A stretch of 64,000 nucleotides of DNA, taken from the NCBI GenBank assembly GCA_951828515.1, contig OX639992.1, positions 4,690,217-4,754,216 of the forward strand. The letters are read 5' to 3'. Made by a program: the position numbers and the translations under genes. This DNA comes from an uncultured Poribacteria bacterium. GTDB taxonomy: Bacteria; Poribacteria; WGA-4E; WGA-3G. Shown piece after piece: positions 1-64,000 of the stretch. How positions within the stretch are numbered: position 1 is the first letter of the stretch; the number at the start of each line of letters is the position of its first letter. Under the pieces are notes generated by a model. It worked only from the letters and a program-made list of their open reading frames with translations. It searched no databases and was not told the DNA's origin.

Positions 1-139
1 CACGTGAGGGACTGAGAGGACGTCGTGCCCACCATGTGTGAATTCCGGTGATTTGGTGTTTGTATTTGTCGCGGCGGCCCTGTTCGCTGACTTCTTCAAC
101 AGGAAAAGCAACTTCAATGATGCGTTTGGTGTTATTCAC
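1..139 (-). CDS. DUF1156-type DNA methylase, N-terminal fragment (runs off left edge)
   Basis: The first 46 codons of a larger minus-strand gene that continues beyond the window. The start is GTG at 139; two codons upstream in the same frame is TGA, so the start cannot lie further out. The peptide carries an N-terminal KRIIEVAFPVEEVSEQ stretch and then HTWWARRPLSPSR, which is the signature of DUF1156 proteins: large putative adenine-specific DNA methylases that begin with an aligned VxLPLxEIxxxS...WWARRPLxxxR block. Such genes sit next to SNF2/DUF3883 helicases in DISARM-like and related antiphage loci, which matches the helicase at 1718-5071. The catalytic methylase motifs lie outside the window. 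No good Shine-Dalgarno sequence is visible. Recognition is by motif memory, not by a search. Confidence 0.72.
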   Translation of the reverse strand, partial: MNNTKRIIEVAFPVEEVSEQGRRDKYKHQITGIHTWWARRPLSPSR

Positions 140-302
140 GTATCAATCCATTCATTCAAAAAATTGCGGGTATAATACCAGATAGCGAATTAATTGTCAA
201 ATTTATTTTTCCACACAAACATATTTCAGGTTTAGGATATGAGAGTCGTGGCAATTTTAAACAGATCATACCTGTCTATCTGGAATGGTTTATAGAATGT
301 TG

Positions 303-530
303 TTAGCGTTCAAGTTTGAGTTGGTGCCGATCATATTCGACAAGTCTAATGACCCTGGGCTCATTGTCGTACACTACACCGATGGATGCAATCGTTTCTC
401 CGGTTCCTGAAGGGTTCTCAAATTGGAGAATATCACGGATTTGTCCAGGATTCCCGTCTACGATGATCTTATCGCCAACTTTCCAATCTTTTACCCTCCG
501 AAAGGGGATATAACTTACTGCATTATCCAT
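303..530 (-). CDS. small hypothetical protein, possible KOW/SH3-like
   Basis: A 75-residue open frame starting with ATG at 530 and ending in a Lys-Leu-Glu-Arg tail. The middle reads KVGDKIIVDGNPGQIRDI, a Val-Gly-Asp-x-Val turn followed by a glycine-rich loop, as in small KOW or SH3-like beta-barrels; I do not recognise a named family. The upstream sequence has no convincing ribosome-binding site. It lies between the DUF1156 methylase fragment and the TIR/membrane pair, all in the same direction, so it may be an accessory gene of the defence locus. Composition is protein-like and the opposite-strand frame over the same span is less plausible. Function unknown. Confidence 0.45.
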   Translation of the reverse strand: MDNAVSYIPFRRVKDWKVGDKIIVDGNPGQIRDILQFENPSGTGETIASIGVVYDNEPRVIRLVEYDRHQLKLER

Positions 531-600
531 TGTTTGGATATCTTTCGTTGGATTTGGATTTATCAGGTGAATTTGTGATTGGTGTTCAACCTACAGATTT

Positions 601-1068
601 TCATTGAGTTCCACTGCCAGTTACCAATAAGTAAATTCCAATTCCCGATAACGCCGCAAAACAGACAAAGAAGATAGTCGGTACAAAAGTTTCAACGACA
701 GTCAGTCGCCAGTAGGTTTTCTGCTCTCTGCCTTCGGCAAGTAGATCCCATTCGCGTTTGAAAAATGGATAGGTGAGTTTTTCTTCCAATTCATGTAACG
801 CCTTAAATTTCCCGGAATTCAGTTGACGATAAGAACGGATGACGATATACCATGCCGAGGCTAAAAGCATACCAAAGAGTCCGAAACCTACCATAAGCCA
901 TCCGAGTGGCACTCCGTTTTTACGTTGTAAGAAAGCGGAAAAAAGCACTGCTAACCCAGACAAAACCAGCATATAAAAGCGGTTTGCGGTTCCCCGCTGC
1001 TTGCTAACACTATCGGCGAGTCCCGCGTGGAGTTTGTAGATTTCTAACAATTCCTGTTTTTCATCCAT
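601..1068 (-). CDS. small three-helix membrane protein paired with a TIR-like gene (putative effector)
   Basis: A 155-residue protein starting at MDEKQELLEIYKLH. I prefer the ATG at 1068 to the longer frame at 1116 because it follows the stop of the TIR-like gene by two bases and has GGGAG upstream. Hydrophobic segments lie near residues 32-48, 55-77 and 125-148; the first two form a hairpin and a charged amphipathic stretch (HELEEKLTYPFFKREWDLL) lies before the third. The layout resembles the small SLATT/octameric membrane proteins that act as membrane-disrupting effectors beside TIR or nucleotide-signalling genes. Translational coupling suggests a two-component system. No macro or SLOG sensing domain is present, so how it would perceive a TIR product is unclear. 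Family assignment is tentative. Confidence 0.6.
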   Translation of the reverse strand: MDEKQELLEIYKLHAGLADSVSKQRGTANRFYMLVLSGLAVLFSAFLQRKNGVPLGWLMVGFGLFGMLLASAWYIVIRSYRQLNSGKFKALHELEEKLTYPFFKREWDLLAEGREQKTYWRLTVVETFVPTIFFVCFAALSGIGIYLLVTGSGTQ

Positions 1069-1070
1069 GT

Positions 1071-1481
1071 TTACGTTAACTCCCGAATCGCAGAAACAAT
1101 ACTTTCTGTATTCCAACCAACGATTTTATCGGCGGCATCTGTTACTTTCGTAGATATCCTTTGACTTCCGCGTGGTCTAATCGCAAGAATCGGTTTTACG
1201 GAGGAGAATTCATTTTGGGCAATTTGAATTTCTTTGTCAATCCATTTGCTGTAACTGGCGTAAACACCCGCTAATATCAATATAACACTGCAAGGAGCCA
1301 TCTGTCTTTTTATAGCAGCATAGAGTTGTTTATCAGTTCCGCTGGTATGGACAGGATCGTCTTTAGGGACAGAATAGTTACGATAGGAAAAATACTTTCT
1401 GGCATCAAGCAAGTTGACAAGTCCATTGTATGTATTACTGTAAGCCCAAGAATGACTGATAAAAAGGTTATAGGTTTTCAC
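1071..1481 (-). CDS. TIR-like protein of the DUF1863/MTH538 (ThsB-like) family
   Basis: A 136-residue protein beginning MKTYNLFISHSWAYS, the typical opening of TIR-like DUF1863 proteins (beta-strand, Ile-Ser-His-Ser-Trp loop). Later blocks fit the fold: a long loop with SVPKDDPVHTSGTDKQL, a hydrophobic strand CSVILILAGVYASYSKWIDKEI, and PILAIRPRG. Thoeris ThsB belongs to this family and makes an NAD-derived signal on phage infection. The GTG start at 1481 is chosen because GGAG lies 9 bases upstream; the TTG five codons earlier overlaps that site. A consensus-like promoter lies at 1536-1564. The partner is the membrane protein directly downstream rather than a ThsA with SIR2 or macro domains. 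Domain call is good; role in defence is inferred. Confidence 0.8.
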   Translation of the reverse strand: MKTYNLFISHSWAYSNTYNGLVNLLDARKYFSYRNYSVPKDDPVHTSGTDKQLYAAIKRQMAPCSVILILAGVYASYSKWIDKEIQIAQNEFSSVKPILAIRPRGSQRISTKVTDAADKIVGWNTESIVSAIRELT

Positions 1482-1535
1482 AATACTGATCTCCAATAGA
1501 AGGTTTGATGTTATTCATCTAATTAATGTTAGGTT

Positions 1536-1564
1536 ATTATAACACGTTAAATTTAAAGGATCAA
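1536..1564 (-). promoter_or_regulatory. sigma70-type promoter of the TIR/membrane pair
   Basis: On the minus strand TTGATC (1559-1564) and TATAAT (1536-1541) are separated by exactly 17 bases. The predicted transcript starts near 1529, about 48 bases before the GTG start at 1481. This gives the pair its own promoter instead of reading through from the helicase gene. Confidence 0.65.
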
Positions 1565-1717
1565 ATCAATTTCTCAAAGAGGATATGTAAAGTTTTGTCC
1601 AAACTCAAATGTTGGGTTTCACTGATTTTTCAGTAGACTGGGCGCGTTTAAGCGTTCGCGTGTTTTCTGTGGGACGGCGTTGATCTTGGAGTTCCGTTCA
1701 ACCCAATCTACAGGAAA

Positions 1718-4700
1718 CTAAACTGGTTCGCTACGTTTTGTTATCTCCGAAAGTGGCACCTGATACCTTACCTCTGTAATCTGTCGGACGGCACTTATCT
1801 GGCTCGCGGGATTCTGAAGTATGTAGGATTCCGGTTGTGTTGTTGCAGCATTGAGGACAACGTAGAGAAAATAGTCATCCTTAAGTTGCTTTGCTCTGAA
1901 CCACTCGTTGGCGGTAAGGACGACGGGGGCGCGATCCGCGCGGGCTTTCACTTCAATGCATCGGACTTTGCTATCCGGTGTTTTCGAGCGGAGATCGAAC
2001 CCCAGATTTTCTGCTGAGACATCCTCCACAACGCAGCCCTGTGCCTCTTCATGACGGGTAGCATGCTCCATACCAATTTGCTCAATTTCCAACCTATTGG
2101 GCATTGGTGTTTCTGTTTTATTGTCCCCTATAGCAGGACGGACACGAATGGCTCCAATAAAGACAGGTGGCTTTCTGACAAGTGTAACCTCCCGCTGACA
2201 GGATTGTTCTAGCTTCTTCTTTTCCTCCTCATAGCGATCCTTTTGTTCTGTCTTGTTTTGGACCAGCCGTTTGACATCTTCGCCATTGTCACTTTTAAGG
2301 GCAAGGTCCAGTAACTCACCATCCAGATTCAAGATGAGCCTCTCTAACGAGGTGATGCCATACCTTTTTTTAATGTCTACTTGTCTTTTCCGTTCTTCAG
2401 TAAGTTCCTTCTTATATGCATCTAAACGCAGGCGTACTTGCCCGCCTACCTTATCTTCAAGTGCCTGTATTTGTATCGGTTCTGATGTTGGTGATGCTTC
2501 TTGAAAATCCCAGATGACTGCTGGATTAATCTCTTCCACGGACTCCGAGTCTCGAGGCAGATAGAAAGCCAAAAGCTGTTTCCCCGCAACTGTATCTGTT
2601 CCATCTCGGATTTCGCCTTCATAAAAAACGATAATACCGTTGAATCTACCATCTGGATCTGAGAAACAGGCACCAGTTTTTAAATCTTCGGTGTATTTCT
2701 TTTCTACATAATGGAGAGCCGCTTCAAAGAGTGGATGACCGAAAGAAATAAATTCAGCCGTTGGGTCTATAGACGCCTGCGTTTTATCAAACGTCACTTT
2801 TGGATAACTTCTGCGTGTCAGTGTAGGATACATCTGCTTGAATTGGGTATCCTGACTAATTCTTGTTATTTGAATTGGGATACGATCAATCCTGAAAAAC
2901 TCATCTTTGCGCGGGTGGAGTCTACTATTGAGGGTTTCAAAAGTTTTCCGGAAGAATTCGCGTGTATACTCTGGAATAAGCCCATGCTCACGCGCTTGTT
3001 GTTGAAGTTCACTCACTTGGGGTAGGTTAATATAAGGAGAGACAAGCGTGTCTTGGTTAAAATCCTCAAACAGATTAAGCTGAACCGGATCAAGCGAGGC
3101 TTCAATCTCGTTAAGAAGTTGAGTGTAATCCCGTGTGCTCGCGGCAGCCTCGAGCATGAGTTGTGCCAAATTTCTCTTGGGGAAAAGTTCGCCAATGACA
3201 TCATAGACTCGGTCGGTTCCCAATTCATCCCGAATGGTGTCAAGTTTCTCAAAGAGACGGGTAAAGACAGCCCCTTCCCGCGTATCAGATGCTACAAGGT
3301 TGATGACATGAACCTCTTTTTTTTGACCATAGCGATGAATCCGTCCCATCCGCTGTTCAAGACGATTCGGATTCCACGGTAGATCGTAATTAATCATCAG
3401 ATGGCAGAATTGGAGGTTAATACCTTCACCTGCGGCTTCCGTTGCAATAAGGATCTGTGTTTCATTCTCAAAGGCGTGTTGTACCTCCACCCGTTTTTCA
3501 TGCGGCATCTTTCCGTGAATAACGGATACAGAAAATCCCCACGCCTTCACTTTTTGTGCAAGGTAATCCAGGGTATCAAAGTATTCCGTAAAAATGAGAA
3601 TTTTCTGATTAGGATGTTGCACGTTCAGTTCATCAAGTGCTTTTTTCAATTCTTGTAGTTTAATTTCCCTCTCGCTCTTGATAATCTGTTGGGCATTGTG
3701 TTCAAGATGTTTGAGTGTCTCAATTTCGTTGCTTAACTCTTCTCTGTTTTCGGCAACAGAGAGAACCCCCCACTGTTCTTCGCGCTCCCAACGCTCGGTT
3801 TCACCAAGATCTTCCACTTCATCACGCTGCTGCTCAGTGGGAACAGTGTCCGTGTGCAGCGTGGCATTCTGAAGCAATTCTTCAAGGCGTTGCTGTCGGC
3901 GTTGGAGGGAAACGGACAAAGCGTACGTGCTGGATGCGAGTCGCCGCTGCAATATAACAAGTGCGAATGCGATATTGTGCCGCTTCTGTGAATTTTCGGA
4001 AAACTTGTTATATTGCTCACGAATGTACTCAGAAAGTTCGTTATAGAGCTCCATCTCACTTTCAGATTCCGCACCGAGACGGAATGGCTTTGTCTGAACG
4101 TGGCGTGGTAGGAATAGTTTTTTCCCATCAAAATCTTTGAGGTCTTCCTTCACACGTCGGATGAAAAGTGGATTGTCGTTTTTCTTAATCGATTCCTGGA
4201 TTTGGGTTGGGTCTGCGAAAAAACCGGGTTCAAGGAGGTCAAGGAAGAGTCGGAAGTTCTCAGAGTCTCCTCTATGCGGTGTCGCCGTAAGAAAAAGGAG
4301 ATGTGTCGTGCAGTTAGAGAGGCATTCACCTAATTGATACCTTTTAGTTTTTTCAACTTTATCTCCATATTGGTAGGCCGCCATTTTATGTGCTTCATCA
4401 ACAACAACCAGGTCGAAATGGGTATTAGCGATTGCGCCACGGATTTCATCTTGTCGGGCAAAATCTATCGAGGTAATTAGTTGTTGTTCGCGACTCCAGA
4501 CGTTTTCGTATGGATGGGCGTTGACGAGGGCACGTGTGACATGTGTGAAATTCTCCTCAAATCGTGTCCTCATCTCCTCGGTCCATTGTGTGATTAGGTG
4601 TCCAGGGGCAACAATTAAGATACGTTTAACCTGATTTCGGAGTTTGAGTTCCTTCGCGATGAGGCCTGCCATAATTGTTTTGCCAGCTCCGGGATCATCA

Positions 4701-5071
4701 GCAATGAGGAAACGGATACGCGTCTGCTTAAGAACCTGCCACACGGCTTCAATTTGATGCGGCAGCGGATCTACTTTGGAGATACTAATAGCAAAGGTTG
4801 GGTTGTAAAGGGCAGCGTATCGGTACCGTTTTGCTTCAAGTCCAAGGAAGGCGTGGCGGGCATCGCCTGTAAAGTCCACTTGCGACTGAACGATCTGTAA
4901 CGTCTCCACTTCTGCTTGTGTGAGTTCCTGGTTGACAAAGTCTTGCGAATGAATCAAAGTACCAACAATAAGCACATCTCCGTGAGGAAGCGGCTGATAG
5001 GTTAGAACTTTAACAGGCTCTGCCCACAATGGGGATTCGACAATTGTACCGAAGGCAATATTCTGTGTCAT
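1718..5071 (-). CDS. SNF2-family helicase with C-terminal DUF3883 domain (DISARM DrmD-like)
   Basis: A 1117-residue SF2/SNF2 ATPase. Visible motifs are Walker A DDPGAGKT (about 125-132), DEAH (225-228), FLTATPHRG (260-268), ILIFTEYFDT (491-500) and motif VI QRMGRIHRYGQ (573-583). The region 385-480 is an extended charged insert between the helicase lobes. Near residues 1020-1090 the sequence SAENLGFDLRS...RCIEVKARA is the DUF3883 (NERD-like, possibly nuclease-related) signature. Helicases of this architecture work with adenine methylases in DISARM class 1 (DrmD) and related antiphage clusters; the DUF1156 gene at the left edge would be that partner. The start ATG at 5071 lies 33 bases after the small gene at 5104. 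Helicase activity is well supported; the system assignment is inferred because the rest of the locus is outside the window. Confidence 0.85.
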   Translation of the reverse strand: MTQNIAFGTIVESPLWAEPVKVLTYQPLPHGDVLIVGTLIHSQDFVNQELTQAEVETLQIVQSQVDFTGDARHAFLGLEAKRYRYAALYNPTFAISISKVDPLPHQIEAVWQVLKQTRIRFLIADDPGAGKTIMAGLIAKELKLRNQVKRILIVAPGHLITQWTEEMRTRFEENFTHVTRALVNAHPYENVWSREQQLITSIDFARQDEIRGAIANTHFDLVVVDEAHKMAAYQYGDKVEKTKRYQLGECLSNCTTHLLFLTATPHRGDSENFRLFLDLLEPGFFADPTQIQESIKKNDNPLFIRRVKEDLKDFDGKKLFLPRHVQTKPFRLGAESESEMELYNELSEYIREQYNKFSENSQKRHNIAFALVILQRRLASSTYALSVSLQRRQQRLEELLQNATLHTDTVPTEQQRDEVEDLGETERWEREEQWGVLSVAENREELSNEIETLKHLEHNAQQIIKSEREIKLQELKKALDELNVQHPNQKILIFTEYFDTLDYLAQKVKAWGFSVSVIHGKMPHEKRVEVQHAFENETQILIATEAAGEGINLQFCHLMINYDLPWNPNRLEQRMGRIHRYGQKKEVHVINLVASDTREGAVFTRLFEKLDTIRDELGTDRVYDVIGELFPKRNLAQLMLEAAASTRDYTQLLNEIEASLDPVQLNLFEDFNQDTLVSPYINLPQVSELQQQAREHGLIPEYTREFFRKTFETLNSRLHPRKDEFFRIDRIPIQITRISQDTQFKQMYPTLTRRSYPKVTFDKTQASIDPTAEFISFGHPLFEAALHYVEKKYTEDLKTGACFSDPDGRFNGIIVFYEGEIRDGTDTVAGKQLLAFYLPRDSESVEEINPAVIWDFQEASPTSEPIQIQALEDKVGGQVRLRLDAYKKELTEERKRQVDIKKRYGITSLERLILNLDGELLDLALKSDNGEDVKRLVQNKTEQKDRYEEEKKKLEQSCQREVTLVRKPPVFIGAIRVRPAIGDNKTETPMPNRLEIEQIGMEHATRHEEAQGCVVEDVSAENLGFDLRSKTPDSKVRCIEVKARADRAPVVLTANEWFRAKQLKDDYFLYVVLNAATTQPESYILQNPASQISAVRQITEVRYQVPLSEITKRSEPV

Positions 5072-5103
5072 AGTTTTTTTATTAACGTGAGTTTGAAAAA
5101 AGT

Positions 5104-5316
5104 TTAGTCGTTAGAAAGCATAGGTAAATCGTTGTTTTGCTGAAGTTCAGAGAAGTTCAGCGAGGGTTTGTTCTCCAAAAGCTGATAAGTTATCAATGCC
5201 GAGAGGACATTCACTTGGGAATTTTTGAAACTTCTATGCAGGGTGTGTTCTAACGCAGTCTGCGTTTTCAGTTCTTGGATGCCCGCTTGAATGAGGGACC
5301 GCTTCTTTAGCAGCAC
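5104..5316 (-). CDS. small hypothetical protein upstream of the SNF2 helicase
   Basis: A 70-residue frame with a GTG start at 5316 and only a weak GAG directly before it. The sequence is helical and leucine/glutamine-rich with no recognised motif. It lies in the same direction as, and 33 bases ahead of, the SNF2 helicase, and a possible promoter (TATAAA near 5333) lies upstream, so it could be the first gene of that transcript. It may instead be the remnant of a longer gene or non-coding leader. No function can be proposed. Confidence 0.35.
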   Translation of the reverse strand: MLLKKRSLIQAGIQELKTQTALEHTLHRSFKNSQVNVLSALITYQLLENKPSLNFSELQQNNDLPMLSND

Positions 5317-5364
5317 CTCATACCAAAAGAGTTCTCTTTATACAAAAAATCCTTGATTGTTTAT

Positions 5365-5387
5365 CAAATTCATGTTAGTTGAATTTG
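5365..5387. repeat. 8-7-8 inverted repeat, possible operator
   Basis: CAAATTCA and TGAATTTG form a perfect inverted repeat around a 7-base spacer. It overlaps a weak minus-strand promoter candidate, TTGATA (5362-5367), 19 bases from TATAAA, ahead of the small gene and SNF2 helicase. A dyad over the -35 box would suit a repressor. It could also be a weak terminator for the helicase gene that stops at 5404. No regulator gene is visible nearby. Confidence 0.3.
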
Positions 5388-5403
5388 TTTTTCAACAACT
5401 GGT

Positions 5404-8400
5404 TTAATCGCTCGCTATAACTCCAAAGGGTAACTGACATGTCTCCATTAAATAAGCCTCAGTTACACTCAATAACCGAAGTTGATCGATGCTTGCTTTT
5501 GATTTGGATAACCCCGGTTGAACGATAAATATTTTTAACTCAGTATGCATATCTCTACTCATTTCGCGAATTTCCCAAAGTTTATCTTGATTACCCTTCT
5601 CAAACCGACTTATCTCTTGTCGCCCTTCCCTTATTTCCTCGCGTCTAAGCAAATGTTCAAATAATTCAATTAAATTTTTCTTCTCCTTCCACTTCCAATG
5701 AGTGCTCTTTTGTGCTTGTCCACAAACGGTGTACAAATCATCAATTCTGCTACCAGGAGTTGCCCTCTGCGAAAACTTACAATGATAAAACTCAACCATT
5801 ATTACCTTTTTATGAACTTGAATGCAGACCACATCGGCTGCTTCACCCGAACCATCGTCATCGAAAATCACATCATAGTTTTTCTTTTTTAATTCACTGA
5901 TGACTCGGTACTGAATTGAGTCCGCAGCTTTCATGATTCCTTGAGTTTCTTTGGTAATGTCGATATCTCCCCAATTCCAAGTCTGTATTTTCTCTTTCGG
6001 ATAAGGCTCAAAATTTTTCTTCAATTCAGTATAATCGTTCCCTTCTAAAGAAGAGCCATCAACGAACCATATCATTGGCGGGTTGTTATAGAAGAAATCC
6101 TCAATAAGCAAATTTTTCTTGCCCTGATTAACCAAAGCAGTTTCGTTTCCAATAATAGAGAAATGGTAATCTCTATCGGAAAGTGTGAGTTTCAACTTTA
6201 GGTTCATCTCCTCGGAGCGAATTGCAAATTTCAATTCGCTGTCTTCAGAGGGGTTTATGAGTTCAATATCAGTCATAAAAAGAGAGAATTCTTTTTGATC
6301 AACAATAAAACTGAAAATCGTTTCTGCTTCTTTGTAAATTACATCTGGCCATGCAATGCAGACAGGCATTTTCTGAGGCCGGTGCGAGATAGTCTTCGGC
6401 ACTAAGGTTCCTTTCAGAACTTCGTTTGGATCTATCGTTTCATCTAAAACTTTTCTTCCGACGGTACTACACCATTTTCGCAGAGCATCAAGGTTTGTCT
6501 TACGTCGTGACCATATCCGACCCTTGTATGAACATCCGATGGTCGTTTGTTGTCCATTTTCATATCCATTTCCAAAAATATTCGATTTAATAACGTGTTC
6601 CTTTTGGGCTTCGGTTAGTCCTGCTTCAATATCTGAGCCAGCTCTCATTATAAATCGGATTAATCGTCCAAGCTGCTCAATAAGACCAACATTTTGAAGT
6701 TTCAAACGATTGACTCCAGAAAAACACCGAAATACCTCTACCCCTTTAATCATCTCAACGGCCCCCGCGACAGCTGTAGCCAACTTTTCATAATAACCGC
6801 TATTGTTGGAACTGTGAATGAAAAGCAATTCCTGATCTTTGTCCCAAAATAGAATGTAGAGATTCCAGTCCCAATTAAATATGTCACTTGATTGTGCCCA
6901 ATCAACTGGGATTTTTTTAGCAGTCACAATAACCAAAGTGTTCTTTTGAGCATTAGAGGTGTGATCCATATGATCGAAGGATTCTACGCCTCGGAGCCCT
7001 TTCTCAAAATCTTCTGGTTCCCAATTTTCGCACTCGGTCCTATAAATAACGGTGCTCATTGCTGTACGCAAATTCTGTAAAGATATACCTGTCAGATTAT
7101 TCTGAAATCCGGCGACGAGTTCCTGCAAATCAACCTTTTCCTGAGTTATTCCTTCGCTGGTTTCCTTCAATAAAAAATTCCAGTCAGAGTCTTGGCGATA
7201 GAGTTTCCTTAGTTTTTCCTCAACCTTGGGATCGGCGATATTTGCAATAAACGTAGGGTCCCCTAATGCTGACCCCGGCCGAGTAAATCTCCCCGCAAGT
7301 TGAAGTGTAACAGCAATACTTTTTCTAATGTCGTGAAATGCCGCAATCTTCAATTCTGGTAAATCAAAACCTTCACCAAACATATCAACACATACGACAA
7401 TTCTGGATTCTTTGTTGATTATTTTCTGGCGTATTTGCTCTTTTTTCTTCTCTGGTTTTATTTTACTATGGATTAGAATCGGATTGAATTCTGCATACTG
7501 CGCATATATCGAGAAAACTTCCTCTGCTCTTTTAATACTATTCACACGTGCCATAATAATATGGTCGTATTTCTTGATATCTTCACGAAGCTGTTTGACT
7601 GCCATATCTGCAATTGTTTGGTCAGCCTTGGTAAGGTTATAAACTCTAACTGGCTTGAAATGAATGCGTTTGAAATAACCCTCCTCTTGGGCCTTGCTTA
7701 AAGGGTAATTGAAAATGACTGTGCCCTCAACTGGTTTGTCGTCATTTCTAAAAGGCGTTGCTGTGAACTGAAGAACTTTTCTTTTATGAAACTTCTGCTT
7801 AAGTTTCTTCCACGTCATTGCTCCTAAATGGTGTGCCTCATCAATGAACAAGAATGGACAATGATACGCCATTTGCTCTTGCACTTCAGTATCACATTGA
7901 CCAGCAATGTCCATAGTCGTTACGACAACGTTGCACCTTCCAAAAAATAGGTCAACCTCGTCAGGGTCTTTCGGCTTGTGCTTCAATAGTCCAACAATTG
8001 GATAGAGTGCTTGATCTGATACGATTCCGAAGTCTTTCAAGACCCCAAGTGTCAGAAATTTATCAGCGATCTGCGTTCTGAGAGGATCGGTTGGTACCAC
8101 AACAAGAAGTTTTTCACACTGTTTTGAGATGAGAATGGACAACATTGTTTCTGTCTTACCTGTCCCTGTTGGCATAACTATGGTAGCAGCCTTATCAGTA
8201 ACAGTCCAATGTGCATGTGTAGCATGAACAGCACCAATTTGAGGCGGGCGAAGACCTTTGACCTTATTGTCTCTATCTTCAGACAAGTATAAAAAAGCAC
8301 TCTGCCAAGAGTTAATGACAGCCTTCAGTCGGTCTGTGTAACCAATAGAGCCCTCGGAATCCTTAAACATTTCTGGATGTCGTATCCATTCGCAACCTGA

Positions 8401-8673
8401 TAAATCAATAGAACCGCTATCATGGCTTCCCAAATCGTCAGGCTCTATCTTCAGAACTTTGTTAAATTTTTCCGGAGGATTGGATGAGGCAGATGTAGCA
8501 AGGATCCTTTCGCCACTATCATTAACTGGTGTGAGAAGGTATTCGTTATTGCTATTTTCCTGATAATGTTCAACAATCATTTCTAATGAGTGTTGAGGTT
8601 GGCTCAACTGTAGAATTGGATTTCCATTCCAGTCTGTATCAATTGCAAGTATTTGTGGAAATTGGATTTTCAT
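5404..8673 (-). CDS. large SF2 (DEAD/DEAH) helicase with C-terminal nuclease-like domain
   Basis: A 1089-residue protein. After a 160-residue N-terminal region come Walker A MPTGTGKTE (168-176), a Thr/Pro motif Ia (VVPTDPLRTQ), IDEAHH (277-282), FTATPFRND (303-311) and motif VI QLAGRFTRPG near 460, the order seen in type III restriction-like (ResIII) helicases. The C-terminus has GSGEAADVVCIQVHKKVIMVEFYHCK, then RIDDLYTVCGQAQKS, which looks like a degenerate PD-(D/E)XK nuclease core with an aspartate before the first strand and Glu...Lys on the next. Single-gene helicase-nucleases of this kind are common in defence islands. No methylase gene adjoins it. ATG at 8673 has no obvious ribosome-binding site. 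ATPase assignment is firm; nuclease activity is an inference. Confidence 0.8.
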   Translation of the reverse strand: MKIQFPQILAIDTDWNGNPILQLSQPQHSLEMIVEHYQENSNNEYLLTPVNDSGERILATSASSNPPEKFNKVLKIEPDDLGSHDSGSIDLSGCEWIRHPEMFKDSEGSIGYTDRLKAVINSWQSAFLYLSEDRDNKVKGLRPPQIGAVHATHAHWTVTDKAATIVMPTGTGKTETMLSILISKQCEKLLVVVPTDPLRTQIADKFLTLGVLKDFGIVSDQALYPIVGLLKHKPKDPDEVDLFFGRCNVVVTTMDIAGQCDTEVQEQMAYHCPFLFIDEAHHLGAMTWKKLKQKFHKRKVLQFTATPFRNDDKPVEGTVIFNYPLSKAQEEGYFKRIHFKPVRVYNLTKADQTIADMAVKQLREDIKKYDHIIMARVNSIKRAEEVFSIYAQYAEFNPILIHSKIKPEKKKEQIRQKIINKESRIVVCVDMFGEGFDLPELKIAAFHDIRKSIAVTLQLAGRFTRPGSALGDPTFIANIADPKVEEKLRKLYRQDSDWNFLLKETSEGITQEKVDLQELVAGFQNNLTGISLQNLRTAMSTVIYRTECENWEPEDFEKGLRGVESFDHMDHTSNAQKNTLVIVTAKKIPVDWAQSSDIFNWDWNLYILFWDKDQELLFIHSSNNSGYYEKLATAVAGAVEMIKGVEVFRCFSGVNRLKLQNVGLIEQLGRLIRFIMRAGSDIEAGLTEAQKEHVIKSNIFGNGYENGQQTTIGCSYKGRIWSRRKTNLDALRKWCSTVGRKVLDETIDPNEVLKGTLVPKTISHRPQKMPVCIAWPDVIYKEAETIFSFIVDQKEFSLFMTDIELINPSEDSELKFAIRSEEMNLKLKLTLSDRDYHFSIIGNETALVNQGKKNLLIEDFFYNNPPMIWFVDGSSLEGNDYTELKKNFEPYPKEKIQTWNWGDIDITKETQGIMKAADSIQYRVISELKKKNYDVIFDDDGSGEAADVVCIQVHKKVIMVEFYHCKFSQRATPGSRIDDLYTVCGQAQKSTHWKWKEKKNLIELFEHLLRREEIREGRQEISRFEKGNQDKLWEIREMSRDMHTELKIFIVQPGLSKSKASIDQLRLLSVTEAYLMETCQLPFGVIASD

Positions 8674-8675
8674 AT

Positions 8676-8828
8676 TTATACTACGAGATGTTCCTTGAAG
8701 AATAGAATGCCGAGAATCAGGATTAGCCAGCGTTTAATCGGTGGATTAGGCAGAGCCCACATCCGATACAGACGTAAGTTGTTTAGCATAATAGATACAC
8801 TACTAAACCCATCACACCGCCGCAAGTA
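8676..8828 (-). pseudogene. 3' remnant of a second heavy-metal P-type ATPase
   Basis: Read on the minus strand, GFSSVSIMLNNLRLYRM followed by a hydrophobic Trp-Leu-Ile-Leu-Ile stretch ends at TAA (8676-8678). It aligns with the end of the intact CopA at 9079, whose last transmembrane helix reads [19 protein letters not shown] identity begins with CTTGCGGCG just after the stop of the small gene at 8829. The rest of the gene is gone and the frame is broken between CTTGCGGCG and the GFSS codons. It abuts the helicase start at 8673, so the helicase and everything to its left probably joined the chromosome here. Confidence 0.7.
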
Positions 8829-9038
8829 TTATCTTGTAACTTTATTTGATTTCAATTCAGGTTTGAGAATCAATCCGCCTTTTTCGTCCTTTATAAAGTC
8901 TCCGTTTTCGTTGGTTAAATAGTCTTGCCGTTTTTGTTGTTCAATGTTTTCAAGTAATGCCTTGGCATCATAGTTGAACTTCGCAGCCCATTCTTCGCGT
9001 ATCCGATGAATTGCGTCAACAATTGGATCTTTCCACAT
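8829..9038 (-). CDS. small conserved protein, antitoxin-like
   Basis: A 69-residue protein opening MWKDPIVDAIHRIREEWAAKFNYDAKALLENI. I recognise this WxDPIVxxxRxIREExAxxFxYD pattern from many small hypothetical proteins in cyanobacteria and other bacteria, usually beside a toxin-like gene and suspected to be antitoxins; I know of no proven function. Here no toxin follows. It lies 41 bases after the end of copA and immediately before the P-type ATPase remnant, so it appears to sit inside a disrupted ATPase 3' region. GGCGGA lies upstream of ATG 9038. Confidence 0.65.
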   Translation of the reverse strand: MWKDPIVDAIHRIREEWAAKFNYDAKALLENIEQQKRQDYLTNENGDFIKDEKGGLILKPELKSNKVTR

Positions 9039-9078
9039 ACTAAAAATCCGCCATTAGCAATTAATTGTTGGGGGCTAA

Positions 9079-11313
9079 TCAAAAACGGGCATTTTTCCGC
9101 CATTGCAGACGCAGGCTGTTTAGCACGACAGATACACTGCTAAACGCCATCGCGAACGCCGCAAGCATCGGGTGTAACTCCCGAAACATCATCGGCACGA
9201 AGGATAGCGGATAAAGTGCTCCCGCTGCAACAGGAATTAAAAGCACATTGTAGAAGAACGCCCAGAAAAGGTTCTGTTTAATCGTGCGCATCGTCGAGCG
9301 GCTGAGTCGAATCGCATCGGCGAGTCCACGCAAATCGCTGTGCATAAGCGTCACATGTGCTGTTTCCCTGGCAATATCGGTCCCTGTGCCCAGGGAGATG
9401 CCGATATCGGCTTGTGCCAATGCTGGGGTATCGTTGATACCGTCACCTACCATCGCGACGAGTCCACTGTTTTCCGACTGTAACTTTTTAACGGCTGCCG
9501 CTTTATCTTCGGGTTTGAGTTCTGCCATGACATCGCCAATCCGCGCAGCCTTGGCGATCACATCAGCCGTAACGCGGTTATCCCCTGTCATCATTGTTAC
9601 AGTGCATCCAAGTTCGTAGAGTTCCGTGACCGCGGCTTGCGCTTCCGATTTCAAGGTGTCGGCAACCCCCAGAAGTCCTACAACGTCTCCATTAACGGCA
9701 ATCCATAGGACGGTTTTCGCCTCAGTCTGTAGACGTTCTGCGTCTTCTTCAAATCTCCTTGTCGGAATGTTGTGTTGTTGAATTAAGGATAAATTGCCGA
9801 TGATGACACTATTTTCACCGACCTGTGCGGCGATACCGTGTCCAGTGATAGCTTCAAACTGACTTGGTGTCCTAATGTCCAACCCGCGTTCCTTAGCTGC
9901 TTGGACAACTGCTTTTCCGATGGGATGTTCACTGCCGCGTTCTGCAGCGGCTGATAGTTGTAGAAGTTCCGATTCCTCTCTATCCGTGAGAATATCCGTA
10001 AGCGTGAGTTTCCCCTCTGTCAAGGTGCCTGTTTTATCGAGGACAATTGTGGTTAACTCTCCAGCGCGCTCAAGGGCTTCGCCGTTTCGGAAGAGGATGC
10101 CGCGCTGTGCACCAATACCGGTTCCCATCATAACGGCAGTTGGAGTGGCAAGTCCCAACGCACACGGGCAGGCTGTGACGAGGATAGCAACTAAGCGGAG
10201 CATTGCCGGGGTGAAACCTGCTCCGATAAGGAACCACCATACGAGAAACGTCACAATAGCGATCCCGCTGACGACAGGCACAAACACATTTGTGACCGCA
10301 TCGGCGGCGCGTTGGATAGGAGGTTTGCTCTGTTGTGTTGTATGTACCAATTGGACAAGACGGGCAAGTGCCGTTTCCGCCCCGATATGCGTGGCTTCCA
10401 TTGTGAGCATTCCACTCTGGTTCATCGTCGCTGAGGTCACAGAGTCGCCGGGTCCCTTATCTACGGGCAGGCTTTCTCCGGTAAAAACGCTTTCATCAAT
10501 GGCACTTTTGCCGCTCCGCACGACACCATCAACAGGAATACTTTCGCCGGGACGCACCAGAAGGACATCTCCTACGCCGACCTGTTCGATAGGGACGTGC
10601 TGTTCTTCGCCGTTTTCTAAACGGCACGCTATTTTAGGAGAAAGTTGAGGAAGTTTTTTCAGGGCTGCGTTTATCTTACCTTTGGCACGTGCTTCAAGAA
10701 GTTTCCCTAACTTAATCAATGTAATGATAACAGCGGCAGTCTCAAAATAGACGTGAGTCCCGAAGCGCGCCCCCTCGCCCATCCCTAATGCAATCGTTAC
10801 AGTGAGGCTATAGAGAAACGCCACGGATGAACCCAGAGCGACAAGGACATCCATATTGGCAGATCGGTTGCGTAAGGCTTTAAATCCGCCAATATAATAG
10901 TCCCAAGCAACATAACCCTGCACCGGTAATGCTAAACCAAACATGAGCCAGTTAACCCAGTTTGCTGCTGCCCACGCGCCTAACAGGTTCATATCTCTAC
11001 CCATGCTGATCAAGAAAAGCGGGAGCGTGAAGATGACCCCGACGATGAATTGCATCTTTTGGCGTCGGAACTCCTCAGCGCGGGCTGCGTCTTCTTCGTC
11101 CGCATCAACTACGTCAAAGCCGAGATCTCGGATCTTATCGACGATGGTTTCCTCACTGAGTGTGGAGGCATCAAAGGTAACCGCGGCATATTCAGTCGCG
11201 AGGCTGACCTCTGCGGCAAGGATACCCTCCATCTTTTTAAGATGCCGTGTGATGGCGCTTGCACAGTTTTCGCAGTGCATCCCAGTGATGGGGAGGTTAA
11301 TTTGGTGTTCCAT
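9079..11313 (-). CDS. copA: copper-exporting P1B-type ATPase
   Basis: A 744-residue cation pump of the inner membrane. The N-terminal heavy-metal-associated domain has GMHCENC (about 10-16). Motifs follow in the usual order: TGES in the actuator domain, the intramembrane metal site CPC in [17 protein letters not shown] phosphorylation site, a conserved HP in GSEHPIG, and [12 protein letters not shown]. The last helix carries the MxxSS pattern (MAFSSVS) typical of Cu+-ATPases. Length is normal for CopA with one metal-binding domain. No CsoR or CueR regulator gene is adjacent. ATG at 11313 is the family-like start. The gene is isolated between two accessory segments. Confidence 0.93.
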
Positions 11314-11813
11314 TTTTTTAAACGATTAGCTCTGGCTCTTTAATTTATTGAATATAGGCGTTGTTCCACTACGTCTCACAACGGTTTCCATCTAAGTAGA
11401 GAACCTAAGTTGGATTATGAGAGGTAGCTAACTTCACTATACCTCATCGTGGAATGAAATTATGCCTTAAATGGCATAACTTGCTTTACATTTGGAACAA
11501 TGCCCAGGAGTTGATAATTAAAAAAGTTAATTCTAGCCGCTCTGGAACTTGAAAAATATCTTTACCAATTTTAGCACATTGCGGCCGAAGAATGCAAGAA
11601 CGGGATATAATAGGTAAAAGTCTTTTAGTTATCCTAAGTGGACAGGTAGACCTGTTTCAAGAGATTCATTGGCAACGATTGTCAAAATAGCGGTTTTAGC
11701 GGCATTGTGCATTTTTTTACCGAATCCCTTGGAATATCAGATTACCAGATTGCTCGGATAGGTTCACCTACTCTACGCAACCATTTAAATTCCTCACCGA
11801 TAAAAATTTATAT
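11314..11813. other. 500-bp non-coding stretch between copA and the Qat-like operon
   Basis: No credible gene. It holds a perfect hairpin at 11460-11479 (TTATGCC, six-base loop, GGCATAA), which could be a copA leader element or operator, and the diverged 3' end of an oxidoreductase gene at 11629-11705. The rest is AT-rich with no further structure that I can support. Confidence 0.6.
11629..11705 (-). pseudogene. 3' remnant of a Gfo/Idh/MocA oxidoreductase gene
   Basis: The last 24 codons plus TAA of a gene matching the 3' end of the oxidoreductase at 17019 in 70 of 77 positions, in the same orientation. Translated, it reads AAKTAILTIVANESLETGLP against AAKTAILSIAANKSLETGLP. Similarity stops abruptly at the GCC of the alanine codon. 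The copies flank the Qat-like operon and the IS630 element as 77-bp direct repeats. Divergence suggests an old duplication or a lost paralogue. Confidence 0.7.
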
Positions 11814-12458
11814 TTATATAGGCAAATAAGTTTGCCTATATTTGTCAGACTCATTTGCTGCCCTTGCCACTTCTTCTGCAAGTTGCCGCACAATTTGCTC
11901 TGCATCATTGATAGTGGCTATAGAATAAGAGATTTCAACAAGAGCACGTGCATCAAGCTCTTGAATGCCCACCACAAATTTATCTTCTGGTCGATGATAG
12001 GAGCGAGCTAAACTCCTTTGTATCAGAGGCATACGTAACTCTTTATCCCATCCGGGTGGAATGTTTTCAAGGAGAATCGCACGATACCCTTTGAATGTCA
12101 TATCAACTCTTGAGATAAAACCCCCTAGAATCACCTCATGACCTAAGCCGAAATTAATAGGTACTCGAGAGCCAATAGTCGTAATCCCTTCACTTTGGAA
12201 CCAATTCATGTAAGCATTAAGACACGTTAGGGTTTCTTGAATTCGGGAATTATTTTTCAGTTTGTGTTTGAGAAACTTCTCTCGGAGATACTGCCTAGCC
12301 ACTTTAACATCTTTATGTCGGTGGAAACGATTAATTTCCTCTCGGAGACATCGTTCATAGCTTATTCGATAGATTTTTTCGCTTTGATTAACCTGATTTA
12401 AAGCCCATTCGGTTGGATTTATCTGACATTCTGCAAGTTGACGATGACTAATTCTCAT
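11814..12458 (-). CDS. degenerate PD-(D/E)XK (Cas4/RecB-like) protein, fourth gene of the Qat-like operon
   Basis: A 214-residue protein. Residues 75-165 follow the Cas4/RecB nuclease layout: a helix, GHEVILGGFISRVDM (strand with Asp119), GYRAILLENIPP (strand with Glu131), then a helix rich in Gln/Arg that would match the QhxxY motif (PLIQRSLARSY). The lysine expected two residues after the acidic residue is missing, so the site may be dead or altered. The N-terminal 70 residues are strongly basic. ATGA overlap of four bases with the QatC-like gene makes them translationally coupled. It occupies the place of the TatD nuclease QatD in the classical operon. The fold call is an inference from pattern only. 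Confidence 0.6.
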   Translation of the reverse strand: MRISHRQLAECQINPTEWALNQVNQSEKIYRISYERCLREEINRFHRHKDVKVARQYLREKFLKHKLKNNSRIQETLTCLNAYMNWFQSEGITTIGSRVPINFGLGHEVILGGFISRVDMTFKGYRAILLENIPPGWDKELRMPLIQRSLARSYHRPEDKFVVGIQELDARALVEISYSIATINDAEQIVRQLAEEVARAANESDKYRQTYLPI

Positions 12459-13744
12459 GACAAAAACGGCTCCAGTGCTGAATATCGACTGAGTACAGTC
12501 CGTGCCTCCTGTGAAAAACGTTTATACATTGCAACAACTTTATCGGGATTGAAATTGGACGAGTGAAGTTCAGGCCATTCGCTCATAATTTCTTCAGTTG
12601 ATAATCTCTCGATTCGTACGATAAATTCTGCTAAATCAGCGATGTTCCGTCGTCCAGTGTTTGCAGAATCCGGTTGGCCAATTTCCTCTCCCCAACAATC
12701 CTTACCGTAAGCCGTCGAATCTTCGGACATTGAGTGTTCAATTGCAATGCGTCGGATAAAACATGGAATACATTCGCCGCAATGTGTAATACCTGCGCCA
12801 AGACGAGCACTGCGCCAACAACTATTAGTGATTGGAATTATATCCGGGGAGAAATCGATGACCTTTTTAACTACCTCTGCTTTCGTTAAATGGACATACG
12901 GATTTGAGATTTTGAACGGTATGCCAAGTGCTTCCGACAGAAATGACTCCATACCGACTAAAACATCTGGATGGGCTGTATGCGTGGAAAGTGCTCCAAT
13001 TCGACCTTGAGTCAAAGGTAAATGAATAGCCATCTGCCCATTCTCAGCAAGATAGACAACTTCGACGTGTCCCGCCCGACGTGCCACGAGTGCCCCAAGT
13101 ACAAGAAAAAGAAATGAGCGTGTTCGTTGGGTATTTTCTAAAGCATGTTCTAACTGACTCGGTCCACCGTCCCGCGAAGAAACGAAAAATTGGTAGTGTG
13201 GAAGATTCAACCCACAACCTTTTAGTTCTGAAGTTAAATTTATTTGTGCCTGATCTGTAGTTCGATTCCGTGTTTTATGGCTAACAAGTTGTAGCGTTTT
13301 ATCCTTTTCGCCAAACTCGATGGCTGCAGCAAGCGAGTCTAGTCCACCGGAGAAGAGAAGGGTTCGCCCATATTCTTGAGCATACTTAATATCCTCTTCG
13401 GGATTGCCAGACACCTGTTTCAGATTGACCCTCCAAGCATCATTCGAGAGTTTGCGGAGTATTTCCTCGATTTTCCTGGTGAGTGGCTGCAAGCGAAGGG
13501 CATTGACCACTGGAATATGTAGTTCAATTCGTCTCGCAAGGTCTTCTCGATGACCACGGGCAGTAGCTCGGTCTGCAGCAAAGACAGATGCACTGAGCAG
13601 CAAAAGATCCGCTTCCAAACTCGTCAATGGTCCAAATTCTTTCTTAAAGTCATCTTCGCCTGTAATCAAGTTCGTTCCGACCTCAAGTACGTGATTACAG
13701 TTCCCATGCTCATTACCTCCGCGACGCACAAGGTATGAAATCAT
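12455..13744 (-). CDS. qatC: QatC-like (QueC-family) PP-loop enzyme
   Basis: A 429-residue protein with the PP-loop ATP-pyrophosphatase motif FSGGLDS at 131-137 and a zinc site made by Cys309, Cys322, Cys325 and Cys328 (THCGECIPC), both diagnostic of the QueC family. It is almost twice the length of housekeeping QueC and carries the 120-residue N-terminal extension and RTRSFLFLVLGALVARR block of defence-associated QatC. QueC makes preQ0 from carboxydeazaguanine; the defence relatives (QatC and Cap9 of type IV CBASS) are, as I recall, reported to attach a deazaguanine to the N-terminal glycine of a partner protein. Start and stop overlap both neighbours by four bases. Family assignment is strong; chemistry is by analogy. 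Confidence 0.88.
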   Translation of the reverse strand: MISYLVRRGGNEHGNCNHVLEVGTNLITGEDDFKKEFGPLTSLEADLLLLSASVFAADRATARGHREDLARRIELHIPVVNALRLQPLTRKIEEILRKLSNDAWRVNLKQVSGNPEEDIKYAQEYGRTLLFSGGLDSLAAAIEFGEKDKTLQLVSHKTRNRTTDQAQINLTSELKGCGLNLPHYQFFVSSRDGGPSQLEHALENTQRTRSFLFLVLGALVARRAGHVEVVYLAENGQMAIHLPLTQGRIGALSTHTAHPDVLVGMESFLSEALGIPFKISNPYVHLTKAEVVKKVIDFSPDIIPITNSCWRSARLGAGITHCGECIPCFIRRIAIEHSMSEDSTAYGKDCWGEEIGQPDSANTGRRNIADLAEFIVRIERLSTEEIMSEWPELHSSNFNPDKVVAMYKRFSQEARTVLSRYSALEPFLS

Positions 13745-14313
13745 TGCCCTCTCCTCTCCCCGCGGAGGGATGCAAGTACCTCAGAAATATAACTTCGCCA
13801 TCCTTCTGGGTCAGTTGCTATGGAGGCTGCAGTTCTTGCGGCTTCCCGAGCGATGTTACGTAGATTTTCCTTGAGAGCGATTGAATCGGATGTTGTCTGA
13901 ATACGACCTGGAGCTCCGACAAAAGAAGGTAAATCACGAGAGGCATAATACGATGTGGCTTCAGCAAAAAGCTCTTCAGCAAACCCGAGAGAACCGGATT
14001 CGGCGGCTGATGAGCGTGCCAACGCTCGCTTGGCCATATCAAGCGTGAGACCTGCTGCGTGCTGTTGGTTCAAGGTATTGTCGAATGACTGAACAGCACT
14101 ATCAGGTGGAATCCTCTCTTCGGCAATTTCACATGCCGTGGCTAGTAATGGATCTGCCAGTTCTTCAGTCAATCGCCCGTCTCGATCCGCGAGAGCAGAT
14201 TGCCAAAGTTCCTCGCTCTGTCGTTCAGCAGGCCAATCCAAGTGTCCCAATGCGGCTTGAGCGGGTCGCCATTCTGGTACATTTGGGGATGATTGATTGC
14301 TAGATGTACCCAC
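13741..14313 (-). CDS. qatB: QatB-like protein with Met-Gly-Thr-Ser N-terminus
   Basis: A 190-residue, mostly helical, alanine- and glutamate-rich protein of unknown fold. It begins MGTSSNQSSPNVPEW, similar to the MGTS...GP..P.W start of QatB proteins encoded before QatC. The GTG start at 14313 is fixed by GGAG seven bases upstream and by the stop of the previous gene two bases away, so the exposed glycine after methionine removal is a real prediction. In Qat and type IV CBASS such a glycine is the proposed acceptor for deazaguanylation. A four-base ATGA overlap joins it to qatC. Shorter than the QatB proteins I remember (about 250 residues). Homology rests on the N-terminus and position. Confidence 0.62.
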   Translation of the reverse strand: MGTSSNQSSPNVPEWRPAQAALGHLDWPAERQSEELWQSALADRDGRLTEELADPLLATACEIAEERIPPDSAVQSFDNTLNQQHAAGLTLDMAKRALARSSAAESGSLGFAEELFAEATSYYASRDLPSFVGAPGRIQTTSDSIALKENLRNIAREAARTAASIATDPEGWRSYISEVLASLRGERRGQ

Positions 14314-14315
14314 AA

Positions 14316-15245
14316 CTAAACTCCGTTTTTCACCCGTTCATCATTAACAGCCTGCAGTTCCTTCTTAATGCTGCTTAAACGAATTCGGCCACCCTTGAAA
14401 ATCTGATTCCAATAGATTCCATTACGGGCGTCTGGATTTTCCCGGAAAAGATTGACAGTTTTAACAAGAACATCGGCATCAATAAAAGACAAAGGCACTT
14501 GGGCTTCCGCTAAAAAATTCAAACACAGTTCTATTAGCCGAGCATCATCTTGCTTAAAATTAGAAGATGATATGAGTGCTCCGCACAACTCCACGTGACC
14601 ATGTTGTCGAACACGTTGCCGTTTAACATATTCTACGAGCGGGCGTAACTCTGACCATATGACATCAAAGCCATCAGCAGATGCTTTTGTATCAACGACG
14701 AGAACGTGTCCTGTTGGCATTTGAGCCTGCATATCACTGACAGCACGGCCTCGGACACGTCCACCTAATCTTCTAACACGGCGTCCAAATATAAATTCTA
14801 ATCCGGAACTAACTAAGTCCTCAAAAATCAACCATGCTTCGCTTTCAGTTACACCAATAGGTAACTCATTCTTGGCTGCAGTTACCAAAGCTTGATCGTA
14901 CTCCGGACTGAGAGCTTGCCACGAGGGAACGGCTCCGCCAAGTGCCTCAGTAAAATCCTCCCACGAAATTGTTCTCTCACTCGATATGGGAGTTATAATA
15001 ATTGGAATACGGTCTTGATTTTCAGCAGAATGGTAAATGTCATCAATTTCCACCTCAGAGAGTTCATCAAGATCAGTCACAGCGATCAAATATGGAATGC
15101 TCGCCCCAAGAATATCTGTTCGCTTACATAGAATTTCGATATGTCCGGGTTGCCTATGGCTACCCTCTATTGAATATCCAGCAACAATGAGTGTCCGAGT
15201 GGCGGTTGGGGTTTGAGGTGGAGTTCTGTGACTATCGTCTACCAT
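14316..15245 (-). CDS. restriction-endonuclease-like protein, first gene of the Qat-like operon
   Basis: A 309-residue protein. Residues 140-210 carry a PD-(D/E)XK-type core: Glu142 in FEDLV, Asp171 in AVSDM, then the strand VLVVDTKASA with Asp185 and Lys187, followed by a helix ELRPLVEYVKRQ. This resembles Mrr/PDDEXK nucleases in which the D-x-K pair coordinates metal. The N-terminal half has alternating strands and may be a separate sensing domain. ATG at 15245 has AAGGA six bases upstream. The gene is two bases ahead of qatB. Classical Qat operons start with a KAP-family ATPase (QatA); none is present, so this nuclease seems to replace it. Nuclease fold is inferred from motif spacing. Confidence 0.62.
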   Translation of the reverse strand: MVDDSHRTPPQTPTATRTLIVAGYSIEGSHRQPGHIEILCKRTDILGASIPYLIAVTDLDELSEVEIDDIYHSAENQDRIPIIITPISSERTISWEDFTEALGGAVPSWQALSPEYDQALVTAAKNELPIGVTESEAWLIFEDLVSSGLEFIFGRRVRRLGGRVRGRAVSDMQAQMPTGHVLVVDTKASADGFDVIWSELRPLVEYVKRQRVRQHGHVELCGALISSSNFKQDDARLIELCLNFLAEAQVPLSFIDADVLVKTVNLFRENPDARNGIYWNQIFKGGRIRLSSIKKELQAVNDERVKNGV

Positions 15246-15695
15246 ATTGTTTCCTTGTTGCCAATGGTAATATCTTTTAGAGAATTGATCATAGCATTCT
15301 CCTTGGCACGCTCAGCAAATCCCTACCCCTTTATGTGGAGATGACCTTCAAGTCCACCAAAATCTAAAATCACCAAAATACCAGGGAAGCCCAACACTCT
15401 TTTACTTCTGGAGTAGTGGGTTTGTTGGGTTTCCATATATCCTATGTATATCAATGTCTCATTGAAAAGCTGCATTTTCGGTATATACAGAAGGATATAG
15501 CACACTTACCGCTCAACCCAATCTACGTTTATACAGCGTATCTCATAAATAATTATGAGGGGATTGTAATAAGAATTTGCTTTGGAAGTCCCTAAATCCC
15601 TTTATTAGGGAGATTTGTGATGTATCCTTCTCATAATTTTTACTTATCCGGTGCGGTTAGAAATCGCACCTACCGTATTAGGGGCATGTGAACTA
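15246..15695. other. 450-bp non-coding stretch with palindromes
   Basis: No gene is supported. Besides the promoter candidate it contains a perfect stem-loop at 15542-15559 (CTCATAA, ATAA loop, TTATGAG), a weaker dyad around 15586-15608 (TCCCTA/TAGGGA), and a perfect stem at 15650-15670 (GGTGCG, nine-base loop, CGCACC). Such small palindromes recur in other intergenic regions of this window. The IS630 element begins at its right end. Confidence 0.55.
15288..15318 (-). promoter_or_regulatory. candidate extended -10 promoter of the Qat-like operon
   Basis: Minus-strand TGCTATGAT gives an extended -10 (TATGAT at 15288-15293), with TTGCTG at 15313-15318, 19 bases upstream. The start codon at 15245 is about 35 bases beyond the predicted start site. 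The wide spacer makes this a moderate candidate. Confidence 0.38.
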
Positions 15696-15703
15696 GTAGT
15701 GTG

Positions 15704-16339
15704 TCAACCTTCTGTTGAAGGATATAGTTTGTTGAGTTTGATCCGTGCATCGTCGGTCGTAAACCGCCACTTGACCGTGGCACGTTGCTGATTTCTTCGG
15801 TCTTGCCATGCCTGGACCTCGCGCTTGAGGGTCTGTTGGTCGGGGATACGCCTTGAAAGGCATTGCCTGCTGAGGACGGAAAACTCAATCTCGGCGATGT
15901 TCAACCAACTGCCATGCTTCGGGGTATAGTGAAACTCCAACTTTTCAGCGATCCGATCCGCTTCGTCGGCTTCAAATGCCTTATACAAAGAACCGAGTTT
16001 GTGTGTATTGAGATTATCGCAAACCAGCAGAATCTTTTCTGCGTCTGGAAAATGCACATCGACGATATCTCGGCAGATATGTGCGAAATCAATGCTCGTG
16101 CGTTGGTCGGTGACTTCAACGTGTCGAAATCCGAAAAAGGGTGCGAAAATCATAAACAGATTGCTGACGCCATTGCGTTTATATTCAGGATCATATCGGT
16201 AAGGTTTCCCCGGACTTAGGGGCAGCGGCGGACGCATTTCCTGAAGGTGCTGTTTATTCGTCTCATCGACACACACCACAGGATACCTCGGGTCTTCAGG
16301 GCGCCCATAGAGGTCTAAGATGCCTTCCATCGCCGTCAC
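15704..16339 (-). CDS. IS630 transposase, C-terminal DDE half (orfB)
   Basis: A 211-residue frame holding the catalytic DDE core of IS630/Tc1 transposases: VVCVDETNKQ (first Asp), ILLVCDNLNTHKLGSLYKAF (second Asp) and FHYTPKHGSWLNIAEIEFSVLSRQ (Glu), spaced as usual. It overlaps the upstream half by four bases, but the open frame extends back to the A8 run at 16411-16418, so it is most likely made as a fusion by -1 slippage rather than from its own ATG at 16339. It stops 8 bases inside the left end of the element. Confidence 0.9.
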   Translation of the reverse strand: MTAMEGILDLYGRPEDPRYPVVCVDETNKQHLQEMRPPLPLSPGKPYRYDPEYKRNGVSNLFMIFAPFFGFRHVEVTDQRTSIDFAHICRDIVDVHFPDAEKILLVCDNLNTHKLGSLYKAFEADEADRIAEKLEFHYTPKHGSWLNIAEIEFSVLSRQCLSRRIPDQQTLKREVQAWQDRRNQQRATVKWRFTTDDARIKLNKLYPSTEG

Positions 16340-16845
16340 GAATGCCTCCGAAGCTTCTGCTGGGATACACCAGCACTGCTTGCGCCAGGGACGCAGCTCG
16401 TTTTTTTTAGCACCTGTCGGATGCTTTCATGAGAAATACTTGAAAAATGGTGGAGCTCCACCATTTTCTCAGCTAACAGACGCAACGTCCAGCAGGCATG
16501 CCCCTCTGGCGGATCCGAACAGGCCAAGGCGATGAGATGTGCCTCTTTTTCGCCATCAAACTTTTTCGGTCTTGAGACCTGAGAGGGCTTTCTCGGGAGC
16601 AGGGCGGCTTCGAGACCTTCAAGCGCAAAGGTTTTACGCACGCGCTGAATAGTAGACAGGGAGACATCAAGACCTGCTTTTATCGCCTTATCGAGGAAAG
16701 CGGGTCCAAACTCGCCCGCGTCTGCTTTCAACAAGATCCGGGCGTGCGTGAGTTTTCTCGCAGATGCCGTGCCTGAAGTCGTCAGAGTTATCAGAGACTC
16801 TCGTTGCTCTGAGTCAAGAAGAACAGGGTAACGTTTTGCTGGCAT
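16336..16845 (-). CDS. IS630 transposase, N-terminal helix-turn-helix half (orfA)
   Basis: A 169-residue frame with homeodomain-like helix-turn-helix DNA-binding segments: ARKLTHARILLKADAGE...AGLDVSLSTIQRVRKTF (about 25-75) and SISHESIRQVLKKT (about 135-150). The start at 16845 is preferred to 16929 because GGAG lies six bases upstream and the longer frame would begin inside the terminal repeat. In frame 0 the protein runs past the A8 tract (CTA AAA AAA ACG) and ends after a short unrelated tail; a -1 shift there continues into KKNELRPWRK and the catalytic half, giving a full-length transposase of about 360 residues. Confidence 0.88.
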   Translation of the reverse strand: MPAKRYPVLLDSEQRESLITLTTSGTASARKLTHARILLKADAGEFGPAFLDKAIKAGLDVSLSTIQRVRKTFALEGLEAALLPRKPSQVSRPKKFDGEKEAHLIALACSDPPEGHACWTLRLLAEKMVELHHFSSISHESIRQVLKKTSCVPGASSAGVSQQKLRRHS

Positions 16846-17018
16846 AACAGACTCCAACTGAAAGGATTTATGACATTGACACGCAGCATACCAGTTTTCA
16901 CAATAACTATCAATAGAAACTTGACACACTACTAGTATTTATGAGATAGATTCTACTTACATTTTATTATCGAACTCACGTCAAGTAGATAGATACAGAG
17001 ACCCACCTTACGGTTCAA

Positions 17019-17987
17019 TTATCTTAAGTGGACAGGTAGACCCGTTTCAAGAGACTTATTGGCAGCAATTGACAAAATAGCGGTTTTAGCGGCATCGGAA
17101 TAAGGGGATCGGATTGCGCTGCCATCGCCTGTGCGGACTGCCTGAATAAAAGTGCTATCCATATCAATCGTACAATTATTTTGTGGATTCCACGTAGTCG
17201 TCTCATCAGCAGTAGAAAGCACAAGTGCACTACGGAGATGGTATTCAAGTGAACCGTCCTCACAGAAAATATCTAAGCCGGAACGCCGCATCCCATTCGT
17301 TGTGAAGCAGGCAGAAAACATAATACCGAAGACCCCACTCTCAAATTGCAATGAAACGGCAGATGCTTCCTCAATATCGTAATCGGTATTCGGGATCATA
17401 TCGTTGCGTGCGACAGCATAGACGGTTTTGACTTCACCGAAGAGGTATCTCGCCATATCAAATTCGTGTGTCGTCTGTTCCGTGTGCTGTCCGCCGGATT
17501 TCGCCTTCTCGCGCCACCATCCACCCGGCATACCGCCCATCCAATATCCCATGAAAAACCCGACGCGCCGAGAAGCGAGAAGCTCCTGTGCCTTATCAAT
17601 AATATCAAGATAACGTTCCTGATACCCAGTCGCGGTGATAATCCCTTTCTCTTCGACTTCGGCTGCGATCTCTTTTGCGTCCTCAGCATTCATGTGCACC
17701 GGTTTCTCTACAAACATCGGCACTCCGGCAGCAACGACTGCTCGTTCAGGGGCACCGTGGGCAAACGGCGGGATTGAAATATAAACGGCATCCAATTCCT
17801 CGCTCGCAAGCATCTGATTATAGTCTGCGTAGGCTGTACCACCGTACTGGGTAACAGCCTGCTCCGCTTTGTCGATGACAATATCACAGAAAGCGACGAA
17901 TTTTGTGCCACCGATCTCCGTTAATTCACGCAAATGGCGGTTCATGTTACCACCTGTACCGATAAAACCTAACCTAACATCTGACAT
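17019..17987 (-). CDS. Gfo/Idh/MocA-family oxidoreductase
   Basis: A 322-residue NAD(P)-dependent dehydrogenase of sugars, inositols or similar polyols. The Rossmann N-terminus has GFIGTGGNMNRH; VEKPVHM is the conserved Glu-Lys-Pro motif; GGQHTEQTTHEFDMARYLFG carries the catalytic His/Asp block of the C-terminal domain. ATG at 17987 follows AGAGG at five bases and gives the family start MSDVRLGFIG. Substrate cannot be told from sequence. It stands alone between the IS630 element and nuoN, with a heptad-repeat palindrome just downstream of nuoN. Its 3' end is duplicated at 11629. Confidence 0.9.
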   Translation of the reverse strand: MSDVRLGFIGTGGNMNRHLRELTEIGGTKFVAFCDIVIDKAEQAVTQYGGTAYADYNQMLASEELDAVYISIPPFAHGAPERAVVAAGVPMFVEKPVHMNAEDAKEIAAEVEEKGIITATGYQERYLDIIDKAQELLASRRVGFFMGYWMGGMPGGWWREKAKSGGQHTEQTTHEFDMARYLFGEVKTVYAVARNDMIPNTDYDIEEASAVSLQFESGVFGIMFSACFTTNGMRRSGLDIFCEDGSLEYHLRSALVLSTADETTTWNPQNNCTIDMDSTFIQAVRTGDGSAIRSPYSDAAKTAILSIAANKSLETGLPVHLR

Positions 17988-18011
17988 AACATCCTCTTTT
18001 TCATTTTTATT

Positions 18012-18107
18012 CGCTATCAGCAATCAGCCGTCGGCTATCAGTAAAGAGGGTTGTTGGTGAATTTACACCTCTTGCTGACGGCTGACGGCTGACGGCTGAT
18101 GGCTATT
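18012..18107. repeat. heptad-repeat palindromic element (copy between oxidoreductase and nuoN)
   Basis: About 96 bp with a left arm of 7-bp units (TATCAGC, AATCAGC), AAGAGG, a spacer, CCTCTT and a right arm of GCTGACG units ending GCTATT. The arms are imperfect inverted complements. The same structure recurs at 19575, 21247, 25323, 34099 and elsewhere. Confidence 0.75.
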
Positions 18108-18120
18108 CTTCTGACCGCTA

Positions 18121-19554
18121 TTAAAAAACTGAATTCTGTGCCGGGGTGAGCATGAGCGATGGCAGAATACCGATAAGCAATACACCAATCGCCGCGATGA
18201 CCAATCCCACAACAAGTGTGCTCGGATACGACGTAAACGGCAACTCCTCTTCGGGTTCACGCATATACATCGTTACAACAACTCGGAGGTAATAGAACGC
18301 CGATATTGCTGTGTTGACCGCGCCCACAATAACAAGCCAGATATGACCTGCCTGAACTGCTGATTTGAAGATATAGAATTTACCCACAAACCCGGCAGTC
18401 GGTGGAAAACCGGCGAGTGACAACAGCATTATCGTCATAAACATAGCAAGTAAGGGTTTTCGTAGCCCAAGCCCGGCGTAATCGGAAATCATGAGGCTCT
18501 CGCCATCTTCCGTTTTCGCCAAAATGACCGCACCGAACGCTCCGATGTTCATCACACAATAAACAAACAGATAAAGCATCGCACTCGAAATTCCGTCGTT
18601 ATTCGCAGCCGCCAAGCCTATGAGCACGTAACCCGCGTGGGCGATACTTGAATAAGCGAGCATCCTCTTGATGTTCGTCTGCGCGATCGCAATGACATTT
18701 CCGACAGTCATCGTTAACATCGCCAACACAATGATCACACCACTCCATTCGACTTGCAGATTTGGTAGTGCTTCCATGAAAATTCTGAGGAACGCCGCAA
18801 ATCCAGCCGCCTTTGGTCCGGCGGAGATAAACGCCGCTATCGTTGTCGGAGCACCTTCGTAAACATCTGGTGCCCATTGATGGAACGGGACAATGGCGAC
18901 CTTAAATCCGAATCCGACAATAAGAAGGAACATTCCTGCTAACAACAGTGGCGATTTATTCGCGACAGTAATTGCCTCAGCGATAGCGGGGATATTCGTC
19001 GTTCCGGCACCACCGTAAATCAGAGCGATCCCGTAAAGGAAGAACGCACTGGCAAACGCGCCGAGCAATAGATATTTCATGCCCGCCTCGCTTGAAGCAG
19101 GGTTATCTCGAAAATAACCTGCCAACACATACAACGATAATGACATCAGTTCCAAGCCGAGGAAGACAATAATCAACTCATTGCCTGCAGCCATCAACAT
19201 CATACCGAGCGTCGCCAGCAGAATAAGTAGATAGTAAGGTCCCTGTTTCCTATCATCCCTGCCCAAATAACTCATCGAAATCAAAGAGACCAGAATCGTC
19301 GACACAAGGAAAATAATGTTGAAGAAAAGGGAGAAATTGTCCACCTTGAACATGTCGTTGAACTGGGTGCCAACTGTGCCTGCTTGATGCATCTGGATAG
19401 AGACCCATAGCGCAATCCCAGAACCAACGATCGTCATCCAGCCGAGAATCGTTTTTGAAATGGAGTCAAACAGATCAAAAACGAGGACGATGAGTAACGT
19501 TAGAGCGATAATCAGCTCCGGCATCAGTAATTGCCAGTTAATCTCTATTGGCAT
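18121..19554 (-). CDS. nuoN: NADH-quinone oxidoreductase subunit N
   Basis: A 477-residue, roughly 14-helix membrane subunit of complex I, one of three antiporter-like proton channels. Typical features are a lysine in the GFGFKVAIVPFHQWAPDVYEGAP block, the KRMLAYSSIAHAGY block, and FPPTAGFVGKFYIF. GGAG lies seven bases before ATG 19554. It is the last gene of the nuo cluster and is separated from nuoM by an NhaD-type antiporter gene and a heptad-repeat element. Length is normal. Confidence 0.95.
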   Translation of the reverse strand: MPIEINWQLLMPELIIALTLLIVLVFDLFDSISKTILGWMTIVGSGIALWVSIQMHQAGTVGTQFNDMFKVDNFSLFFNIIFLVSTILVSLISMSYLGRDDRKQGPYYLLILLATLGMMLMAAGNELIIVFLGLELMSLSLYVLAGYFRDNPASSEAGMKYLLLGAFASAFFLYGIALIYGGAGTTNIPAIAEAITVANKSPLLLAGMFLLIVGFGFKVAIVPFHQWAPDVYEGAPTTIAAFISAGPKAAGFAAFLRIFMEALPNLQVEWSGVIIVLAMLTMTVGNVIAIAQTNIKRMLAYSSIAHAGYVLIGLAAANNDGISSAMLYLFVYCVMNIGAFGAVILAKTEDGESLMISDYAGLGLRKPLLAMFMTIMLLSLAGFPPTAGFVGKFYIFKSAVQAGHIWLVIVGAVNTAISAFYYLRVVVTMYMREPEEELPFTSYPSTLVVGLVIAAIGVLLIGILPSLMLTPAQNSVF

Positions 19555-19574
19555 TCGAAATCTCCTTTTTTTGT

Positions 19575-19678
19575 GGCTATCGGCTATCGGTTATCGGCTA
19601 TCAGTAAAGAGCAGTTGGGCAGTGAAGTAATACGCAACTGCCATATACTAAAAGCCGATTGCTGACTGCCGACTGCCA
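19575..19678. repeat. heptad-repeat palindromic element (between nhaD-like and nuoN)
   Basis: About 104 bp. Left arm units CTATCGG/TTATCGG and TATCAGTAAAGAG, right arm GATTGCTGACTGCCGACTGCC. It ends directly at the stop codon of the antiporter gene, so it fills the whole intergenic space. Confidence 0.72.
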
Positions 19679-21172
19679 TTACAGGAACACAAACGTTACA
19701 ATCACAAAAAGCGGAACTAAAATTACCACCGACCAGATCATATATCCGAAGAAACTCGGCATGCGGATACCACTTTGTTCCGCGATTGCTTTCACCATAA
19801 AGTTCGGAGCATTGCCGATATAGGTATTTGCTCCCATAAACACCGCTCCAACAGAAATAGCCGTTAGCAATTTAACGAACTCTAAGTGCTCGGGACCTGT
19901 CAATTGTCCAGACAAAATTTCCGGTATTGCGGCTTCAGTGAGATGCAATTTCCCGAGTGCTGTGTTGAAAAACGTCAAGTAGGTCGGCGCATTATCTAAG
20001 AAACTCGACAGAATACCCGTTATCCAGAAATAGTGCATCGGTTCTTTTATCGCCCCAATTAACCCACGTAACGCGCCGTTTTCACCTGCTTTCAGAATCG
20101 CCAACGCAGGAATAATGGTCATAAAGATACCGGCGAACACCTTTGCCACCTCTTCGATCGGCTCCCACGAAAATTCGTTCGCTTGACGCAACTCACCCGT
20201 AAAGGGTGTGAATCTGAGAGATAACAGCCCCATGACGACAATCAGCACATCACGAGTGATATTCTGCCAGTATACGTGCACACCAAAGATATTGATTTCT
20301 CCCCACTTGAAACTGCCACTCATTAAGACAGCCGCGACGATGCCGAGGAGGAAGACGAGGTTGAAAAGTCCGTCTACGCGGATTGGTTCGTTAGTTCCAT
20401 CGTCTGGCACGACACCGCCTTCCCGTTTAAACATAAATGTGTCTATCACAAAGAAAAGCGCAATTAAGATTACACTAATAAACAGCATGTGTGGGAAGAG
20501 AGCCGTCGTCGTCCAGAAGAAAGGGACGTTGTGCAAGAATCCCAAAAACAGCGGCGGATCCCCCAACGGTGTTAAAGAACCGCCGATATTACTCACGAGA
20601 AAGATGAAGAAGATAACCAGATGAATCTTGTTCTGCCGATATGCGTTCGCTCGAATTAGCGGGCGAATGAGTAGCATTGACGCGCCTGTGGTTCCAACCC
20701 ATGAGGCGATAGCAGTACCGATAAGCAGTAAGAGTGTATTAACCAACGGCGTGCCACGTAATGTCCCACGCACGAGGATCCCACCCGCAACCGTGAACAA
20801 TCCCCACAACAGAATAATGAACGGGATATAGTCTATCAGATAAATATGCAGAATATCGTAAAACGCTTCTCCTTGAAATGCTATGAGATACGGAATTGCG
20901 AAGGCTAACGCCCATACTAATGACATTTTTCCGCCGTGATGGACAAGAAAATGGGAATCCAACACAAGCGGCAAAATCGCAATAGAGAGTAATATACCCA
21001 CAAACGGAACGATACTCCAAATAGGCAATTTTGCTCCGTCTACCCCATGACCGTGGTGTGCACCTTCGCCACCGTGTGCGTCATCCGCTCCAAAGGAAAC
21101 CCCCACTGAAACTGACAACGCAAGCCCCAAAATTACACAAAAAATAAGACCTGATGCAAGTTTAAACTTCAC
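19679..21172 (-). CDS. NhaD-type sodium/proton antiporter (IT superfamily)
   Basis: A 497-residue inner-membrane transporter with about 12 helices. A cleavable or anchoring N-terminal segment (1-28) is followed by a histidine-rich stretch (HGGEGAHHGHG) that could bind metal or sense pH. Characteristic NhaD/citrate-transporter blocks are SNIGGSLTPLGDPPLFLGFL and SSFLDNAPTYLTFFN, the paired half-helix motifs of the IT superfamily. GTG at 21172 directly follows the TAA of nuoM, so the gene is part of the nuo transcript. An unrelated Na+/H+ antiporter inside a complex I operon suggests a link between respiration and sodium balance. Confidence 0.85.
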   Translation of the reverse strand: MKFKLASGLIFCVILGLALSVSVGVSFGADDAHGGEGAHHGHGVDGAKLPIWSIVPFVGILLSIAILPLVLDSHFLVHHGGKMSLVWALAFAIPYLIAFQGEAFYDILHIYLIDYIPFIILLWGLFTVAGGILVRGTLRGTPLVNTLLLLIGTAIASWVGTTGASMLLIRPLIRANAYRQNKIHLVIFFIFLVSNIGGSLTPLGDPPLFLGFLHNVPFFWTTTALFPHMLFISVILIALFFVIDTFMFKREGGVVPDDGTNEPIRVDGLFNLVFLLGIVAAVLMSGSFKWGEINIFGVHVYWQNITRDVLIVVMGLLSLRFTPFTGELRQANEFSWEPIEEVAKVFAGIFMTIIPALAILKAGENGALRGLIGAIKEPMHYFWITGILSSFLDNAPTYLTFFNTALGKLHLTEAAIPEILSGQLTGPEHLEFVKLLTAISVGAVFMGANTYIGNAPNFMVKAIAEQSGIRMPSFFGYMIWSVVILVPLFVIVTFVFL

Positions 21173-22831
21173 TTACTTCGTCTCTGCCTCCTTTTCAATC
21201 TTTTCATGCTGGACACGCTGTGTGCCCCGTAGAGCGAGTTCGGTATATTGGCTATCAGCCATCGGCTGTCGGCTATCAGGCAAGAGGCTTTTTAGTAAAG
21301 TGTCCCCGTTTTGCTGATTGCTGACCACTGACTGCTGACTGCTATTCTCCTGTTCTCCCGCGCGCCCCATAGCAGGTTCGGTTTGCACCTGCGTCACAAC
21401 AAGTCCTACTGATTTCTCGATCTTACTCAGGAAAGGTTTTGGATAAACGCCGATCCAGACAATGAACAGCAGTATCGGAAGCATTACAACGATCTCGCGT
21501 GCGTTCAGATCCGGCAAAGCTTCATTTGTCTTATCCAGTGTCCCAAACATCACCCGTTGGAACATCCACAGCATATACACGGCTGCCAGAATTACACCTG
21601 CTGTTGCTATCACTACATATATCTTTGAGAAAGCCCCCTGAACAAAACTGCCGAGCAGTATCATATATTCGCCGACGAATCCATTCAAACCCGGTAGTCC
21701 AATTGACGATAATGTCACAACCATAAAAATCGTAGCAAAGATCGGCATTCGCTTCGCTAAGCCCCCGAAATCTACAATCATTCTGCTGTGTCGTCGTTCA
21801 TAAATCATTCCGACCAAAAGGAACAACGCGCCTGTGCTCAAGCCGTGATTAATCATTTGTAAGACACTGCCTTGAATACCAGCGGGGCTTTTAGAGAACA
21901 GCCCTAACACCACAAATCCGAGGTGACTCACACTGGAATATGCGACCAGTTTTTTCAGATCCGGTTGAACCATCGCCACCAATGCGCCGTAAATGATACC
22001 AATTACAGCAAGTGGCACAATCAATGGCGTGAATTCAGCAGCTGCATCGGGAAAGAGTGGTAGACAAAATCGGATTATCCCGTAGGTCCCCATTTTTAGT
22101 AGCACCCCAGCAAGAATTACACTTCCGGCTGTGGGAGCTTCAACGTGGGCATCTGGTAGCCAAGTGTGGAACGGAAAGAGTGGAACCTTAATGGCAAACG
22201 CAATGAAAAACGCCAAGAACAATAGATGTGAATGCTCAAACGGACCGCTGAGCGTCGTGAGATCGAAACTATTGTTGTTTTGGAGGTACAGTGCCAAGAT
22301 GCCAACCAGCATTAGCGCACTGCCCGCCATTGTATAAAGCACGAACTTCACAGTCGCATAAATTCGACGTTCTCCACCCCAAATACCGATGAGGAAGTAC
22401 ATCGGTATCAGCATCGATTCCCAAAATACGAAAAAGAGGAACAGATCCAAAGCACAGAAAACACCCAACATCCCGGTCTCAAGAGCGAGGAGCGACATCA
22501 TAAAACCGCTGATCCCTTTCTCGATCGAGTTCCATGCGGCAAGGATACACACTGGTGTCAGGAAAGTCGTAAGCAACACCAACCACAGCGAAATACCATC
22601 GATGCCGATGTGGTAGCTTGTACCTAAACCCGGAATCCATGCCTGCTGCGTCACATTTTGGAATGTTGCAGTCGTCGCGTCAAACCCGGTGTAAAGCCCC
22701 AACGAGACAATAAACGTCAGGAGCCCAATGACAAGTGCGATGCCTTTGACAGCGGACGCACCGAGTCCCCTGAGCAACGCAATCGCTATCACGCCGAGCA
22801 GTGGTAAAAAGATGACTATTGAGAGTAGCAA
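21173..22831 (-). CDS. nuoM: NADH-quinone oxidoreductase subunit M with repeat-derived C-terminus
   Basis: A 552-residue antiporter-like subunit of complex I. Family blocks include LALETGMLGVFCALDLFLFFVFWE (key Glu), FPFHTWLPDAHVEAPTAGSVILAG and KKLVAYSSVSHLGFV. The start is TTG at 22831, with GGAG seven bases upstream. NuoM proteins usually end near residue 490-500; here about 60 extra residues (SSQQSVVSNQQNGD... PDSRQPMADSQY) are encoded by a heptad-repeat palindrome that lies inside the frame at 21247-21347. The extension is hydrophilic and probably extramembrane. The core looks complete. Confidence 0.95.
   Translation of the reverse strand: MLLSIVIFLPLLGVIAIALLRGLGASAVKGIALVIGLLTFIVSLGLYTGFDATTATFQNVTQQAWIPGLGTSYHIGIDGISLWLVLLTTFLTPVCILAAWNSIEKGISGFMMSLLALETGMLGVFCALDLFLFFVFWESMLIPMYFLIGIWGGERRIYATVKFVLYTMAGSALMLVGILALYLQNNNSFDLTTLSGPFEHSHLLFLAFFIAFAIKVPLFPFHTWLPDAHVEAPTAGSVILAGVLLKMGTYGIIRFCLPLFPDAAAEFTPLIVPLAVIGIIYGALVAMVQPDLKKLVAYSSVSHLGFVVLGLFSKSPAGIQGSVLQMINHGLSTGALFLLVGMIYERRHSRMIVDFGGLAKRMPIFATIFMVVTLSSIGLPGLNGFVGEYMILLGSFVQGAFSKIYVVIATAGVILAAVYMLWMFQRVMFGTLDKTNEALPDLNAREIVVMLPILLFIVWIGVYPKPFLSKIEKSVGLVVTQVQTEPAMGRAGEQENSSQQSVVSNQQNGDTLLKSLLPDSRQPMADSQYTELALRGTQRVQHEKIEKEAETK
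21247..21347. repeat. heptad-repeat palindromic element inside the nuoM reading frame
   Basis: About 101 bp with left units GGCTATCAGCCATC/GGCTGTC and right units GCTGATTGCTGACCACTGA around AAGAGG. It is the same element as in the neighbouring junctions, but here it is translated into the tail of NuoM. Confidence 0.75.
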
Positions 22832-22871
22832 AAAAATCTCCTTTTTAATAGTTATCGGCTAAAGGAATGAA

Positions 22872-23303
22872 TCATCGCCTGAAGAACTTTTTCCAGAGCC
22901 ATGCCGAAGGAAAAAACCAAAAAAGCCAGCGGTCCTCGTCTTTCTCAGCTAATTTGCGACGGCGTTTTGAAAAGTCGTCCCGCGGTATGTTATTCTGCCA
23001 CCAAGCTCTTAACTTGCGGTTGAAGGTGGAAATGTCTTTATCTGATCTCCCACAGTTGTTCAGAACCCACGCACCCAGCCTGACATCATTATCAATTTGC
23101 ACAGCAGTTTCCTGAAACGCCTCTGCTGAGATACCGAGGAAGGATAAAATCCCCATATCTTGCTTGGAATCAGCACCGTATTTATAACTTCCGATTTCTC
23201 CAGCGTAAGCAGCCCGCGCCTTATCTGTCAATTTCGCAACGCCGCAGATTCCGGCAACTTCTTTGTTGAGCAGCTCCCGCGGTCGAAAAGCACTCTGTTT
23301 CAT
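22872..23303 (-). CDS. DUF5069 protein
   Basis: A 143-residue protein matching DUF5069 by its opening FRPRELLNKEVAGICGVAKLTDKARAAYAGEIGSYKYG and by GILSFLGISAEAFQETA and VRLGAWVLNNC. Members occur in Poribacteria, Planctomycetes and Verrucomicrobia with no known function. The C-terminus is strongly basic and aromatic (WLFWFFPSAWLWKKFFRR), which could bind membrane. It sits between nuoL and nuoM in the same direction, 106 bases after nuoL. Nothing in the sequence ties it to complex I chemistry. Confidence 0.75.
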   Translation of the reverse strand: MKQSAFRPRELLNKEVAGICGVAKLTDKARAAYAGEIGSYKYGADSKQDMGILSFLGISAEAFQETAVQIDNDVRLGAWVLNNCGRSDKDISTFNRKLRAWWQNNIPRDDFSKRRRKLAEKDEDRWLFWFFPSAWLWKKFFRR

Positions 23304-23351
23304 TTTTTAAACTATCAAATCTGTTAACCATCAATCCGCTTTACAGATATT

Positions 23352-23401
23352 GCACCCCACTGGGTGCTTAAAAGGAATTCCTTCTTGAACCCCGTAGGGG
23401 T
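23352..23401. repeat. three adjacent small palindromes between nuoL and the DUF5069 gene
   Basis: GCACCC-CACT-GGGTGC (23352-23367), AAGGAATTCCTT (23372-23383) and ACCCC-GTA-GGGGT (23389-23401) follow one another. They could fold in the nuo mRNA as stabilising or attenuating stems; there is no T-tract, so a terminator is unlikely. The last one resembles the CCCTACGGG core of the repeats near 45.5 kb. Confidence 0.5.
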
Positions 23402-23408
23402 GACATGT

Positions 23409-25310
23409 CTATAGAAAAAACAGATAGTATGCGAGGAATAACACTATGCCGAGAACCATTGATACAATGTATACTTGGACAAGTCCTGTCTGGAGGCGGC
23501 GCAACGTTCCACCAATAAATCGGATAATAGACCCTATACCGTTGACAATCCCATCAATAATGCCGTTATCTACAATCCGCCAGAGCAGGTAATGAGAACC
23601 GTTTTTAATCGGTTGCACGATAAGTGCGTTATATACCTCGTCTACATAGTACTTGTTCACAAGAAGTTTGTGTAGTGCATTGGTAGGCTCCTCAGATGGC
23701 GTTCTTTCACGATAGCGCGACCATGCGAACGCAATGCCCGCCAAACCGACCACAGATGAAATCACCATAAACAAGATGACATTACCCGATGCCTCATGGT
23801 GTGCCTCTGGAAAAACACTCTTCGTGAAGTGGTGGAACCAACTTTCATGTCCACCCCAACCCAAAAGTAAGCCAATCAAGGCAGAAGGAATCGCCAGAAT
23901 TGCGAGCGGTACCCACATGACTGGTGGTGACTCGTGCAGATGCGAATCAACTTCGGGTTCAACACGAGATTCACCATAAAACGTCACAAAGATTAGACGG
24001 AACATATAAAACGCCGTCAAGAATGCCGTGACTAAACCGATGGCGTAAATAATAGGTGAACTCCCCCATGCACTGTGTAAAATTTCATCCTTGCTCCAGA
24101 AACCGCTCAGAAAGGGGAATCCCGCAATAGCAAGAGCACCGACTAAAAAAGTCCAATGCGTTATCGGCATCTTTGCCTTTAAGCCGCCCATCCTTCGCAT
24201 ATCCAATTCATTCGCCATCGCGTGCATCACACTACCAGCGGTGAGGAACATCAACCCTTTAAAGAAGGCATGTGTCACTAAGTGGAAAACACCAGATGCA
24301 TAAGCACCAACACCGACACCAAGGAACATATACCCGAGTTGACTCACGGTGGAATAGGCAAGGATACGCTTAATGTCGTTCTGGGTAAGTGCTATCGTTG
24401 CAGCGAAGAAGGCAGTCAAAACGCCGATCCAAGCGACCACTTCGCCGGTATGTGCTATATTGTAAAGCACAGCCGAGCGTGCTATCATATAGACCCCCGC
24501 TGTCACCATTGTAGCGGCATGAATCAAGGCACTGACAGGGGTGGGACCTTCCATTGCATCCGGAAGCCATACATAGAGCGGAATCTGCGCCGATTTACCT
24601 ATCGCGCCAACGAAGAGTAGCAAGGTCGCTATAACGAGGGTACTCGCACCAAAAACTTTCTGGAAATTATCCGCCTCAGCGGCATCAAATATCGATGTGA
24701 AATCAAGGGTTCCGAACGCAGCAAACAGGGTAAACATCCCCAACAGGAATCCGAAATCACCGATCCGGTTCACAATGAACGCCTTTTTCCCCGCATCTGT
24801 CGCCGTTTGCTTCTCATACCAGAATCCTATGAGGAGATATGAGCAGAGTCCAACGCCTTCCCACCCAACGAACATCATCAGATAGTTGTTTCCGAGGACC
24901 AAGATTAGCATGGCAAAGATGAACAGGTTCAGATAGGCAAAATAGCGTGTATATCCTTCATCGCCGTGCATGTAGCCGATCGAATAGACGTGGATGAGAA
25001 ACCCAACACCCGTAATCACTAACAGCATCACTGACGTGAGTGCGTCCACGCGGAATCCGATATTGAAAGCGAACGACTCGCCTGTAATCCATTCATATAG
25101 CGTTTCATCGAATGGAGCAGCACCACCGTGCAAACTGGCAAAAGCGATAATCGAACAGACTAAAGAGACAAGCACTGCAAGCGAGCCTATCCACCCGCTC
25201 AGTTGCTCGTTACCTTTTAGCCCCTTATTTTTTGAAAGTCCTAATAACCCGTTAACCAGGAACCCAACAAGTGGGGCAACTAACAGGACAACAATTAATT
25301 CTATGGTCAT
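23409..25310 (-). CDS. nuoL: NADH-quinone oxidoreductase subunit L
   Basis: A 633-residue distal antiporter-like subunit of complex I with the long lateral helix at its C-terminus. Typical blocks: FVGWEGVGLCSYLLIGFWYEK (Glu of the channel), SAQIPLYVWLPDAMEGPTPVSALIHAATMVTAGVY, KRILAYSTVSQLGYMFLG and FWSKDEIL. Length is normal. AAGGA is six bases before ATG 25310. It lies between nuoK and the DUF5069 gene. Confidence 0.96.
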   Translation of the reverse strand: MTIELIVVLLVAPLVGFLVNGLLGLSKNKGLKGNEQLSGWIGSLAVLVSLVCSIIAFASLHGGAAPFDETLYEWITGESFAFNIGFRVDALTSVMLLVITGVGFLIHVYSIGYMHGDEGYTRYFAYLNLFIFAMLILVLGNNYLMMFVGWEGVGLCSYLLIGFWYEKQTATDAGKKAFIVNRIGDFGFLLGMFTLFAAFGTLDFTSIFDAAEADNFQKVFGASTLVIATLLLFVGAIGKSAQIPLYVWLPDAMEGPTPVSALIHAATMVTAGVYMIARSAVLYNIAHTGEVVAWIGVLTAFFAATIALTQNDIKRILAYSTVSQLGYMFLGVGVGAYASGVFHLVTHAFFKGLMFLTAGSVMHAMANELDMRRMGGLKAKMPITHWTFLVGALAIAGFPFLSGFWSKDEILHSAWGSSPIIYAIGLVTAFLTAFYMFRLIFVTFYGESRVEPEVDSHLHESPPVMWVPLAILAIPSALIGLLLGWGGHESWFHHFTKSVFPEAHHEASGNVILFMVISSVVGLAGIAFAWSRYRERTPSEEPTNALHKLLVNKYYVDEVYNALIVQPIKNGSHYLLWRIVDNGIIDGIVNGIGSIIRFIGGTLRRLQTGLVQVYIVSMVLGIVLFLAYYLFFL

Positions 25311-25322
25311 TTTTTATCCTTC

Positions 25323-25406
25323 TATTGGTTCGAGGTATTCAGTAAGAGATTTGAGACGCACATCAGAACCTTCTTTAACTGATAACCGATAACTGATAAC
25401 CAATTT
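25323..25406. repeat. heptad-repeat palindromic element (between nuoL and nuoK)
   Basis: About 84 bp: left ATTCAGTAAGAG, right CTTCTTTAACTGATAACCGATAACTGATAACC, a 7-bp-phased series. It fills the nuoK-nuoL gap. Confidence 0.65.
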
Positions 25407-25409
25407 TGC

Positions 25410-25709
25410 TTAGCCCTTCAACGAATTAACTTCATCCACATTAACCGTCTGTCGATGTTTGAAGACACTGACAATAATTGCGAGCCCAATTGCGACCTCA
25501 GCGGCAGCGACAGTCATCACAAAGAAAACGAACACCTGTCCTGTTGCCTCACCGAGACTACGACTGATAGCTACAAAGGCAAGATTCGCCGCATTCAGCA
25601 TCAATTCAATACACATAAAGATGATAATGGCGTTCCTGCGGATGAGGACCCCGATGACGCCCGTTGTAAACAAGAGCGCACTCAATATGAGATAGTACTC
25701 TAATGACAT
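25410..25709 (-). CDS. nuoK: NADH-quinone oxidoreductase subunit K
   Basis: A 99-residue, three-helix membrane subunit of complex I. The channel glutamates lie in [16 protein letters not shown] and in [14 protein letters not shown]. The frame is open to 25805, but ATG 25709 gives the normal length (about 100) and has AAGG seven bases upstream; the extra N-terminal codons are intergenic. It follows nuoJ by about 170 bases. Confidence 0.95.
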
Positions 25710-25881
25710 ATAAAAACCTTTTCCCTTAACAGTTGTAGGCATTATAGCCCGATCTATAAATATACCGCCTTTATAGAGCTGAAGAGTGATGGTAGCCTGC
25801 AACAACGGCGCAGGCGACTCTTAAGCGAAGATCGTTGTTAAACCAATTGCTTGATTGAACGCTTTGCGAATCATTAAAAAT

Positions 25882-26409
25882 TTAGTTTTCTTCTTGACCT
25901 TCGCGTTTTACCAAAACGATAACGCCAATCAATGCCGCCAACAAAATAAGCGAGGTAACCTCAAACGGTAAGAGGTACTTGCTGAACAAGAGTTCGCCAA
26001 TGTCATAAGTGGTTGTTGTTATTGTTGCCCCCGTAGATTCTGCCGATGCTACTGCGGTGTCGTTGAGCGCATTCATTGCGATGTAGATGCCTTCGGCGGC
26101 AAAGAGAATGCCTAAGATAATAGCCAACCCCTTCAGTTTCCGCCCAATAGCCCCTTGCACCGAGAGTGTCCCTAAGTTCAGGAGCATAATCACAAAGAGG
26201 AACAGGACCATGATCGCGCCGGCATAGACTATAACTTGTACAGCCGCGACGAAATGTGCGCCCAGCAGAACGAAAAGCCCTGCTTGTGCGAAAAATGTTA
26301 CAATCAGCGAAAGTGCGCTATAAATCGGATGTCGAAATGAGATTACAGCAATCGCGCCAATGAGCGAGACCGCTCCAAAGAGAATAAATAGAATCTGTTC
26401 TGCATTCAT
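25882..26409 (-). CDS. nuoJ: NADH-quinone oxidoreductase subunit J
   Basis: A 175-residue membrane subunit with five helices; HPIYSALSLIVTFFAQAGLFVLLGAHFVAAVQVIVYAGAIMVLFLFVIMLL is family-typical, including the pi-bulge helix with VYAGAIMVLFLFVIMLL. The ATG at 26409 is chosen over 26415 because AGGAGG is then seven bases upstream instead of one. It begins only 11 bases after the nuoH stop: nuoI, which normally lies between them, is missing. Confidence 0.95.
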   Translation of the reverse strand: MNAEQILFILFGAVSLIGAIAVISFRHPIYSALSLIVTFFAQAGLFVLLGAHFVAAVQVIVYAGAIMVLFLFVIMLLNLGTLSVQGAIGRKLKGLAIILGILFAAEGIYIAMNALNDTAVASAESTGATITTTTYDIGELLFSKYLLPFEVTSLILLAALIGVIVLVKREGQEEN

Positions 26410-26420
26410 CAGCATGCCTC

Positions 26421-27605
26421 CTATTCTATGGCGTCGAGAGCGGTTGGCGTGAGCCGATTGTCGCTATCTTGGATTGCCGGCTTAGGCGTCTTCATCACAA
26501 GGAGTCCTGCCACAATAGATACAACAATAAACGCGGCAACCACGTTTCCGATACCCACGATCAGGCGAGAGTGGGTCGTTATCCATAAAATGCCGGTTAC
26601 GACGATTGAACTCAAGGCGACAGGCAACAAGAATTTCCAACCGAGATTCATGAGTTGGTCATAGCGGAATCGAGGCAGCGTCCATCGCACCCAGATAAAC
26701 ACGAACAGGAAAATCGCTGTTTTGAGGAAAAAGATACCGAACGAGATTAGCCCACTCCATACAGGACCGCCCATATTTTCTAAACCGAAGAAATGCCATC
26801 CTCCTAAGAAGAGCGTCACTGTTACGGCAGAACCGACAATCATGTTCATATATTCAGCCATGAAGAACATAGCAAATTTCATACTACTGTATTCGGTGTG
26901 ATAGCCTGCGACAAGCTCCTGTTCCGCTTCAGCGAGATCAAAAGGTAATCGGTTCGTTTCCGCGAACATTGCTGTTGTAAACGCCAGAAATGCGGGAAAA
27001 TGAATCAGAAAATTCCACTGCCACGGATATGCACCTTGTGTCGTGGCAATCTCACGTAGGCTGAGCGAACTCGTTAGCATCAGGATGCCAATAATTCCCA
27101 AGCCGAGCGTTAGTTCGTAACTAATCATCTGTGCGGATGAACGCAAACCGCCCAGAAGTGAATATTTGTTATTAGATGCCCATGCCCCGAGTACAACACC
27201 GTAGACCCCAAGGGACGTTATCGCCAATACATACAGAATACCGATGTTGATATCCGCAATCTGCAGCGGTATTTCATGCCCCAGTACCGTAATAGAACTT
27301 CCAAACGGCACGACTGCAACCGTAATAAGTGCGGGGACTAACAGCATTGCTGGCGCGAGCACATAAAGCGGCTTATCCACATGATCTGGGATGAGATCCT
27401 CTTTAAACAGGAACTTAAGCCCATCTGCGACAGGTTGGAGCAGTCCTTGGGGTCCAACCCGGTTAGGTCCCAACCGATCCTGCATCCATCCGCTCACCCG
27501 CCGTTCCGACCAGATCATTATCATCACACCAATAAGCAGCATGTGGACAACGATGAGAATCTTGACGATTGAACTGATGATTAAAACGAGAGGGAAATTT
27601 TCCAT
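26421..27605 (-). CDS. nuoH: NADH-quinone oxidoreductase subunit H
   Basis: A 394-residue membrane subunit that forms the quinone chamber with NuoB and NuoD. Blocks include WSERRVSGWMQDRLGPNRVGP, GLKFLFKEDLIP, FAETNRLPFDLAEAEQELVAGYHTEYSSMKFA and RWTLPRFRYDQLM. The frame is open to 27743, but ATG 27605 matches the family start (MENFPLVLI...); the extra arginine-rich residues are translated intergenic repeat. Next downstream gene is nuoJ, not nuoI. Confidence 0.95.
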   Translation of the reverse strand: MENFPLVLIISSIVKILIVVHMLLIGVMIMIWSERRVSGWMQDRLGPNRVGPQGLLQPVADGLKFLFKEDLIPDHVDKPLYVLAPAMLLVPALITVAVVPFGSSITVLGHEIPLQIADINIGILYVLAITSLGVYGVVLGAWASNNKYSLLGGLRSSAQMISYELTLGLGIIGILMLTSSLSLREIATTQGAYPWQWNFLIHFPAFLAFTTAMFAETNRLPFDLAEAEQELVAGYHTEYSSMKFAMFFMAEYMNMIVGSAVTVTLFLGGWHFFGLENMGGPVWSGLISFGIFFLKTAIFLFVFIWVRWTLPRFRYDQLMNLGWKFLLPVALSSIVVTGILWITTHSRLIVGIGNVVAAFIVVSIVAGLLVMKTPKPAIQDSDNRLTPTALDAIE

Positions 27606-27773
27606 TTTTTTAGTATTCCTTGCGGTTCGGTGAGGGGAGTCGGAGTGATAACGTTGCTCCCCGTCTTTCTCGCGCGCCCGCCCCTTCCCAGTAATAAGGG
27701 TCGGGGACCCTCGGTTGCGCTTACGATCTCTTTCAACAGCCATCAGGGATTAGCAATCAGCACAATAATCTCA

Positions 27774-29435
27774 TTACTGATCGCTACCTGCTAACTTAAT
27801 CCCGGTATCTCCAATTTTTTGATGCGATGTGTCGCTATATCCAGGAACATTCTCTGCAATTGCCAGGGCAATTTCACCAGCAAAGTGGTAGTTCATCTCA
27901 CCGCCCAACTGCTTGGCAAGCTGCTGCGTAATTTCCCAATCCACACGCGCTTCACCGGGTGGATCAATCGCCTTACGAATCCGTTGCACCCAACCTGTTG
28001 AGTTAGTGAAGGTGCCATCTTTCTCGGCAAAGGTTGTTCCCGGTAGAACCACATCGGCTAACTGTGTGACTTCTGAAGGCAAAATGTCTTGCACGATAAG
28101 GAAATCAACACTCTCCAACGCCGCTTTTTCAGCATCTTCAAGAGGACGTTCCGATCCACCACTCACGAGGTAAACGACTTTTGCACCCGATACCTTTTCC
28201 CAAAGCGCATCACCTTCTAAAACGACATTACCGTTCGCAGAACCGAGTATCGTTCGTGCCCCTGCCGTGTTAGGGTTCTTGTCGGCTTCAATTGTAAATT
28301 GTGGGAACTTGTGTTCTTCACCGAGCAGCTGCCCGAAGAGTCCCAACTGCGTTGTTTTCAGCACATCATGTGCGAACTGCTGTAAAACGTAGTTGTCTTC
28401 ATTGGTGCCCTGCGCAGAGCCGATAACAACAATGTCTTCAGTTTCTATTTCCGATAATCTTTCTGTAATTACCGATAAGGCATCTGCCCAATGTGTTGGA
28501 GTGAGTTCGTCATCGACACGTTTGAGTGGAAGTTGGAGCCTGTCATCACTGTTGACATAGTGGTAACCGAGGCGACCATCGTCACACATCCAATGTTGGT
28601 TAATGTCTTCGTGGAAGCGCGGCTTGATCCTGTACAAACCATCGGCTTTATATTCCACGGTGATATTGCAACCGACACTACATCCCGAACAAACGCTGTT
28701 CGCTTTCTCTAAGAACCACGGACGAGACTTGAACAAGAAATCTTTGCTGATCAACGCCCCAACGGGACAAATATCAACGACATTTCCTGCCAATTTGTTA
28801 TCCAGCAGTTGCAAAGGGACACCCTCATGACTTCTTGGAATATCAATTTCGTCATGGGAACCGCGGTGGACTAAGCCTAATTCGCCTGTCCCAGATACCT
28901 CATCCGCAAATCGAATACATCGGGTGCAGACAACACAGCGTGTTGCGTAGAGCAGCACATCGGGTCCTAAGTCTTTCTTGGGTGGAACATTTTTCACCTC
29001 AAGATAGCGACTCTTATCGTATCCGTGTCGATGTGAGTAGTCTTGCAGGTCACACTCACCCGCCTGATCACAGACTGGACAATCAAGAGGATGATGTACA
29101 AGGAGAAACTCAAGTATATCCGCTCGTGCCTTCTGCACACGCTGGCTATCTGTACGGACAATAAAGTCGTATTTCCCGTCAAGTTTCCTATCGGGGGGTG
29201 CTGTTCTTAGCACGGTCGTACATCCCGTTGCGAGCTGCCGATCAGGGACGATTGCACCAGCAGGTGGGAAGAAAACGTGTGGCTCAACGAGACACATTCT
29301 GCAATTTGCAGGTCGGCTCAACCCAGAGTGATAACAGTAATGAGGGACTTCAATACCGTGTTCCCTTGCTGCTTCGACTACATTCGTTCCGTCTTCAACC
29401 TCTATCTCAAGGTCATTCAGTTTAACAAATGCCAT
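27774..29435 (-). CDS. nuoG: NADH-quinone oxidoreductase subunit G (short form)
   Basis: A 553-residue iron-sulfur subunit of the NADH arm. Cysteines: CYHSGLSRPANCRMC plus a later Cys for the N-terminal 2Fe-2S, HHPLDCPVCDQAGECDLQD and CVVCTRCIRF...CPVGAL for the 4Fe-4S clusters N5 and N4, and CSGCSVGCN for the additional cluster N7. The molybdopterin-like C-terminal domain is shorter than in NuoG of 700-900 residues but still reaches its last blocks (VVLPGTTFAEKDGTFTNSTG). ATG 29435 starts at MAFVKLNDLEIEV. Order nuoE-F-G-H is conserved. Confidence 0.94.
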   Translation of the reverse strand: MAFVKLNDLEIEVEDGTNVVEAAREHGIEVPHYCYHSGLSRPANCRMCLVEPHVFFPPAGAIVPDRQLATGCTTVLRTAPPDRKLDGKYDFIVRTDSQRVQKARADILEFLLVHHPLDCPVCDQAGECDLQDYSHRHGYDKSRYLEVKNVPPKKDLGPDVLLYATRCVVCTRCIRFADEVSGTGELGLVHRGSHDEIDIPRSHEGVPLQLLDNKLAGNVVDICPVGALISKDFLFKSRPWFLEKANSVCSGCSVGCNITVEYKADGLYRIKPRFHEDINQHWMCDDGRLGYHYVNSDDRLQLPLKRVDDELTPTHWADALSVITERLSEIETEDIVVIGSAQGTNEDNYVLQQFAHDVLKTTQLGLFGQLLGEEHKFPQFTIEADKNPNTAGARTILGSANGNVVLEGDALWEKVSGAKVVYLVSGGSERPLEDAEKAALESVDFLIVQDILPSEVTQLADVVLPGTTFAEKDGTFTNSTGWVQRIRKAIDPPGEARVDWEITQQLAKQLGGEMNYHFAGEIALAIAENVPGYSDTSHQKIGDTGIKLAGSDQ

Positions 29436-29527
29436 ATTTTAATTTTTCCTTGCGGAGGAATAACGGACGCTCCGACTTTCTCGTGCGTTCCGTAAATCCG
29501 CCTGCGCCGTTGTTGCAGGCTACTGCT

Positions 29528-29587
29528 TTGGACTAACGAAAACCTCTTTACCAACTGCTGACCGCGACCGTTAATTGCTGACTAAGG
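29528..29587. repeat. partial heptad-repeat element between nuoF and nuoG
   Basis: AACCTCTTTACCAACTGCTGACCGCGACCGTTAATTGCTGAC-type sequence: the right half of the heptad-repeat element. To its left (29444-29505) is a CCTTGCGGAGGAA...CGTAAATCCGCC block also present in the 165-bp tandem repeat at 41.7 kb. Confidence 0.55.
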
Positions 29588-29593
29588 TTAGTC

Positions 29594-31069
29594 TTACAGG
29601 TCAGCGAACTCTTTGGGAACAAACCGCTGTTGATACGCGTAATTTTCTTCCGGTGAGACGGTTGCCTCAGCAACAGGTAGCGTGACGAGTTTACCTTCTT
29701 GAATGGTGGCTTCGAATTCGGGTCGGAACTTGCGCATATAACTCACGGCGGGCCAGGAAACCGCGATACCAAAGACACAAATCGTATTCCACGTCATCGT
29801 ATCCACATTCGCAATGTTATTGGCGACACTTTCCAGTAAATCCAAGTCTTCGTAGATTTCTTCTGTTTCACCGGTATCACCCCATCTACCATTCTCAGCA
29901 ACACCGAATTTGGGACGGGTCATAGTGTCTTTTCGTCCGTTTCCGTCGGCAATGCGCTGGACAATATCCCGCACCCACGGAGTTCCCCAGCGGCACGGTG
30001 TGCACTGTCCACAAGATTCATGGGCGTAGAACTTCATGATATTGAGCAAGCAATCGACGATATTACGAGTCTCGTTCATAACAATAATGCCACCGGAACC
30101 GAGCATCGACTTGGCAAGCGTGAGGGAAGTAAAATCGAGCCGCGTGTCCAACTCATAGTGTGTTAAAATCGGTGCGGAACTACCACCAGGGATAACCGCC
30201 TTTACCTCTTCGCCGCGCAGTCCACCTGCGACCTCAATGAGTTCCGAACATGTCAAGCCGAGATCAAGTTCATAAACACCCGGTTCGTTAACGTCACCAC
30301 TGATGCAATAAAGTTTCGTGCCCGTGTTGGGGTCGGGTGTCGGCGGATTCGCGCGCGTATCGGCATACGTCGGTCCCATCTGGGTGTACCATTCAACACC
30401 GTTGCCAATGATAAAAGGCAGGTTACACAATGTCTCAACATTCTGTACGACCGTTGGCTTCCCAAACACACCCTCAACAGCAGGGAACGGAGGTTTGTTC
30501 CGAGGTTGTCCGCGTTTGCCCTCAAGCGATTCAATGAGTCCTGTCTCCTCGCCACAAATATAGGCACCGGCTCCTGGGTGTGAATAGATGTCAACGTTGA
30601 GTCCAGTTCCACGGATGTCTTTGCCAAGGTATCCCTTCTCGTAAGCCTCTTTGATAGCGGCATCCAACATCTTTTTCCCAAGGGTGAATTCACCGCGAAT
30701 GTAGACATAAGTCGTCTCAATGCCCATCGCATAGCAGCAAATCAGGATACCCTCAATCAACAGGTGTGGGTTCTTTTCCAAAACGTAGCGATTGCTGAAC
30801 GTTCCTGGCTCACTTTCGTCGGCGTTACAACAGAGATAACACGGTTTTATATCTTTTGGAACGAAACTCCATTTCAAGCCTGTTGAAAATCCTGCACCAC
30901 CTCTACCTTTCAACCCGGAATCCATCACCATTTTGGCAACATCGTCTGGTTGATATTCCGCAATTGCCTTTTCAAAACGCGTGTAGCCATCGTATTGCCG
31001 AAAAACATCGAACGTGTTAATATCAGGCACATCCAGATGCTCGTAGAGAATGCGTCTTTCTTGAACCAT
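29594..31069 (-). CDS. nuoF: NADH-quinone oxidoreductase subunit F (NADH/FMN-binding)
   Basis: A 491-residue soluble subunit that oxidises NADH. GLKGRGGAGFSTGLKWSF is the NADH-binding glycine loop; YLCCNADESEPGTF and the GAYICGEETGLIESLEGKRGQPRNKPPFPA block bind FMN; SCGQCTPCRWG plus a later Cys in FGIAVSW region gives cluster N3 ligands. GGGGAG lies five bases before ATG 31069. It is separated from nuoE by 69 bases that contain a perfect stem-loop. Confidence 0.96.
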   Translation of the reverse strand: MVQERRILYEHLDVPDINTFDVFRQYDGYTRFEKAIAEYQPDDVAKMVMDSGLKGRGGAGFSTGLKWSFVPKDIKPCYLCCNADESEPGTFSNRYVLEKNPHLLIEGILICCYAMGIETTYVYIRGEFTLGKKMLDAAIKEAYEKGYLGKDIRGTGLNVDIYSHPGAGAYICGEETGLIESLEGKRGQPRNKPPFPAVEGVFGKPTVVQNVETLCNLPFIIGNGVEWYTQMGPTYADTRANPPTPDPNTGTKLYCISGDVNEPGVYELDLGLTCSELIEVAGGLRGEEVKAVIPGGSSAPILTHYELDTRLDFTSLTLAKSMLGSGGIIVMNETRNIVDCLLNIMKFYAHESCGQCTPCRWGTPWVRDIVQRIADGNGRKDTMTRPKFGVAENGRWGDTGETEEIYEDLDLLESVANNIANVDTMTWNTICVFGIAVSWPAVSYMRKFRPEFEATIQEGKLVTLPVAEATVSPEENYAYQQRFVPKEFADL

Positions 31070-31100
31070 ACTTTCTCCCCTACAAATTATCTAACCTTGG

Positions 31101-31120
31101 GCAAGCCTATAGAGGCTTGC
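31101..31120. repeat. perfect stem-loop between nuoE and nuoF
   Basis: GCAAGCCT, ATAG loop, AGGCTTGC: eight perfect pairs in the intercistronic gap, without a T-tract. Possibly an mRNA-processing or stability element. A GCAAGTTTTAGCTTGC palindrome overlaps the following nuoE stop, and a close copy is at 56298-56315. Confidence 0.55.
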
Positions 31121-31138
31121 AGGACAATATAGCAAGTT

Positions 31139-31663
31139 TTAGCTTGCAAGCTTCGCTAAAAGTTCATCAACCTTTTCCGGGGTTAAATTCTTATACAAAT
31201 CGTCATTCACCATGATAACAGGAGCGACATCACACGAGGCAAGACATTCCACTTTCATGAGTGTGAACTTACCATCAGCGGTTGTACCTTTCGCGAGATT
31301 CGTTTCGGAAGCGACATCCGTGGCGAGTTTCGCCTTAAGATGTTCCAAAACGCCCTTACAGTCTCGCAACGCACAAGGAAGGGTGTGACATATCCGAATG
31401 ACATACTCTCCTACCGGCTCTTCAAAGAACATCGGATAGAAAGTAACGACATCCTTGACCTTCATCACAGAAACCTCAAGTTGCTCTGCGACATACTTCA
31501 TAACAGCAGGCGTAATGTACCCTGCCTGCCTTTGCGCGAGATGGAGGGTTGGAAGCATCGCCGCTTCTTTAACGGGATACCGACCTATCAACCCATCGAA
31601 TTCACGTTGGTTTTCTTCGTTAAACGCGAAAGGCGTTTCAATTTGAATGAGTGCATCTGACAT
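31139..31663 (-). CDS. nuoE: NADH-quinone oxidoreductase subunit E (2Fe-2S)
   Basis: A 174-residue thioredoxin-like 2Fe-2S protein of the NADH arm. Cluster N1a ligands are CHTLPCALRDC (first two) and CLASCDVAPV (second pair). LPTLHLAQRQAGYITPAVMKYVAEQL is the usual N-terminal helical domain. AAGGA lies eight bases before ATG 31663. Upstream are the small hypothetical genes instead of nuoD. Confidence 0.95.
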   Translation of the reverse strand: MSDALIQIETPFAFNEENQREFDGLIGRYPVKEAAMLPTLHLAQRQAGYITPAVMKYVAEQLEVSVMKVKDVVTFYPMFFEEPVGEYVIRICHTLPCALRDCKGVLEHLKAKLATDVASETNLAKGTTADGKFTLMKVECLASCDVAPVIMVNDDLYKNLTPEKVDELLAKLAS

Positions 31664-31779
31664 CTACGTTTTCCTTTATTGGACCATCGACATTTAGCGA
31701 GAGCGAACTCCGGTTCGTGACTTCTGAACTAAAATGGCAAAACATCAAACTAAACACCGCTAACTGGATCATAGAATAC

Positions 31780-32010
31780 TTAGACTGCCGCTATAAACGC
31801 CTCCTGTACTTTCGGAGGTAGTTCAATAAAGATGAAATAGGATTCGGGATATAAATAGTCTTCCAAAGATTCATCAATGACTCGAAGATACCCCTCACAA
31901 GCCGCTTCCTCATCAGGCAGAATTTGGTAGAATTTTCGCTTCTCTATGTCTTCACAACCGCTATTTTCGAGGCAAAGCGCGAATTGGGTTCCTAATAGTT
32001 TCTTTTCCAT
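31780..32010 (-). CDS. small conserved hypothetical protein (pair member)
   Basis: A 76-residue acidic protein. The pattern ALCLENSGCEDIEKRKFYQILPDEEAACEGYLRVIDESLEDYLYPESYFIFIELP matches a common small family (xVxNxGYxxSLExRKxYxxLPDxxA...LRVIDESGEDYLYP) that I know as an uncharacterised protein, often encoded after a partner of about 75 residues. Here that partner, directly upstream at 32015, is broken by a stop codon. The pair behaves like a mobile toxin-antitoxin-type cassette and interrupts the order nuoD-nuoE. Function unknown. Confidence 0.7.
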   Translation of the reverse strand: MEKKLLGTQFALCLENSGCEDIEKRKFYQILPDEEAACEGYLRVIDESLEDYLYPESYFIFIELPPKVQEAFIAAV

Positions 32011-32014
32011 AGTT

Positions 32015-32248
32015 TTAGTCCAGAAATCGCTTGATTTTCATCTTCTTTCTACCAATTCCATGGGCTTCATACCAATGAAGTTCTGCTCTCCGAACACTAC
32101 CTGTAGTCAGGCGAATATAGGCAATACCTTTAAGTTTCCGCCATCGCCCAGAACCATATTGTTTACGGAGATTTTGGATTTCACGAATTCACCTACCCAC
32201 GGCAATCGTTTCAATATTCTTTATTCTGCCAATGATTTCAAAAGGCAT
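32015..32248 (-). pseudogene. small conserved gene broken by an in-frame TGA
   Basis: A 78-codon frame from ATG 32248 to TAA 32015 that reads MPFEIIGRIKNIETIAVGR, TGA, IREIQNLRKQYGSGRWRKLKG and then ELHWYEAHGIGRKKMKIKRFLD. The sequence on both sides of the stop matches one continuous small family (GxIxxIxTIAVGxxIRELxxLxxxYGxGRWRKLKGxAxVRL...HWYEAHGIGxKxxKIKRxL), so TGA stands where a glycine or similar codon is expected. A single G-to-T change (GGA to TGA) would explain it. The downstream 76-aa gene starts five bases after the end. Confidence 0.75.
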
Positions 32249-32292
32249 TGGTTATAAGACGATCTAACCTTCTACCTGAGAATTCGCCTTAA

Positions 32293-32423
32293 AATGTTAC
32301 ACTTTTATAACATTTAGTGTACAAAAGATATCGCCAGAAAATCCTGTAACGACAAGGGTTTATCGATGTTTTTTATCTGATTTTCCACTGCAAAAAAAAT
32401 AATTTGGCGAAAAGTGTAACATT
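32293..32423. repeat. 131-bp MITE-like palindromic element
   Basis: Perfect 14-bp terminal inverted repeats AATGTTACACTTTT (32293-32306) and AAAAGTGTAACATT (32410-32423), with nested inverted pairs inside (TATCGCC near 32332/TTGGCGA near 32404; GAAAATC near 32337/GATTTTC near 32381). It encodes nothing. No clear target duplication is visible. Such a non-coding palindrome with ends in common suggests a miniature transposable element. Confidence 0.6.
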
Positions 32424-32481
32424 CAAGTAACGACGGTTCCCTCTGCTACGGTGGCGCAGGCTAACAGTTTCCTACGCTACA

Positions 32482-32829
32482 TTAGTAGTTGCCGTGAAAC
32501 TGAATACGGTTGCCTTCCGGGTCGCGGATGTCGAAAATGGCAACCCCATCCTCATTTTCAAGTTTCCGTAACCGTTTCCCTTTCGATTTCAGGTGCTGAT
32601 GAACGGCACTAACGCTTTCGACCTGAAAGACGAGTTTTTGTCTCCCCGCGTTCGGTTTGCTTGCGCTATGGAGGCACAACTTGCAAGCACCTGTATCAAA
32701 GCGAAAAAAACGATGTTCTGGGAACGGCTGATCTTCCTCCGGTACTAATCCGACGACATCCCTATAGAATGCGATGACAGACTTCATATCCTTGACAAAA
32801 AGCATAATGGCTCCGAGATGCATTTCCAT
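32482..32829 (-). CDS. VOC-family (glyoxalase/bleomycin-resistance-like) protein
   Basis: A 115-residue single-domain VOC protein. MHLGAIMLFVKDMKSVIAFYRDVVGL is the first beta-alpha-beta unit, and DIRDPEGNRIQFHGNY is the C-terminal metal-ligand strand. ATG 32829 is chosen since AAGGAG lies six bases upstream. Metal ligand candidates are the N-terminal His and the C-terminal region, so an enzymatic or a binding role is possible; substrate unknown. It lies directly after nuoD (13 bases from its end region) in the nuo cluster. Confidence 0.85.
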   Translation of the reverse strand: MEMHLGAIMLFVKDMKSVIAFYRDVVGLVPEEDQPFPEHRFFRFDTGACKLCLHSASKPNAGRQKLVFQVESVSAVHQHLKSKGKRLRKLENEDGVAIFDIRDPEGNRIQFHGNY

Positions 32830-32883
32830 TTCATTCTCCTTGAGGGTGTGTGCTGCGCTCTCTTCGTTCAACCCATCCTACTG

Positions 32884-34080
32884 TTATCTGTCTAATTCCC
32901 CAGCAATGACATTCAGACTTCCCAAAACAGCTACAGTATCAGAAACCATTCCGCCCTCCAACATGTGCGGTAGTGCTTGGAAGTGAAAGAAACTCGGCGG
33001 ACGAATACGGATGCGATAAGCGGTTCCGCTGCCATCACTGACAATATAAAATCCGAGTTCGCCGTTCGGGGACTCGGTGGCACAATAATGCTCACCCGTT
33101 GGAGTTTCCACGCCGTGTCCGTCCATAACAACCTTAAAGTGATGGATTAATCCCTCAATATGCCCATAAGCATCTGACTTATTCGGCATCGTAATCTTGT
33201 TATCTTCAAGGTTGACGGGTCCGTCAGGCATATTATCCAAGACTTGGGTAATGATACCACAACTCTGAATCATCTCTTCCATCCGAACAAGGTAGCGGTC
33301 ATAAGCATCGCCGTTGGTTCCAACTGGCACATCAAATGTGACCTCATCGTAGCTGGAATACGGTTCAGCCTTGCGTATATCATGTGCTACGCCAGTGGCT
33401 CGGAGGCAAGGACCTGTTAACCCGTAGCTTATGGCATCCTCACCTGAAATGGCACCGACACCTTTCGTCCGATCCATCCAGATACGATTCCGTGTGAGGA
33501 GCGTATGCGTCTCCTTCAAGGCTTTTTGGAAGTTACTGACGAATTGGCGGACATCTTCTTCACACCCAGCATAGAGGTCGCGAAACACACCGCCAATACG
33601 CGTGTAACTGGTCGTCAACCGTGCCCCGGTCGTCTTTTCAAAAATGCTATACAACTTCTCACGTTCGCGGAAACTATAGAGGAATACAGAGAATGCCCCT
33701 AAGTCCAGGGCAGCAGTTCCCAACCACAATAGGTGATCTGCGACTCGCGAAAGCTCCGCCATCAAAATACGGATGTATTGACACCGCTTTGGAACTTCAA
33801 TGTCGAGCAACTGCTCAACAGCAAGTACATATCCGAAATTGTTAGACAACGGCGATAGATAGTTCATCCGATCGGTTACAACAATGTACTGGTTGTAATC
33901 CAAATGTTCACCGAGTTTTTCAAATCCGGTATGCAGGTAGCCGGCGTGTGGTGTTGCCTTCAAAACGGATTCGCCATCAAGCTCCAGCACAATGCGGAGA
34001 GTGCCGTGCGTTGCCGGATGTTGCGGACCGAAGCTGAGAACCATCCTCTCACCTGTGGCGCGTTCCAGCCCACCTTGCAT
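32884..34080 (-). CDS. nuoD: NADH-quinone oxidoreductase subunit D
   Basis: A 398-residue subunit at the quinone site, related to the NiFe-hydrogenase large subunit but without Cys ligands. Typical: SFGPQHPATHGTLRIVLELDGE, HTGFEKLGEHLDYNQYIVVTDRMNYLSPLSNNFGY, GLTGPCLRATGVAHDIRK, and the C-terminal block IRPPSFFHFQALPHMLEGGMVSDTVAVLGSLNVIAGELDR. AGGAG lies six bases before ATG 34080. It is separate from nuoC, not fused, and the gap to nuoC holds a heptad-repeat element. Confidence 0.96.
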   Translation of the reverse strand: MQGGLERATGERMVLSFGPQHPATHGTLRIVLELDGESVLKATPHAGYLHTGFEKLGEHLDYNQYIVVTDRMNYLSPLSNNFGYVLAVEQLLDIEVPKRCQYIRILMAELSRVADHLLWLGTAALDLGAFSVFLYSFREREKLYSIFEKTTGARLTTSYTRIGGVFRDLYAGCEEDVRQFVSNFQKALKETHTLLTRNRIWMDRTKGVGAISGEDAISYGLTGPCLRATGVAHDIRKAEPYSSYDEVTFDVPVGTNGDAYDRYLVRMEEMIQSCGIITQVLDNMPDGPVNLEDNKITMPNKSDAYGHIEGLIHHFKVVMDGHGVETPTGEHYCATESPNGELGFYIVSDGSGTAYRIRIRPPSFFHFQALPHMLEGGMVSDTVAVLGSLNVIAGELDR

Positions 34081-34098
34081 AGATTACTCCTTTTTTAT

Positions 34099-34235
34099 CA
34101 GCAGTCAGCAGTCAGGTCGGATTTTTTCAAAAAATCCTTTCAGCAATCAGCAAAGAGGTGTTTTTGATTGGGTGTTTCCCTCGTTAAACGATAACCTCTT
34201 CTACCAACAGCTAACGGCTGATGGCTGATCGCTAT
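34099..34235. repeat. heptad-repeat palindromic element between nuoC and nuoD
   Basis: About 137 bp: TCAGCAGTCAGCAGTCAGG, a GGATTTTTTC/GAAAAAATCC hairpin, TCAGCAATCAGCAAAGAGG, spacer, AACCTCTT, then GCTAACGGCTGATGGCTGATCGCTATT. It is the longest copy, with an extra inserted stem in the left arm. Confidence 0.72.
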
Positions 34236-34241
34236 TTTGTT

Positions 34242-34790
34242 TTAGACATTCTGTTTATCAAAATTAAAGCGTTCGCGCTCGCCACGTCCGCGGAGTGGAT
34301 AATCCTTTCGGAGCGGGTGTCCTTCAAAATCGTCCGGCATCAAGATCCGGTGAAGATCGGGATGTCCCTCAAAATTAATTCCGAACATGTCATAAGTTTC
34401 ACGTTCTAACCAGTTCGCACCTTTCCACAATGCGGTAACAGATGGCACACTCAGGTCGTTTTCATGGACAGGGACCCTTACTCGGACGCGACACTGGTCC
34501 TGAAAGGAATAGAGCTGATAGACAATCATGAATCGCGCATAGTCAAACTGCATCAATTCGGATTCCATCTGAGAATTGTCAACGGCAGTAATATCGACGA
34601 GAAAGGCATAGGCGAGTTCAGGATCTGTTTTCAGATACTCCAAGACAGCGTAAACTTGTTCTTTATGGACAACAACGACAACAGTACCACGCGCTTCGTC
34701 CTGTGCCAATAGGGAATCTGCGTGATGTTCCTCTAATTTTTCAAGGACGAGAGGTTTCGACTGTTCTTCAACTTCTTTCTCTTCATTCAT
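34242..34790 (-). CDS. nuoC: NADH-quinone oxidoreductase subunit C
   Basis: A 182-residue hydrophilic subunit of the connecting module (30-kDa family). Conserved blocks: [74 protein letters not shown]. Its start overlaps the end of nuoB by four bases (ATGA). The N-terminal 30 residues are acidic and variable. Normal length. Confidence 0.96.
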
Positions 34791-35296
34791 ACGACTACCT
34801 CTACTCCCTTAGGTGAAGCACCACTGGTGATTTTCTGTTGCACCTGTAGCACTGCATCAATGAGATCTTCGGGGCGCGGTGGGCATCCGGGTATGTAAAC
34901 ATCTACAGGGATAAACTGATCAACGCCTTGAATAAGTGTATAGGTATCAAACACACCGCCGCAGGAAGCGCATGCTCCCATCGAAATCACCCATTTTGGA
35001 TCAGGCATCTGGTCATAGATACGTTTGAGTACCGGCATCATTTTGATGGAAATCCTGCCGGAAACGATGAGCAGATCGGATTGGCGGGGTGAAAAGCGGA
35101 TCGCCTCAGAACCGAATCGAGAGAGGTCGAATTTGGAAGCCAAGGTCGCCATCATCTCAATTGCGCAGCACGCTGTCCCGAACGGCATGGGCCACAACGA
35201 ATTCTTGCGTCCCCAGTTGACGACCTTATCAATAGTCGTTGTGATGATGTTGCCATCTGTCTCTTCGACCCCGCGTCCAACAAAATCTAATCCCAT
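34787..35296 (-). CDS. nuoB: NADH-quinone oxidoreductase subunit B (cluster N2)
   Basis: A 169-residue subunit carrying the last 4Fe-4S cluster, N2. Ligands lie in [11 protein letters not shown] (tandem Cys), MGACASCGG and [19 protein letters not shown] 35296 is preferred to 35317 because AAAGGAGG lies six bases upstream; this start overlaps the end of nuoA by ten bases. The product begins [12 protein letters not shown]. Confidence 0.96.
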
Positions 35297-35655
35297 GTTA
35301 AGCCTCCTTTCTTCCAAGCATAGATATAGCCAAGAAGAAGAATGCCGATAAATACCAGCATCTCAACTAAAATAAACAAACCACTCGTTTCAGAGAATTT
35401 CTTGAAGACCACTGCCCACGGGTAGAGGAACACCACTTCGATATCGAAGATGATGAAGAGCATCGCGATCAGGTCAAACCGGATCGTAAACCGTTGCCTC
35501 GCATCGCCGACTGGTTGGACACCGGATTCGTAAACGGAGAGTTTAGCACGGGTCGGGCGTTTGGGTCCAAGAATATGGGTTAGGGCGAGATTAATACCCG
35601 CAAAGAGGACTGCAAAGAGTCCTAACAACAAGATTGGAAGATAATCTATTAACAT
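35287..35655 (-). CDS. nuoA: NADH-quinone oxidoreductase subunit A
   Basis: A 122-residue, three-helix membrane subunit and the first gene of the complex I cluster. Typical blocks: [47 protein letters not shown]. Normal length. The upstream 240 bases hold the operon's control region; TTGACA occurs there (35791-35796) but no good -10 box lies at 16-18 bases, so I do not define a promoter. Confidence 0.95.
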
Positions 35656-35898
35656 TGTTTCTAATCTATTTGGTTTCCCTCACACATCTTAAATTTTGGC
35701 TTGAGAACTTTGCCAAAGTGAAAGGTTAATGCCGACTCAAAGACACAATTTTCTAATATGCTTAATAGTTTCTCATATTTCAAAAACATTGTCAAGTTTT
35801 TTTTAGAAAAAAATCGAAGATGAAAACAAATTTCTGAGGTTGGCACTGTTTTCTCTATTTCTAAAATTAATGTGACCTTTTGCAGATAACCGCAAGGT

Positions 35899-36648
35899 CT
35901 AAAACCGCTTCAAGTCTCCCCATGTCGTCGCGAGTTTTCCGTCAGACGTTACGGCGAACCCACCGCTGTTCGGAATGCTATCGCCGGTGACACTGATGTT
36001 ATCAAAGCGTGCCGTGTAATTTGCAAGACCGAAACCCACGCCGCCCATTAGAAAGTCGGAAAATTCATTGAAGTCCGGATGTAGAACGCCTTTGAAGTTC
36101 GGAATTTTCGTAGGTTCTATAATCTGCTTTCCATTAATCGAGAAGGCAATGGTGTTTTGATGAACAGTTAACTTCAGATTTGACCATTTATTCAATCTTA
36201 AAAGTGTGTGAGGTTTAGAGTGAAGAGATATGAATATTACATCGTGCAAATTGCCTGCTACACAATTCACCCGTGATCCGGGGAGAGCCTCGCCATCAAC
36301 TACCTTTATCCTGTCCTCAATACTGCAGTACACCACCCACGTTTCCTTAATCCGTGCGGCAATCGCTATAACGCCAATACCATGTTTTTTTAGCGGCTTG
36401 ACATCAAATTCAAGCGTGTAATTCTCCCACGCGTCATCCCCGGTTGTGAGAAGCCGAATAAAGGTTTCATGACTTATCGCGTGAAGCTCATCATTAATAA
36501 TCTCCCAAGAACCGGGGGCGTTATTCAACTGGACAAGTTCCTGCCATCCTTCCATATCTCCGTTATTAAAAGTTTCCAAAAACGTCCCTGCTAAGGCAAG
36601 GAAAGGCAGAAGAAAAAGTATTGCAGTAATTAGTATGAACTTCATCAA
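35899..36648 (-). CDS. secreted LamG-like / DUF1080-like protein
   Basis: A 249-residue exported protein. An N-terminal signal peptide (MMKFILITAILFLLPFLALA, about 1-20) precedes a concanavalin-like jelly-roll with ETFNNGDMEGW, WENYTLEFDVKPLKKHGIGVIAIAARI, WSNLKLTVHQNTIAFSINGKQI and YTARFDNISVTG, the pattern of DUF1080/LamG domains that bind or cleave glycans. The C-terminus KLATTWGDLKRF after the domain is a short tail I associate with poribacterial secreted proteins, perhaps a sorting signal. GGAGGT lies six bases before ATG 36648. Function unknown. Confidence 0.75.
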   Translation of the reverse strand: MMKFILITAILFLLPFLALAGTFLETFNNGDMEGWQELVQLNNAPGSWEIINDELHAISHETFIRLLTTGDDAWENYTLEFDVKPLKKHGIGVIAIAARIKETWVVYCSIEDRIKVVDGEALPGSRVNCVAGNLHDVIFISLHSKPHTLLRLNKWSNLKLTVHQNTIAFSINGKQIIEPTKIPNFKGVLHPDFNEFSDFLMGGVGFGLANYTARFDNISVTGDSIPNSGGFAVTSDGKLATTWGDLKRF

Positions 36649-36750
36649 GTACCTCCGTTAAGTCCCGATGTTGTTTCACGGAATGTCTTTTTTATAGCGT
36701 AATCCAAACATGAATTAAACATCAAGCAAGTTCCCAAATTTTCTTTCGAT

Positions 36751-37434
36751 CTATGGCGATAAGCGTTTCATCTGCCATGTTCCATCGGACTGGAGCGTAT
36801 AACAGAGCCGATCATGGAGACGATTGGGACACCCTTGCCAAAATTCAAACAGATTCGGCACGAGTCGATACCCACCCCAATGCGGTGGACGTGGAATGGC
36901 ATCCTGTGAATGTTTCTGCTCTGCCTGTTGGAATCCCTCCGTGAGATGTTCTCTTCCGGCAATCACAAGACTTTGGCGTTCCGTCCACACGGCGAGTTGA
37001 CTGCTTAGAGGTCGGGAGGCAAAGTAAGCATCTGATTCCTCCGCTGTCATTTTTTCGACAATTCCGGTGCTGCGGACCTGCCGATCAAGTTCACGCCAAT
37101 AGAACACCAGTGCGGCGTTCGGATTCTCAGCGAGTTCCTTCCCCTTTTGGCTCTCATAATCGGTGTAGAAACAGAAACCTCTCGCATCAAAGCCTCTGAG
37201 GACCACCATTCGAGCGGAAGGGATACCTTGTGGTGTTGCCGTTGCTAACGTCATAGCATCTGGCAGATCGAGTTTAGCGGCAGTCGCATCCGCGAACCAC
37301 CTTTCAAATTGTTCAAACGGATCAGGAGAAGCGTTCTCTTCAAGTAGGTGTCCATCATCTGCTCTATATTCTCTGCGTAGTTTACCAGTGTTGATACTCC
37401 CACGCCTAAAGTCGTGGGATTCTTGCTTCGTCAT
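36751..37434 (-). CDS. pdxH: pyridoxamine 5'-phosphate oxidase with IS-derived start
   Basis: A 227-residue FMN enzyme that oxidises pyridoxine/pyridoxamine phosphate to PLP. Blocks: DPFEQFERWFADA, LATATPQGIPSARMVVLRGFDARGFCFYTDYESQKGKEL, ALVFYWRELDRQVRSTGIVEKM, RPPHWGGYRLVPNLFEFWQG and RLHDRLCY; nothing in the core is missing. The first 15 residues (MTKQESHDFRRGSIN) are encoded by the right-end hairpin of the neighbouring TnpB element, and the AGGAGG six bases before ATG 37434 also belongs to the element. Real PdxH sequence resumes at LRREY. The longer frame to 37563 overlaps tnpB antisense to nothing useful and is rejected. Confidence 0.9.
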   Translation of the reverse strand: MTKQESHDFRRGSINTGKLRREYRADDGHLLEENASPDPFEQFERWFADATAAKLDLPDAMTLATATPQGIPSARMVVLRGFDARGFCFYTDYESQKGKELAENPNAALVFYWRELDRQVRSTGIVEKMTAEESDAYFASRPLSSQLAVWTERQSLVIAGREHLTEGFQQAEQKHSQDAIPRPPHWGGYRLVPNLFEFWQGCPNRLHDRLCYTLQSDGTWQMKRLSP

Positions 37435-37500
37435 TCGTAGCCTCCTGCTTGCGGAGGACTTACACAAACTCCACAAGCGTTTTAACTCTCCGTGTAACCC
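37420..37500 (-). ncRNA. putative omega-RNA (right-end guide RNA) of TnpB
   Basis: TnpB nucleases use an RNA from the 3' end of tnpB through the right end, with the guide taken from the DNA just outside the element. Here the last codons of tnpB, AAAACGCTTGTGGAG, and the GGAGG stem form the scaffold region; the guide would be read from the start of pdxH below 37390. Boundaries are by analogy. The same AAAACGCTTGTGGAGT core recurs in the remnant at 61.27 kb. Confidence 0.45.
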
Positions 37501-38573
37501 ACGGCGAGTTTTTTTAGATTTATCGCAGCGTTTTGATCTCTGTCTATTTTTGTGTCGCACCAATCACAGTGATAGGTTCGCTCCGATAGTGATAGTTCGT
37601 CTTTGACATACCCACAACTGCTACATGTTTTGCTTGACGCAAAGAAGTGTGGGGCTTCTACAACTACTATTCCAAGCACTTCTGCTTTGGATTTGAGTTT
37701 GGAGAGAAAACCGCCAAGTGCTGAATCTGATAGGGCTTTGGCAAGTTTCCTATTCTTGAGCATGTTCGTAACTTTCAGGGTTTCTATGCCAATCGCACTT
37801 GCTTTATGGACTATTTCTGTAGTCGCTTGGTGGTGTGCGTCATTTCGGATACAAGCAATCTTATAGTGTATCTTTGCGACTTTCTCTTTTTGCTTATACC
37901 AATTGTTAGAAAGAAACTTCTTACGACTTAACTTGCGTTGCTCACGGGCAAGTTTCCTTTCATAGCGTTTCAAAGGTCTTGGGTTATCGTAGTGCTTACC
38001 AGTATCCAGTGTTGCCAGTGAGTTGATACCTACGTCTATGCCGACTACAGGGAGTCCACGCGTATCACGTGGAACATTGGGTGTTCCTGTGTCAACGGTG
38101 ATAGATACAAACCACCTATGTGCCGTCTTGGATAGGGTCACACGAAGTATCTTACCCTCAAAACGCAACTCTTGGAACATTTTGACCCAACCGATTTTGG
38201 GTAACTTGATACGTTTTCGGTCTATTCTTACTGCCTGTTCGTCTGTGGTATAGGAGAGTTTATGCCCACGCTTCTTGAACTTTGGAAATCCACTGACTTT
38301 ATCCTTCCAGCGTTTTATGCCTTCTGTTAGGTTTCGGATAGCGTATAATGCAGCACGCTGGTCTTGTGCTTTGGTCCATTCATACGCCTTTTTCGCTGTA
38401 TTGAAATGATTGTTTAAATCAATCCCTGAGTAAAACTTACCAGAAGTTAAGCCTGATTTGAAATGTGCTAAAGCATTATTGCAAGCAAATCGGGCATAAC
38501 CGCATTGGCTATGAAACCACGCGTCTTGTTTAGCATTCACCCGAAGTGCTATTTTATGGGATTTATGTGCCAT
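37482..38573 (-). CDS. tnpB: TnpB RNA-guided nuclease of an IS200/IS605-type element
   Basis: A 363-residue intact TnpB. The RuvC triad is visible: Asp180 in VVGIDVGINS, Glu264 in IGIETLKVTNM, Asp346 in KIDRDQNAA. The zinc ribbon is CSSCG...CDWC (Cys317, 320, 336, 339). The N-terminal helix-turn-helix/OTU-like part begins HKIALRVNAKQDAWFHSQCGYARFACNNAL. AAGGT lies nine bases before ATG 38573. All catalytic residues are present, so it is probably active in target-site cleavage that keeps the element in place. Confidence 0.93.
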   Translation of the reverse strand: MAHKSHKIALRVNAKQDAWFHSQCGYARFACNNALAHFKSGLTSGKFYSGIDLNNHFNTAKKAYEWTKAQDQRAALYAIRNLTEGIKRWKDKVSGFPKFKKRGHKLSYTTDEQAVRIDRKRIKLPKIGWVKMFQELRFEGKILRVTLSKTAHRWFVSITVDTGTPNVPRDTRGLPVVGIDVGINSLATLDTGKHYDNPRPLKRYERKLAREQRKLSRKKFLSNNWYKQKEKVAKIHYKIACIRNDAHHQATTEIVHKASAIGIETLKVTNMLKNRKLAKALSDSALGGFLSKLKSKAEVLGIVVVEAPHFFASSKTCSSCGYVKDELSLSERTYHCDWCDTKIDRDQNAAINLKKLAVGYTES

Positions 38574-38772
38574 TGTGATATTACCTTATCTGTGAAGGTT
38601 CCTTATCCCGTTGTAGCGGCGCGGTAGGTGCTACAACACCCACCGCTGATAAGGTAATACTATTGCACTGACAATGCCAAGAAAAAACATATATTTTATC
38701 GTACGAATCAACGGGGTTGGACCCAAGCATAAATGCTTGGGATTGTTAGAGAATTCCCTTCATTTTTTTTTA

Positions 38773-40275
38773 TTATCTTTTCCAGAAATTCGGTGAAAAG
38801 AGGATAAGCACGGTATAAAGTTCTAAACGTCCCAGTAACATGCAGAAGGACAGGACGTATTTTCCAGCCGTGTGTATGTGGGCATAGTTATCGGTCGGTC
38901 CCACACTGCCGAGACCGGGACCGATGTTTCCCATCGTAGCGATTGTCGCTCCTGCAGCACTCACAAGGTCGAGTCCCAAAGTTGCCATGATGCACGTTAC
39001 AATCGCAAAGATCCCAATAAAAAAGAAAAAGAAACCGAGAACATTTGTCATCACTTCGGGCGGTACCACCCGATCGTTAACGCGAATAGGCAGCACAGCG
39101 TGTGGGAAAAGGAGGCGTTTAATTTCGGCACCACTCTGTTTGATGAGAAGGAGAAATCGAACCTGCTTCATACCGCCTCCAGTGGAGCCGGCGCACCCTC
39201 CGTAGAACATAAGTGTCACTAAAATGAATTGGGAGAGTGCGGGCCACTGCTCAAAGTCAGCAGTTCCATAGCCTGTGGTCGTGATGATAGACATGACCTG
39301 AAATGTAGCATAGCGCAGCGATGTCCACATCGAATCATAAGGGATATCCCCATCGACCTGAAATCTAATAGTATTCCATGAAATTAAGGTAATACTCACT
39401 GCGATGACGATGCAATAGAACTTGAATTCGGTATCTCGGAAATAGGCTTTGACATCGCCACGAAGGGCGCGATAATGAAGCGCGAAATTGGTCCCAGCGA
39501 GAAACATAAAGAAACTGATAACCATGTCAATATAAACACTATTGTAGTGTCCGATGCTATGGTTCTTCGTCGAAAACCCGCCGGTTGCCATCGTGCCGAA
39601 GGTGTGGCAGAGCGCGTCAAAAAGCGACATTCCACCGAACATCAACAGCACTGTTTCTAAAAGAGAGAGCAGGAGATAAACGCCCCAGAGAAGTTTAGCG
39701 GTTTGGGCAATGCGGGGGGTGAGTCGATCGGTCTGCGGTCCAGGTGCCTCAGCGCGGAAAAGCTGCATACCCCCGATGCCGAGCATTGGAAGGATTGCTA
39801 CAGCAAGCACAACAATTCCCATGCCACCGAGCCAGTGAGAAAGACTCCGCCAGAAGAGCACGGCGTGTGAAAGGTGTTCAATTTCGGTGAGGACAGTGGC
39901 ACCTGTCGTCGTAAACCCTGCCATCGACTCAAAGTAACAGAAGGAAAACTCTATCCACGATGAGCGACCATTGATGTGAAATACATCTGCAAATATGTAG
40001 GGGAGCGAACCAAAAAGAGCAACTGTTACCCATCCCAAAGCGACAACTGCGAAACCTTCGCGTATACCGAGTTCTTCCTGTCGTGCGCGAATACTAAAAC
40101 GGAGCGCTAAACCTACAATTAAGGTGAATATTGCCGAGATAACGAATGCCGTCAAATTGTTCTCGGTTTCACCTGCCCTTTGATAATAGATAGCCACTCC
40201 CACGGGAAGCAACATTGTTCCCGCGAGACAAATAAGTAAATTACCAAGCGTATAAGCAATTAATTTAAGACTCAT
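38773..40275 (-). CDS. trkH: TrkH-family potassium uptake channel subunit
   Basis: A 500-residue inner-membrane potassium transporter with four M1-P-M2 repeats. Selectivity-filter-like segments: SMAGFTTTGATVL, TFGTMATGGFSTKNHSIG, MSIITTTGYGTADF and ATMGNIGPGLGSVG. FYGGCAGSTGGGMKQVRF is the conserved block between repeats. It follows trkA by 31 bases. TrkA gates it with bound nucleotide and NAD. Length normal. Confidence 0.93.
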   Translation of the reverse strand: MSLKLIAYTLGNLLICLAGTMLLPVGVAIYYQRAGETENNLTAFVISAIFTLIVGLALRFSIRARQEELGIREGFAVVALGWVTVALFGSLPYIFADVFHINGRSSWIEFSFCYFESMAGFTTTGATVLTEIEHLSHAVLFWRSLSHWLGGMGIVVLAVAILPMLGIGGMQLFRAEAPGPQTDRLTPRIAQTAKLLWGVYLLLSLLETVLLMFGGMSLFDALCHTFGTMATGGFSTKNHSIGHYNSVYIDMVISFFMFLAGTNFALHYRALRGDVKAYFRDTEFKFYCIVIAVSITLISWNTIRFQVDGDIPYDSMWTSLRYATFQVMSIITTTGYGTADFEQWPALSQFILVTLMFYGGCAGSTGGGMKQVRFLLLIKQSGAEIKRLLFPHAVLPIRVNDRVVPPEVMTNVLGFFFFFIGIFAIVTCIMATLGLDLVSAAGATIATMGNIGPGLGSVGPTDNYAHIHTAGKYVLSFCMLLGRLELYTVLILFSPNFWKR

Positions 40276-40306
40276 GGCTTAGAGAAATGCAAGCCGATAC
40301 ACGCTT

Positions 40307-41713
40307 TTAGTTTCGACGTTCGGCGAACAAGTCTTCGACAATTGGAATCGCGCCGGGCATACTAAAGACGATTACGCGATCTGCAGGTTGGATAACAGAC
40401 TGACCGGTTGGAATAATGAGTTTGTCCCGTCTGATAACGGCACCAATAAAGGCGTTTTCTGGAAATTTTGTTTTGAAAGTGGAGAGTTCCTTGTGAACTA
40501 TTTTCGCGTTGACACCAGCGACAATTTCAATGACTTCTGCATCTATACCGTGGAGCGAGGCAACAGAAACTATATTTCCACGACGGATGAGTCGCAGGAT
40601 GTTACTCACAACAGTGAGATGTCGGCTGACCGCGCCATCAAGTCTCGGAATACGTGCCAATAACGGGAGATAACGGGGGCGCTGAACGAGCGCGAGTACA
40701 CGCTGGGCACCGTTCTCTTTGGCTGTCATACATGCCATAATATCGTTCTCATCGTCGCCTGTAACAGAGACGAACCCGTTAACACCTTCTATACCCGCTT
40801 CTTCAAGGAGTCTGAATTGGAGATAATCACCTTGTAAAACGGTAGTGCGCTTTAGCATCTGAGATGCCAGTCGTGCTTGTGCTGGGTCGGCTTCAATGAG
40901 TTTGACATTGGTGTCGTTTTCTTCAAGCACATGGGCAAGTCCAATGCCGATAGGACTCGCTCCAACAATGATAACGCGATCAAGCTGCTGATTAAATGTG
41001 ATACCACTAATACGTAACAATTGTTCCACTGCCAACGCACTGCCGATCACAAATGCTTCGTCCCCTTGCTGCAAAGCATCAGCACCTCTCGGAATGATAA
41101 TGTGCCTGTTGCCATTACTGATCGGGTTGCCGTTATTAGAGATCCCACGACGACTAATGGCAGCAAAGCGGATATCCGAGAGAAGACCACTTGCGTCCAA
41201 TTCTGCAAGTGGTCTTCCTATCAATGGGTTTGACTGTTTGGTACGAAAGGCAACAAGTTGGACCTTTCCATCCTCAAATTCAACAATCTCTCTCGCCTCA
41301 GGTATCTGCAAGAGCCGTACAAATTCAGCAACACAACGCTGCTCTGGATTCACCAGAAGATCGATGCCGAAATCTTTAGGCGTGAGTCCACTCTTCGTGG
41401 AAAAGTAGTCAGGATTTGAGACCCGCGCGATCTTTGTGTTGACGCCGTATCTGCCGGCTATCTGACAAGCGAGCATATTAATCTCATCACTGTTTGTAAC
41501 GGCAATGAGAAGTTCAGCTTCGTCAACCCCAGCGGTTTTGAGAAGGCGCGGGGATGCCCCAGGTCCGTGCAGCGTTTGCAAGTCTAATTGTTCATTAACC
41601 CGGTCGCAGGCAGCATCGGATTCATCAATGAGAACAACATCGTTATCTTGGGCAGTGAGAAGTTTGGCAATATGGAACCCAACCTCTCCTGCACCTATAA
41701 TTATTGCTTTCAT
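40307..41713 (-). CDS. trkA: TrkA potassium transport regulator
   Basis: A 468-residue cytoplasmic protein with two RCK (TrkA-N plus TrkA-C) units. The first Rossmann motif is IIGAGEVGFHIAKLL at the N-terminus; the second is VIIVGASPIGIGLAHVLEEND near residue 245. TrkA-C domains follow each (LVAFRTKQSNPLIGRPLAEL; AKIVHKELSTFKTKFPENAFIGAVIRRDKLIIPTG). It controls TrkH encoded next. ATG 41713 follows AAGG by 13 bases within the first unit of the 165-bp tandem repeat, so the repeat is also this gene's leader. Confidence 0.93.
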   Translation of the reverse strand: MKAIIIGAGEVGFHIAKLLTAQDNDVVLIDESDAACDRVNEQLDLQTLHGPGASPRLLKTAGVDEAELLIAVTNSDEINMLACQIAGRYGVNTKIARVSNPDYFSTKSGLTPKDFGIDLLVNPEQRCVAEFVRLLQIPEAREIVEFEDGKVQLVAFRTKQSNPLIGRPLAELDASGLLSDIRFAAISRRGISNNGNPISNGNRHIIIPRGADALQQGDEAFVIGSALAVEQLLRISGITFNQQLDRVIIVGASPIGIGLAHVLEENDTNVKLIEADPAQARLASQMLKRTTVLQGDYLQFRLLEEAGIEGVNGFVSVTGDDENDIMACMTAKENGAQRVLALVQRPRYLPLLARIPRLDGAVSRHLTVVSNILRLIRRGNIVSVASLHGIDAEVIEIVAGVNAKIVHKELSTFKTKFPENAFIGAVIRRDKLIIPTGQSVIQPADRVIVFSMPGAIPIVEDLFAERRN

Positions 41714-41720
41714 ATTTTTA

Positions 41721-42085
41721 ATTTTACCTTGCGGAGGAACAACGGACGTTTCAACTATCGAATGCGTCTCTTAAATCCGCTCTCCATTACATTACGAGCT
41801 ACGAGTCTTGAGGCTATCTTAAGAAGTAAACTGTGTGAGACGAAGACCTCTTTACTGACTGCTAACCGCTAATCGCTAACTGCCAATTTTACCTTGCGGA
41901 GGAACAACGGACGTTTCAACTATCGAATGCGTCTCTTAAATCCGCTCTCCATTACATTACGAGCTACGGGTCTTGAGGCTATCTTAAGAAGTAAACTGTG
42001 TGAGACGAAGACCTCTTTACTGACTGCTAACCGCTAATCGCTAACTGCCAATTTTACCTTGCGGAGGAACAATGGACGTTTCAAC
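41721..42085. repeat. 165-bp tandem duplication, two copies plus a third start
   Basis: Copy 1 is 41721-41885, copy 2 is 41886-42050, and a third begins at 42051 and diverges after about 30 bases. Copies 1 and 2 differ at one position that I could find (A/G near 41811 and 41976). Each unit starts ATTTTACCTTGCGGAGGAAC and ends with AGACCTCTTTACTGACTG and heptad units GCTAACCGCTAATCGCTAAC. It fills the 423-bp gap between gcvP and trkA; no gene is present. Confidence 0.92.
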
Positions 42086-42136
42086 TTTTTTGGTACATAA
42101 GTCCGATACTGGTTTAGTTTGCGTAAGTCCTAATGT

Positions 42137-44992
42137 TTAATATTCGTCAAGTGGTGGACAGGCACACATAAGATTCCTATCCCCGTAAACCTCATTGATA
42201 CGTGCGACTGCGGGCCAAAATTTAGCCTCGCGGACCCAAGGTTGCGGAAACGCGGCGCATTCACGTGAATAGGAATGATCCCACTCAGATTGTGTAACCA
42301 TTTCTACGGTGTGCGGCGCATTCTTTAATACATTGTCTACCTGATCAGCGGCACCCGCCTCAATCTCCGCTATCTCTTCACGTATTGAAATGAGAGCGTC
42401 ACAGAACCGCTCTAACTCCGCCCTCGATTCGCTTTCTGTCGGTTCAATCATCATCGTCCCCAGTACGGGCCAAGAGACAGTCGGTGCGTGGAACCCGTAG
42501 TCCATCAGTCGCTTTGCGACATCGGTCACATCTATATCGGCACTTTTCTTGAAGGCACGCAAATCAATGATACATTCGTGAGCAACTAAGCCGTTTTTTC
42601 CAGTATAAAGGACGGGATAATGTGGGGCAAGCCGTTTGGCAATATAGTTAGCGTTAAGGATCGCAACCTCTGTCGCTGCCGTAAGCCCCTGCGTCCCCAT
42701 CATCGCAATATATGCCCAAGAGATAGGCAGAATTCCTGAACTTCCCCAGGGGGCAGCAGACACAGCACCAATTCCAGCATCACCACCGACAAGGACAAGT
42801 GGATGTGTGGGCAAGAAATCTGTGAGATGCGCCTTGACCCCAATGGGTCCCATCCCCGGTCCGCCGCCGCCGTGTGGGATACAGAAAGTTTTGTGGAGAT
42901 TCAAATGGCACACATCCGCTCCAATATCTGCCGGCTGCCCGATTCCAACAAGGGCATTCAGATTCGCACCGTCCATGTAGACCTGTCCACCGGATTGATG
43001 AACAATATCGCAAATCTCTCGAATTTTCTCTTCAAAGACCCCGTGTGTTGACGGGTATGTAATCATGGCAGCAGCAAGATTTTCACGATGCTTGTCAGCT
43101 TTTAATTGGAGATCTTCAAGGTCAATATTCCCATCCGTATCGCACGCAACAACGACAACTTGCATACCTGCCATCACAGCACTCGCAGGATTTGTGCCGT
43201 GAGCAGATGTTGGTATTAAACACACATCGCGATGCGATTCACCGCGGCTCTGGTGGTATTTTCGGACGACTAACAGTCCTGCGTATTCACCTTGTGAACC
43301 CGCATTCGGCTGCAATGAGATACCACTATAACCGGTTATCTCAGCTAACCACGTTTCTAACTGTGAAAATAGAGTCTGATACCCCTCCGCTTGTTCTCGC
43401 GGCGCGAACGGGTGCAGTCCGCCAAATTCGTTCCACGTCACTGGGACCATCTCCGCCGTAGCATTGAGTTTCATCGTACAAGAACCGAGAGGTATCATGG
43501 CATTCACAAGGGAAAGATCTTTGGTTTGGAGTTTGTGGATATAGCGAAGCATCTCGGTTTCAGAATGGTAACTATTGAACACAGGATGTGTGAGGTAGGG
43601 ACTCTTCCGTTGCAAATCTATTGGGATTTCACTGGCAGGTACGCTTTCCGGACTCGTCTGGGCACCAAATATTTGTAAGATTTCCGCAACATCAGCAGAT
43701 GTCGTCGTTTCGTCTAAAGAGATGCCGAGATGCGTTGAATCAATTGCCCGAAGATTGATTTGTTTTGCTCGGGCAGCTGCGAGTAACTCCTTCGCTGTTC
43801 CTGACGGAACATCAACAGAAAGGGTATCAAAATATGGGGATTTCCCTGTTGCAAGCCCAAGGGCTTCAAGTCCTGCCCGTAATGCGCAAGTGAGGGAGTG
43901 GATGCCTTCAGCGATCTGCTTGAGCCCTTCTGGACCATGATAGACGGCATACATTCCTGCCATCACAGCGAGTAGTACCTGCGCGGTGCAAATGTTACTC
44001 GTAGCCTTTTCACGGCGGATGTGTTGTTCACGCGTCTGGAGCGCGAGCCGAATAGCAGGTTCACCGTTGGCATCGTGGGATACGCCTGCAATCCGTCCGG
44101 GAATGCTACGTTTAAGCTCTTCATGTGTGGAAAGAAAAGCTGCGTGGGGACCGCCGTATCCGAGCGGTACACCAAACCGCTGTGCGCTACCGATAGCGAT
44201 GTCAGTACCAAACTCACTCGGAGGACGTAAGAGCGTTAGTGCCAACAGGTCCGTCGCAGTAACGAATAAACCGCCAGCGGCATGCACTTGTTCAGCGAAT
44301 TGATGATAATCGTAAATCGCACCATCTGTGGCGGGGTATTGCACGATGGCACCTAAGATCGGTGTGTCAAAATTGACCTCGCGATGGTCACCGACTTGTA
44401 ATTCAATGCCGAGGGGTTCAGCGCGTGTTTGTAGGACAGCAATTGTTTGTGGATGACAGGTTTCTGACACAAAAAAGTTTCGACTGATCTTCTGTGGTAC
44501 ATTTGCAACACACATCCCCATCGCCTCAGCGGCGGCTGTTGCTTCGTCTAAAAGAGAAGCATTCGCGACAGGTAAGCCCGTTAAATCAATCACCATTGTT
44601 TGGAAGTTAAGCAATGCCTCCAAGCGTCCCTGTGAAATCTCGGCTTGATAGGGTGTATATTGGGTATACCAACCCGGATTTTCCAGAATATTTCGCTGGA
44701 TGACTGGCGGAATAAAGCAATTATAGTATCCCATTCCAATAAAAGAGCGAAAGACCTGATTTTGGGAAGCAAGTTTCTTTAGTGCGGCAAGCACCTCCGA
44801 CTCTGAAAGCTCAGACGCTGCTCCATCCAAACTAAAAGAGGAAGATAAACGAATGTCCGCTGGTACAACATCTTCAACGAAATCAGCCATTGAAGAATAG
44901 CCGAGCGTTGACAACATCAGTTCAATGTCCTCTGGACGGGGACCGATGTGTCGATCTGCGAAGGATCTTCCGTTTTTCTGTTTTTTAGGCAT
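42137..44992 (-). CDS. gcvP: glycine dehydrogenase (decarboxylating), P-protein
   Basis: A 951-residue PLP enzyme that decarboxylates glycine and passes the aminomethyl group to the lipoyl arm of GcvH. N-terminal half: [70 protein letters not shown]-terminal half has the PLP lysine block [22 protein letters not shown]. Both halves are on one chain (P1 and P2 fused), the usual proteobacterial length. ATG 44992 is chosen because GAGG lies close upstream and it overlaps the gcvH stop by eight bases; the longer frame to 45043 lies inside gcvH. Confidence 0.96.
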
Positions 44993-45371
44993 GCTCTGCC
45001 TCAATATGTGCTTGATAACCGTCGGCATCAAGAAGCGCGTCAAGTTCGCTGGGATCCGTCATCCTGATTTTGAGAAACCACCCCTCATCATAAGGGGATT
45101 CATTGACCTGTTCAGGGGCATCAAGGAGGGATTCGTTGACCTCAATCACTTCGCCACTGACGGGGGCATAGAGGTCGAACGCTGCTTTGACAGATTCTAT
45201 CACGCCGAACTCCGTTTTTTGTGTGAGTTCAGTGCCAACTTCGGGTAATTCAACGTAGACGATATCCTGAATTTCGGATTGGGCATAGTCACTGATACCG
45301 ATAGTGGCGATGTCCCCCTCTTGCCTTGCCCATTCATGGCTTTCCATGTATCTTAAGTTTGGTGAAATCAT
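44985..45371 (-). CDS. gcvH: glycine cleavage system H protein
   Basis: A 128-residue lipoyl-carrier protein. The lipoylation lysine is in [27 protein letters not shown] (about residue 60), and [39 protein letters not shown] is family-typical. It moves the aminomethyl group between GcvP and GcvT. Its end overlaps gcvP; 313 bases separate it from the next upstream gene, so gcvH-gcvP may have their own promoter. Confidence 0.96.
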
Positions 45372-45684
45372 TTTCCTTTGCTCTTTGTGTTACGTTTACG
45401 ACTTGTGTTAGTTAACTAATTGTTTTTGTTGTTTTCACAGATATTGGATTTTGCATGATAAACATATCATCCCTATGGGACTAAAGAGTATGTGTATGAC
45501 GTTTTTCTATAAACATATCGTCCCTACGGGACTGAAGAGCGCATCAACGAATGCAGAATATTTACAAAACATCCTACTTCTGTGAAATAATGTTTTACAA
45601 AAAGTTATTCAGCACAACTCGTTACGTTTATAATCTTATTTCCTGTTTGACTGTTGCCTCTCTGATATTGTAAACCTTTGTGAT
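45372..45684. other. 313-bp non-coding stretch upstream of gcvH
   Basis: No gene is seen. It contains two direct 31-bp repeats (45458-45488 and 45509-45539) and AT-rich flanks that could hold the gcvH-gcvP promoter. I could not pick out a glycine riboswitch pattern. Confidence 0.5.
45458..45539. repeat. pair of 31-bp direct repeats with CCCTACGGG core
   Basis: ATAAACATATC(A/G)TCCCTA(T/C)GGGACT(A/G)AAGAG occurs at 45458-45488 and 45509-45539 with three differences; the centre TCCCTACGGGA is palindromic. Start-to-start distance is 51 bp. Two copies only, so not a CRISPR array. Confidence 0.8.
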
Positions 45685-45984
45685 TTACCCGATCTCTCTA
45701 AAATCTACTTTAACATTGACCCATGAATTCCATTTATAAGATTCAGCAAGTGAAAGAGCTACTCTCTGCCCAGACTCAACGCCTTTTTTCATGCGTTCTT
45801 CATCCACATTAGAATAATGGCTGACTATCATTTGAATACTCTCTCCATCTTCCCCAGGTAAATATACTAAGTCAAACCCATCACGCTCTATATCATAGTA
45901 ATGAAAAGTAGAATTTAACATGACTATGAGCCATTCCAAACAAGTAGGTGTATATTTTTCCTCTCCGCGCGGTTTCTCTGACAT
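45685..45984 (-). CDS. small hypothetical protein between gcvT and gcvH
   Basis: A 99-residue acidic protein starting MSEKPRGEEKYTPTCLEWLIVMLN. No family recognised. It is alpha/beta in appearance with a conserved-looking GFDLVYLPGEDGESIQMIVSHYSN core. ATG 45984 has AAGGAG seven bases upstream, a strong site; the TTG two codons earlier is rejected. It follows the coiled-coil gene by about 20 bases, so the two are probably co-transcribed. The strong ribosome-binding site supports a real gene; function unknown. Confidence 0.65.
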   Translation of the reverse strand: MSEKPRGEEKYTPTCLEWLIVMLNSTFHYYDIERDGFDLVYLPGEDGESIQMIVSHYSNVDEERMKKGVESGQRVALSLAESYKWNSWVNVKVDFREIG

Positions 45985-46003
45985 TGTCAATCTCCTTTGC
46001 TAA

Positions 46004-46399
46004 CTATAGAAACTTAACAACTACTGCTACAACGCCACTTATGATGAAGCCGGCAATAGTAACGAGTATAGTTATAAATCCCTTTAAGTCTGAGATGTCG
46101 TCTTTGAGGTCACTCTTAACGCCATTAATGTTCTTTTCAAGATCATCTTTAATTCTATTGATGTCGTTCTCAAGGTCGGTCTTGACTTCCCTGATATTTT
46201 GCTTGACTTCTTTGATATCCGCTTTAAGGTCATCCTTGACTTCCCTGATGTCCTGCTTGAGGTCATCTTTAACTATCTTAATCTGGCTATCCATACGCCA
46301 TTCGACGTTATTAACCTTTTCATCAACTTCTGTGGTTTGTGTTTCAAGAGATTTAATTCTTTCGGTAATATACAGCTCAGCGATATTCTGGTTTTCCAT
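46004..46399 (-). CDS. coiled-coil protein with C-terminal membrane anchor
   Basis: A 131-residue protein. Residues 40-105 consist of repeated 11-residue units of the type VKDDLKQDIRE, VKDDLKADIKE, VKTDLENDINR, IKDDLEKNING, VKSDLKDDISD, with one shortened unit, giving a long right-handed or straight coiled coil. Residues 108-129 (FITILVTIAGFIISGVVAVVV) form a single transmembrane helix. It resembles the XhlA/DUF1640-like class of small membrane-anchored coiled coils by architecture only. GAGGA lies seven bases before ATG 46399. It sits between gcvT and the 99-aa gene in the same direction. Confidence 0.75.
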   Translation of the reverse strand: MENQNIAELYITERIKSLETQTTEVDEKVNNVEWRMDSQIKIVKDDLKQDIREVKDDLKADIKEVKQNIREVKTDLENDINRIKDDLEKNINGVKSDLKDDISDLKGFITILVTIAGFIISGVVAVVVKFL

Positions 46400-46429
46400 A
46401 AAATATTCCTCGCTTGAATCAAGGCATCG

Positions 46430-47512
46430 TTAGTTTTTTATAAAGGGCATCTCCACAATTTTCGCGGGGTGCAGTTTACCTCGAATTTCTACATCAATTT
46501 TTTCATTCTCAGACACCGCTGGCGATTCAATAGAAGCGAAACCAATACTACATTTGAGACTCGGCGAAGGGGCACCGCTGGTCACGCTACCTATGCGCTC
46601 ATCGCCTTGATAAATCGCATAACCAGCACGTGCTACAGCGCGGTCAAGCATCTGAAATCCGACCATCTGTTTCGTGATGCCTTCCTTTTTCTCTGCAAGG
46701 AGTGCCTTTTTGCCGATAAACTGTCGATTCTTAAATCTAATGAACCGACTCAACCCAACTTCAAACGGGTTCGTGTCGTCGTTCATGTCCATACCGTAGA
46801 GACGGAGTCCGGCTTCAAGACGTAACGTGTCGCGCGCACCGAGCCCCACGGGTTGTCCGCCTACTGCGATGACAGCAGGATACAGAGTAGTCCACAAACG
46901 TTCGGCGGACACCGCAGGAACATATAACTCAAAGCCAACTTCCCCGGTGTAACCTGTCCGTGAAATGACGGTACGGATTCCCGCAACTTCACCGAGCACA
47001 AACCGAAAATACGGAATCTTGGAGACATCTCGTTCAGGAACGAAAGGATTCAGAAGGTCTATTGCCTGTGGACCCTGTAGGGCAATGAGAGCCGTGTCCT
47101 CGGATATATTTTTTACTTCTGCACCTGTATCGTTACAGGTCTCCACCCACGCCATATCTTTTTCAATATTGGTGGCGTTGATCACCAACATATAGTGATT
47201 ATCAGTATGTCGGTATACGAGTAGGTCGTCAACGATTCCACCTGTCTCATTGCAGAATAGAGTATACAACACACGCCCATCGTTCAAACGACCCACGTCA
47301 TTCGTGCTGAGCTTCTGCACCAATTCGTTCGCCCCCTGCCCAGAAACTTCAATCTCTCCCATATGCGACAGGTCAAACAAACCAGCAATGCTCCGGACAG
47401 CCAAATGTTCCGTAACGATACTGCTATACTGAACGGGCATCTCCCAACCGCCGAATTCAGTGAATTTCGCATTGAGATTTTTGTGGGTCTCATAAAGGGG
47501 CGTTCGCTTCAT
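46430..47512 (-). CDS. gcvT: aminomethyltransferase (glycine cleavage T protein)
   Basis: A 360-residue folate-dependent enzyme that releases ammonia and makes methylene-THF from the aminomethyl arm of GcvH. Blocks: LYETHKNLNAKFTEFGGWEMPVQYSS, GLFDLSHMGEIEVSG, LALQGP-type ALIALQGPQAIDLL, SRTGYTGEVGFELYVP, GLGARDTLRLEAGLRLYG. ATG 47512 aligns with the family start MKRTPLY; the frame open to 47629 translates the repeat-rich leader. Two small genes separate it from gcvH. Confidence 0.95.
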   Translation of the reverse strand: MKRTPLYETHKNLNAKFTEFGGWEMPVQYSSIVTEHLAVRSIAGLFDLSHMGEIEVSGQGANELVQKLSTNDVGRLNDGRVLYTLFCNETGGIVDDLLVYRHTDNHYMLVINATNIEKDMAWVETCNDTGAEVKNISEDTALIALQGPQAIDLLNPFVPERDVSKIPYFRFVLGEVAGIRTVISRTGYTGEVGFELYVPAVSAERLWTTLYPAVIAVGGQPVGLGARDTLRLEAGLRLYGMDMNDDTNPFEVGLSRFIRFKNRQFIGKKALLAEKKEGITKQMVGFQMLDRAVARAGYAIYQGDERIGSVTSGAPSPSLKCSIGFASIESPAVSENEKIDVEIRGKLHPAKIVEMPFIKN

Positions 47513-47560
47513 TTTTTTATCTCTCATTGTGCCAAAGATGGGCGAGGTTAGGGGGAAATT

Positions 47561-47674
47561 GAGGAAAGGGAAGTTTGAGGAAAGGGAAGTTTGAGGAAAG
47601 GGAAACGCCCTATCAAAAACCCCTATCAAAAACCCCTATCAAAAACCCCTATCAAAAACCCCTATCAAAAACCC
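47561..47674. repeat. two minisatellites in the gcvT leader
   Basis: GAGGAAAGGGAAGTTT (16 bp) occurs about three times at 47561-47606, followed by CTATCAAAAACCC (13 bp) five times at 47610-47674. On the coding strand they give a pyrimidine-rich run (TTCCCTTTCCTC) and GGGTTTTTGATAG units ahead of gcvT. Copy number is likely to vary. Confidence 0.9.
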
Positions 47675-47727
47675 CTCGCCAGCGGAGGTAGAGCGGTGAG
47701 GAACCTGATTAGACCTTCGCGTATTGT

Positions 47728-48480
47728 TTAAAGTTCATAGATACGGGCAAGATTTCCACCGAAAATGAGTGCTTCAGCAGCATCACCGAGTTCCAACCGC
47801 TTAAGGGCGTTGATAACCTGAATAGGACGGTACTCGGGCAAATTAGAACCGAAGACTATCTGCTCAGGTCCAAGCTCGTCAACGGCTGTTTTTACTTCTG
47901 TTGGAATAACGGTATCTGGATCCGTCCCCCAACGCCGATGAAAGCGTAAGATAGTCGTCCCTAACGAAATGTTTTTGTTCGCCTTTGCGACAGAGATAGC
48001 CGAATCTAAATCGTCTGGAAATCCCATGTGATCCATAATAACCGGAGTTTCTGGCACCCAACTTGCTACAGTGCCGATCCGGTTTGGATGGCAATTATCG
48101 GGTCCGGAATGAATTGAGACAATAAGTCCATAATCACGGGCAGCTTCAACGATGGGACGTACGATTTCATCATCCACATCGTATTTGTGAACTGCAGGCA
48201 TCAGTTTGATCCCGCGCATCCCCCACGCCTCGGCGGCTAATCTAACCTGATCAACGGGTTCGGGTTCCGTTGGATGTACGAGTGCACAGCCAAGGGCACG
48301 CGAATTACCGCGTATTGCGTCAGCAAGCTCACTATTTTCGGGAAGTGGCTGGGTATTCGGCATAATAACCGCAACATCCATATCCGCTTCATCCTCTAAT
48401 GCTAACAACGGTGCTAAATCGAGGTTTCCATTTTCATCACGAAATGAATCGTTGAGATAGGCTTCAAAATCTCCTCGCAT
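47728..48480 (-). CDS. amidohydrolase-family protein lacking the N-terminal metal motif
   Basis: A 250-residue TIM-barrel protein of the amidohydrolase_2 group. GIKLMPAVHKYD, LIVSIHSGPDN (metal His), PVIMDHMGFPDD (His) and EQIVFGSNLPEYRP (Ser/Asn in place of the usual GSDxP Asp) are visible. The expected opening D-x-H-x-H is absent: the frame starts MRGDFEAYLNDSF, with AGAGGAG seven bases before ATG 48480, and no such motif lies upstream in any frame. Together with the Asp-to-Asn change this suggests an inactive or altered enzyme. Alone between gcvT and a lipoprotein gene. Confidence 0.8.
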   Translation of the reverse strand: MRGDFEAYLNDSFRDENGNLDLAPLLALEDEADMDVAVIMPNTQPLPENSELADAIRGNSRALGCALVHPTEPEPVDQVRLAAEAWGMRGIKLMPAVHKYDVDDEIVRPIVEAARDYGLIVSIHSGPDNCHPNRIGTVASWVPETPVIMDHMGFPDDLDSAISVAKANKNISLGTTILRFHRRWGTDPDTVIPTEVKTAVDELGPEQIVFGSNLPEYRPIQVINALKRLELGDAAEALIFGGNLARIYEL

Positions 48481-48616
48481 GAGAAAACTCCTCTTTTTAA
48501 TACGCCTTGTGGGTTAGGCAAGGCGGTTGGAGACATAATGTTTCCTGATGTATATCCAGCCCTCCCGATGGTTGGGCTTACGTCTTTGGTTAAATTCTTA
48601 AAGGAGACGCGTTCTC

Positions 48617-49669
48617 TTAATTTGCTTTTGGCGCGAGAGACTCGTTCACAAGAATCGGACCAGTTGTGCCACCTTCAAGAGGTTGCGCCACCTCCATCAC
48701 CGAATCTCGGTACATGGTATAGGCAGATTCTGCCGCAGAAGGGTCCGGAAAACGGATGATAAAAACGATCTGTGCCTCCATCCAATTTTTTAAATCTGGG
48801 TTATCCCGATAGCGAGCAGATACCCCAAGTGCCGTATCACTCAATTGTGGCACATTGACAGGCAACGTGTTATAAATCTGGCGCAACGCCCAATTCGATC
48901 GAAATAACTTCACGCTTCCACTCATCTTATCACTTGGGAGTAAAGTTAGTATCCGTGGTTCTGGAGTAGGGTCTTTAATCCGTGAGGCGATGTTTTTCGC
49001 GAGCAAAACCATCGCCTCACGAATACCGGTCGCGAATTCGTAACCCTCGATCTGAATAAAATATTTCCCTTTTGAGAACCGGAGATACCCACCCGAAACC
49101 ATCGCCTTGCTCCCCACCCATTCAAATTTTACTTGTGGATAGATGTGAAAGTTATAAATCCCAAATGCATTTTCAGGGGTATCCATATCGAAAATTTCGA
49201 GCAAAATCAAAGGCTTTGAACCGAATCGAGGTGTTTGGTACTCCACCTCCGCCTGCCGCTGAAAGCCGTAAGCGTAGAACAAATCCGGTTCCGCGGCTCT
49301 ATACCGATAAAGGGTTTTGCCTTCGTAGGTTGACGGTGATAGCGACTGTACCCAATCCAATATTTCACCATCGCTCGGTAAGAGAAACTCAGGCGAAATA
49401 TTTGTTTGTCCAATGTCTTCCATCGTTAGCGATTCTGTCGGCAGTGTTGTCGTGCTTCTAATGTTCTCAAAGACCTCCTGCATCGCCTGTTCCGCTCTCT
49501 TCAGTGTAGGGCTGTGCCAGACCCCGTAGATATACTCACCCTCTTGTTGAACAGCTGTCCAATTTCCTTGTTCTTCACCGCACGAAATCAGCACCAAACT
49601 ACAGAAAAAGGTTACACAAAGTGAAAAACAATGAAGTTTTTGAAAAGTCCGTCCTATCTTACATTTCAT
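48617..49669 (-). CDS. DUF6599-like lipoprotein
   Basis: A 350-residue exported lipoprotein: basic N-terminus, hydrophobic core and lipobox LISC (Cys about 30) followed by GEEQGNW. The body has YRAAEPDLFYAYGFQRQAEVEYQT...LLEIFDMDTPENAFGIYNFHIYP, the pattern I associate with DUF6599 (envelope proteins of unknown function). The C-terminal half contains a second copy-like domain (VFIIRFPDPSAAESAYTMYRDSV). AAGGAG lies 11 bases before ATG 49669. Outer-membrane or periplasmic location is expected because residue +2 is Gly. Confidence 0.72.
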   Translation of the reverse strand: MKCKIGRTFQKLHCFSLCVTFFCSLVLISCGEEQGNWTAVQQEGEYIYGVWHSPTLKRAEQAMQEVFENIRSTTTLPTESLTMEDIGQTNISPEFLLPSDGEILDWVQSLSPSTYEGKTLYRYRAAEPDLFYAYGFQRQAEVEYQTPRFGSKPLILLEIFDMDTPENAFGIYNFHIYPQVKFEWVGSKAMVSGGYLRFSKGKYFIQIEGYEFATGIREAMVLLAKNIASRIKDPTPEPRILTLLPSDKMSGSVKLFRSNWALRQIYNTLPVNVPQLSDTALGVSARYRDNPDLKNWMEAQIVFIIRFPDPSAAESAYTMYRDSVMEVAQPLEGGTTGPILVNESLAPKAN

Positions 49670-49699
49670 TCGGACGAGAGCTCCTTCGCGTGTGTTCTG

Positions 49700-50215
49700 C
49701 TACCACTGTTCAGCAAGCTGGTTGTAAAGGTCCTCAATCAGCTCCTCTACAATAAGTCTTCTGGCTTCTTCACCGGATTCCATCGGTTCAGCCCGGTTTG
49801 GGACGATATAGAAATCGTGAACTTGGAGGTAGTTATCACTTTCCTCAATAATTTGGTTTCGGACCCTATCTATAAATTGATACTCTATCTGAAGGATCAT
49901 CCGCACCAGTTCAACTTCACCATTAGATCCGTATCCATGTTCCTGTACATCGTAATCTTGTATCCGCATCGTAAATTCGGCATCGTTTCCGTCTCGCCAT
50001 TTACGGTTGAAGCGTTGGGTGAGCTTCTCATGGATTACTTCATCATTAGGGCGCTGTGAGGCGTTATCATAAGCAAAATCTGCATCCAGAATTTCAATAG
50101 GTGTGATACGAATCGTTGAGATGTGCTCTAAATACTCTGATTTGGAAACATAACCGCACCCAGAGATCAAACTTATCCAAATCGGTAGCACTAAGATGAG
50201 CAAGGTTTTAGACAT
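49700..50215 (-). CDS. lptE: LptE-like lipopolysaccharide-assembly lipoprotein
   Basis: A 171-residue lipoprotein starting MSKTLLILVLPIWISLISGCGY; lipobox ISGC, then ...HISTIRITPIEI, the LptE-type opening (GCGY...I.TI.I). LptE plugs the LptD barrel and helps insert LPS in the outer membrane. Body: EFTMRIQDYDVQEHGYGSNGEVELVRMILQIEYQF and a C-terminal helix RRLIVEELIEDLYNQL, both typical. ATG 50215 has GGGGGAG four bases upstream; the longer frame to 50251 is rejected. It implies a diderm envelope. Confidence 0.78.
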   Translation of the reverse strand: MSKTLLILVLPIWISLISGCGYVSKSEYLEHISTIRITPIEILDADFAYDNASQRPNDEVIHEKLTQRFNRKWRDGNDAEFTMRIQDYDVQEHGYGSNGEVELVRMILQIEYQFIDRVRNQIIEESDNYLQVHDFYIVPNRAEPMESGEEARRLIVEELIEDLYNQLAEQW

Positions 50216-50307
50216 TTTTCTCCCCCAAGTTTTGTTGGAAAAAGGACCCATTGGTGTCCTAAAGTTAACTTTCGTGCCTCCTAATCGTCACGGTTTTGCT
50301 TGTTCGT

Positions 50308-50568
50308 TCAAAATATCAGTCCATTCGTGAGCGCAGGTCGCTGAAACTTTACTGGAGCCGCTTTCGGTCGTGGTGCTGTCTGTTTTCCACCATAAAATAC
50401 AGATTTAACAGTATCAACAACATACCGTTTATAGGTAGGCGACAATAGAATAACAAAGACGAGAACAAGGAATATTAGAACAATGGCTAAAAGATATGTT
50501 AGCCATTTTTGATCGAGCAAATCTCCTTTATCAAAGGCGTATTTGGTTAGATTCCGTCGTGCTTTCAT
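50308..50568 (-). CDS. small single-pass membrane protein
   Basis: An 86-residue protein: basic N-terminus, one transmembrane helix (about 23-44, WLTYLLAIVLIFLVLVFVILL), then a basic tail with PRPKAAPVKFQRP. GAGGG lies seven bases before ATG 50568. Not recognised. It is the gene ahead of lptE in the same direction (93 bases), so an envelope role is possible. Confidence 0.6.
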   Translation of the reverse strand: MKARRNLTKYAFDKGDLLDQKWLTYLLAIVLIFLVLVFVILLSPTYKRYVVDTVKSVFYGGKQTAPRPKAAPVKFQRPALTNGLIF

Positions 50569-50711
50569 CGGTTTGCCCTCATTTCAGCAGTGTATTTTAC
50601 TTTATCTATACGGTCAGCTGTATCGTTCCTGTCAAAGGTCGGATGACGCTGTGATATTCACATTATATCACAAATATGGGGAACATGCCAAATTTTTAAT
50701 TTACTATAAAC

Positions 50712-50753
50712 ATAGAAATAGGGCGAAGGAGCCGCCCTTCACCCTATTTTGTG
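50712..50753 (-). terminator. rho-independent terminator after pnp
   Basis: Read on the minus strand: AAATAGGG, T, GAAGG, a six-base loop, CCTTC, G, CCCTATTT. Fourteen pairs with one G-T wobble, then T-rich sequence. It lies 35 bases after the pnp stop and separates the RNA-processing cluster from the small membrane protein gene. Confidence 0.85.
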
Positions 50754-50787
50754 TTCTATGTGAATTGGTTATTACAATCGTTCCCTA

Positions 50788-53160
50788 CTATCGAGAACGC
50801 CCTTTGGGAATGCGTGGTGAGCGTTGATTACGGAAGTCGCGAGAATTATCTCGTTGTTCATAGCGATTCCCGCGCCGATCGCGTGAGTCGTTAGAACGTC
50901 TATCACGATTATCACGGTAGTTAGAACGTCCAGAATCTCTGGAATCTCTGGAATCTCTGGAGTCTCTGGAATCTCTGGAGTCTCTGGAATCTCTGGAGTC
51001 TCTGGAATCTCTGGAATTGTTCCAATCCGATGAGAACTCGCGATCCTCGCCTGATTCAATATTCAGTTCCGCAACGGGCACACCGCCCGCAGCAACGAGT
51101 GTAAGATCTACGCGATCCTGTTCGTCAATAGTGAGAATACGGACAGTAACCTCGTCGCCAACCTGCATAACATCTTCGGCACGGCGAACATACCCATCCC
51201 CCATCTGTGAAATATGGACAAGCCCATCCTTACCCGGTAAAATTTCGACAAACGCGCCGAAAGGTGCTGTTCTAACCACTTTACCGGTGTATTCCTTGCC
51301 AATCTCAGGCATAGCAGTGATTGCCCGAATTTTTTCTTCTGCGCGTTTGACATCTTCTGCGCTTGTCGCAGCAATCTCAACTGTCCCATCATCTTCAATA
51401 TTGATGGTTGTGCTCGTTTCTTCCTGGATGCCCTGCACAGTTTTACCACGCGGACCGATGAGGTCTTTGATTTTCTGCTGCGCGATTTGGAGAGAATAAA
51501 TTCGAGGCGCGTAGGGGGACAATTCCGCACGCGGTTCGGCTATGACTGCGTTCATCTGTTCGATGACCGAAAGACGTGCTTCTCTTGCCTGATGAATTGC
51601 CCGACGCATCAATTCGGGTGTGACACCAGCGATTTTGATGTCCATCTGTATAGCGGTGACACCTTCACTGGTTCCGGCTACTTTGAAGTCCATATCGCCG
51701 AGAAAATCTTCAGTTCCCAGCATATCGGTAAGGATTGCTTCTTTTTCACCTTCCTTGATAAGACCGACACCGATCCCAGCGACGGGTCTTTTCAGTGGCA
51801 CACCAGCATCTAACAATGCGAGGGTCGCACCACAGACGCTTGCCATTGAAGATGAGGCGTTAGATTCCAAAATCTCGGAGACGATCCGAATGGTATAATG
51901 AAATTCTTCTTTATTTGGGATGACTGGTTCAAGTGCCTTTTGCGCCAGTGCCCCGTGCCCGATCTCGCGGCGCCCGGGTCCCATCATACGTTTGACTTCA
52001 CCAGTACTGAATGGCGGGAAGTTATAATGTAAAAAGAAGGCGCGCCTTGCTTCGCCATCAAGTCCGCGTTGTACGTCCTCATCACCGGATGTACCGAGCG
52101 TTGTTACACAGAGTGCCTGTGTTTGCCCTCTGCTAAATAGAGAGGAACCATGGGTGTGCGGGAGCAATGCCACTTCTCCTGAAATCGGACGAATGTCGGT
52201 TACACCGCGACCATCAACACGTTTTCCCTGCGACAGAATCGTTTCACGCATCTCTTCTTTTTCGATTTCACTTAAGATGGAGATGGTATCCTTTGTGGCA
52301 TTGGAATCGACTTCCTCAGGGGTATCCTCAAGAATTTCTGAGAGAACTTCTGCCTGCACCTGCTCAAGATAATCTTCGCGTAACTTCTTGTCCGCCATCC
52401 CGATAGACTCTCGAATGCGGGAAGTGGCGAGATCCCGGACACGGCTACTGAGGTCCGACGCAACACTCTTAGATGCATAGTCGCGTTTTGTGTTACTGCA
52501 GCCTGCTGCCAACCCTTCTTGGAGTTTAATGATCTCTTGTATCTGTTCGTGGGCGGTGATAATTGTATTAATGACTTCATCTTCAGGGATTTCATGTCCA
52601 CCGCCTTCGACGGACATAACAGCATCTGCTTTGCCACTGACGAACAATTCCATACTCGAGGCATGCAATTCCTCGTAAGTAGGATTGATGATTAATCTGT
52701 CTTCAATTTTTCCGACGGTGACAGCCGCAACAGGTCCGTCAAATGGTACATCGGAAATTGCCAGGGCGGCAGAAGTCCCAATAAGGGCAGGAACATCCGC
52801 GGGGTGGATGCCATCCGATGAAAACACATTACATAAAATTTGTACTTCAGCTTTAAAGTCTTTTGGAAAGAGAGGGCGAATGCAGTGGTCAATTAGACGA
52901 GCGACCAACTGTTCTGATGACCCAGGACGTGGCTCGCGCCTACCATAAACTGTTGGTATTCGACCAGTGGCGTATGCCCTTTCACGGTAATCTACCGTTA
53001 AAGGAAAGAAATCGAGATCATGTTCAGCATCATCGGCTACCACCGTGACTAAAACGACCGTTCCACCGTATTGCACCCAAACGGCACCATCTGCCTGTTT
53101 CGCAACTTTTCCGGTTTCAATTGATAACTTCTCGCTCCCAAGTTGCATTTCAACTTTCAT
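50788..53160 (-). CDS. pnp: polynucleotide phosphorylase with Ser-Arg-Asp repeat tail
   Basis: A 790-residue 3'-5' exoribonuclease. Two RNase PH domains (GRREPRPGSSEQLVARLIDH and FPPFSTGEVKRMMGPGRREIGHGALAQKALEPV), a KH domain (IKDLIGPRGKTVQGIQEETSTTINIEDDG) and an S1 domain (GKEYTGKVVRTAPFGAFVEILPGKDGLVHISQM) follow in order. After S1 comes a repetitive low-complexity tail: about eight Ser-Arg-Asp triplets encoded by 9-bp units at 50930-51015, then more Arg/Asp/Asn/Gly-rich sequence. The tail is basic and probably RNA-binding or a degradosome contact. Downstream of rpsO as usual. Confidence 0.95.
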   Translation of the reverse strand: MKVEMQLGSEKLSIETGKVAKQADGAVWVQYGGTVVLVTVVADDAEHDLDFFPLTVDYRERAYATGRIPTVYGRREPRPGSSEQLVARLIDHCIRPLFPKDFKAEVQILCNVFSSDGIHPADVPALIGTSAALAISDVPFDGPVAAVTVGKIEDRLIINPTYEELHASSMELFVSGKADAVMSVEGGGHEIPEDEVINTIITAHEQIQEIIKLQEGLAAGCSNTKRDYASKSVASDLSSRVRDLATSRIRESIGMADKKLREDYLEQVQAEVLSEILEDTPEEVDSNATKDTISILSEIEKEEMRETILSQGKRVDGRGVTDIRPISGEVALLPHTHGSSLFSRGQTQALCVTTLGTSGDEDVQRGLDGEARRAFFLHYNFPPFSTGEVKRMMGPGRREIGHGALAQKALEPVIPNKEEFHYTIRIVSEILESNASSSMASVCGATLALLDAGVPLKRPVAGIGVGLIKEGEKEAILTDMLGTEDFLGDMDFKVAGTSEGVTAIQMDIKIAGVTPELMRRAIHQAREARLSVIEQMNAVIAEPRAELSPYAPRIYSLQIAQQKIKDLIGPRGKTVQGIQEETSTTINIEDDGTVEIAATSAEDVKRAEEKIRAITAMPEIGKEYTGKVVRTAPFGAFVEILPGKDGLVHISQMGDGYVRRAEDVMQVGDEVTVRILTIDEQDRVDLTLVAAGGVPVAELNIESGEDREFSSDWNNSRDSRDSRDSRDSRDSRDSRDSRDSRDSGRSNYRDNRDRRSNDSRDRRGNRYEQRDNSRDFRNQRSPRIPKGRSR
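50930..51015. repeat. 9-bp tandem repeat coding the PNPase tail
   Basis: (TCTCTGGAA/G)n on the plus strand, about nine copies alternating A and G at the last base. On the coding strand it specifies Asp-Ser-Arg units. Likely to vary in length between strains. Confidence 0.85.
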
Positions 53161-53408
53161 TCTATATACTACTCCTGTATTTCCTATTTATTTTTCGTTG
53201 TGTCACCGAGTATAGACAGTAAAAATCGGTTAAAAACAGTCATCACCGAAAAAATGTCTCGTTAATTTGAGAACAATGCCTACAGTCTTTAAACATCATA
53301 CAATGCTACTCGGACACTTCCCACGGCATCTATTCTATCGCAAGATAAGACTTATTCGTTTCCCGCTTAACACCGAGTCGACAAACTCGCTCGGCACGAG
53401 TATAAAAT

Positions 53409-53699
53409 CTAACTTCTCCTCGATCCGATGGTGTCACGAATTCCGAGCGCATCAATTAAACGGTAATAGCGCGTTGCGTCTTTCTTGTAAAGATATCGTA
53501 ACAAGCGACGCTGTTTGCCAACCAATCGGAAAAGTCCATGGCGCGAATGATAGTCCTTTCGGTGCGTCTGAAAATGCTCAGTCAATTGTTGAATACGCGC
53601 ATTCAAAATTGCCACTTGGGTCTCCGGGGAACCAGTGTCTTGTTGGTGTATCTGGTACTGTTGGATCAATTCCTTCTTCTCTGCCGCATCAATTGCCAA
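53409..53699 (-). CDS. rpsO: 30S ribosomal protein S15
   Basis: A 96-residue ribosomal protein that binds 16S rRNA central domain. DTGSPETQVAILNARIQQLTEHFQTHRKDYHSRHGLFRLVGKQRRLLRYL is diagnostic. The near-perfect AAAGGAGGTGA lies just before ATG 53699. The C-terminus is a little longer than usual (ends GIRDTIGSRRS). It precedes pnp with 248 bases between; a clear promoter and structured leader lie upstream. Confidence 0.97.
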   Translation of the reverse strand: MAIDAAEKKELIQQYQIHQQDTGSPETQVAILNARIQQLTEHFQTHRKDYHSRHGLFRLVGKQRRLLRYLYKKDATRYYRLIDALGIRDTIGSRRS

Positions 53700-53772
53700 T
53701 TGCGTTCACCTCCTTTTGATCGAACAACTAACTCTGTAAAACATTGTATGGAATAAAAACTAAATCGTATGC

Positions 53773-53788
53773 GGGAGATCGCTCTCCC
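53773..53788 (-). promoter_or_regulatory. GNRA-capped hairpin in the rpsO leader
   Basis: On the coding strand GGGAGA-GCGA-TCTCCC: six perfect pairs capped by a GCGA (GNRA) tetraloop, about 20-35 bases after the predicted transcript start. S15 often represses its own mRNA by binding leader structure, so this is a candidate autoregulatory or stability element. Confidence 0.5.
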
Positions 53789-53814
53789 TCTATCTGCATT
53801 TATTTGATACATAT

Positions 53815-53843
53815 ATAATATCACAAATCAACCCAAATTTCAA
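53815..53843 (-). promoter_or_regulatory. sigma70-type promoter for rpsO-pnp
   Basis: TTGAAA (53838-53843) and TATTAT (53815-53820) with a 17-base spacer on the minus strand; predicted start near 53808, giving a leader of about 110 bases before the rpsO ATG. Confidence 0.7.
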
Positions 53844-53890
53844 ATTTATCTCACAATCCCGCGGCAGCCCCGCAGTTTAAGCAGCATCAT

Positions 53891-54862
53891 CTACGAGGAG
53901 GGAGGCGACGCGAGAATCTCTGTCGCTGCTGCAATGTCGCGTTGTATTTGTTGAATCAGAAATTCTGGATTTGGGAATTTTCGTTCACTTCTAATCTTCT
54001 CTACGAAGAATATTTCTACCGGTTTACCGTAGATTATTTCATTAAAATTGAAGAAGTGTCCCTCCACCTGAATATTCACACCGCTAAACGTAGGGCGTAT
54101 TCCGATGTTCAATACCCCATCTAACCACCGTTCCTCTAACTTTGCCCGGATGGCATAAACACCGTTAGGAGGATAGACTTGATTCTGAGTCTCTATATTC
54201 GCAGTCGGAAACCCAATTTCCCGTCCACGACCATCGCCATGAACGACAGTGCCGATCAAGGAATAGGGACGTCCTAATAACCGTGAACTCCGCTCAAGAT
54301 CACCCTGTGCGAGTGCTTCTCGGATACGAGTGCTATGGACGGATGCCCCCTCCACCTCTGTGGGTGGAACAATAGAGACATCAAACGGATATCCTTGGCT
54401 AAGTTCCACCAATCGTTCTGCATTGCCTGCCCGATCTTTTCCAAATTGGCAAGCATACCCCACAACGACATGCCTCGCTCGACATTTCTCTAAGAGCACA
54501 CATTCTACAAAGGATTCAGGAGACATTGATGCAATCTGCGCGTCAAAACTGAGCATGACTATCTCATCAATGCCAAATTGTTGAAGTATTTCGATGCGTT
54601 TGGAGAGAGGGGTCAGGATAGGTGGGCATCGTTCTGGGGCAAGGAAAGCAAGTGGGTGCGGGTAAAAACCGACCAATACACTCATCAAGTTATCATGTGC
54701 AGCGCGTTTAAGGAGTGTATTAATAACCGCTTGGTGTCCAAGATGGATACCATCAAACACGCCAAAAGTGACAACAGTCTCCCTGCCAAATTCAACTATG
54801 TCGTTTAAACTACGAGATGTGGTCGCGACCTGGAGATCGCTTCCACTGTCGGCATTTTCCAC
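53891..54862 (-). CDS. ribF: bifunctional riboflavin kinase / FAD synthetase
   Basis: A 323-residue enzyme making FMN and then FAD. The N-terminal nucleotidyltransferase has VTFGVFDGIHLGHQAVI; PHPLAFLAP and VHSTRIREALAQGDLERSSRLLGRPYSLIGTVVHGDGRGREIGFPTANIE lead into the C-terminal kinase (PPNGVYAIRAKL...GVLNIGIRPTF, EGHFFNFN). The GTG at 54862 is preferred since GAGG and AAGGA lie close upstream; a TTG at 54883 is the alternative. In most genomes truB sits just before ribF; here nrnA ends 30 bases upstream. Confidence 0.93.
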   Translation of the reverse strand: MENADSGSDLQVATTSRSLNDIVEFGRETVVTFGVFDGIHLGHQAVINTLLKRAAHDNLMSVLVGFYPHPLAFLAPERCPPILTPLSKRIEILQQFGIDEIVMLSFDAQIASMSPESFVECVLLEKCRARHVVVGYACQFGKDRAGNAERLVELSQGYPFDVSIVPPTEVEGASVHSTRIREALAQGDLERSSRLLGRPYSLIGTVVHGDGRGREIGFPTANIETQNQVYPPNGVYAIRAKLEERWLDGVLNIGIRPTFSGVNIQVEGHFFNFNEIIYGKPVEIFFVEKIRSERKFPNPEFLIQQIQRDIAAATEILASPPSS

Positions 54863-54891
54863 GTTCCTCAATCCTTCTGGCAATCACCATA

Positions 54892-55899
54892 TCACATGTG
54901 ATTCGGATCAATGTAGCATTGTGAAGCTTGAACAAGGGCAGCAATGGCTGATGGATAGGGCAGGGCAATCCGACATCCTGCAGCGCGGGCGTGGCCTCCG
55001 CCTTGAAACTCTGCAGCAAGCTGACTAACATCAACGTATCCCTGGCTCCGAAGACTCACTTTTGTACTTCGATCCCTCATCTCAGACACACAGAGTGCCA
55101 CTTCAACACCCGCTATTGCTTGAATCTGGTTCACAACCCCTTCCACCGCATCAGCAGTCGTTCCAGTTTTGCGAAACATCGCCTGTGTCGCATAAACCGA
55201 TGCGATCTTTCCATCATCTGTTATTTGCAATGTGCCCAGGACTTCACTCAACAGATGTATCTTAGCAACAGGGACCCGTTCATAGACGTGTCGATAGACT
55301 TCATCTGGAGTGAATCCCGCAATCTCAATTAGTTCTGCGGCGATTCGATGGGTCTCGGCTGTGGTATTACTATGTCGAAAACAGCCTGTATCAAACATCA
55401 GCCCTGTATACAGACAAAGTGCACACGCTTCGCATATCGGGAATTCATGGTGTTTAATGAGTTTGTAAACTATCTCTGAGGTCGAAGAGGCTGTAGGAAG
55501 AATGAGGTTGATGTCACCGAATGCCTCTGCAGTGGCGTGATGGTCAATATTAACGAGGCTGTGTGTAGGATGCAGGGTTTTGGAAAGTCCTTTTCCAATT
55601 CGCTCCAGCGTACTTGCGTCTAAAACAATCAACACCTCAGGACGATAGGTCCCTACGGAATGCGCGTCCTCAATACTATCCCAAAATGGGAGAAATCGAT
55701 AGTTAGGCGGGACTATATCCGTGTTAAATATTTTGACGGATTTCCCGAGTTTCGTGAGAAAGAGGTAAAGCCCTAATTCGGAACCGATTGCATCACCATC
55801 AGGATGAATGTGCGTTGAAAGCGCGAAGTTATGGTGTCGGTCAAATAGGGTAAGGAGTGCGCTGTAATCGTGCGTATTAGTCATCTGTAGGGTGTTCAT
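54892..55899 (-). CDS. nrnA: DHH-family phosphoesterase, NrnA-type oligoribonuclease
   Basis: A 335-residue DHH/DHHA1 protein that degrades nanoRNA and pAp. DHH domain: STHIHPDGDAIGSELGLYLFL (His-x-Asp motif), VLDAS, NIDHHATAEAFGDINLI (DHH), YTGLMFDTGCFRHSNTT. DHHA1 domain at the C-terminus: EFQGGGHARAAGCRI. Metal ligands all present. It follows rbfA by 20 bases in the standard order of this cluster. Confidence 0.92.
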   Translation of the reverse strand: MNTLQMTNTHDYSALLTLFDRHHNFALSTHIHPDGDAIGSELGLYLFLTKLGKSVKIFNTDIVPPNYRFLPFWDSIEDAHSVGTYRPEVLIVLDASTLERIGKGLSKTLHPTHSLVNIDHHATAEAFGDINLILPTASSTSEIVYKLIKHHEFPICEACALCLYTGLMFDTGCFRHSNTTAETHRIAAELIEIAGFTPDEVYRHVYERVPVAKIHLLSEVLGTLQITDDGKIASVYATQAMFRKTGTTADAVEGVVNQIQAIAGVEVALCVSEMRDRSTKVSLRSQGYVDVSQLAAEFQGGGHARAAGCRIALPYPSAIAALVQASQCYIDPNHM

Positions 55900-55919
55900 G
55901 AAATGTCCGCTGCGGGGTC

Positions 55920-56279
55920 TTATGTTGTTTCGTCTTCAGTCGTCACAGACTTGAGGAGTCCATCTATTTTGAAGAGATAGTCAGCGGATTCATCTATAGC
56001 GAACCGAAGTTCCGGTGAATAGCGAAGTGTCAAACGATTTCCGATCTCGCGCCTCAGGAACCCCGCTGCACTCTTTAAACCCGCCAGTGTTTTGCTTTTC
56101 TGCTCCTCATCGCCCATTACGCTCACCTTCACATCTACATACTTTAGATCCGGGGACACGGATGCCTGTGTCACAGTACAAAATGCGACACGCGGATCTT
56201 TGACAGAGCGTTGAATAATCTCGCTTAATTCTCGCTGAATGAGGGCTCCCACCCGATCTTGTCTTCTATTATCTACCAT
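55920..56279 (-). CDS. rbfA: ribosome-binding factor A
   Basis: A 119-residue KH-fold 30S maturation factor. Diagnostic: RQDRVGALIQRELSEIIQRSVKDPRVAFCTVTQASVSPDLKYVDVKVSVMG and SAAGFLRREIGNRLTLRYSPELRFAIDES. Lies between the DUF503 gene and nrnA, with a GCAAGTTTTGGCTTGC palindrome just upstream. Confidence 0.95.
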   Translation of the reverse strand: MVDNRRQDRVGALIQRELSEIIQRSVKDPRVAFCTVTQASVSPDLKYVDVKVSVMGDEEQKSKTLAGLKSAAGFLRREIGNRLTLRYSPELRFAIDESADYLFKIDGLLKSVTTEDETT

Positions 56280-56331
56280 GTTGATCCTACCTCTTGCAGC
56301 AAGTTTTGGCTTGCGAACTTTATTAAAAAAA

Positions 56332-56616
56332 TTAAAAGAAAAATTCCGTTTCGTAATCCACTAATTCAGCATCTACATTAGCTTCAACAAAAGCAATCAG
56401 ATGTGAGATAACCTTATTCAGATGTACCACATCGTTGGAAACTGAAACGGCGGCTAATATGGCGAACTGATGTGCCTCCAACGCCTCAACTTCAGCAATA
56501 GCGACGTTGAAGCGGTTTTTGAGCCTCGCGATAAGGCTTTTGATAACCCGGCGTTTCGCTTTTAGCGAATGACTTTCCGAAATTCGGAGACGGATTTTAC
56601 AAACACCAATGTGCAT
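56332..56616 (-). CDS. DUF503 (YlxP-like) protein
   Basis: A 94-residue ferredoxin-like protein. MHIGVCKIRLRISESHSLKAKRRVIKSLIARLKNRFNVAIAEVEALEAHQFAILAAVSVSND is the DUF503 signature (L..SLKxKRxVI+SL). It is the usual neighbour of infB and rbfA; a role in ribosome assembly or RNA metabolism is suspected from position only. ATG 56616 is preferred to the TTG at 56631. Confidence 0.9.
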   Translation of the reverse strand: MHIGVCKIRLRISESHSLKAKRRVIKSLIARLKNRFNVAIAEVEALEAHQFAILAAVSVSNDVVHLNKVISHLIAFVEANVDAELVDYETEFFF

Positions 56617-56694
56617 GAAAGTGTCAGTCAATTGTGGATGCGATTGACAACCGCACCCCTTACGAAAATACGCGACTCTACAAACAGAACCAAT

Positions 56695-58737
56695 TTATGA
56701 AAGTGAGCGTGCCACCTGTTCGTGAACATAACATTCGAGGACATCCCCAACCTTCAAATCATCGAACGTCTCAATTCCTATGCCACATTCATAGTTTGCT
56801 TGCACCTCATTGACATTATCCTTAAACCGGCGCAGCGAATTGACCTTACCCTCGTGAATCAACCGATTGTCGCGAAGGATACGAAGGGGTTGGTTAAAAG
56901 AAATGCGTCCCCAATTAACGTAACTACCGGCGACCAAACCCAAGCGTGGCACCTTAAATAATTCACGAACCTCAGCGCGCCCGATTACGACTTCTCGTAC
57001 CTCAGGATCAAGCAGACCCTCCATAGCCGAACGGATATAGGAAATAAGATTATAAATGACGTTGTAGGTCCGAACATCAATCCCTTCAGTCTCTTTAGCC
57101 TGTACCGCCTCCGTCGTCGGATGCACGTTGAAGCCGACGACAATCGCGTCAGAAGCAGAGGCGAGCAAAATGTCGGTCTCGGTAATCCCGCTGACCGCTT
57201 GATGAATAATATTGATCTTAACCTCATCGGTACTCAACTCAAGTAGTGATGAAGCGACGGCTTGTACTGAACCCTGTACATCGCCTTTAAGAACAACGTT
57301 CAATTCTTTGATTTCGCCTTCCTGAATTTGTTGGAATAGGTTATCCAAACTGACGTGGCTATTCGCACCGAGTTTTTCATTGCGATACTGGTCCTGACGG
57401 GTTTCACTGATGGTACGGGCATCCTTATCGGACTCAACGACATAGAATCTGTCTCCTGCTTCTGGTACGCCGGTAAAACCGAGTACCTCAACTGGAAATG
57501 AAGGTCCAGCTTCTTTCATCCGTTTCCCGAAATTGTCCATCATTGCTCTAACTCTGCCGGAGTATCTACCAGAAACAAAAACATCGCCAACCCTTAAGGT
57601 GCCAGACTGTACGAGGACAGTTGCGATGGCACCCCGTCCTTTGTCAACCTCTGCTTCAATCACAACACCACGTGCTAACTTATTTGGGTTCGCCTTAAGT
57701 TCAAGCAGCGCCGCTTCCAAAAGGAGCATTTCAAGCAAAAAGTCAATCCCAGTTCCATCTATAGCGGAGGTCTCAACACAAATTGTTTGTCCACCCCAGT
57801 CCTCTGGCAGGAGTTCCTGTTCTGCCAATTGTTGTTTGACGTAGTCAGTACGCGCACCGGGCATATCTATTTTGTTAATAGCGACGACAATCGGAACCTT
57901 CGCAGCTTTTGCGTGACTGATCGCCTCAATTGTCTGAGGCATGACACCGTCGTCAGCTGCCACAATGAGAACGACAATATCCGTTACTTGCGCACCGCGC
58001 GCTCGCATCGCAGTAAAAGCGGCGTGCCCTGGCGTATCTAAGAAAACGATGCTTCCACCCTTTAATTTTACGTGATAAGCTCCAATATGTTGTGTTATGT
58101 TACCTGCTTCAGATTCACTGATATTTGATTGACGAATAGAGTCCAAAAGAGATGTTTTGCCATGGTCAACGTGTCCCATGATTGTAATGACCGGAGCTCG
58201 AGGTTGCAAAGATTCTGGGTCATCGGGTATCTCAGTCAATAGTTCTTCTTCAAGTGTTTTTGACCTAACCGCTTGAAAATTCAAGTGCTCCCCAAGCATC
58301 ACAAGCGTATCGTAATCAAGCCGCTGATTTATGTTCGCCATCACCTTTAACTTCATGAGACGCATAATCAACGCTGAAGGTTGCAACTCCAAGGATGTTG
58401 CGAGATCAGCGACAGTTGTGCCTTCCACAACCTGCAAACCATCGGTTGTGTCAGTTTCTTCCGATTCCGAGGTGTTTTCAACTGCATCTTCAGGTGTAGA
58501 CACGGCTGCTTCAGCCTGTTTGCCAGCCAATTCTGATTCAATAAGCGCGACGGTGTCCGAATCGAGGGAACTCATCCCGCTTTTTGCGCGAACACCATGC
58601 TCCTCAAGTAGAGCGATAAGTTCCTTATTTGTTAGGTTGTATTCTTTCGCCAATTCATGAACCCGCGTACCAGAGGATCGGTTTTCCTCTTGACTATCTT
58701 TGGCGGGCTTCTCCTGCTGTCGTTGGGCCCTGCTCAT
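56695..58737 (-). CDS. infB: translation initiation factor IF-2
   Basis: A 680-residue GTPase that places initiator tRNA. N-terminal IF2_N units: [26 protein letters not shown] and [24 protein letters not shown] domain: [14 protein letters not shown] (G1), DTPGHAAF (G3), NKID (G4). C-terminal domains follow with [13 protein letters not shown]. It is on the short side because the N-terminal linker is small. ATGA overlap with the ylxR gene shows translational coupling. Confidence 0.96.
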
Positions 58738-59048
58738 AGTAATTCCTCCTTTTCTTCTTTTGTGCTCGTGGACTTTTGGGTCCTTTGAAGAAGCACCTGT
58801 TCAAACTGTGCTACATACTGGCTTGCCAGTTGCACACGTAATAGAGAATTAATCCGTTTAGGAGACTTAAACGCTTTCCGAATACAGTCTTGAGAGGGAC
58901 AAACGTAAGCCCCGCGCCCGCCCAACTTCTTGTGACTGTCGATTTGTAGTTTTCCGTTACCTTGACCTACGAACCGAACCAACACTTTCTGCGGTAACTT
59001 TCCACGGCATCCAATACAAGTGCGAATAACATCCCTCAATGACTCCAC
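58734..59048 (-). CDS. YlxR/RnpM-family RNA-binding protein
   Basis: A 104-residue protein with the YlxR signature RTCIGCRGKLPQKVLVRFV and GGRGAYVCPSQDCIRKAFK. Members bind RNA and, in Bacillus, modulate RNase P. GTG 59048 is the likely start. It lies between nusA (7 bases) and infB (four-base overlap), the conserved place. Confidence 0.9.
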   Translation of the reverse strand: MESLRDVIRTCIGCRGKLPQKVLVRFVGQGNGKLQIDSHKKLGGRGAYVCPSQDCIRKAFKSPKRINSLLRVQLASQYVAQFEQVLLQRTQKSTSTKEEKEELL

Positions 59049-59054
59049 CCACTT

Positions 59055-60395
59055 TTAAGACTCAGCATTCGTTTCAAGAGTATCCGATTCGGCACTTTCT
59101 TCGACATCCTCTGTTGCATCCATAACAGGTTCGCTGTCCTCGGCGGGGTTCTCCGTTTCCTCACTTTCAACAGCATCCGCGTCTGAGTTTATCTCAACGT
59201 CCGCCGCCAAATCAACGACTTGTTCGGATTCTGTTGGATCCGATGCATCGGTAGTCTCCTGTTCTGGCAGACTTTGGTCGGGACTTTCTTTTTCGCTGCC
59301 CGAGGCGTTCTCATCTGTTGTATCGGAATCGTCCGGTTTAAAGAGTTCATTAATCGAAACAGTATCTTCGGACTCACCCTTTATGTCAACCTTCCAACCC
59401 GTCAACTTCGCAGCAAGTCGCGCATTCTGTCCTCGCTGTCCTATCGCTAAAGACAACTGATTGTCCGGAACGATCACAAGCGCACTTCTATCTTCTTCAT
59501 TCAGTTCAACCCTACGCACCCCAACTCGTGCCCCCAGCGCATTCGCAATAAAGACGCTGGCATCCTCACTCCATTCCAGTAAGTCTATCTTCTCATCATC
59601 AAGTTCACTGACGATCGTCTGAACGCGGATCCCTTTGACGCCAACACATGTACCTACGGCATCAATACCCTCTTCTGTCGCTCTCACGGCTACCTTCGCT
59701 CGATTTCCAGGATCTCGAGCAACCGCCATAATCTGAACCTGACCCTCATAGATTTCAGGGACTTCGTGCTCAAATAACACCGCTACCAGATCCCGATGCG
59801 TACGCGACACAATAATCGGAGCACCGCGCATCTCATTCTTTACCGATAAGATTAGACATTGCAAACGTTTACCACGCTCATAGTTTTGTGAACGCGGCAA
59901 CTCACGAGGCGGTAAAAACGCTTCCGTCTGTTCAAGATCCAAGACGATGCCACCACGTTCAAAACGTTGAACATAACCCGTGACAACTTCACCCTCACGT
60001 CCCTCGAACTCCTGATAAATCTTTTCTCGCTCGGCTTGCTTGATTTTTTGGAAAAGGATTTGCTTTGCCAACTGTGCCGGAATCCGTCCAAACTCGTTGG
60101 GGTTGATTTCGACATCCAGCATTTCCCCAACCTCGATACCTTCTTGGAGTTGCTCCGCTTGTTCAATCGGAATCTCTGTCGAGAAATCGCGCATGATATT
60201 AACGACTTTTTTCGGGACATAGCAGCGTATATCCCCTTTCTCCAAGTTAATCTCAACAGAAACGTTGGCATCAGCCCCGTACACCCGACGTGCGGCGGCA
60301 CGCAGTGCCTCCTCTATCGCTTCAATGAAAACTTCTTCAGGTAAATCTGTCTGTGCCGTATTTTGACGTATCGCGTTTTGGAGGTTCTCTAACAT
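59055..60395 (-). CDS. nusA: transcription termination/antitermination factor NusA
   Basis: A 446-residue RNA polymerase-binding factor. N-terminal domain FIEAIEEALRAAARRVYGADANVSVEIN, S1 domain EGREGEVVTGYVQRFERGGIVLDLEQTEAFLPPRE, KH1 and KH2 with EEGIDAVGTCVGVKGIRVQTIVSELDDEKIDLLEW and IAIGQRGQNARLAAKLTGWKVDI. The last about 95 residues are an acidic, low-complexity tail (Ser/Glu/Asp-rich) instead of the helical repeats found in enterobacterial NusA. Confidence 0.96.
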   Translation of the reverse strand: MLENLQNAIRQNTAQTDLPEEVFIEAIEEALRAAARRVYGADANVSVEINLEKGDIRCYVPKKVVNIMRDFSTEIPIEQAEQLQEGIEVGEMLDVEINPNEFGRIPAQLAKQILFQKIKQAEREKIYQEFEGREGEVVTGYVQRFERGGIVLDLEQTEAFLPPRELPRSQNYERGKRLQCLILSVKNEMRGAPIIVSRTHRDLVAVLFEHEVPEIYEGQVQIMAVARDPGNRAKVAVRATEEGIDAVGTCVGVKGIRVQTIVSELDDEKIDLLEWSEDASVFIANALGARVGVRRVELNEEDRSALVIVPDNQLSLAIGQRGQNARLAAKLTGWKVDIKGESEDTVSINELFKPDDSDTTDENASGSEKESPDQSLPEQETTDASDPTESEQVVDLAADVEINSDADAVESEETENPAEDSEPVMDATEDVEESAESDTLETNAES

Positions 60396-60422
60396 AATAA
60401 TTGTCTGCGGTCATTTTTTATT

Positions 60423-60450
60423 ATACAGGTTGGCAAGCACCACCCTGTAT
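60423..60450 (-). promoter_or_regulatory. stem-loop between rimP and nusA
   Basis: ATACAGG...CCTGTAT outer stem of seven pairs with an inner TGG/CCA and a six-base loop, ahead of nusA (ATG 60395). Followed by AATAAAAAATG rather than T-run on the coding strand, so more likely a leader structure than a terminator. Confidence 0.4.
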
Positions 60451-60514
60451 CAACAATCCGCGTGCTCCTTTCCATCTTTTATATTGGCAGTATGCGTCTT
60501 TAGGTCCCTGTTTT

Positions 60515-60964
60515 CTACCATTTCAAGTGTATACGGGCGTTGAGAATTTGCGAAATTTTAACAGAGATGTCCTTTCCATCAGACTGTGCTAAGACGACTT
60601 CTTCAGGACGTACCTCTACGACGGTGCCTTGTACTTGACGCTTATGTTCATTTTTTGAGGCGATTTCTATCCGAACGGTCCGCCCACAATTTCGCTGAAA
60701 ATCCTTAGCGGTTCGTAAAGGTCTGTCTATACCAGGCGAAGCCACTTCCAACTGAGCGTAGTTTGCTAAATGATCATGAACTTCTAAAATCGGACGTACG
60801 ACTTGGTTCACCGTTTGACAATCTGCCACCGAAAGCCCATCAGGTTTATGAATAAGGAGTCGCAGCGTTTTTGAATGTGTTTCAACATCCACAAGCTCAA
60901 TACCATCGAGGTCAAGCATCGGTGCTAACATCTCAATAATGGAGTTTTTCTCGTTTGTTGTCAT
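60515..60964 (-). CDS. rimP: ribosome maturation factor RimP
   Basis: A 149-residue 30S assembly factor. LDLDGIELVDVETHSKTLRLLIHKPDGLSVADCQTVNQVVRPILEVHD and YAQLEVASPGIDRPLRTAKDFQRNCGRTVRI are diagnostic. ATG 60964 gives the family length; the frame open to 61018 adds a hydrophobic stretch from AT-rich leader DNA and is rejected. It is the first gene of the nusA-infB cluster. Confidence 0.93.
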   Translation of the reverse strand: MTTNEKNSIIEMLAPMLDLDGIELVDVETHSKTLRLLIHKPDGLSVADCQTVNQVVRPILEVHDHLANYAQLEVASPGIDRPLRTAKDFQRNCGRTVRIEIASKNEHKRQVQGTVVEVRPEEVVLAQSDGKDISVKISQILNARIHLKW

Positions 60965-61018
60965 ACCTACAATATACAATATAATATAAAAATAAAAAAA
61001 CGCGATACTCCCAATCAT

Positions 61019-61659
61019 AAAGGTTCTTCGCGGTTTATATGATGTCGTAGTGCACAGTTGAAAAGAACAGGTAAATTGAGGACGAAAGCCTCACTCAAAT
61101 TCTAAGAACTGCGTTTTACGACCCGACCGATGCCGAAGCAACGGGGTATCAATTCTCGCCTATCCACCTCTATTGTTACATAATACCGTTGTGTAGAACT
61201 TACAGAAATCCGCAGATTTCCTGTCTAACTTCCTGTTTCAACGTCTACTGCCTCCGAATGAGGTCTTACATGGACTCCACAAGCGTTTTACTTCTCCTCG
61301 CAACTCGTGGCGAAGGGTTATAAGGTTAAGGATTTATAGAAGTTTTTACTGGAGTTGGGCTTATGATAAAGCCGCAGAGGTTAATTCCAGCCCACTTTTC
61401 TCTGTTGTTTTCTTCGGTTTTCTATAGAAAAATCGCTACTGCACATCAGCCCGTTTTCCTTTTTTACGCAAACCAATTGTATCAGTAAGCCCAATTCTGG
61501 AAATTCAAGGCGAATGTGTCTGAAAAAATTCGGTGACCTCGCCACTGGGCCTTGAAAAAAGCAAGATTCGTAAGAGTTATAATATAATTGTATCATATTC
61601 TGTGGTGGAAGTCAAATTAAATCCAAACTACCCACGCTTGTGTGTTCGGACAAAAGTAA
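61019..61659. other. 640-bp non-coding stretch with a decayed transposable element
   Basis: Nothing codes for a recognisable protein. The left part holds the TnpB-element remnant; the right part, 61350-61620, is AT-rich with one weak open frame that I do not accept. Divergent promoters for rimP (minus) and the YdjM-like gene (plus) should lie here. Confidence 0.55.
61127..61345 (-). mobile_element. remnant of a tnpB element (3' end and right-end hairpin)
   Basis: On the minus strand GCGAGGAGAAGTAAAACGCTTG and what follows match the end of tnpB and the right end of the intact element at 37.45-37.50 kb, with AAAACGCTTGTGGAGT identical and a decayed C-terminus (FATSCEEK, stop) against LAVGYTES, stop. 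A hairpin with TTCG loop lies at 61127-61144. Upstream coding sequence is lost. Confidence 0.6.
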
Positions 61660-61689
61660 TTTTCATTTCGATGATAGATATGCTATACT
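61660..61689 (+). promoter_or_regulatory. promoter giving a probably leaderless YdjM-like transcript
   Basis: TTTTCA (61660-61665), an 18-base spacer and TATACT (61684-61689). Transcription would begin at about 61696-61697, that is at the ATG itself, and no Shine-Dalgarno sequence precedes that ATG. Confidence 0.45.
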
Positions 61690-61696
61690 GTCTCCT

Positions 61697-62317
61697 ATGA
61701 GCATGTTTCGCGAACACTGGATCGGCGGGTTAGTCGTTTATAGTACTTTTTTCACCATCTCGCTTATCGCTACCTTCGCTGTTCCAATTCTTTATGATAC
61801 TGTGCCACAGGGGTGGAATCCTACCATTCCACCGGTGACAGACATTGTAAAAATCATCGGCTGTTTTGCTGTCGCAGTTCTGTTCGGATTGTGGCCAGAT
61901 GTTGATATTAAGAGCAAGAGTCAGAAAATATTTTATACCGTACTATTTGCGCTGAACGTAGGGCTAATCGTTTTTTTGCAAAAGTATCTGGAATCGGCAC
62001 TACTGGGTTTATTCGCGATGCTCCCAATTATGAGCAAACATCGCGGATGGACACATGCCAAAATTACAATGATTTTGCTCCCCAGCGTGTTTCTGTTAAT
62101 TCCGATTTATGCCGCATATTCAGAGTGGGCGACAGATGGCACTCTCATAGATTCATTCAATGCCTTAGGAAAGTGGGAAGGACTTATGGACACCGTCCAC
62201 AGCGGTTTCCCGTTCTATGTAGCGAGTTTCATCGGCTACGCGACGCATCTCCATTTGGATGGGATTTTACTCCGTTCCCGGAAAGCACAGCGACAGAGCG
62301 CGCGAACCAACCAATGA
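61697..62317 (+). CDS. YdjM-like membrane-bound metal-dependent hydrolase
   Basis: A 206-residue, about four- to five-helix membrane protein. LFGLWPDVDIKSKSQ and MSKHRGWTHAKIT are the metal-ligand motifs (Asp-x-Asp and His-Arg-Gly-x-Thr-His) of the YdjM/DUF457 group. GYATHLHLDGILL near the C-terminus carries a further His...His-x-Asp. The ATG at 61697 is preferred to 61640 because a -10 box lies between them. Its stop overlaps the start of the nucleotidyltransferase gene by four bases. Substrate unknown. Confidence 0.8.
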   Translation: MSMFREHWIGGLVVYSTFFTISLIATFAVPILYDTVPQGWNPTIPPVTDIVKIIGCFAVAVLFGLWPDVDIKSKSQKIFYTVLFALNVGLIVFLQKYLESALLGLFAMLPIMSKHRGWTHAKITMILLPSVFLLIPIYAAYSEWATDGTLIDSFNALGKWEGLMDTVHSGFPFYVASFIGYATHLHLDGILLRSRKAQRQSARTNQ

Positions 62318-63645
62318 ACGCAGCAACACAGACACTCCAAGAACTATTCGATCACCCGACTCTGCAGGCACTCATAACTTTCGCAAGAGGTCAAGGTGTG
62401 CAACTCTATCTCGTCGGTGGGAGTGTGAGGGATCTGCTCTTAGGACGCCAGACGACAGATATTGATTTTACGCTGGCTTCTGACGCAATTCAGTTTGCCA
62501 AAGCGTTTGCAGCCAATATCGGGGCAACCGCCATCGCCTTGGAAGAAAATCCGCCCACAGCCCGCGTGATTGTTAAGCAAGACAACGCCTCACAACCCTC
62601 GCAACTCAGCATGGATTTCGCACAATTTCGAGCAGCGTCGCTCGCTGACGACTTACGTTTACGGGACCTGACGATTAATGCCATGGCAATCGCGCTTGAA
62701 AATGTGGAGACGTTTACAAATAAGGCACGCAAACAGAACGCCTTTCAGATAATTGACCCATGCAATGGTATGAAAGACCTGGAAGCAGGCGTTCTCCGAT
62801 TTCCGAGCAAACAGGTGGTGATAGCAGATCCAGTTCGACTTCTACGGGTTTATAGGTTCGCCGCGCAGTTAGACTTCGAGATCTCCGAAAAAGCAATCGA
62901 TCGGGTAATAGCATATAGGTCGATGCTATCTGATGTAACGGCGGAACGATGTCGGGACGAACTGATGAAAATTTTTCGCGTTAAGAAAGCACACCCATAT
63001 TTACAACAGATGGATGCAGCAGGACTGCTCACACAGGTTGTTCCGAGTATCAAAGAGACTCGTCGGGCTTGGGTTTCACTTGAGACTTTCGAGAAAAGTC
63101 CTATTCCTGCATCCCTTCACGCTTATTGCAAGGAAATTAATCGCTATCTCCAAGAGGAAGTCAGTATAGAAATCAATAAACGCTCGCTAATCAAATTTAG
63201 CCTACTCTTGGGAGACAATTTGGGTGGTATTGGCGAACGTCTCCGATTCAGCCGAAAAGCCGTTCAGTTTATGGAACGTCTCATCTCAGGAAACAAGAAA
63301 CTTAAAAATATAATCCCACAATTGGAACAGAAACAGATAAATCGCTTCCTGAGAACTTATACGTCCGATTGGTGGGGTATCCTTCTATATTCAGCAGTGT
63401 TATCTCCGATTGACTCGGCAATTCTAAGGCAGATCGCTGATACTTACTATAAACACATTCTGCCGATCTACAAGCAGGGCAGACTGATCACGGGGAACGA
63501 TCTGATTCAGGAATTTCGTTTAAAAGAAGGGGAACAGATTGGAGATTTGTTAAAAGAGATTGAGGACCGTCAATTTGACGGTGAAATCCGGACCCGTGAA
63601 GAAGCATTTGCTGCCGTAGCGGCGTTAATTGAGAAGCACCCCTGA
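62314..63645 (+). CDS. CCA tRNA nucleotidyltransferase / poly(A) polymerase family protein
   Basis: A 443-residue class II nucleotidyltransferase. VQLYLVGGSVRDLLLGRQTTDIDFTL holds the GG motif (35-36) and the catalytic Asp49 and Asp51; ARVIVKQ, RDLTINAMAI, DPVRLLRVYRFAAQLDFEI and ERCRDELMKIF are the head-neck motifs of CCA-adding enzymes. The C-terminal body is longer than that of A-adding enzymes. Whether it adds CCA, only CC or A, or poly(A) cannot be fixed by sight. ATG 62314 overlaps the previous stop (ATGA); the frame open to 62047 is out of this gene. Confidence 0.88.
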   Translation: MNAATQTLQELFDHPTLQALITFARGQGVQLYLVGGSVRDLLLGRQTTDIDFTLASDAIQFAKAFAANIGATAIALEENPPTARVIVKQDNASQPSQLSMDFAQFRAASLADDLRLRDLTINAMAIALENVETFTNKARKQNAFQIIDPCNGMKDLEAGVLRFPSKQVVIADPVRLLRVYRFAAQLDFEISEKAIDRVIAYRSMLSDVTAERCRDELMKIFRVKKAHPYLQQMDAAGLLTQVVPSIKETRRAWVSLETFEKSPIPASLHAYCKEINRYLQEEVSIEINKRSLIKFSLLLGDNLGGIGERLRFSRKAVQFMERLISGNKKLKNIIPQLEQKQINRFLRTYTSDWWGILLYSAVLSPIDSAILRQIADTYYKHILPIYKQGRLITGNDLIQEFRLKEGEQIGDLLKEIEDRQFDGEIRTREEAFAAVAALIEKHP

Positions 63646-63672
63646 CTCGTCCGTTTCATCTCTTTTTCTGAA

Positions 63673-64000
63673 CTACAATTTCGTTTGGTGTTTTTGTAGC
63701 AACTTCGGAATCAAAGATAGCAAGAGCATAAGCACACCTGCTACTCCGAGATAAAGTAGCGTCTTCCAAATATTGCCCTCACCACTCACAAACGCACCAC
63801 CGAGTTGGACAAATACTGCTGTTCCCGGCAACATAAAGATAGCAGAGACAAGTACATACGTGGAGAACCGAATACTCGTTAGCCCATAGGCATAGTTTTG
63901 GAGGTTAAATGGGAAAATCGGGACCAAGCGTGTAAACATCAAGATACGCCATCCCTGTTCTTCGACCTGCTCATCTATTTTGCGGAATTGCGCATTGTCT
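63673..64000 (-). CDS. TVP38/TMEM64-family (VTT domain) membrane protein, C-terminal part
   Basis: A minus-strand frame open to the right edge; the visible 108 residues are the C-terminal end. EEQGWRILMFTRLVPIFPFNLQNYAYGLTSIRFSTYVLVSAIFMLPGTAVFVQLGG is the VTT/SNARE-associated (DedA-like) block with the reentrant-loop motif FTRLVPIFPFNLQNYAYGLT. Two further hydrophobic segments follow. These inner-membrane proteins are linked to lipid scrambling or undecaprenyl-phosphate handling in relatives. The start lies outside the window. Confidence 0.85.
   Translation of the reverse strand, partial: DNAQFRKIDEQVEEQGWRILMFTRLVPIFPFNLQNYAYGLTSIRFSTYVLVSAIFMLPGTAVFVQLGGAFVSGEGNIWKTLLYLGVAGVLMLLLSLIPKLLQKHQTKL

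What the first reader, a model, noticed from the sequence alone, without database searches (positions are those of the whole stretch)
11814..15245. Four-gene Qat-like operon with two nuclease-like proteins instead of QatA and QatD
The four genes are coupled by ATGA overlaps or a two-base gap, so they are one unit. The third is a clear QatC/QueC-like enzyme (SGGLDS plus four zinc cysteines), and the second begins Met-Gly-Thr-Ser like QatB, with a good ribosome-binding site fixing that start. Known Qat operons pair these with a KAP ATPase and a TatD nuclease; here neither is present, and the outer genes look like PD-(D/E)XK proteins (one with D-x-K intact, one without the lysine). By analogy with QatC and type IV CBASS Cap9, the QatC-like enzyme may attach a deazaguanine to the N-terminal glycine of the 190-aa protein, which then controls a restriction-like nuclease. 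This combination would be a new subtype or a new system.
Basis: partly seen in the sequence, partly recalled or inferred. Interest (0 to 1): 0.88.

Follow-up and report, generated by a model that had tools for sequence, protein, structure and literature searches.

The report
QatBC defence core with FokI-like nuclease
Four linked bacterial genes join the QatB–QatC pair of a known phage-defence system to a FokI-like DNA-cutting enzyme and an apparently inactive relative of the RecB nuclease; the same set recurs in five genomes from four phyla, so it is probably an undescribed kind of Qat-like defence system.

Summary
In detail: four overlapping or abutting minus-strand genes at 11814–15245. I found the same gene order in four further genomes (Acidobacteriota, two Chloroflexota, Kiritimatiellota). 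Their QatC proteins form a clade (SH-aLRT 100) apart from canonical qatABCD.

What each protein is:
- P3 is QatC, with the QatC-type active-site motifs.
- P2 is QatB-like. It starts MGTS in all five genomes. Its predicted fold matches the QatB crystal structures (Z 9.5; best unrelated chain 3.7).
- P1 carries a FokI-type cleavage domain (1fok, E 1.6e-4) with D…DxK conserved in five of five.
- P4 has the RecB/AddB/Cas4 PD-(D/E)XK fold (Z 16) but has lost the catalytic aspartates in all five, so it is probably not a nuclease.

QatA (KAP) and QatD (TatD) are absent. This is therefore not a qatABCD member but a distinct QatBC-based variant; I found no description of it in the papers searched.

The proposed deazaguanine conjugation is untested and in doubt. 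QatC has Thr-x-Thr where QueC and Cap9 bind the base, and two of five hosts lack recognisable QueC and QueE.

Most likely reading: QatC modifies P2's N-terminal glycine, and the complex licenses P1 to cut DNA, with P4 as a non-catalytic DNA-binding or scaffold subunit. That control step is inferred.

The parts
14316..15245 (-). P1, 309 aa: N-terminal domain of unknown fold (about residues 1-135) plus FokI-like cleavage domain
   Evidence: Present with the same partners in five of five genomes. The profile hits FokI 1fok/2fok, E 1.6e-4, next hit 0.41. Pfam FokI_cleav_dom 1.6e-5, 5.1e-5 and 4.5e-5 in three orthologues.
14586..14837 (-). FokI-like catalytic region of P1: D171, D185-x-K187 (all invariant in five orthologues), aligned with PDG...DTKAYS of FokI
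13741..14313 (-). P2, 190 aa: QatB-like all-helical protein, GTG start, N-terminus MGTS
   Evidence: AlphaFold2 model pLDDT 91. VIA-align Z 9.5 and 9.2 to QatB in 9y01/9y02, rmsd 3.5 A over about 150 residues; next unrelated chain Z 3.7. Profile match to MGH-type partners of QatC, 96% without the tail.
14302..14313 (-). MGTS codons, the presumed N-terminal glycine acceptor
   Evidence: MGTS in five of five orthologues. The same motif is essential in QatB (PMC13279940).
12455..13744 (-). P3, 429 aa: QatC-like enzyme of the QueC family
   Evidence: PADLOC QatC 9.5e-60; NCBIfam NF041925 2.3e-66, below cut-off; PDB QatC 9vlk 3.5e-32 and 9zee 7.9e-31.
13334..13351 (-). SGGLDS pyrophosphate (ATP) loop of P3
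   Evidence: Invariant in the alignment.
12968..12985 (-). TxTxHP of P3 (T254-H-T256-A-H258-P259), equivalent to the essential T278/T280 of P. aeruginosa QatC
   Evidence: Alignment A1. Present in 76 of 77 canonical and five of five four-gene loci.
12761..12820 (-). Zinc cysteines of P3 (C309, C322, C325, C328)
   Evidence: Invariant.
11814..12458 (-). P4, 214 aa: RecB/AddB/Cas4-like PD-(D/E)XK fold without the catalytic residues
   Evidence: AlphaFold2 model pLDDT 81. Z 16.3 to the AdnA nuclease domain, 13.4 to ACE1. hhalign to PDDEXK_1 proteins 61-88%; GxxDRxD aligns with GFISRVD and DFK aligns with LLE.

Best explanation
This is a QatBC-based anti-phage system in which the usual QatA ATPase and QatD nuclease are replaced by a FokI-like nuclease (P1) and a non-catalytic RecB-fold protein (P4). 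P2 (the QatB equivalent) binds QatC, and QatC uses ATP to modify the N-terminal glycine that is exposed when the initiator methionine is removed. The P2-QatC complex then licenses P1. FokI domains cut only as dimers, so control of P1 assembly on DNA by P2/QatC and P4 is the likely switch, leading to cleavage of phage or cellular DNA. Supported by sequence, structure and synteny here: the identity of the four parts, their obligate association, conservation of QatC's ATP and zinc sites, conservation of MGTS, intact P1 catalytic residues, and loss of P4 catalytic residues. Inferred: that P2's N-terminus is modified, what the added group is, that P1 is controlled by P2/QatC, and that the output is defence.
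For: The order P1-P2-QatC-P4 is conserved in five genomes across four phyla, and P1/P4 homologues were seen nowhere else among 184 QatC loci. The QatC clade has support 100. P2 has a QatB fold and MGTS in five of five. QatC hallmark residues are conserved. P1 is FokI-type with invariant D171/D185/K187. P4 has a RecB/AddB/Cas4 fold without catalytic residues. Other QatC lineages carry TIR or DpnII-MboI nuclease domains fused to QatC, which suggests that the QatBC core can drive different effectors. The window is a defence island with a ThsB-like TIR gene, an HmaA/DrmD-like helicase and a ResIII helicase. In published work QatBC alone gives defence and the QatB glycine motif is essential (PMC13279940).
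Against: No experiment exists for this variant. Only five loci are known. Direct sequence similarity of the P2 body to QatB is not significant (2.4%); the link rests on a predicted structure and on MGH-type intermediates. Foldseek alone ranks QatB third with E 1.0, and Z 9.5 is modest for a helical protein. The P1 N-terminal domain is unidentified and P1 was not modelled. Nothing here shows that P1 is controlled by P2/QatC; in qatABCD the outer proteins only alter phage range.
Confidence: 0.5

Rival explanations
1. P2-QatC is itself the defence module (as QatBC is against phage lambda), and P1/P4 are accessory factors that widen phage range or regulate the complex, as QatA and QatD do in qatABCD. 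P1 nuclease activity is then not the effector.
For: In P. aeruginosa and E. coli Qat, qatBC alone protects and QatA/QatD only change range (PMC13279940). One locus (L154) has MGTS-QatB plus QatC with no QatA, QatD, P1 or P4 beside it.
Against: P1 and P4 are present in five of five members of this clade, and the P1 catalytic residues are invariant while the rest of P1 drifts to 20-42% identity.
Confidence: 0.25
2. Toxin-antitoxin-like abortive system: P1 is a nuclease toxic to the host, kept inactive by P4 and/or modified P2. Phage interference with QatC or P2 releases it.
For: Four tightly coupled genes. A catalytically dead nuclease-fold partner could be an inhibitory or decoy subunit. Related QatC proteins carry TIR domains, typical abortive effectors.
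Against: No direct evidence of toxicity or inhibition. P4 has a different nuclease subfamily fold (RecB type) from P1 (FokI type), so it is not a simple paralogous dimer inhibitor.
Confidence: 0.15
3. Modification-dependent restriction: P1/P4 recognise modified phage DNA (for example 7-deazaguanine DNA), and the QueC-like protein works on a base rather than on a protein.
For: From general knowledge, QueC-family enzymes make 7-deazaguanines that phages use in DNA. P1 has a FokI-like restriction nuclease domain.
Against: No DpdA/TGT-like gene in the operon. P3 lacks the YPDC substrate motif in five of five and has the QatC-type Thr-x-Thr. MGTS on P2 in five of five points to a protein N-terminus. 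QatC failed to restore queuosine in an E. coli queC mutant (PMC13329287).
Confidence: 0.06

Closest known systems
qatABCD (Qat) anti-phage system
   Same: QatC with the same ATP, zinc and Thr-x-Thr motifs; QatB-fold partner with N-terminal MGTS, encoded just upstream with the same type of overlap.
   Different: No KAP ATPase QatA and no TatD nuclease QatD. FokI-like P1 and RecB-fold P4 instead. P2 is shorter (190 aa against about 250-300) with a short N-terminal tail. QatC falls outside the canonical clade.
Type IV CBASS (Cap9/Cap10 with CD-NTase)
   Same: QueC-family enzyme paired with a partner that bears an N-terminal glycine motif.
   Different: No CD-NTase, no Cap10. P2 is QatB-like and all-helical, not a CD-NTase. 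QatC lacks the Tyr/Asp base-binding residues of Cap9.
FokI (type IIS restriction endonuclease)
   Same: P1 catalytic region with PD...DxKA and the following segment align to FokI residues 415-495.
   Different: P1 lacks the FokI DNA-recognition domains, has a different N-terminal domain, and has no methyltransferase partner in the operon.
RecB/AddB/AdnA/Cas4-family PD-(D/E)XK nucleases, including ACE1
   Same: P4 predicted fold covers the whole domain (Z 16.3 to AdnA; 13.4 to ACE1).
   Different: Catalytic Asp and D-x-K not conserved; stand-alone 204-214 aa protein without helicase.
MGH-type QatC fusion loci (two genes, found here; not described in the parts of the two QueC/QatC papers read)
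   Same: P2 body is homologous to their ~260-aa MGH partner; QatC relative; effector-like domains such as TIR or DpnII-MboI.
   Different: Their effector domains are fused to the QatC C-terminus; partner begins MGH; no P1 or P4.

Membership tests
qatABCD system | QatC: QueC-family enzyme with N- and C-terminal extensions and QatC motifs | tested here: met
   PADLOC QatC 9.5e-60, NF041925 2.3e-66 but below the equivalog cut-off. Motifs SGGxDS, TxTxHP, P(x)4TK and the zinc cysteines are present.
qatABCD system | QatB: helical partner with N-terminal MGTS, encoded directly upstream of qatC | tested here: met
   MGTS in five of five; QatB fold by VIA-align, Z 9.5 against 3.7 for the next unrelated chain. 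Direct sequence match of the body not significant.
qatABCD system | QatA, KAP-family P-loop NTPase in the operon | tested here: not met
   No QatA-profile hit among window ORFs, nor beside QatC in the four other loci.
qatABCD system | QatD, TatD-family nuclease in the operon | tested here: not met
   No QatD-profile hit among window ORFs, nor beside QatC in the four other loci.
[quoted passage not shown] QueC equivalog score | tested here: not met
   TIGR00364 20 bits against a cut-off of 150; no YPDC-like motif. The host has a separate canonical QueC.
FokI cleavage-domain family (PF09254) | Match to the cleavage domain with intact D...DxK | tested here: met
   Profile to 1fok E 1.6e-4. Single orthologues 1.6e-5 to 5.1e-5, just under the Pfam gathering score of 25 (24.9, 23.4, 23.2). 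D171, D185 and K187 invariant. The window protein alone gives no Pfam hit.
RecB/Cas4-type PD-(D/E)XK nucleases | Fold | tested here: met
   Z 16.3 to AdnA, 13.4 to ACE1, 12.3 to AddB.
RecB/Cas4-type PD-(D/E)XK nucleases | Catalytic D and D-x-K | tested here: not met
   The Asp of GxxDRxD is S/S/N/P/G in the five proteins; the Asp of DxK is not conserved in any.
Type IV CBASS | CD-NTase substrate and Cap10 | tested here: not met
   The operon is closed (P1, P2, QatC, P4) and P2 has the QatB fold.
Protein deazaguanylation system | N-terminal 7-deazaguanine on the partner protein | not testable with these tools
   Needs mass spectrometry. Indirect evidence is mixed: MGTS conserved, but base-binding residues replaced and no recognisable QueC/QueE in two of five hosts.

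The most novel reading that the evidence does not exclude
A new class of immune system in which a QatC enzyme tags the N-terminal glycine of a QatB-fold switch protein with a small molecule other than 7-deazaguanine, and the tagged switch turns a FokI-type dimer-dependent nuclease on or off with the help of a dead RecB-fold DNA-binding subunit. QatBC would thus be a general modular signalling core that plugs into FokI, TIR, DpnII-MboI or KAP/TatD outputs.
Probability: 0.3. Interest if true: 0.9.

Novelty: new variant of a known kind. Interest (0 to 1): 0.72.

Why it matters
The reaction that QatC catalyses and the way QatB stops phages are open questions (PMC13279940 states both). Here the same enzyme–substrate pair is wired to a nuclease with a readable output, DNA cleavage, and to a minimal 190-residue QatB with a short tail. 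That gives a cleaner system for finding out what is attached to the glycine and what it controls. Together with the TIR and DpnII-MboI fusions it suggests that QatBC is a modular core used with several effectors. The apparent lack of 7-deazaguanine synthesis in two hosts makes the 'is it really deazaguanine?' question directly testable.

Tried and rejected
(1) Single-sequence searches were uninformative: no plasmid tblastn match for P1, P2 or P4, no viral contig relative of QatC from the window sequence alone, and no Pfam hit for window P1, P2 or P4. (2) P1 and P2 alignment searches of IMG/VR found nothing, and the L099 P1 protein found nothing in phages or plasmids, so I found no sign of the P1-P4 set on phages or plasmids. 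(3) No further P1-P4 locus in denser sampling of the Chloroflexota and Kiritimatiellota classes or in 85 genomes of the host phylum. (4) A general P-x-W tail motif across all QatB families was considered; the regular expression matches shuffled tails of QatB and P2 too often (22-29%) and missed the MGH spacing, so no claim is made beyond P10/W15 being invariant in the five P2 proteins. (5) Direct homology of P2 and QatB bodies by sequence: not significant. (6) P4 as an active nuclease: rejected on lost catalytic residues. (7) The weak P1 N-terminal match to short Argonaute chains (E about 0.7) is not significant and was not pursued. The phylum of the window genome is not told by the tools; it looks like a Poribacteria-type genome, which is a guess.
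Full report
OBSERVATION. Four minus-strand ORFs lie at 15245–14316 (P1, 309 aa), 14313–13741 (P2, 190 aa), 13744–12455 (P3, 429 aa) and 12458–11814 (P4, 214 aa). P1 and P2 are two bases apart; P2/P3 and P3/P4 overlap by ATGA. P2 starts with GTG, and GGAG lies seven bases before it. The sequence features described in the finding are all there.

CONSERVATION. An alignment with window QatC as its first row was used to scan the species-level genome collection (84,980 species). Three hits stood far above the rest: Granulicella sp. S156 (51% identity), Anaerolineales UBA2395 (45%) and a Kiritimatiellota MAG (43%); the next was 32%. All three have the same order P1-P2-QatC-P4 with tight spacing. A profile search of further genomes gave a fifth, in a second Chloroflexota genome. 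Among 184 distinct QatC loci, P1 and P4 profiles hit only these five. The QatC tree puts the four sampled members of this set in one clade (SH-aLRT 100), apart from canonical qatABCD and from a third, large group. The system is rare: no further member in 85 genomes of the host phylum, 388 and 288 in the Kiritimatiellota phylum and class draws, 327 in the Chloroflexota class draw, or 396 in the Acidobacteriota draw.

P3. It is QatC: PADLOC 9.5e-60, NCBIfam QatC 2.3e-66 but under the equivalog cut-off, and PDB QatC chains 9vlk and 9zee at 3.5e-32 and 7.9e-31. It keeps the SGGxDS loop, zinc cysteines, ENG, P(x)4TK, CGxC..C..RR and TxTxHP. The two Thr of TxTxHP replace the Tyr/Asp that hold the base in QueC and Cap9, and they are essential in P. 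aeruginosa QatC (PMC13279940).

P2. It is QatB-like. MGTS is invariant in five of five, as are P10 and W15. The AlphaFold2 model built with homologues has pLDDT 91. Of about 1000 PDB chains compared by VIA-align, the only two with Z above 5 are the QatB chains of 9y01 and 9y02 (Z 9.5 and 9.2, rmsd 3.5 A, about 150 residues); the next is 3.7. Foldseek alone is weaker (QatB third, E 1.0), and the bodies do not match directly by profile (2.4%). So the relation is probably real but distant.

P1. The profile of five P1 proteins finds FokI as its only significant PDB relative (1fok, E 1.6e-4, residues 415–495; next hit 0.41). Three orthologues individually reach 1.6e-5 to 5.1e-5 to the FokI cleavage domain in Pfam, just under its gathering score. 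D171, D185 and K187 are invariant and align with PDG…DTKAYS of FokI (the FokI catalytic residues D450, D467 and K469 are from general knowledge). The first 135 residues have no recognised fold.

P4. The model (pLDDT 81) matches AdnA nuclease domains (Z 16.3), ACE1 (13.4), AddB (12.3), Dna2, RecE and Cas4; Foldseek gives ACE1 E 1.2e-5. A profile comparison with PDDEXK_1 proteins from related genomes (61–88%) aligns the catalytic Asp of GxxDRxD with S/S/N/P/G and the D-x-K with non-catalytic residues.

NO QATA OR QATD. Profiles built from canonical QatA and QatD do not hit the window, nor the neighbourhood of the other four loci. This is not a qatABCD operon.

CHEMISTRY. QatC's reaction is unresolved even in qatABCD (PMC13279940), and QatC does not restore queuosine in E. 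coli (PMC13329287). Of the five host genomes, three have a canonical QueC over the cut-off, together with QueE- and QueD-model hits in keeping with the pathway. The two Chloroflexota genomes have no canonical QueC, only generic radical-SAM hits to the QueE model, and only weak QueD-like hits. Assemblies may be incomplete and only one QueE model was run, but if this holds then CDG is not made there and the group added to P2 is something else, or is imported. Deazaguanylation is therefore possible, not favoured.

CONTEXT. The window also has a ThsB-like TIR gene with an 8xMP membrane gene, an HmaA/DrmD-like SNF2 helicase, a ResIII helicase and an IS630-type transposase pair beside the operon. 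The UBA2395 locus sits near a type I methyltransferase gene and a TIR-domain gene. A defence role is the natural reading but is not tested.

MECHANISM. Best reading: P2 binds QatC, its Gly2 is modified with ATP, and this complex licenses the FokI-like P1, which must dimerise to cut, with P4 as a non-catalytic DNA-binding or scaffold subunit. Identity of parts, co-occurrence and site conservation are supported here; modification, control and defence are inferred. Support by analogy comes from other QatC lineages that carry TIR or DpnII-MboI nuclease domains in cis, as if the QatBC core drives interchangeable outputs.

NOVELTY. Searches of about 5.4 million open papers found only the two recent QueC/QatC papers and the CBASS preprint abstract as directly relevant; the parts read in detail describe no FokI or RecB-fold partner for QatC. 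Subscription papers and supplements were not searchable. I file it as a new variant of QatBC-based systems.

Noticed in passing
L009:841-3578, L010:3161-5892, L012:2947-5689; and about 70 loci listed: A large group of two-gene QatC-like loci: a ~260-aa protein starting Met-Gly-His followed by a 550-750-aa QatC with a C-terminal extension. Many are in IMG/VR contigs. They are not mentioned in the parts of the two QueC/QatC papers that were read.
   Followed up: partly
L009:1623-3578, L010:3161-5110, L012:2947-4974 (relatives of the window genome): QatC fused to a C-terminal TIR domain (TIR_2 1.9e-15; ThsB-like 1.9e-58 for L009).
   Followed up: partly
L231:3372-5288, L232:3468-5345, L118:5899-7761: QatC fused to a C-terminal DpnII-MboI restriction nuclease domain (1.2e-10 to 4e-8).
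   Followed up: partly
L154:5152-7155: MGTS-type QatB plus QatC alone, with no QatA, QatD, P1 or P4 next to them.
   Followed up: no
L226:3372-5632; L241:1935-5845: Deviating QatC loci: one with an MGS-starting 258-aa partner, one next to a helix-turn-helix gene and a PIN-like gene.
   Followed up: no
window 601-1496 (-): ThsB-like TIR protein (PF08937 3.2e-15) next to an octameric membrane protein family member (8xMP, PF24838 3e-33): a possible two-gene TIR/membrane defence pair.
   Followed up: partly
window 1718-8673 (-): HmaA/DrmD-like SNF2 helicase (HmaA 4.4e-206) and a ResIII helicase, adjacent, without the usual partners of Hma or DISARM seen beside them.
   Followed up: no
G086 and G510 (Chloroflexota): No canonical QueC, only generic QueE-model hits and weak QueD-like hits, although a QatC is present.
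   Followed up: partly
window 15704-16929 (-): IS630-type transposase split over two overlapping ORFs, directly upstream of the operon.
   Followed up: no
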